From the IMG/VR virus record IMGVR_UViG_3300010230_000023, positions 1-20,421 of that record: 20,421 nucleotides of DNA. The stretch is one strand, 5' to 3'. Position numbers and translations under genes: made by a program. Within the stretch, counting starts at the first letter, position 1. Every line of letters begins with the position of its first letter. Shown piece by piece: positions 1 to 20,421 of the stretch. The notes under the pieces are model-generated. The model saw only the letters and a program-made list of their open reading frames with translations. It was not told the origin of the DNA and ran no database searches. The stretch comes from a virus.

Positions 1-49
1 TGCGAACATCGCCGCCCATGCGTGTTAAATCTTTAAGTGTTGATGCCAT
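1..49 (-). CDS. 5' start of a truncated phage gene
   Basis: The first 16 codons of a gene that runs off the left edge of the window, beginning MASTLKDLTRMGGDVR. The ATG is preceded by AGGA seven bases upstream, and it starts one base after the TGA stop of the 981-aa gene, so it continues the same operon. The piece is too short to assign a family. The junction closely resembles the one before the 981-aa gene. Confidence 0.7.
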   Translation of the reverse strand, partial: MASTLKDLTRMGGDVR

Positions 50-50
50 A

Positions 51-2996
51 TCAAAGTCCTAGCGCGTCTTTAAGACGCAGTGATGCCTCGTTCCACACGT
101 TCTGACGGTCAATACCCGATTCTCCCTCAACTTCGCCTGGAGGTCTATATGCAGACAAGGCTTGCTCAAGAGGGCTTCTATAAATACCAGTGATTGTAGG
201 TAGTCTCTTCTTGACGGGTGTTTTTGTCGGAACCTGAATGCCAATAGTTGGTGTTGGTGACGGTGTTTTTGTTGGCGTGGGTGACGATGTTGGTTCTACC
301 GTAGGTATTTCTGTAGGAACTACCGTAGGCGTTGGGCCTGTAGTTGGGGTTGGAGATGGCGTTGTTGGCCCCGTTGTAAAAATGCTTGTTGGTGTTGGTG
401 TTGTTGTTGTTTCTGTAGGGAAAAAAGTTGGCGTAGGAAAGTTTGTTGGAAATGTTGTAGCCGCTGCTGTTGGAGCAATCGATGGCGATGGTTGCAACAC
501 AGGCGATGGTTGCAACACAGGAGATGGCTGCAACACAGGAGATGGCTGCAACACAGGAGATGGCTGCAACACAGGAGATGGCTGCAACACAGGAGATGGC
601 TGCAACACAGGAGATGGCTGCAACACAGGAGATGGCTGTGCTGACGGTGACGGTTGAGCTGACGGTGACGGACTCGGAAATTGAAGAGGATTAGGCGTTG
701 GAGAAGGGCTTGGCGATGGCGACGGAAACGAAAACGGAAACGGACTAGGCGATGGAGAAGGGCTTGGCGACGGAAAAGCAAACGGGTTAGGCGTTGGCGT
801 TGGCGATGGCGATGGCGACGGAAAAGCAAACGGGTTAGGCGAAGGTGATGGACTAGGCGAAGGTAAAGGTGATGGCTGTGGCGATGGAGAAGGCGATGGA
901 AAAGGACTAGGTGACGGGGAAGGGCTAGGCGAAGGTGATGGAGATGGAGATGGTGATGGTGAAATACTTGGTGTTTCTGTTGGCGTAGAAGTGGGCTGTC
1001 TTGTTGGTGATGGAGAAGGTGATGGGCTTGGAGAAGGCTCAATTGTGGGTTCAATCGTAGGCTCAGTCGTAGGCTCAGTAGTCGGTTTTACTGTCGGAAC
1101 CGCAGTAGGAACTGTAGATGGTAATCTTGGAGGAACGAACGCAACAGTGTTTGTTTTGTTGTCTACAGCAACAGTTGATCCAGCAACAGGGTCATCCCCT
1201 TCGTAAGTCACAATTTTTGTAGAGCCTCTTTCGTCTATAACCAGGGCTTGATGAGTGGCGGGGGTTACATTGACAACAACATAATTTTGAGGCTTGTACT
1301 TTGTAAAATTACCTGTGTCATCAAATTCCGGTGCAGTCGGGCTTAGTTTTGCAAAATTGTTTACAGAATTATTGTTGTAATCAGCATCGTATTTGACTTG
1401 ACCCGTAACAGGGTCATATATAGCCATGTACAAACCGCCATCGGTTGCAAAATCTTGCGTGATGGGAGTTTGATAGTAAGTACGTCCCTGAGAATCTTTT
1501 ACTTCAACGATACGACCTTCGTGTCCTGGTAAAACATTTTTCAATTCTGAATATGCTTTGCCCGCTTCAGTCTCAAACCAATCTTTACCTGTAACTTGCT
1601 TGTAGGCCTCTAAAAAAGCATCCAGACTGTCCATGTTCTCTGGATTTTCTAGAATCTTTTGTGTTAACTCTCTGACAAAACTTTCATTTGATGCAGGACT
1701 AGAAAATCCGTATGAATTTGTGTACTCATCAAAAGACTTGGCAAGATTAGGATTTCTTTGAAGAATCTCTGTGAATCGTGGGTCATTAGCCGCAAATGCA
1801 AAACCAAGCCTTCCAGCACCTGTTGGCGCATCTGATGAAGGAAGAAAGTTGGGTAAGGCTTGTGCTGTTGATGCCTGCAAATAAACATCTTGCATGGCTT
1901 GCCGCACAATCGCTTGTTCTTCTGGGGTTAAGCCAGATTTCTCAAGAGTTTTAATTAAGTTGTCTCTTAAGTCTTCAACTGAATAACTGGGTTCTGTAGT
2001 AGGGGCAGCAGTGGGATGAGACGCTAACCAAGCATCCCTTGAATCTGTCAAAATTTTTGTAATTTGTTCGGGCGTCATTGTTTTGACGCTCTCTAACTCA
2101 GCAGCAGATGGCTCTCTTCCGTATATTTGCTGGAACAAACTTGTTGCTTGATCTGTTGTTGCTATAGGTTCTTGAGTTGGAGCTTGGGTTGGATCTTGAG
2201 TGGGTTCGGTAGTCGGTTCGGTAGTCGGTTCTGTTGTGGGTGTGGGTGCAGTAGTAGGTTGCGTTATGTATTGCCCCAAACTCGACATAATGGATTTAGC
2301 AATGGCATTGGGGTCACCACCTGTTGCCAATGCCGCTGCAACCGCATTACCAACCAACTGGCTGTCTAGTTGTTGACCTGTGATAGTTCCTACCGCAGAG
2401 ATAATTCCACGGGTAATAAAGTCTGCACCCTGACCTCCGCTGACTGCCGTGCTAACAAAAGAAGATGCTACGTTGTTAATGATGTTTCTGACAGAGGGGT
2501 CGTTGGATAAAGAATTAACAAAAGTGGGTAAACCTGTTTGGCTGATAATTCCTTGCGTAACAAGGTTCATTCCCACGTTGCGAATAGCTTGGTCAATAGG
2601 AACGCCCTGAATAACAGACGAACCTACTTGAGCAATAGCCATTCCTAACCATGTTGGAACACTTAATGAGCTTGCAATTGCTTGACCAATACCAGGCAAA
2701 AAATAAGAAGCAGCAAGACCTAAAATTATGTTAAGCGTGTTGTCTTGTGGTTTTGGGTCGTATACAGAAAAACCTTTTGAATTTCCATTTGAATCAAAAA
2801 GTTCAATTTGAGAACGATCTGTTACAGAGGTGGGAATAGATGAGGCTTGTTGCAAATATCCGCTTGAATCTGTGTAAACAATAACTCTTTTGCCGTTGAT
2901 AACACCATAACCTGTATAGCCATTTAGTTGGGAATTTCCATATTGGTCATCACCATAATTGGGAGTCATTTCTGATGGGTCAAAATACAGTGGCAT
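51..2996 (-). CDS. large virion-associated protein with mucin-like Thr-Pro/Ser-Pro repeats
   Basis: A 981-aa protein that I do not recognise as a named family. Residues 1-85 are polar and Tyr/Gly-rich. Residues about 86-245 are Ala/Gly/Ile-rich and amphipathic to hydrophobic (for example NIILGLAASYFLPGIG), as in proteins that touch membranes. A short TEPT repeat follows (about 249-277), then a mixed globular part (about 280-620) containing an IYGREPSAAELE stretch. About 310 residues (roughly 625-935) are almost wholly Pro, Ser and Thr: TEPT units, long SP runs, NPFAFPSP blocks and eight PVLQPS units. A charged tail ends in DALGL. The start has AGGAG six bases upstream and lies one base after the previous stop. 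An internal virion or DNA-ejection protein, or an extended fibre or surface protein, would fit its size and place. The role is inferred. Confidence 0.75.
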   Translation of the reverse strand: MPLYFDPSEMTPNYGDDQYGNSQLNGYTGYGVINGKRVIVYTDSSGYLQQASSIPTSVTDRSQIELFDSNGNSKGFSVYDPKPQDNTLNIILGLAASYFLPGIGQAIASSLSVPTWLGMAIAQVGSSVIQGVPIDQAIRNVGMNLVTQGIISQTGLPTFVNSLSNDPSVRNIINNVASSFVSTAVSGGQGADFITRGIISAVGTITGQQLDSQLVGNAVAAALATGGDPNAIAKSIMSSLGQYITQPTTAPTPTTEPTTEPTTEPTQDPTQAPTQEPIATTDQATSLFQQIYGREPSAAELESVKTMTPEQITKILTDSRDAWLASHPTAAPTTEPSYSVEDLRDNLIKTLEKSGLTPEEQAIVRQAMQDVYLQASTAQALPNFLPSSDAPTGAGRLGFAFAANDPRFTEILQRNPNLAKSFDEYTNSYGFSSPASNESFVRELTQKILENPENMDSLDAFLEAYKQVTGKDWFETEAGKAYSELKNVLPGHEGRIVEVKDSQGRTYYQTPITQDFATDGGLYMAIYDPVTGQVKYDADYNNNSVNNFAKLSPTAPEFDDTGNFTKYKPQNYVVVNVTPATHQALVIDERGSTKIVTYEGDDPVAGSTVAVDNKTNTVAFVPPRLPSTVPTAVPTVKPTTEPTTEPTIEPTIEPSPSPSPSPSPTRQPTSTPTETPSISPSPSPSPSPSPSPSPSPSPFPSPSPSPQPSPLPSPSPSPSPNPFAFPSPSPSPTPTPNPFAFPSPSPSPSPSPFPFSFPSPSPSPSPTPNPLQFPSPSPSAQPSPSAQPSPVLQPSPVLQPSPVLQPSPVLQPSPVLQPSPVLQPSPVLQPSPVLQPSPSIAPTAAATTFPTNFPTPTFFPTETTTTPTPTSIFTTGPTTPSPTPTTGPTPTVVPTEIPTVEPTSSPTPTKTPSPTPTIGIQVPTKTPVKKRLPTITGIYRSPLEQALSAYRPPGEVEGESGIDRQNVWNEASLRLKDALGL
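487..630 (-). repeat. eight tandem 18-bp repeats (PVLQPS units)
   Basis: Eight head-to-tail copies of an 18-bp unit, read on the plus strand as GATGGCTGCAACACAGGA. Copies 3-8 are identical and copies 1-2 differ by one or two bases. The unit is a multiple of three, so gain or loss of copies would keep the 981-aa reading frame open. Each copy encodes PVLQPS. Identical neighbouring copies suggest recent expansion by slippage or recombination. Confidence 0.95.
631..1035 (-). repeat. hexamer-based Ser-Pro repeat tract
   Basis: Irregular 6-bp units (GGCGAT, GGTGAT, GGAGAA and variants on the plus strand) encode long Ser-Pro dipeptide runs, broken by NPFAFPSP, FPFSFPSP and NPLQFPSP blocks. The third-base variety shows an older or more diverged array than the neighbouring 18-bp repeat. 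It lies within the 981-aa gene and stays in frame. Boundaries are approximate. Confidence 0.85.
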
Positions 2997-2997
2997 A

Positions 2998-3336
2998 TCA
3001 AACTCCTAACGCTGACGCTATCTGTTGGTGAATGGTCTGGTGAACACCAATCCAATCATAGAAACTGTTCTCTACATTCCAATCTGCTTCCAGCAATTGA
3101 AACGGGTTATCCAGATTCAAAATGCTTGCCAGTGACTCATGCTCTTGGTTATGCACAAACAGCCAATCATCCAAGTTGGAAGGGTCTGCGTCTGTGATGG
3201 GGTATTTGGGATAGAGGATATTTTGGTCAGCAAGAATCTGGTGGAATAGCCTGTGCTGTACGCCGTTCTCAAACAAAAACTCGCCCAGGCTGTCTTTGTT
3301 TCCAAACTCCACGTATGACAAGGCCTCCATGTTCAT
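2998..3336 (-). CDS. hypothetical 112-aa phage protein
   Basis: I chose the ATG that overlaps the glycosyltransferase stop as ATGA, giving 112 aa (MNMEALSYVEF...). A longer reading from further upstream would lie inside the glycosyltransferase gene. The protein is acidic, rich in Leu, His and aromatic residues, and probably helical, with paired HNQEHESLASIL and HQTIHQQIASAL motifs that look like an internal repeat. No catalytic motif or signal peptide is visible. It sits between the glycosyltransferase and the 981-aa gene, and its last codons carry the ribosome-binding site of the latter. The function is unknown. Confidence 0.8.
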   Translation of the reverse strand: MNMEALSYVEFGNKDSLGEFLFENGVQHRLFHQILADQNILYPKYPITDADPSNLDDWLFVHNQEHESLASILNLDNPFQLLEADWNVENSFYDWIGVHQTIHQQIASALGV

Positions 3337-4076
3337 GCAACAACCTCTAAGGGTTTGTGCGTAACGATGTCGTACTTGGCAGACTTGCACCACACACGGA
3401 TGAAGTTGCACACCATGCGCTCTTCACATGTTGGGCACTTCTTGTTGTTGTGTACATTGTTCTTGCCGTGGTTTCGGTAGTAGTACAGCACTTTAGGATA
3501 ACGTGAAATGGGAAACTTTTCTGCAATTTGCATGAACAAATCACCGTCTTCACAGGCGCTGATGAGCTTGTCGTTGTAGCCTTCAATGTGCTTCATAACC
3601 TCACGGCGGTACATTCCCAGATGTTTCCATCCGTGTTGGTGCAACTGGTTCACATCGTAGTTCTTGCTGGCAGAGTAAAGCTCAATGTTGGAGTCAGAAT
3701 CTATCTGAGCAAGGTCTGTGTAGATGAGCATGACTTCAGGGAGCCTGGCAAACTCGTACACCATCTCTTCCAGCGCCCACCTCTCCAGCATGTCATCGTT
3801 GTCAAAGTGGCAGATAAGGTCACCTGTGCTGAGTTCGTAGGCACGTTTCCTGTTTTTGACAATGCCTAAGTTTTTCTCGTTGCGGTAGACCTTGATGCGG
3901 GTATCTGACTCTGCAAGTTTAGAGACAAGCTCATAGGTTCCATCTGTTGAGCAATCGTCAACAAATACAAGTTCCCAATTTATATAGCTCTGTGCTTTTA
4001 CGCTGTCTATTGCGTACTTCACAAACTGGACAGACTGGTAACCTAGCATCAACAGAGAAACCAACGGTCTGTTCAT
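3333..4076 (-). CDS. family 2 glycosyltransferase (GT-A fold)
   Basis: A 247-aa protein with the marks of a GT2 nucleotide-sugar transferase. The N-terminal strand PLVSLLMLGYQSV leads to the nucleotide-binding FVDDCSTDGT (38-47), a DND-D metal site in CHFDNDDM (89-96), and the acceptor-side motif CEDGDLFMQIAE (175-186), where the ED pair is the usual catalytic-base region. There is no membrane segment, so it should be cytosolic. The C-terminus adds a KCPTCEER segment and two more cysteines, possibly a small metal knuckle. Its start overlaps the membrane-protein stop as ATGA, and its own stop overlaps the next start the same way. Donor and acceptor sugars cannot be read from the sequence. Possible targets are virion proteins, host surface polymers or the host receptor. 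Confidence 0.9.
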   Translation of the reverse strand: MNRPLVSLLMLGYQSVQFVKYAIDSVKAQSYINWELVFVDDCSTDGTYELVSKLAESDTRIKVYRNEKNLGIVKNRKRAYELSTGDLICHFDNDDMLERWALEEMVYEFARLPEVMLIYTDLAQIDSDSNIELYSASKNYDVNQLHQHGWKHLGMYRREVMKHIEGYNDKLISACEDGDLFMQIAEKFPISRYPKVLYYYRNHGKNNVHNNKKCPTCEERMVCNFIRVWCKSAKYDIVTHKPLEVVA

Positions 4077-4297
4077 GGTTTATCAGCCTTGCTGTCTAAC
4101 TTGTTGAAGATTTGCTTGCAGATGTCTTTCAGCTCGTCAATATCTCTGCGGTAATCGTCTTTGGAGACATACTCATGGGGCAGTTTACGAACGTCACCAT
4201 CCAAGCGTTCTATGGCTTTTGTGATGTTGTTTAACACCCAACCGCCAAAGAATGCGGCAAGGCCTACTACGATGTTAAAGATTGATTGTGTATCCAT
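4073..4297 (-). CDS. small one-pass membrane protein
   Basis: A 74-aa protein. The ATG one base after the preceding fibre stop (TAACATG) is preferred, because an upstream extension would be read from inside the fibre gene in another frame and has odd composition. An N-terminal hydrophobic helix (about 4-22, SIFNIVVGLAAFFGGWVL) is followed by a charged helical tail with YVSKDDYRRDIDEL and heptad-like spacing. This fits a membrane anchor with a cytoplasmic or periplasmic coiled coil. Small phage proteins of this shape are often found near lysis genes, but no endolysin or spanin partner is seen here. Overlap with the glycosyltransferase suggests coupled translation. Confidence 0.8.
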   Translation of the reverse strand: MDTQSIFNIVVGLAAFFGGWVLNNITKAIERLDGDVRKLPHEYVSKDDYRRDIDELKDICKQIFNKLDSKADKP

Positions 4298-4298
4298 G

Positions 4299-5330
4299 TT
4301 AGACAGCGTAGTAAGGGATTTTGACAATTGTACCGTTGAGGTCAAAGTTAATGTAACCTGCGGGAACAAGTGGGAGGCTGGATGTTGCAAACGTAGCAGA
4401 GGCGCTAGTCGTTGCTGTGTGATTGGTTGTTTGGACGTTGATAGTGCCGGTACTGATAGTGACATTAGAGAGCGTCAAATTACCGACAGTCGAGGTTGTA
4501 GAACCTAACGTCAATGTGGCATTACCCAATGTTGTCGTGCTGTTGGCAAGATAACTATTGGGAAACGTGGCAGAAACAGACGCAATGTTGGCGTTTGTGA
4601 GCGTGAGGTTACCTACTGTTGTAGTGGCAGAGCCTAGCGTGATGGTAGCGTTGCCTAGTGTGGCTGTGCTATTTGCCAGAAAAATGTTGGGGAATGCCAC
4701 CGCAACAGATGTGATATTGGCGTTGGCAAACGTGCCGTTAGTGAACGCTACGCTGTTGATTGTCCCGCCAGTGATGGTGACGTTGGCACTGGTCAAGTTG
4801 CCCGACAGCGTGGCTGTGACAGTGCCTCCTGTAATAGCAACAGCGTTAGCATCTTGCGTTGCCATTGTGCCCAGGCCGGTGACGTTGGCAACAGGTACGC
4901 TGGCAAGGCTGATAGTCACGTTGCTGGTGAGCGCACCACCACCGGACAATAAGCCCCCTGCAAGCACGTTAATGGTGTTTGCAACAGCACCAGACACGTT
5001 TGCCACCGGAATAGTGGTGGAGGCAGTCACGCCAGCCGTGTTGTTGCTGTACATGTACCCTGTGAGGGTAGTAACAGTCAGGCCAGAAATAATGCTGGTG
5101 TCCCCGCCATCTATCTTTTGCCAGACAGAACCGTTGAAACAAGCAAGGTCACCGACACCCCAAAGTGTTTGACCGTCAAGATTTGTACTGCCAGCTACGG
5201 AAACTACGTAGTAATCCCCTTTCAGGCCAACACCAGACACAAGTGTAGGGGTGTTGGTAGAAGCATTCCACGTGCCCTTGTAATTAAGCGCACCGATGTA
5301 GTTGGCAATAGAGCTGACGGTTTTTAACAT
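4299..5330 (-). CDS. tail-fibre-like protein with 43-residue tandem repeats
   Basis: A 343-aa protein dominated by Thr, Asn, Ala, Ser and Gly, as in beta-rich trimeric phage fibres. Residues 35-72 contain GDYYVVSVAG and ALACFNGSVWQKID-like text common in fibre N-terminal parts. The middle holds repeated (T/A)NVTI(T/S)GGT strands. Residues 204-246 and 247-289 are tandem 43-residue repeats, identical at 32 positions. The C-terminus (about 320-343) is different: YINFDLNGTIVKIPYYAV may be a small cap. The start overlaps the upstream stop as TAATG. It probably contributes to host adsorption. Confidence 0.75.
   Translation of the reverse strand: MLKTVSSIANYIGALNYKGTWNASTNTPTLVSGVGLKGDYYVVSVAGSTNLDGQTLWGVGDLACFNGSVWQKIDGGDTSIISGLTVTTLTGYMYSNNTAGVTASTTIPVANVSGAVANTINVLAGGLLSGGGALTSNVTISLASVPVANVTGLGTMATQDANAVAITGGTVTATLSGNLTSANVTITGGTINSVAFTNGTFANANITSVAVAFPNIFLANSTATLGNATITLGSATTTVGNLTLTNANIASVSATFPNSYLANSTTTLGNATLTLGSTTSTVGNLTLSNVTISTGTINVQTTNHTATTSASATFATSSLPLVPAGYINFDLNGTIVKIPYYAV
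4464..4721 (-). repeat. two 43-codon tandem repeats in fibre gene
   Basis: Two adjacent 129-bp units encode ANITSVAVAFPN...LTLTN and ANIASVSATFPN...LTLSN, with 32 of 43 residues the same. A related LGN-T-VGNLTLTNVTIS module occurs near the N-terminus of the S74 fibre (residues 27-56), so the module is shared between two proteins of this genome. Confidence 0.85.
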
Positions 5331-5662
5331 TACTGACCGCCTCCAGGCGTGATGTACACCACCGCTGTACTTGTGCTGGTGATACCAGTGAAGTAAGCGT
5401 TAGGGGTGAACGTCAAGATTTCGTCAGTACCGGCAAGCAGGGGAATTGCTGGCGCAGTGCTGACCACCGTAGTGGCGTTGGCAGTGGCGTTGGCAGCAGT
5501 TGAGCCTATACCCAGAAAAACGGTTACAGAACCGGAGTTAAGGATGCGGTACTGGCTGCCACCCAATGTGCTGGAAACGGCCTGTACGGGCGTAGGGGGC
5601 GTGGTAATGACACCGGTGAAAGTGACAGTGTTGCCTGTGGGGGTAAACGCTTGTGTACTCAT
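5330..5662 (-). CDS. small Thr/Ala-rich structural protein
   Basis: A 110-aa protein starting MSTQAFTPTGNTVTF, rich in Thr, Ala and Ser with alternating hydrophobic positions. It is probably a single beta-sandwich, with QYRILNSGSVTVFLGIG and a terminal VVYITPGGGQ. Its start overlaps the preceding stop as ATGA and its stop overlaps the next start as TAATG. Lying between small tail genes and a fibre gene, it is most likely a minor virion or decoration protein. No specific family is recognised. Confidence 0.75.
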   Translation of the reverse strand: MSTQAFTPTGNTVTFTGVITTPPTPVQAVSSTLGGSQYRILNSGSVTVFLGIGSTAANATANATTVVSTAPAIPLLAGTDEILTFTPNAYFTGITSTSTAVVYITPGGGQ

Positions 5663-5991
5663 GCAGTCACCCAGGGCAGTGCAGGCGACACTATTGGTGG
5701 ATTGATCTGATTGTTAATCTGAGTCTGCACTGCTGTTTCAGCAGAGGCTTGGTCAACACCAGAAGACCAGCACCAGTTCAACACATCTTGCTGTGTGAGT
5801 TGGTTGTAGAGCACAAACGCACCACCTGTGTAGGTGAAAGAGCAAGTAGAGTAGACGTTACCTGTGTAGGTTGTGCCACTCTGTTCTTGCGTGCCTGTAC
5901 ATGACCAGTGTGCGGTCACAACAACATTGGTTTGTCCTTCTGCTTGGGGGAGGCAGTCAAGTTGAGAGATATTCCAGACGATAGTAGTCAT
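5659..5991 (-). CDS. small conserved phage protein, resembles DUF7936
   Basis: A 110-aa protein. The pattern of an N-terminal IVWNISQLDCLPQAEG, a central VVTAHWSCTGTQ strand, LTQQDVLNW, and a C-terminal INPPIVSPALPWVTA matches my memory of the small DUF7936-type proteins found beside tail genes in many phages. Their role is unknown. Five cysteines (in LDCLP, WSCTG, YSTCSF and WCWSS) are unusual for so small a phage protein. AGGA sits five bases before the ATG, and the stop overlaps the next gene as ATGA. Confidence 0.75.
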   Translation of the reverse strand: MTTIVWNISQLDCLPQAEGQTNVVVTAHWSCTGTQEQSGTTYTGNVYSTCSFTYTGGAFVLYNQLTQQDVLNWCWSSGVDQASAETAVQTQINNQINPPIVSPALPWVTA

Positions 5992-6000
5992 GCTTTTCCT

Positions 6001-6486
6001 TTAAAACTGTTTGGCAAATTTGCCGTGATGTAATGCTCGTGCTTCATCAGCGACAAGCCCTGCTAATTCCAAGTCTTTGAAGTAACCAATAATCTTGGAT
6101 TTACCATTGACGCATAACCTGACAAGCCATGCTTTACTATGATTGTGCCAACTTACTCCTCGAAAGCCTGATGTATTGTTCTTGCACATAGACTTGTTGT
6201 ATTGGTTTTCGCTTCTAGTGGCTTCACGCAAGTTCTCAAGGCGGTTGTCTTGTCTGTCACCATTGATATGGTCAATCTCTTTTGGCAAGTAACCATGCTC
6301 AAGCAAAAAAATCAAGCGGTGAACCTTGTGAGGCTTATTCATCCAAGTGACATGACGATATCCAGTAGGATGGATTGAGCCAACTTCCTTGCCAACAAGA
6401 TATTGCTTGTTAGGGTGCATGACTTTCTTCCAATACAAATGACCATTCTTGTGGTCAAAGTATTCTGCTACTAGGGCTTGATTCAT
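6001..6486 (-). CDS. HNH homing-type endonuclease with AP2-like DNA-binding domain
   Basis: A 161-aa protein. The HNH core is VHRLIFLLEHG...EIDHINGDRQDNRLENLR (about 55-87), with His56, Asp72-His73 and Asn81/Asn85 in the expected places. Residues 104-158 (TSGFRGVSWHNHSKAW, then SKIIGYFKDLELAGLVADEA) match the AP2-like DNA-binding domain common in phage HNH proteins. Such proteins nick or cut DNA and spread as free-standing mobile genes. The start overlaps the fibre stop as ATGA, so it rides on fibre expression. No intron or split gene is apparent next to it. Both halves look intact. Confidence 0.92.
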   Translation of the reverse strand: MNQALVAEYFDHKNGHLYWKKVMHPNKQYLVGKEVGSIHPTGYRHVTWMNKPHKVHRLIFLLEHGYLPKEIDHINGDRQDNRLENLREATRSENQYNKSMCKNNTSGFRGVSWHNHSKAWLVRLCVNGKSKIIGYFKDLELAGLVADEARALHHGKFAKQF

Positions 6487-8027
6487 GGGTGTGTCGCCTT
6501 ATAAGAATCAAATTCTGTTTTGAGTTCTTGGATTGCTTTGACCAAAGAAGGTATCAATTCTTCATGGTTCATATTTAAATATTCAACTCCATCACCGCCA
6601 GCTTTACCAACTGATACAGATGCAGGGAAAATCTCGGCAAACTCTTGTGCAATAAAACCAGCGGCATTTTTCTTGTCTTGCCCTTTGCCTTCTTTCCAAT
6701 CAAAGCGTCTTGGTTTCAATGCCATGATTGCATCAAGACCAGTTTCAATATCTCTCACATTTTCTTTAAGGCGTTGGTCAGAAATTGCAGTAATTACAAT
6801 GTTTGTTGCGTAAATGTTGCCACCATAGCTAACATAAAATCTGTATGCTGAACCAGCCGTTGAATAAACTGCAAGTGCATTTTGTGAGTTGCTTGACGAA
6901 TTTCCTGTTATACCTAATTGACCAACTCCAGATGCCCAATATGCTGGAGAAAATTCGTAGCCGTTTGTTGTGATATTTTGAGATGTTTTCCCCACAAGAA
7001 AGTCGCCAGCAGCGTTGAGGGTAGCCGCCTGAGTAAAGGTAATAGTGTTACCTGCTGTGCCGGAGGGGGCTGTTAGCCAAGAGTGAACACCAGAGTTTTG
7101 TTGATATTCAGAAGCAGCCGCTGTATTTATGTATTTTCTTGCGCCATCAAATATGACGTTATTGGTAAAATATGACGGCCCTGTTGTGCCAGTACCACCC
7201 CACAAAGCAACGTTTGCAGCTACCTGAATTGCTTTGAAACCACTTGCCCAAGCACTCGGAGTAACTCCCAAGCCGAGGTTGCCGGAGGAGTCGATACGGG
7301 CGCGTTCTGCGGCAGTTCCGTTACCAGTCCAAAACAAAATAGACCGAGCATCGCTTGTTCGCGGGATAAGCACCAAGTCGCCGTTACCAGCACCCGACAA
7401 GCCTGAAGTTGAAGCGCCTATATATACCGCTGTTTGACTTACAGGTGCAGCGGAAATATCACCAATCCGAATTGGGACACCGTTTGCATCATTGACAGTC
7501 AATTTTGCACTCGGAGAACTCGTCCCGATACCCAGACCTGTGGAGGTCAGGCGCATTTGTTCTGTGTTGCTTGTCCCAAAGACCATAGGCACTGCTGCCT
7601 GATCGCTCCAAACTTCAAATGCGTCAGAACGAACTTGTAAATATCCTGTGCGAGTTGCTGCGGCATTACCAAAGCGCAACAAGGCATTTGCGTTGTTAAT
7701 GCTATACCCAACACCAGTATTGGTAAGCGTGCTCCCATCAAACGTCAGCGCAGACCCAGTAGTCAATACCTTGGAGCCGTTGAGATACGCAACACCGTTG
7801 GCTGTGCCGCCTGACAGTGTGACGTTGCCAGATACAGTCGTGTCTGTAATGGTCACGCTACCACTGCTGATAGTGACGTTTGTCAGCGTCAGGTTGCCAA
7901 TACTGGTAGTGGTGTTTCCCAGATAGACAGCCGTATTGCCTAGCGTAATCGCAGTAGCAAAGTTACTGTCCAGTTGGGACAGCGGGATGGCAGCGGTTGC
8001 AGTGCCAAAGGTATAGGGAACAGCCAT
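6483..8027 (-). CDS. tail fibre/spike with C-terminal S74 intramolecular chaperone
   Basis: A 514-aa protein. The N-terminal part (1-60) has GNLTLTNVTI repeats shared with the second fibre. The long middle is Gly/Asn/Ser/Thr-rich beta structure with MRLTSTGLGIGTSSPSAKL and ARIDSSGNLGLGVTP motifs, typical of phage fibre shafts. The last 100 residues are a Peptidase_S74 chaperone: ISDQRLKENVRDIE, LKPRRFDWKE, AGFIAQEFAEIFP and NHEELIPSLVKAIQELK. Ser416 and Lys420 are the expected self-cleavage dyad. In this family the chaperone trimerises the fibre and is then cut off. AGG eight bases upstream supports the ATG. It is probably the receptor-binding protein. Confidence 0.92.
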   Translation of the reverse strand: MAVPYTFGTATAAIPLSQLDSNFATAITLGNTAVYLGNTTTSIGNLTLTNVTISSGSVTITDTTVSGNVTLSGGTANGVAYLNGSKVLTTGSALTFDGSTLTNTGVGYSINNANALLRFGNAAATRTGYLQVRSDAFEVWSDQAAVPMVFGTSNTEQMRLTSTGLGIGTSSPSAKLTVNDANGVPIRIGDISAAPVSQTAVYIGASTSGLSGAGNGDLVLIPRTSDARSILFWTGNGTAAERARIDSSGNLGLGVTPSAWASGFKAIQVAANVALWGGTGTTGPSYFTNNVIFDGARKYINTAAASEYQQNSGVHSWLTAPSGTAGNTITFTQAATLNAAGDFLVGKTSQNITTNGYEFSPAYWASGVGQLGITGNSSSNSQNALAVYSTAGSAYRFYVSYGGNIYATNIVITAISDQRLKENVRDIETGLDAIMALKPRRFDWKEGKGQDKKNAAGFIAQEFAEIFPASVSVGKAGGDGVEYLNMNHEELIPSLVKAIQELKTEFDSYKATHP

Positions 8028-8028
8028 G

Positions 8029-10248
8029 TTAGAACCTCACTCGTAATTCATGTTCAAATTCAAATGTGTTGTACACAAATGCGGGGTCTGATGATGTCAT
8101 TGTCAGACCTAAATACTTGCCGTATTGCTGTGCGTCTGACTTGTACAGAGCATATCCGGAAGCCGTCAACCAGCCAATAGTTGCGCTGGAATTATTTAAC
8201 CAGGTAATCGTAGTCCCGTTGATGTTCACCCATGTGACAGCGTTGTTCAGCGTGTAAGGTGGGCTAGAACCAGATTCACTGTCCACCGTCACCGTCAACA
8301 CTGCACTTTGGGTCAGTGTGGCCTCAATACCAAACTTCAGGGCTTGCTTAGTACGGATGGGGTCACCCATAGGCATCAGAGCCGTTCTGATGGTGCTGTT
8401 GATGGACGCTGTAGAGCTGGAATACATTTTGTAGAGAGCAGTTCCAGTAACGCCATACATCGTAATCAAACCACCAACAGGCACAGAAATCATGTAAGTG
8501 ATGTTTCCCTGGCTGGTGACAAACCATTTCTTGTCAAAGAAGATGCACTGTATCTGTCTGGGGCTGGATAACGGGTCGTTGTAGGTGAACGAGAACGCAG
8601 CGCACAAAATGCTGTTGAGCAAAACTTGTCCACCCGTCACAGGCTTGGTGAAATCTATGTACGGAAAGATTCCGTCAAGCTGGTCAGATATTTTGCTGGT
8701 GGTAGATCCAACAAGAGCGTACATGCCGTAGTCGTTCATAAACAGCACAGAACGAAAGTACGGAAATATGGCAAAAGAGCGTTTTGAACCCACGCTGGCG
8801 CTTACGTTGGTGTTGGTGAATAGAGTTAACCCTGCACTAGACACCCGTAAATCTGAGAATACGTTGATGCTGTCATCGCCGTAGATGTACAAAAAGTTGT
8901 TGGCAGACAGCAAGGCTTGAATGTTGCCGTGCAGAGTGGAGTCAGTGATGGTGAAAGACCCTGCTGAAACGCTTGTAAAGTCGCTGTAAGACCCTGCGGC
9001 GCTGTAGTAGACAGTACGCCCTGCCGCAACCCAAACACGGCCTGAAAACGTGGCAACATCTACGATGGAATCACTGTTGAGTACCACCGTGCCAACTGCA
9101 CCTGTACCGCTACCTCCTGAGAAGCTCACAGTAGGGGCAGATGTGTAGCCACTGCCAGGGTTGGTCATGATGACTTGCGTGACAGCGCCACCACTGACAA
9201 TAGCAGTCCCTGCTGCTCCAGAACCACCTGTTCCACCAGAAAAACTTACGGCAAATGAGCCACTAGCACCGTATCCTGTGCCCCCGTTAGTCACCAAAAC
9301 CGACAGTGTGCCGGTTGCAAAGGTGTTGTAGGAGGCAATTGCAGTGGCAGTTGTCCCGCTTGGCGGGGCTGAGATGGTCACTGTAGGTTGAGATGTGTAA
9401 CCTGTACCCGCATTTGTGAGGGTAACAGTGTTGACCTGTCCCGTTGTAAGTACAGCGGTAGCGGCTGCTGCGCCAGAAGAAAAGCTGACAGACGGAACAG
9501 AGGTATAGCCTGAACCTGCAACAGTAATTGACACAGCAACAACAAGACCACCAGAGATAGTTGCTACTGCTTGCGCTTGTTGACCACCTTCTACGTTAGG
9601 TGCGCCGATAATTACACCTGGTACAGCGGTATAACCGGTTCCACCCGCAGTTACGTTGATACTGGCAAGCCCACCAGCCCCTGTTGTGATGGTGCAAACA
9701 GCCGTGGCTTGTACACCGTTAGCGTCATTGGGGGCGCTGATGGTCACGCTAGGGGCAGACAAATAACCTGAACCTGGGTTTGTGATACCAATAATGCCCA
9801 CAGAACCAATGTTCACCACACTGTTGCCATCCCAAGATGACAAACCCTTGTTAGGGTCACCAATGATGATACGTTCGTTTTTGTACTGTGCGGTGGTCAC
9901 GCCAGAGTTGGAAAACGTCCCCGCAACAGCCACGTTGCCTTTGGTGGCGCTGTCAATCTTAAAATATTCAGCCCGTCCATTGTTTTCAAACGCAAGAATG
10001 TAATCGCTCAGCCCTAAGTTTGAAGATGTAAGAAAAGTAACCGTGTTTCCAAAAGAAACAGCAGCATTTCCAGAATCTTTGACAGTGGTCTGGGCAGGGG
10101 TAATTTTGATGTTGCCAGAGCCTATCGGCATGGCATTTTCAATCCACGCAAACTCTTCTGTGTCGATAGCCGTGCGGTTGGCCTTGGTATTTAATCCCTT
10201 GAAGGCTTTAACAACAGCGTATGATTTTTTCTGTTCTGCTGTTGCCAT
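8029..10248 (-). CDS. gp10-like DNA-stabilisation/tail hub protein with inserted GSGY repeats
   Basis: A 739-aa protein. Residues 1-145 (KAFKGLNTKANRTAID, YILAFENNGRAEYFKID, NERIIIGDPNKGLSSWDG) and 395-739 (ATFSGRVWVAAGRTVYYS, FLYIYGDDSINVFSD, FFDKKWFVTSQG) resemble P22 gp10-type head-plug proteins, which have a beta-propeller-like fold and close the portal channel. Residues about 151-393 interrupt this with six repeats built on (N/A)-x-G-(S/T)-G-Y. The start lies three bases after the adaptor stop with no clear ribosome site, so translation is probably coupled. The family assignment rests on remembered sequence style and on gene order after the adaptor. Confidence 0.75.
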   Translation of the reverse strand: MATAEQKKSYAVVKAFKGLNTKANRTAIDTEEFAWIENAMPIGSGNIKITPAQTTVKDSGNAAVSFGNTVTFLTSSNLGLSDYILAFENNGRAEYFKIDSATKGNVAVAGTFSNSGVTTAQYKNERIIIGDPNKGLSSWDGNSVVNIGSVGIIGITNPGSGYLSAPSVTISAPNDANGVQATAVCTITTGAGGLASINVTAGGTGYTAVPGVIIGAPNVEGGQQAQAVATISGGLVVAVSITVAGSGYTSVPSVSFSSGAAAATAVLTTGQVNTVTLTNAGTGYTSQPTVTISAPPSGTTATAIASYNTFATGTLSVLVTNGGTGYGASGSFAVSFSGGTGGSGAAGTAIVSGGAVTQVIMTNPGSGYTSAPTVSFSGGSGTGAVGTVVLNSDSIVDVATFSGRVWVAAGRTVYYSAAGSYSDFTSVSAGSFTITDSTLHGNIQALLSANNFLYIYGDDSINVFSDLRVSSAGLTLFTNTNVSASVGSKRSFAIFPYFRSVLFMNDYGMYALVGSTTSKISDQLDGIFPYIDFTKPVTGGQVLLNSILCAAFSFTYNDPLSSPRQIQCIFFDKKWFVTSQGNITYMISVPVGGLITMYGVTGTALYKMYSSSTASINSTIRTALMPMGDPIRTKQALKFGIEATLTQSAVLTVTVDSESGSSPPYTLNNAVTWVNINGTTITWLNNSSATIGWLTASGYALYKSDAQQYGKYLGLTMTSSDPAFVYNTFEFEHELRVRF
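9076..9792 (-). repeat. six GSGY-type repeats inside the gp10-like gene
   Basis: Six repeats of 36-44 codons, with the motif tyrosines at residues 162, 206, 248, 284, 326 and 368. The consensus is V-x-(I/L)-T-N-x-G-(S/T)-G-Y-T-S-x-P-(S/T)-V-(T/S)-(I/F)-S, followed by a Gly/Ala-rich strand. The fifth copy is the most diverged. The regular spacing suggests stacked beta hairpins forming a separate rod-like or exposed domain. Confidence 0.85.
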
Positions 10249-10250
10249 GA

Positions 10251-11093
10251 TTAAAAGGATGAGTAAGGGTCGGGAATGCGGCGTGTATAAACTGAGTTAA
10301 GAACAGCCTGAACGTGCTTGGCGTATTCTTGTTTGTAAATTTCTGCTTCACCGTAGCTCTGCTCTTTGTACTTGGCTTTGTAAGCGGCGTAGAAAGCAAC
10401 AGGGGTAGTGTAGGGGTCAACAATGCTGTCCACCACACTCGGGTTGGTAAGTGACAAAGCTGTGGGCAAGATAACTGTATCCACCTCAATAGGATAGGAT
10501 TGATCTGGCACAGGCGCAATGTACAACTGTCCTTGACCGTATGTGCTGAAGCAAATAGGACGGCCTACGTAGTTTTGCCAATAGCGCAGTTGAGAGTTGA
10601 ACTGGCTCCACGGCAAATAACGCAGGGGAATGCGGCTGTTTCCCCAATACAGGGTGACGTTGAGGACATCCAGCGTTTGAATGCCGTTAGGCAAAGCAGC
10701 CAGGCTGATAATTTCAGCAGGGCTTGAATATTGTAGGGTGGCTGTGCCGTTGGTAAACGTGCCAGAAGGAGGAAATGCGTAACCAGATGCGGGGTAAGGC
10801 GCAGAGTCTGTAGCAAGGGTTCCACCAGTGATGACTTGGTAGATGAACACGTTTGAGAAAACAAACTGTCCAGCAGTAACAACCAGACCGTTAGACCACG
10901 GTATTGCCACAACTCCTGTGTTAGAAATGGGCGTTGATGTTACTTGTAAGGTTCGGAGGCAACCAGTATCTCTTACTACTCGTTCACGGGCTTCGTTAAT
11001 GTAGTCCGTTAATTCCGAGGTAGACCAGAAGACAGCGTTTGCGTCATGCAATAGTCGCTGCACTTCCGTGATGTAGGAAGAGAGTGTTGCCAT
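10251..11093 (-). CDS. putative head-tail adaptor/connector protein
   Basis: A 280-aa protein. The N-terminus LSSYITEVQRLLHDANAVFWSTSELTDYINEARERVV is the helical pattern typical of gp4/tail-tubular-A-like adaptors (similar to DUF6682-type proteins). They form the first ring below the portal in podophages. A beta-rich middle follows (TLDVLNVTLYWGNSRIPLRYLP). A C-terminal helical stretch, PVAFYAAYKAKYKEQSYGEAE, is also typical. GGA six bases upstream supports the ATG. It lies between small head proteins and the gp10-like gene, where an adaptor is expected. Assignment is by pattern and position. Confidence 0.75.
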   Translation of the reverse strand: MATLSSYITEVQRLLHDANAVFWSTSELTDYINEARERVVRDTGCLRTLQVTSTPISNTGVVAIPWSNGLVVTAGQFVFSNVFIYQVITGGTLATDSAPYPASGYAFPPSGTFTNGTATLQYSSPAEIISLAALPNGIQTLDVLNVTLYWGNSRIPLRYLPWSQFNSQLRYWQNYVGRPICFSTYGQGQLYIAPVPDQSYPIEVDTVILPTALSLTNPSVVDSIVDPYTTPVAFYAAYKAKYKEQSYGEAEIYKQEYAKHVQAVLNSVYTRRIPDPYSSF

Positions 11094-11105
11094 TTGGCGT
11101 CCATG

Positions 11106-11447
11106 TTAAGCGGCCCTTTGGGTGGACTTTCGCTCTGAAGATTTTTCAATCCGCAGAGCTACTACGCCAACCGCCGAGGGTAACGAACGGTTCTTTTCGG
11201 GAGGCTGTTCAGAGAGTTCAAACTCTGCCAACTTCTCAAATCCTTTGTCTATTTCTGCAAAACTCCGCGCCCAACCCAAACGAGTCAGGTGCGGAATCTT
11301 GTCTGATGCCATGTAACCAAAGATGTGCCTTGCGGCTTCTAACGGAATTTCAACCGTTTCATCTTTAGGGAAGTCGTAAAACGTGCCAACATATCCATCA
11401 CGGAGTTTGGTATCGCCACGATTGGTTACATAGATAACTGAACTCAT
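11106..11447 (-). CDS. hypothetical 113-aa phage head-region protein
   Basis: A 113-aa protein. The first half is compact (VIYVTNRGDTKLRDGYVG, then FPKDETVEIPLEAARHIFGY), and the second half is charged and likely flexible. The pattern of an early beta strand, EIPLEAARHIFG and a later LGW recalls small phage proteins found just after capsid genes, whose role is not known. The start overlaps the previous stop as ATGA. A completion or connector role is possible from its position between decoration-like proteins and the adaptor. Confidence 0.7.
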   Translation of the reverse strand: MSSVIYVTNRGDTKLRDGYVGTFYDFPKDETVEIPLEAARHIFGYMASDKIPHLTRLGWARSFAEIDKGFEKLAEFELSEQPPEKNRSLPSAVGVVALRIEKSSERKSTQRAA

Positions 11448-11851
11448 AGTGTTACAACGTCACCGTAAACCGTAATTTCAACAGAGTTGTTAGCTGCTGC
11501 TGCTGTTCCAACATACACATACAAAGCGCCACTATAAACCGTAGTCCCTGCCGCTGTTGACAGGGCTAAGTCTTGGAATTTAGTAGAACTTGTAACAGTA
11601 GTCAGAGCAGCAGCATTGGTCACTGCATTGCTTGTATTCCCATCATTGCTGGTAAGAATAGTCACGTTTGCGAGAGCAACACTGCCGCTTGCATTTGCAA
11701 CGGTCACACGGCGAACGATGTAAGTTGAGCCAACTGTAGACAGCGTGGTAACAGCATTTCCAGTAGCGCCCAAATAAATAGGTTGTGCATTGGAAAGGGC
11801 AAAGTTGCCAAAACTATCAGGGTAACGTGCGCCTACATTATTCGCGTTCAT
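11444..11851 (-). CDS. small beta-rich structural protein
   Basis: A 135-aa protein rich in Ala, Thr, Val and Asn, with the short motifs QPIYLGATGNAVTTL, YIVRRVTVANASGSVALANVTI and SVEITVYGDVVTL, which suggest a beta-sandwich. AGGGG lies about six bases upstream of the ATG, and the stop is ATGA-coupled to the next gene. Two genes after the major capsid protein, it is probably a head-decoration or minor head protein. No named family was recognised. Confidence 0.72.
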   Translation of the reverse strand: MNANNVGARYPDSFGNFALSNAQPIYLGATGNAVTTLSTVGSTYIVRRVTVANASGSVALANVTILTSNDGNTSNAVTNAAALTTVTSSTKFQDLALSTAAGTTVYSGALYVYVGTAAAANNSVEITVYGDVVTL

Positions 11852-11863
11852 GGTGTGCCCCTA

Positions 11864-12193
11864 TCAAGAGTTGTAAGTACCGCTGGCGTTTTGACCGCCG
11901 TTGGTAGCGTACAACGTGATGGTAGGAGTGCCAGACAAGACGTTTGCACGGAAGTTAACGCCGTCAGAAATAATCACACCGCTAGTGTTGTTAGCCAACG
12001 AAACCACCCATGTTGGGGAGGCAATGTTGTTAGAGGTGTTCATTTCAATCGTGACGTTAGCGGTAGCCAACATTTGATACCAGCCAGCCGGAATGGTGGC
12101 GGTTGCATTGCCCAGGGATTGCGTTTGGATATACGCACCAGGGGTGTTGGTTGAGGCGTTAGCCAGTAAGATTTTATTTGCTGATAATGACAT
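11864..12193 (-). CDS. putative capsid decoration protein
   Basis: A 109-aa protein directly after the major capsid gene, with a strong AAGGAG ribosome site seven bases upstream of the ATG. It is Asn/Thr/Ala-rich, with ATIPAGWYQMLATANVTIEM and VVSLANNTSGVIISDGVNF strands, suggesting a single beta domain. Head-decoration genes are commonly found at this position. The function is inferred from position and composition only. Confidence 0.7.
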   Translation of the reverse strand: MSLSANKILLANASTNTPGAYIQTQSLGNATATIPAGWYQMLATANVTIEMNTSNNIASPTWVVSLANNTSGVIISDGVNFRANVLSGTPTITLYATNGGQNASGTYNS

Positions 12194-12204
12194 GATTTAA
12201 CTCC

Positions 12205-13215
12205 TTACAGTGAGAGGTAGTTGTAACCCGTCACCTTGGACATTGCTTTTGGCTTGACGTTTACCAATTCGGCAATCATCAAGACAGCACCAACGTAGCC
12301 AATTTGCCAGTTAGGAAGTGTGGACTCAAAGCCAGTAAACACAAACGAACCTTGCTCATGGATGTAGAGCGACAGGTAGTTGGTGTTCAGGAAGTACACA
12401 GTACCTTCTGGGCAGTATGGGTCTGGATAGATTGGAACACCAGCAACCATCAAAGCGCGGAATGCAGCTTGAGGGCCGTTGCTGTCGGAATCAAAACCGG
12501 AACCAGGAGTGATGACATATTGTTCTTGACCAACAAAGTCTTGAGCCAACAATGTCCATGTACCAAAACCGCAAACACCAAATGAAGGCATCTCTGCACC
12601 GTTTTTCACAGTGCCGGAGATGTACTGAAGGATGTTTTGACGAGTTGGGTTAACACCACCAGCAGCGTATTGCTTGGACTTCCACCAGGTGTAGGTGCTA
12701 CGGTTGATGTTACCGTAGGTAGCCAAGGTTGTGCCATCGTCAACAGCACCAGGCAAACCGATGAATTGTTGAGTGTTGGTTGTGTTGTTGTACAAGGCAG
12801 TTGCCATTGCATCCATCATCACGTTGGTCGCATCGTTCATACGAGCTTCAATCAACGGGATAATGGCGGCATCTTGCTGAACTGCGCCTTCCATACCGAG
12901 GAACGGCACGGGAGAAATCATCAGTTTCAGGTCGAATTCAGCGTTGTAAGCACCTTGCTGGACTGACGGCTGAGCGAACGAGCCGCTGTAGTCAGACCAT
13001 TGAGCGTTCACAAACTGTGCGCCTTGGACAGGAACGGTTACAGAAGAAACACCGCCGCTGGCTTGCTGACTGTTTGCAATCAGTGCTGCCATCAAAGGTG
13101 TCGAGTTATAAAGCTGGACAACCAGCTTGGGGATAAAAGCTCTACGAGTTACGTAGGTCAGTTCATTAAACTGAGATGACCCTGTAGCTGGTAGGATGCC
13201 GCCGCCAATAGCCAT
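12205..13215 (-). CDS. major capsid protein
   Basis: A 336-aa protein with the length, composition and position of an HK97-fold coat protein. The N-terminus has ELTYVTRRAFIPKLVVQLYNS (an N-arm/E-loop-like region). The middle is rich in Gln/Asn/Ala with DATNVMMDAMATALYNN (a spine-helix-like stretch). The C-terminus has FTGFESTLPNWQIGYVGAVL and ends in GYNYLSL. It follows the scaffold-like gene and has the strongest ribosome site in the window (AAGGAGG five bases before the ATG), as expected for the most abundant virion protein. A terminator-like hairpin lies just upstream. Confidence 0.88.
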   Translation of the reverse strand: MAIGGGILPATGSSQFNELTYVTRRAFIPKLVVQLYNSTPLMAALIANSQQASGGVSSVTVPVQGAQFVNAQWSDYSGSFAQPSVQQGAYNAEFDLKLMISPVPFLGMEGAVQQDAAIIPLIEARMNDATNVMMDAMATALYNNTTNTQQFIGLPGAVDDGTTLATYGNINRSTYTWWKSKQYAAGGVNPTRQNILQYISGTVKNGAEMPSFGVCGFGTWTLLAQDFVGQEQYVITPGSGFDSDSNGPQAAFRALMVAGVPIYPDPYCPEGTVYFLNTNYLSLYIHEQGSFVFTGFESTLPNWQIGYVGAVLMIAELVNVKPKAMSKVTGYNYLSL

Positions 13216-13236
13216 AAGGCCTCCTTACGAACGTGT

Positions 13237-13258
13237 AAAAAAGAGAATTTTCATTCTC
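13237..13258 (-). terminator. GAAA-loop hairpin with U6 tract just before capsid gene
   Basis: On the transcribed strand, GAGAAT-GAAA-ATTCTC forms a perfect 6-bp stem with a GNRA tetraloop, followed at once by TTTTTT. This is the layout of an intrinsic terminator, although the stem is short and AU-rich. It lies in the 55-base gap between the scaffold-like gene and the capsid gene, about 20 bases before the capsid start. It could be a partial terminator, or a processing or 5'-protecting hairpin for capsid mRNA. Confidence 0.6.
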
Positions 13259-13270
13259 GCCAATACCCTC

Positions 13271-13801
13271 TTACAACCCAATAGGACGCTGCGGTTTACG
13301 CAAATCCCTGAGTGCATTCGCCGCTTCATCACGGGCCGCGCCAGCCGGATTCTTCCAATACTTACCCAAGTCAAATTGCTTGACTGCGGAAGGGTTGTAA
13401 CCAGAAGGGGTTGGTTCTGCTGCCTGTTTCATCCACTGGTGAAACTCTGCTGCTGTTTCGTGGTTTGTAATCCCACGCTCCAGCATAATTTTTTCTACGT
13501 CACTCACTTCGCTTTCGTTGGCAATCAAACCTTTTTTCATCAGGGATTGACGGCGCTTTTGAAGCTCTTCAACCGCATCACGCTCACGCAATTTTGCTTC
13601 CAGGGCTTGCACACGCATTTCAGACTTGTTCACAGCATTGTGTGTGTAGTCTTCCATGTCAAGTTCAGGAATAGGCAGATCTGGTTTGACCTGTTTGGTC
13701 ATCCGCAAGAACTGTTTGCGAGTGGCTGGATTTTCCGCAAGTTGCTGAGCGAGTGCCGCCAGCTCATCACGGGCTTCAAGTGATACGTTTTCAAGTGACA
13801 T
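13271..13801 (-). CDS. putative scaffolding protein
   Basis: A 176-aa, almost wholly helical, highly charged protein. Coiled-coil-like stretches include RDELAALAQQLAENPATRKQ and KSEMRVQALEAKLRERDAVE (about 10-32 and 60-100). The C-terminus is basic, with RDLRKPQRPIGL, as in scaffolds that bind coat protein through a basic tail. It lies directly before the major capsid gene and after the portal, the standard scaffold position. GAGGG seven bases upstream supports the ATG. No protease motif is visible, so assembly may be protease-independent, as in P22-like phages. Confidence 0.75.
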   Translation of the reverse strand: MSLENVSLEARDELAALAQQLAENPATRKQFLRMTKQVKPDLPIPELDMEDYTHNAVNKSEMRVQALEAKLRERDAVEELQKRRQSLMKKGLIANESEVSDVEKIMLERGITNHETAAEFHQWMKQAAEPTPSGYNPSAVKQFDLGKYWKNPAGAARDEAANALRDLRKPQRPIGL

Positions 13802-13822
13802 AGATTACCCTCTTTGTCTGTG

Positions 13823-14005
13823 TTAGATGACTTTTTTGCCGTCACCAGGCTTTTGCACAGCCATACCAGCTTTGCCAACTTTGTTAGGGGCACTCAAGCC
13901 ACCAAATTGAGAAAAGCGTGGTGTGTTAACAATAACACCGTTTTGCTGATTGTTGTCAGTAGGGCGGCGTGGGGCGGCAGCGCCGCGTGGTTTGAACAAG
14001 TCCAT
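13823..14005 (-). CDS. small basic hypothetical protein
   Basis: A 60-aa protein starting MDLFKPRGAAAPRRPTD, basic and Gly/Pro/Asn-rich, probably disordered. AAGGA seven bases upstream of the ATG supports translation. It sits between the Pro/Gly-rich protein and the scaffold-like gene. No family is recognised. A minor head component is possible. Confidence 0.65.
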   Translation of the reverse strand: MDLFKPRGAAAPRRPTDNNQQNGVIVNTPRFSQFGGLSAPNKVGKAGMAVQKPGDGKKVI

Positions 14006-14014
14006 GATAGTTCC

Positions 14015-14515
14015 TTACATTGGGGGAGGAGTTGGTGCGCCGCCTTGCGGAGGCATACCAGGAGTCGGTGCTTGTGACATAGCCTTGCCCTCAGGGGATG
14101 CACCGCCGGCTTGAGGAAGGGTCTGGAGCATCTGGAGAATTTCAGATTGCTGAAGTTCGTTTGTTTTGTTCTTACGTGGCCCCATCACACCAGTGAGTGA
14201 GCGAATAGCGGCAAGAGCCTTCTGGCCTTCATCGCTTTCAGAACCAAGAGCAGGGAGAGATTGTTCAATCAAGTCCATCGCCATGCCCAAGTTAATCATG
14301 GCGGCTTCTTTGCTGCCCATCTTGGGTTCGGGAGTAGACATGGGAGATGCCATCGGGGGAGTTTCGGCGTCTGACATTGCGCCTGGGCCACCAGGTGTTG
14401 CGCCTGGCATACCGCCTGGGGTGTTACTTGGCATAGAAATACCGGAAGGAGCGCCACCACCACCTGAACGGGGGTTACGCATCAACTCCATCAGTTTGTC
14501 TTGCGGAACAGCCAT
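14015..14515 (-). CDS. Pro/Gly/Met-rich phage head-region protein
   Basis: A 166-aa protein. The chosen ATG (MAVPQDKLMELMRN) has a perfect AAGGAG five bases upstream; an upstream GTG/TTG-type extension would run into the hairpin leader. Low-complexity Gly/Pro/Met/Ser text (about 15-65) and a similar C-terminal tail (about 133-166) flank a helical core (about 66-132) with AAMINLGMAMDLIEQSLPAL and SEILQMLQTLPQ. It lies between portal and scaffold. It could be a minor head protein or a chaperone for portal assembly, but I recognise no family. Confidence 0.72.
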   Translation of the reverse strand: MAVPQDKLMELMRNPRSGGGGAPSGISMPSNTPGGMPGATPGGPGAMSDAETPPMASPMSTPEPKMGSKEAAMINLGMAMDLIEQSLPALGSESDEGQKALAAIRSLTGVMGPRKNKTNELQQSEILQMLQTLPQAGGASPEGKAMSQAPTPGMPPQGGAPTPPPM

Positions 14516-14616
14516 AAAAACTCCTTTTGTGTGTTTGTAACCACTTACAAACACCTTGTCAACAGGTGAAGGGCATTTTAATTCAGCCCTCCAAAGAATT
14601 TTAACGGTCAAACCGC

Positions 14617-14644
14617 AATTAAACGGGGTTGCCCCCGTCTAATT
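14617..14644 (-). promoter_or_regulatory. 12-bp RNA hairpin with GCAA tetraloop
   Basis: On the transcribed strand, AATTAGACGGGG-GCAA-CCCCGTTTAATT pairs over 12 positions, with one G-U wobble that is a mismatch on the opposite strand. The structure is therefore built for leftward RNA. The loop is a GNRA tetraloop. It includes the stop codon of the second 12-codon ORF. No U tract follows, so it is less likely to be a simple terminator than an mRNA-stabilising or processing element. Confidence 0.6.
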
Positions 14645-14681
14645 ACTTGCGGCTCTTACGACCTTTACGAGCTTTACGCAT
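14643..14681 (-). CDS. 12-aa Lys/Arg-rich micro-ORF (second of a pair)
   Basis: It encodes MRKARKGRKSRK, with eight basic residues in 12. GGAG lies exactly six bases before this ATG. An in-frame ATG four codons further upstream (14693) would give 16 aa but has a poorer ribosome site. Six of 12 residues match the neighbouring micro-ORF and most others are conservative. It lies between the first micro-ORF and the GNRA hairpin. A peptide this basic could bind nucleic acid or the portal, but no function is known. Confidence 0.5.
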   Translation of the reverse strand: MRKARKGRKSRK

Positions 14682-14751
14682 AGTCTTCTCCATGGTTAGA
14701 AGGCGGCGACCTTTTGACGGGAAGGAAGCCACACCCGATTCCTGGGGGGAA

Positions 14752-14790
14752 TTACCGACGAGTCTTACGACCGCGCTTTGATTTGTACAT
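14752..14790 (-). CDS. 12-aa Lys/Arg-rich micro-ORF (first of a pair)
   Basis: It encodes MYKSKRGRKTRR, with seven basic residues in 12. GGAG lies six bases upstream of the ATG, the same spacing as in its twin at 14643-14681. It begins 14 bases after the stop of the 51-aa gene. The length, charge and spacing shared with the twin argue against chance, but there is no direct evidence of translation. Confidence 0.5.
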   Translation of the reverse strand: MYKSKRGRKTRR

Positions 14791-14804
14791 GTTTAACTCC
14801 AGAG

Positions 14805-14960
14805 TTACTTACGAGCATAGTCCCGTTGACTGCGCCCACCTGAGGTTTTATACCCTGTTTGACGGTATGTCAAGTTCGGTGTTTGCTCACCGCGAGAAAG
14901 TTCTTTTGTGCTGACTTTTGGCTGGTCAGCTTTGGGTGTTGCATTTTTGACGTTTGCCAT
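14805..14960 (-). CDS. 51-aa basic protein downstream of portal
   Basis: A 51-aa reading frame starting MANVKNATPKADQPKVSTKE and ending SQRDYARK. The start overlaps the portal stop as TGATG, with AGG seven bases before this ATG; an ATG one codon earlier would overlap as ATGA. The product is basic (11 Lys/Arg, four acidic residues) and probably disordered. The gene fills a gap otherwise left in a dense operon, which supports it. No family is recognised. Confidence 0.65.
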   Translation of the reverse strand: MANVKNATPKADQPKVSTKELSRGEQTPNLTYRQTGYKTSGGRSQRDYARK

Positions 14961-16606
14961 CATCCCACCTGTTTAAGATCGGGTTTCCCCTTAGGTTTTT
15001 CCTGTGCAGCTTGCTTCTGTTCAGCTTGTTGCGCTTGTTGTTTTTCTTGCTTATCTTCCATCTTTTTCAGACGGTCTTTGAGCAATTGTTTCATAGGCGG
15101 CTCAAGCAAGTCAAGCAATGATTCTTTGTCAATAACCTGGGCTTTAAACAAGTTAAATGCAAGCTGGCGAAGGTCTTCCATGAAGATAGGCGAGTTAGAG
15201 TGAGCGTCCACTTTCACCACATAATCTTTGGTAAATTGCTCAGCAATGAACTTGTTTTTGTTGATGTCAGTGAAGTGCGTGTTGTCGTATATTTGCATCG
15301 CTTTCAAGTACAGCGTTGCCAACTTTTCTAAGCTGTCTTCAATGACCAGCGCACGTTTCTTGGCCCGTGATGAACCCAAGCGAGCCAGTTGTGAAGCGTG
15401 ACCAGAAGAGCGAACACCAGACTCGCCCTTGCCCTGCAACACAGAGACAATGCCGGATGCCTCTTCAAACATGGAGTCAATCTCACCAATCTCGCGGAAC
15501 AAATCTGGTGGGATAGTTGGAGCCAGTTTTTCAACCTTGGCGTTGGGCATGTCGGTTGCAAGCAAGCCACCAGCACGATTGAGTGCAAAGTTCTTCTCGT
15601 CAAGAATGCCGGTAAAGCCAATCAGTGCGGTAGGGGGAGAAACTTGTTTGCTGAGCAGATCAAGAATCTCAGACATGCGTTTGTTGCGTAGCTGCTGGAG
15701 ATACACCAGACGCTGCACTTCAGAGCCGCCCCAGAAGTAATCGTACAGCGGGTTAGGCGCAATCTGCACAAAAGGCAATTCGCCTTTGATGAAAACAGAC
15801 TCGCCTGGTCGGTCATAGATGATAACGTCAGGGTCTGCTTTGGTGACGCACTGATAGTCTTGGGTGTCATCGTTCCACACCCACAGCTCTGTCATCTCTA
15901 CAGTGTCTTCAGACACGATGGCTTTGTAGCGGTTGCCACCAGACAGATCAAGGTTGACGTTACCGTACATGGTGGGGTTGGACTGCGACAAGATGATGCG
16001 CTCAATACCGTTGGCAACGGAAGTGCGTTCATGTTGCGTAGAAGTAACACGCTTGACGATAGCGTCCCGCTTGGGGTGAGAGTACAGACGGGCGTACAGC
16101 TCAGACTTGGTGATGTAATAGGTATGGACTATCGCCTCTTGCCTGTCCATGTAAGGCGTATCTTCTCGCAATACGCCAATGCAAGAAGGCTCAACAAGGT
16201 AGGGGTGCATACCGTTGTTGATGACCAGTTTGACAAAGCAAGAGTTGTAGCACAGTGCCCAGGTGGTTGCGGCAGAGAACACTTGGTCAGCGTTGGAGTT
16301 CAGCCACTCATCGTTAAGCGCACGGGTGAGCGTGGGCACTTTTGCGTTCTCGGCTTCGTTGACAGCCGCACCCAGTTGGATGCTGAAGCGAGTTGTCTCT
16401 GCTGAATAGAGAAACGAGGTGAGCTGGTCAATGTGCGGAAAGATTTTGTTGTACAGCGCCGGAGGTTCATCCGGCCCGTTGCCAAACAAATAGAAGCTAC
16501 GCAAAGAACTGTAATCTACCTTGCGTTCTTCGCGGCTGACCAGGCATTTCTGAATCAGGTCAAGGTAGAACTCTTCACGGTCTTGGTCGCCAGTGGGTAT
16601 TCTCAT
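14960..16606 (-). CDS. portal protein
   Basis: A 548-aa protein of usual podophage portal length, forming the dodecameric DNA channel at one head vertex. It has a helical N-terminus with RSFYLFGNGPDEPPALYN and FPHIDQLTSFLYSAE. A mixed clip/wing region follows (IVHTYYITKSELYARLY, VEMTELWVWNDDTQDYQC, YDRPGESVFIKGELPFV). A helical stem region follows (YLQQLRNKRMSEILDLLSKQ). A Gly/Ser-rich GESGVRSSGHASQLARL segment comes before the C-terminal helices. The Lys/Gln-rich tail (about 500-548) resembles crown or barrel regions. Start and stop overlap the neighbours. Its position after the terminase and before scaffold and coat supports the call. Confidence 0.85.
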   Translation of the reverse strand: MRIPTGDQDREEFYLDLIQKCLVSREERKVDYSSLRSFYLFGNGPDEPPALYNKIFPHIDQLTSFLYSAETTRFSIQLGAAVNEAENAKVPTLTRALNDEWLNSNADQVFSAATTWALCYNSCFVKLVINNGMHPYLVEPSCIGVLREDTPYMDRQEAIVHTYYITKSELYARLYSHPKRDAIVKRVTSTQHERTSVANGIERIILSQSNPTMYGNVNLDLSGGNRYKAIVSEDTVEMTELWVWNDDTQDYQCVTKADPDVIIYDRPGESVFIKGELPFVQIAPNPLYDYFWGGSEVQRLVYLQQLRNKRMSEILDLLSKQVSPPTALIGFTGILDEKNFALNRAGGLLATDMPNAKVEKLAPTIPPDLFREIGEIDSMFEEASGIVSVLQGKGESGVRSSGHASQLARLGSSRAKKRALVIEDSLEKLATLYLKAMQIYDNTHFTDINKNKFIAEQFTKDYVVKVDAHSNSPIFMEDLRQLAFNLFKAQVIDKESLLDLLEPPMKQLLKDRLKKMEDKQEKQQAQQAEQKQAAQEKPKGKPDLKQVG

Positions 16607-17097
16607 TTGCTTACCTGTAGGTTATCGGGGTCAGCCATGTAGCTTGCTGGACTAGGGCCAGTCAAATTACCCGCTGCCTTGGGGTTAATTCCCACAGATT
16701 CTCCATTAATAGATTTAAATTGTCCACCCATAACGGATTTCATGCTGATATTGCCGCCACCGCCCCAGATTGCGGCATCTCCTGGCCTTGCTTCTTTGTT
16801 TTGGGCTTGCATGGCCTCTGTAGCTTGGTCAAACTCTTTGTCAGAGAGCTTGTTGTTGCGTTTCATGTAGCCGGTTTGGTGTTCACCCTCTTTGGTGGTC
16901 TTGATGTCGGTCATATCGTAGTCAATAGCCAATTGTTTGACGGTTTTGTCCGTTCTCTTGGTTTTATCGGACTTTATGCCCACTGGTTTGAGGTGAATCA
17001 CGGAAATGGTGGCGCTACAGTGCTTCATAGGGCACTCAGGCTCCCATGCTTCAAATACGCCGTGTGATTCGCAGTAATAGTCTCTCAGAATGCCCAT
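16603..17097 (-). CDS. zinc-ribbon-like hypothetical protein
   Basis: A 164-aa protein. The N-terminus YYCESHGVFEAWEPECPMKHC has Cys/His spacing that could bind one zinc ion, as in small FmdB-like ribbons. A basic, polar middle (KSDKTKRTDKTVKQLAIDYDMTDIK) and a Gly/Asn-rich, likely disordered C-terminus follow. GAGGG lies five bases upstream of the ATG. The stop overlaps the portal start as ATGA, so the two are translationally coupled. A packaging or portal-related role is possible from the context only. Confidence 0.75.
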   Translation of the reverse strand: MGILRDYYCESHGVFEAWEPECPMKHCSATISVIHLKPVGIKSDKTKRTDKTVKQLAIDYDMTDIKTTKEGEHQTGYMKRNNKLSDKEFDQATEAMQAQNKEARPGDAAIWGGGGNISMKSVMGGQFKSINGESVGINPKAAGNLTGPSPASYMADPDNLQVSK

Positions 17098-17099
17098 AG

Positions 17100-17489
17100 T
17101 TACCCTCTTAGTGCTTCGTTAAGGTCAATTTCACTGTAATCGTGCCGGTTGACCATACCTACACGCAGTTTGATGCCCTCAGATGTGACTTTTAGCCCCA
17201 TGCCGTGCATGATGGCGGGTTCTGCAACCCGTCTGTAGTCCACATATCGGGTGTTGTCTTGCCGTTTCATTATCTTGACAGCCCCTGCTTTCCACTGCAT
17301 ATAGGCTTTGTTGACCCTGCGCTGAACCATTTCTGACAACGGCTCTTTCTCATAGTAGAAAACATCCAACAACATGGTCTTGGATACCCCAGAAAGTTCT
17401 GCAAACAGGGCTACAGAGATGCCTCTGTCCTTGTCGTGGAGGAACTTTTTGATCTGACGCTTGAGTTCAGTCTTGCTTAAAGGTGTCAC
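17100..17489 (-). CDS. HTH-like hypothetical protein, GTG start
   Basis: A 129-aa basic protein. The only sensible start is GTG, because an in-frame TAG lies two codons upstream and the next Met is at residue 39. Residues about 22-60 (GISVALFAELSGVSKTMLLDVFYY...) look like a Cro/repressor-type helix-turn-helix, followed by QRRVNKAYMQWKAGAV. The C-terminus ends KLRVGMVNRHDYSEID. It overlaps the 59-aa gene by 23 bases. A DNA-binding protein beside the large terminase could be a small-terminase analogue or a regulator. Neither is shown. Confidence 0.7.
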   Translation of the reverse strand: MTPLSKTELKRQIKKFLHDKDRGISVALFAELSGVSKTMLLDVFYYEKEPLSEMVQRRVNKAYMQWKAGAVKIMKRQDNTRYVDYRRVAEPAIMHGMGLKVTSEGIKLRVGMVNRHDYSEIDLNEALRG

Positions 17490-17646
17490 TTTGCTCTACC
17501 GTGGCTTTAAAGTAATGTTGTTGCCTGTCAGAGAAAGTTTCTAGCGTCATCTTGTGTACGTAGTAACCCTCGTCTTCAAACAGTTTGTGGATTCTGGCTC
17601 TGTCTTGTTCCCCATTTGGGGCATCTACAATGATTTCAAGCTCCAT
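17467..17646 (-). CDS. small hypothetical protein downstream of terminase
   Basis: A 59-aa protein starting MELEIIVDAPNGEQDRA. A TTG three codons earlier is possible, but the ATG has AAGGA nine bases upstream. A beta-alpha-beta pattern (ELEIIVD, RIHKLFEDEGYYVHKMTLE, HYFKATVEQ) suggests a small folded domain. It overlaps the terminase stop by 11 bases and the HTH-like gene by 23. The function is unknown. Confidence 0.65.
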   Translation of the reverse strand: MELEIIVDAPNGEQDRARIHKLFEDEGYYVHKMTLETFSDRQQHYFKATVEQSDTFKQD

Positions 17647-19390
17647 ACATGCCAATCCTTTTCAAGTAATCGCTGACGTTGCGCCCGACACCCAACTGTT
17701 CGGGGGTGAATTCTTCTTGAGCTTTGCTGACCATGCGGGTTATCTTTTGGGCAATTAGGCGGGGTTGTACTTGTTCAGCGTATGCCACTGCTGCCAGGGC
17801 TGATGCTATGACTCTATCGTCTTTGCCCCGACCAGGCGCTCCAATGAATCCAGACTCCCGCACAATGCCTTTCATCTCTTCCAGCGTGTCCATGCTCTTG
17901 ATGCCCATCATCCCGCGCTCAAAGTAATCCTTCATGTACTGAAGCATTCTTTCTTTGCTGTTGGAGGTGGTGAGGTATCCAATGCTGTTGGACAGGCCAC
18001 CAAGGGTGTCATTACGCCGCCAGATGTAGTTTGTCATGCTACCCAATACATCCATCAAGCCATGCCCTGTAGCGCCTCCCATAGCGGTTGCCAAGCGTTT
18101 GAGGTTGCGTATCTCGTTGATGACGGCTTGCCCTGGGCCGTTGACCTCAAGGTTAAGGGTAGAGTTCTTGTAAGCGCCAGCCAGGTGTGCAATGACCCAC
18201 GCAAACTGGTAGGTGTTCATCTCACTGGTTGCAAACTCTGCCACCTGATCTAGGCCGTCTGCATACACACGGTAGACCTGAATACAGAATCGGTCTGCCC
18301 AATCGCTTGACCCGTAAGCGGGGTCTGCGCCGATAACGTAGTAGGCCGTGTCTACGGGTTCCTCCCAGATCTTGAGGGTTCCCAAACGCTCTGTGGACTT
18401 GATGACTTCGGTGTCCTGGAAGAGCTGACCAAACACGTAGCGGTACATGTCGGGCTGTTCTTTCTTGGCGAGCTTGGCTGCGTCTGTACAACGGCTGTTA
18501 GAGAAGAAAGATGTGCCGGTCATCACAAAGGCATAGTCCTCTGTGGGCGGGAACTCTTGGTACATGAGGCTCTCGTCCTTGATACCCTCGTGCATTTTCC
18601 AGCGCCACCAGGCCATCTGGCGTGAGTTGATTTCAAACCCGTAGAGCTTCTTGATGTCCTTGACCCATTCCTTTTCTTCACCCGAGAGCTTGCCATCCCA
18701 ATAGACTTTGTAGATGTTGCTGTCGGGGTCAACGGTGTAGTACTCGTTACGCCACCAGCCGCAGAAGATGGCTCTTTGTGTACGTGCGCTCTTAGCGGTC
18801 TTGTACATGTCGTGGAAGATGTTGAAGCCCTGCGCTGTACTCTCAAACATGTACAGGCGTTCAGGGTTACGTTCTGCAAGAGAGGCAATCAAGGAGGCTA
18901 TGCCCTCTTCGTTGCCGTAGGAGGCGGTTTCCGTGCTGTGCAGATAAGTGATAGCTTTGCCCTGCCCCAGGCGAGACTTATTGCCAGCAATTTGATAGAA
19001 GAGTCGGCTTCTGTTCTTGAGAACCATTTGGTTTCGGTTGTGGGCCACCAGCGGAATCTTGTACTCTTTGGGTAGCCCTTCCATGTACATCGCAAGAGTA
19101 GACCGGAACATATCCCTGTTCTCCTCTGTATCTGCCACCAGCGTTCCCTGCCACCCAGGGTGCGTAAACTGCCAGTACAAGTCCAAGGCCAGTGAGATGG
19201 TTGTGATTCCAAGCTGCCGTCCTTTCAAGATAACAAAGAAGTGGACATCCTCGTCCAGCCCCTTCTTAATCTCATTCATCACATACGTCTGACTCCCCAA
19301 CAGGTTACCCATCTTCTTCAAGCCCTCCTCCTTTGTCTCAATCTTGAGTTCGGAGCAAAACTTATAAAACTGCTTCAGGTCAAAGTTCAT
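17636..19390 (-). CDS. terL: terminase large subunit
   Basis: A 584-aa packaging motor and nuclease that drives DNA into the prohead and cuts the concatemer. The ATPase half has a deviant Walker A, KGRQLGITT (about 56-64), and a strand with acidic residue before the coupling region, YMFESTAQG (about 180-188). QEFPPTEDYAFVMTGTSFFS is the usual linker text. The RNase H-like nuclease half has IGADPAYG (Asp356), LEVNGPG (about 414-420) and GKDDRVIASALA (Asp524/525). I chose the ATG that overlaps the upstream stop as ATGA rather than a TTG three codons earlier. All key motifs are intact. Confidence 0.95.
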   Translation of the reverse strand: MNFDLKQFYKFCSELKIETKEEGLKKMGNLLGSQTYVMNEIKKGLDEDVHFFVILKGRQLGITTISLALDLYWQFTHPGWQGTLVADTEENRDMFRSTLAMYMEGLPKEYKIPLVAHNRNQMVLKNRSRLFYQIAGNKSRLGQGKAITYLHSTETASYGNEEGIASLIASLAERNPERLYMFESTAQGFNIFHDMYKTAKSARTQRAIFCGWWRNEYYTVDPDSNIYKVYWDGKLSGEEKEWVKDIKKLYGFEINSRQMAWWRWKMHEGIKDESLMYQEFPPTEDYAFVMTGTSFFSNSRCTDAAKLAKKEQPDMYRYVFGQLFQDTEVIKSTERLGTLKIWEEPVDTAYYVIGADPAYGSSDWADRFCIQVYRVYADGLDQVAEFATSEMNTYQFAWVIAHLAGAYKNSTLNLEVNGPGQAVINEIRNLKRLATAMGGATGHGLMDVLGSMTNYIWRRNDTLGGLSNSIGYLTTSNSKERMLQYMKDYFERGMMGIKSMDTLEEMKGIVRESGFIGAPGRGKDDRVIASALAAVAYAEQVQPRLIAQKITRMVSKAQEEFTPEQLGVGRNVSDYLKRIGMYGA

Positions 19391-19602
19391 AGTTGCCAAT
19401 CAGCAATGGTTCTCGCCGCATCCCTATTACGGGCACAATTTAACAACTCTTTATAAAAGATTGCAGAGTACTTGTCCTCCCACTCCGCCACCAACAACCT
19501 TTTGGCCTTAGGGCTAATGCAAGACAAAGCCCTTTGCATTTCCCTCTTCAGACGCAATCGAGACTCGTACAACTGCATCTGCATATCCTTGTCTGTATCC
19601 AT
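19387..19602 (-). CDS. small helical hypothetical protein upstream of terL
   Basis: A 71-aa helical, charged protein (MDTDKDMQMQLYESRLRLKR, then SPKAKRLLVAEWEDKYSAIF). The chosen ATG has GAGG nine bases upstream. An ATG five codons earlier and one at 19539 (with AGAGG close by) are alternatives. The stop overlaps the terminase start as ATGA. Its first part overlaps the 69-aa gene in another frame. The position right before the large terminase would suit a small-terminase role, but no HTH or family signature is visible. Confidence 0.65.
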   Translation of the reverse strand: MDTDKDMQMQLYESRLRLKREMQRALSCISPKAKRLLVAEWEDKYSAIFYKELLNCARNRDAARTIADWQL

Positions 19603-19723
19603 ATTCCAAAGCCTCATTCACAACATTCACCGTGTTCACCTCACTCTGGCGCAATAAAGCAGATAGCGTTACGCACATCAAGCGCAACTCATCTTCATCT
19701 GCCCACAACCAGTTATTACCCAT
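19514..19723 (-). CDS. hypothetical 69-aa protein
   Basis: A 69-aa protein starting MGNNWLWADEDELRLMCVTL, with a helical NVVNEALEYGYRQGYADAVV segment near the C-terminus. GGAGG nine bases upstream of the ATG is one of the best ribosome sites in the window, and the start directly follows the stop of the previous gene. The last 89 bases overlap the 71-aa gene. No family is recognised. Confidence 0.65.
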   Translation of the reverse strand: MGNNWLWADEDELRLMCVTLSALLRQSEVNTVNVVNEALEYGYRQGYADAVVRVSIASEEGNAKGFVLH

Positions 19724-19948
19724 CTACGCCGTCCTCCATACCCTAATCACATCACCTTCAGTCTTTGCCATAAACCTTAACCCCAAACGCCTTCCAGCCC
19801 TGTAGTTGGCATTCAACACCTTCGCTCTCGCCTCTATAGGCACAACAAACGAATCCCCTACATCCATCTCCTCATACGGGTAGGCATACACCACCCTGGC
19901 CTTAGGCATCCCAATACCACGCTCTAACCCAATTTCTTGTATCGCCAT
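19724..19948 (-). CDS. small conserved phage protein, DUF7303-like
   Basis: A 74-aa protein, the first gene of the leftward operon. YAYPYEEMDVGDSFVVPIEA followed by a helical NANYRAGRRLGLRFMAKTE and a terminal VIRVWRTA matches the pattern I remember for DUF7303-type small phage and plasmid proteins of unknown role. GAGG lies seven bases before the ATG. A candidate promoter starts about 25 bases further upstream. Confidence 0.7.
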   Translation of the reverse strand: MAIQEIGLERGIGMPKARVVYAYPYEEMDVGDSFVVPIEARAKVLNANYRAGRRLGLRFMAKTEGDVIRVWRTA

Positions 19949-19972
19949 ATCTTCCCCTCTACAGATAACCCA

Positions 19973-20001
19973 ATACTACACGCAAGTCAGGGTGCTTGCA
20001 A
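19973..20001 (-). promoter_or_regulatory. candidate sigma70-type promoter for the structural operon
   Basis: On the minus strand, TTGCAA (-35, four of six consensus bases) and TAGTAT (-10, four of six) are separated by 17 bp, placing a start site near 19966, just ahead of the first gene. It lies downstream of the strong terminator, where the operon would need a new promoter. The -35 lies inside a small hairpin. The match is modest and may be chance. Confidence 0.3.
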
Positions 20002-20033
20002 CACCCTTAGTCGTCCCCCGTAAACAGAGGACG
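19984..20033 (-). other. two RNA hairpins between terminator and operon
   Basis: On the minus strand, TCGTCCTCT-GTTTAC-GGGGGACGA pairs over nine positions (with wobbles), and AGGGTGTT-GCA-AGCACCCT pairs over eight. Both lie between the strong terminator and the first gene. They may be part of a leader RNA, a processing site or protein-binding sites. Confidence 0.4.
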
Positions 20034-20068
20034 AAAAAAAGACCTGTGCAACTTTCATCACACAGGTC
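20034..20068 (-). terminator. leftward intrinsic terminator
   Basis: On the minus strand, GACCTGTG...CACAGGTC forms a perfect 8-bp stem with a 12-base loop, followed by seven T residues. This is a standard Rho-independent terminator acting on transcripts that arrive from the right. The plus-strand side has no matching U tract. It should insulate the structural operon from genes beyond the window. Confidence 0.75.
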
Positions 20069-20421
20069 AACTTTTCAACTTAGGAGAACGTCAGGCAACT
20101 ACCCCTGACAAACATCACTCTATCAGAAAACTGTAAATTTTTTATGGGGAGGGGGTTGTGGGGGGCACGCCCTACAGCATATCCAAACCCAACTCATGAG
20201 CCAACTCAAGCTGAGATGAGCTGATGTAGAGCTGTCGGTGACCATGCCCAAGTCAGACTAGCGATGACTAGCGATGACAGTCAATGCGGCGATGTCAGTC
20301 AGTCAGCATAACCCCTTTTATAGTAGGGGAACGGTGGGTGTAGACAACATACACCTATGTATTGACCAACAATCAACCTAAGACATATACAGTCACTCAC
20401 TTAGATTTTGTTTTATCGTAT
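20069..20421. other. gene-free region at right edge
   Basis: No convincing gene on either strand. It contains a 6-bp hairpin (GTCAGG/CCTGAC, 20090-20109), a G-rich plus-strand stretch (20146-20165), three AGCTG motifs spaced 10-11 bp (20209, 20219, 20230), two exact 10-bp repeats (20256-20275) and a run of GTCA units (20294-20305). A weak minus-strand promoter-like pair, TTGTCT and TACTAT with 16-bp spacing, lies at 20320-20347. It is probably regulatory, or an origin or packaging region; nothing decides between these. Confidence 0.5.
20256..20275. repeat. two tandem 10-bp direct repeats
   Basis: GACTAGCGAT occurs twice in tandem, and a degenerate third GCGATG lies at 20289. The 10-bp period equals about one helical turn, as in arrays bound by a protein on one DNA face. 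Confidence 0.8.

Follow-up and report, generated by a model that had tools for sequence, protein, structure and literature searches.

Tandem 12-codon Lys/Arg micro-ORFs and a covarying RNA pseudoknot in the putative head-morphogenesis operon of uncultivated phages

The DNA analysed here (the window) is the 20.4-kb contig of an uncultivated virus, IMG/VR record IMGVR_UViG_3300010230_000023, in which all the head genes lie on the minus strand. Among their products are a protein of 164 aa (17097-16603), the large subunit of the terminase (19399-17636) and the portal protein (14960-16606), which matches the Pfam family SU10_portal (PF23899, E 8e-9; 34.9 bits against a cut-off of 30) as well as a PHROG portal family and is thus of the SU10/P22 type. 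The portal gene is followed by the gene for a basic 51-aa protein (14805-14960) with the C-terminus GGRSQRDYARK, which is kept in relatives and had no match in PHROG and Pfam searches. On the other side of the gap studied in this work there is a gene for a 166-aa protein (14015-14515), a conserved neighbour that we used as an anchor, and after it come genes for a product of 60 aa, for a scaffold-like protein of 176 aa and, at 13215-12205, for the major capsid protein.

Several genes further along the same strand were also recorded. A protein of 981 aa (51-2996) contains long low-complexity runs of Pro-Ser and Pro-Thr as well as tandem copies of QPSPVL, a likely case of repeat expansion, and is likely the tail or fibre protein of the far end. 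Among the tail genes we found a family-2 glycosyltransferase (3333-4076), which may modify the virion or the host surface, a protein combining an HNH_3 endonuclease with an AP2-like domain (6001-6486), which is a candidate free-standing homing endonuclease, and a tail protein (6483-8027) whose C-terminal part is a Peptidase_S74 intramolecular chaperone domain.

The gap contains two ORFs of 12 codons made mostly of Lys and Arg, as the initial annotation had noticed: micro1 (MYKSKRGRKTRR, 14752-14790) and micro2 (MRKARKGRKSRK, 14643-14681), both on the minus strand. They are identical at 6 of 12 positions (M, K, G, R, K and R), and each has a GGAG at a spacing of exactly 6 nt from its ATG (14800-14797 for micro1 and 14691-14688 for micro2). 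The 51-codon gene precedes them, as had been described; the GNRA hairpin that was placed after them in fact overlaps the stop codon of micro2. Two in-frame starts exist upstream of micro2, an ATG at 14693 (16 aa) and a GTG at 14732 (29 aa), and the position of the SD favours the one at 14681. No other ORF on either strand of the window has 10-16 aa, at least 50% Lys plus Arg and an SD, and when the window was shuffled 100 times with its dinucleotides preserved and each strand was counted, such ORFs appeared at 0.01 per window against the 2 observed. A duplication had also been proposed for the pair. The C-terminally aligned identity of the two peptides is 0.41, compared with 0.24 for shuffled peptides (maximum of 1000 shuffles, 0.285), and this makes a common origin plausible.

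A search of viral contigs and genome contigs with the portal as query gave approximately 170 relatives at 46-97% portal identity. The sequence extends far enough downstream in 154 of them, and 144 of these carry in this gap one to three ATG micro-ORFs of about 10-15 codons, mostly Lys and Arg, so that the exact length of 12 codons stressed in the initial annotation is true of the pair in the window and is not a rule. An SD match of at least 4 nt precedes nearly all of them, the commonest spacing being 6 nt. Family 1, to which micro1 belongs and whose members (..KRGRKTRR) occur in most relatives, has the consensus MYGRKMKRGRKTRR (57 distinct peptides), and family 2 has the consensus MARKARKGRKARK or MRKARKGRKSRK (28 distinct peptides). 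A third and rarer family is represented by MARKSRKGRKSCK; genes of this type were seen in eight loci, always with a Cys before the last Lys, and they sit upstream of micro1 or, in one locus (L079), replace it. Micro-genes persist in far relatives, such as MYRKSRRKRR at 60% portal identity, MARKARKASRKAKRK at 50% and MARKARKARKSRRKSKR at 46%. The micro1 frame is also kept in two loci (L140 and L137) in which GTG replaces ATG as the start, and in a further locus (L166) the position of micro1 after the portal gene is taken by a basic micro-ORF, MYGKMPKPMKKPPMRDGKRS, which is divergent and has a good SD. In two records, MW202825 (7779-8039) and MW202753 (4740-5038), antisense ORFs are annotated across the gap and are probably annotation errors. 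Taken together, the comparisons indicate that two or three neighbouring Lys/Arg micro-genes are carried by many uncultivated freshwater phages. For the hosts of the group, metagenome-assembled genome bins give a weak hint of freshwater Betaproteobacteria.

The distribution of these ORFs was explored beyond the portal relatives. When 2.9 million viral contigs were scanned with the exact DNA pattern for MARKxRKGRKxRK followed by a stop, at least 118 matches were found again in the fetched loci, and all the listed ones adjoin the portal or the 166-aa gene. A looser SD-ATG-..RKxRK-TAA pattern for viral contigs gave, among the matches listed and over all the loci collected, 170 in-frame ORFs in this context versus 4 unrelated ones, and the idea that such micro-genes are a general feature of phages was therefore rejected. 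They look confined to this phage group. A search of the phage collection with the portal returned only two records, both of uncultured phages and thus no cultured relative; the capsid and terminase have relatives in Mx8 and a Hydrogenobaculum phage, which are too distant for comparison. Within the group the micro-genes are not universal. At least 9 of the 247 loci with both flanking genes have none in the gap, which implies that the function is dispensable or replaced in those lineages. Eight loci without them have portal identities of 70-78%, and three such loci (L057, L073 and L171) have also lost the A-loop hairpin and the pseudoknot described below, which leaves the 51-aa gene beside the promoter-like box; lineages of this type are natural deletion controls.

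The initial annotation suggested that the ORFs are translated and named frameshifts, stops or a loss of amino-acid conservation in related phages as evidence to the contrary. In most of the related gaps we found the opposite, with the reading frame, its start and stop codons, the SD and the amino acids all retained, and third codon positions hold most of the differences between distinct alleles (permutation p from 0.0001 to 0.04, depending on family and length). The pN/pS of the micro-ORFs ranged from 0.24 to 0.52. The peptides drift in sequence except for the charge and a GRKxRx C-terminus: almost every distinct peptide (12-14 aa) has a net charge of +7 or +8, hydrophobic residues are practically absent, and acidic ones occur only in N-terminally extended readings. 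The Arg codons CGT and CGC make up 99% of those in micro2, the strongest bias among the genes examined, and 80% in micro1, 74% in the major capsid gene, 58% in the portal gene, 51% in the terminase gene and 40-46% in tail genes, in a comparison based on few sites from related sequences and in which RNA constraint may explain part of the bias. The stop is TAA in 120 of 121 micro2 records, and in this and in its codon bias micro2 resembles very highly expressed genes. Translation of the micro-ORFs and selection on the predicted peptides are well supported by these signatures, which point firmly to two, sometimes three, genuine micro-genes in the putative head-morphogenesis operon of an uncultivated phage group with SU10/P22-type portals.

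Between micro1 and micro2 there is an H-type RNA pseudoknot (14705-14737, minus strand) that the initial annotation had not mentioned. In the window, stem S1 pairs CGGG (14737-14734) with CCCG (14721-14718), and stem S2 pairs GGCTTCCT (14730-14723) with AGGTCGCC (14712-14705), with a 2x2 mismatch in the middle of the stem in the clade of the window; the 3' end of the pseudoknot lies 13 nt 5' of the micro2 SD, and the pseudoknot does not pair with that SD. Elsewhere S1 appears as AGGG/CCCT, ACGG/CCGT, CCGG/CCGG or AAGGT/ACCTT, and the variants of S2 include GGCTGCTT/AAGTGGCC, GGTTTCTC/GAGAAACC and CCTGCTC/GAGTAGG; loop 1 is usually TGT or TAT and loop 3 is A-rich. Across 49 distinct sequences, pairing holds in 92.1% of cells. 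Both partners are changed in 56 cells, whereas shuffling gave 14.2 and sliding the partners gave 0-7, and 8 of the 12 pairs show two-sided changes. Two pairs of S2 are mostly G-U; RNA from the opposite strand would have A-C mismatches in their place, and this indicates that it is the coding-strand RNA that folds.

The presence of the pseudoknot was scored with a covariance model of S2 (R1), as a looser automatic descriptor gave false stems. The model matches the window at 14738-14693 (minus strand, 42.4 bits), and over 590 kb it gave 42 matches, one per locus, all in loci that carry micro2. The pseudoknot was thus detected in 42 of 49 loci with micro2 and in 0 of 24 without it (Fisher p 2e-13, relatedness ignored); since the relatives are mostly metagenome contigs of common ancestry, this value and those from the shuffles overstate independence. 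Several of the micro2 loci missed by R1 show a variant pseudoknot by eye (L213 and L288), and one locus (L060) has micro2 without a pseudoknot. Rfam gave no match at the gathering threshold in 16 relatives and none in the window at E values up to 10, which ruled out a known RNA family, so that the pseudoknot appears to be a new one.

The second structure is a hairpin of 13 pairs with a GNRA (GCAA) loop (14616-14645, minus strand), whose stem starts inside the stop codon of micro2. Over 61 distinct relatives the hairpin at this place has a mean z of -2.56, its loop is often GNRA, and in 46 of the 61 its first pair involves base 1 or 2 of the stop codon. A conserved hairpin directly 3' of micro1 was not supported (mean z -0.47). 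From these comparisons micro2 can be described as embedded in a dedicated RNA module, with a predicted pseudoknot 5' of its SD and a predicted GNRA hairpin over its stop codon. A third hairpin, with the arms TGGAGGGC and GCCCTTCA around the A-rich loop TGAATTAAAAT (14567-14593, minus strand), has equivalents in relatives, with A-rich loops of 11-15 nt and widely varying stems, just 5' of a TTGACA box; in L166 a T-tract terminator takes its place. The TTGACA-like box of the window (14562-14557) and a perfect inverted repeat of 10 bp, GTGTTTGTAA-gtgg-TTACAAACAC (14554-14531), together lie 5' of the 166-aa gene (14531-14562, minus strand). A similar TTGACA is present in relatives, and similar repeats occur in close relatives and different ones in others; box and repeat are a candidate promoter/operator of the scaffold and capsid genes. 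No T-tract intrinsic terminator was found on the coding strand between 13900 and 15100, where neither hairpin precedes a T tract, and an intrinsic terminator after micro2 was rejected for this reason.

What the peptides might do we infer from their composition and surroundings. In our preferred reading, to which we assign a probability of roughly 45%, they are products of the head operon that are made in abundance, bind nucleic acid and serve packaging in the manner of the microvirus J/VP8 proteins, and translation of micro2 is under a pseudoknot operator probably read by the peptide. The peptides would be produced in large amounts late in infection, would bind nucleic acid without folding and would neutralise or organise the phage DNA while the head is being packaged. 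One step further, the pseudoknot would act as translational operator of micro2, the basic peptide itself probably being its reader; once the DNA takes up no more of the free peptide, synthesis from micro2 would stop, as happens with T4 gp32 on the pseudoknot of its own mRNA. That the micro2 peptide binds its own pseudoknot is a guess. A packaging or condensation role fits the location between the portal and capsid genes, the constant charge and the codon bias, and it is supported by the conservation in 144 of 154 relatives, the selection on amino acids and the nearly universal SD of at least 4 nt. The operator is supported by the covariation, the strict linkage to micro2 and the G-U pairs, which fit a coding-strand RNA. 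However, dsDNA packaging in tailed phages normally relies on small cations and a motor driven by ATP, at least 9 of the 247 loci do without any micro-gene, and the micro2 gene without a pseudoknot in L060 weakens the gating.

The J/VP8 proteins of microviruses are Arg/Lys-rich and important for DNA packaging (PMC11281519), and the micro peptides resemble them in being short, rich in Arg and Lys, without acidic residues and encoded among structural genes. The likeness is weakened by their length of 12-14 residues, which is half or less of that of J, and by their RR or RK ends, which lack the capsid-binding C-terminus of J. VP8 of SpV4 is ordered over aa 9-38, longer than the micro peptides (10-15 aa), and the J/VP8 C-terminus is buried in a mostly hydrophobic capsid pocket whereas the micro peptides end in RR, RK or KR. 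Furthermore, J/VP8 is encoded by a single gene in ssDNA phages, unlike the tandem micro-genes of a dsDNA phage. To our knowledge, no pseudoknot leader has been described for J/VP8. The micro peptides are thus not classed as J, as both the length and the C-terminal anchor differ. Another very small polycationic virion peptide, mu of the adenovirus core, condenses dsDNA, but it is a proteolysis product of a precursor in an unrelated eukaryotic virus.

With respect to the operator, a pseudoknot 5' of gene 32 in T4 and RB69 nucleates the binding of the nucleic-acid-binding product of that gene (PMC535899). The module resembles it in that the SD of a gene whose product presumably binds nucleic acid is preceded by an H-type pseudoknot. 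However, the gene 32 operator has UUAAA/UAAA repeats between the pseudoknot and the AUG, of which the spacer of the window (GCCTTCTAACCATGGAGAAGACT) has none, its pseudoknot differs in sequence, is of about 28 nt and lies further upstream (PMC535899), and gp32 is a folded cooperative SSB, unlike peptides of 12-14 aa. Because there are no UUAAA repeats and any autoregulation is only putative here, the micro2 pseudoknot is not classed as a gene 32 operator. Any suggestion that the module works like J or gene 32 is drawn from anatomy. The Glutamine-II riboswitch, or Downstream-peptide RNA, is also a small pseudoknotted RNA before a short ORF, but the micro2 pseudoknot has no match in Rfam.

The main rival of the packaging reading, which we consider clearly less probable than it, is an RNA-regulatory circuit for the capsid genes, in which the peptides would be minimal arginine-rich motifs acting on the RNA elements of the gap and tuning termination or translation of the downstream scaffold and capsid genes. 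Three structured RNA elements lie within approximately 180 nt of the micro-genes, GNRA loops occur at the micro2 stop, and in L057 and L073 both the A-loop hairpin and the pseudoknot are missing together with the micro-genes. However, these elements are contiguous and a single deletion takes them all, and codon usage more biased than in the capsid gene suggests that the peptides are made in stoichiometric amounts and not in those of a regulator. The known counterpart would be lambda N, a protein of about 107 aa that acts early, with an arginine-rich motif on boxB and further interaction regions, and an Arg-rich peptide alongside a GNRA or GNRA-like hairpin is found in both systems. N-type antiterminators require additional domains for binding Nus factors and RNA polymerase, for which peptides of 12-14 aa are too short; moreover, the micro-genes belong to a late operon and their hairpin overlaps a stop codon. 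A pure leader device, in which the act of translating micro1 and micro2, and not the peptides, sets the folding of the pseudoknot and hairpins and thereby the expression of the next genes, is less likely still. A short ORF with a structured RNA is the usual architecture of attenuators and micro1 stops just 5' of the pseudoknot, but the Arg codons are the preferred and not the rare ones, amino acids are conserved in both ORFs while synonymous sites change freely, the pseudoknot could control at most one more ORF of 12 codons, and in ten loci micro1 is kept where pseudoknot and micro2 are missing. The same codon usage contradicts sequestration of a rare-codon tRNA in the style of the lambda bar minigenes. 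A T4 gene 60-like bypass from micro1 to micro2, brought to mind by the succession of basic ORF, stop and structure, was discarded because relatives have a separate SD and ATG for micro2.

It is about as unlikely that the peptides are assembly cofactors, sitting on an acidic surface of the portal, scaffold or terminase and aiding portal incorporation or motor docking. The fixed position between the portal and the scaffold and capsid genes would agree with this, but the free drift of the sequence apart from the charge and the C-terminus, the two or three similar peptides per genome, which are unexpected for a specific cofactor, and the members without any peptide argue against it. A peptide directed at the host late in infection, inhibiting an RNA- or DNA-binding process or acting on membranes, seems improbable: ribosomes or membranes are possible targets of short cationic peptides, but the ones encoded here have practically no hydrophobic residues for membrane action and their genes lie in the structural operon and not in an early region. 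Finally, chance ORFs within a structured intergenic region have in their favour only that the ORFs are very short, and we give this explanation virtually no weight in view of the conservation, the shuffles, the exclusive context and the codon bias, which refute it.

The micro-genes are absent from annotation because the length limits usual in gene calling and in surveys of small proteins exceed 12 codons; a range of 15-70 codons was used in one recent survey (PMC11188072). It is possible, if rather doubtful, that they represent an unrecognised class of dsDNA-phage genes, tandem pure polycations of 12-14 codons that would be highly expressed, condense or package the genome and be governed by an autoregulatory pseudoknot read by the peptide, all in about 120 nt, and that few known protein genes with conservation would match in smallness. 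Testing conservation through frame, SD, codon bias and exclusive context, as was done here, offers a template for finding other genes of fewer than 20 codons. Should the peptides indeed be polycations of the virion, this would be a strategy like that of J or the protamines in a tailed dsDNA phage, and the use of protein counter-ions in motor-driven packaging would become directly testable. In the same way, pseudoknot and 12-residue basic peptide, if they are partners, would form a minimal natural peptide-RNA regulatory pair, and a gene together with its riboregulator would fit in about 120 nt that are invisible to annotation.
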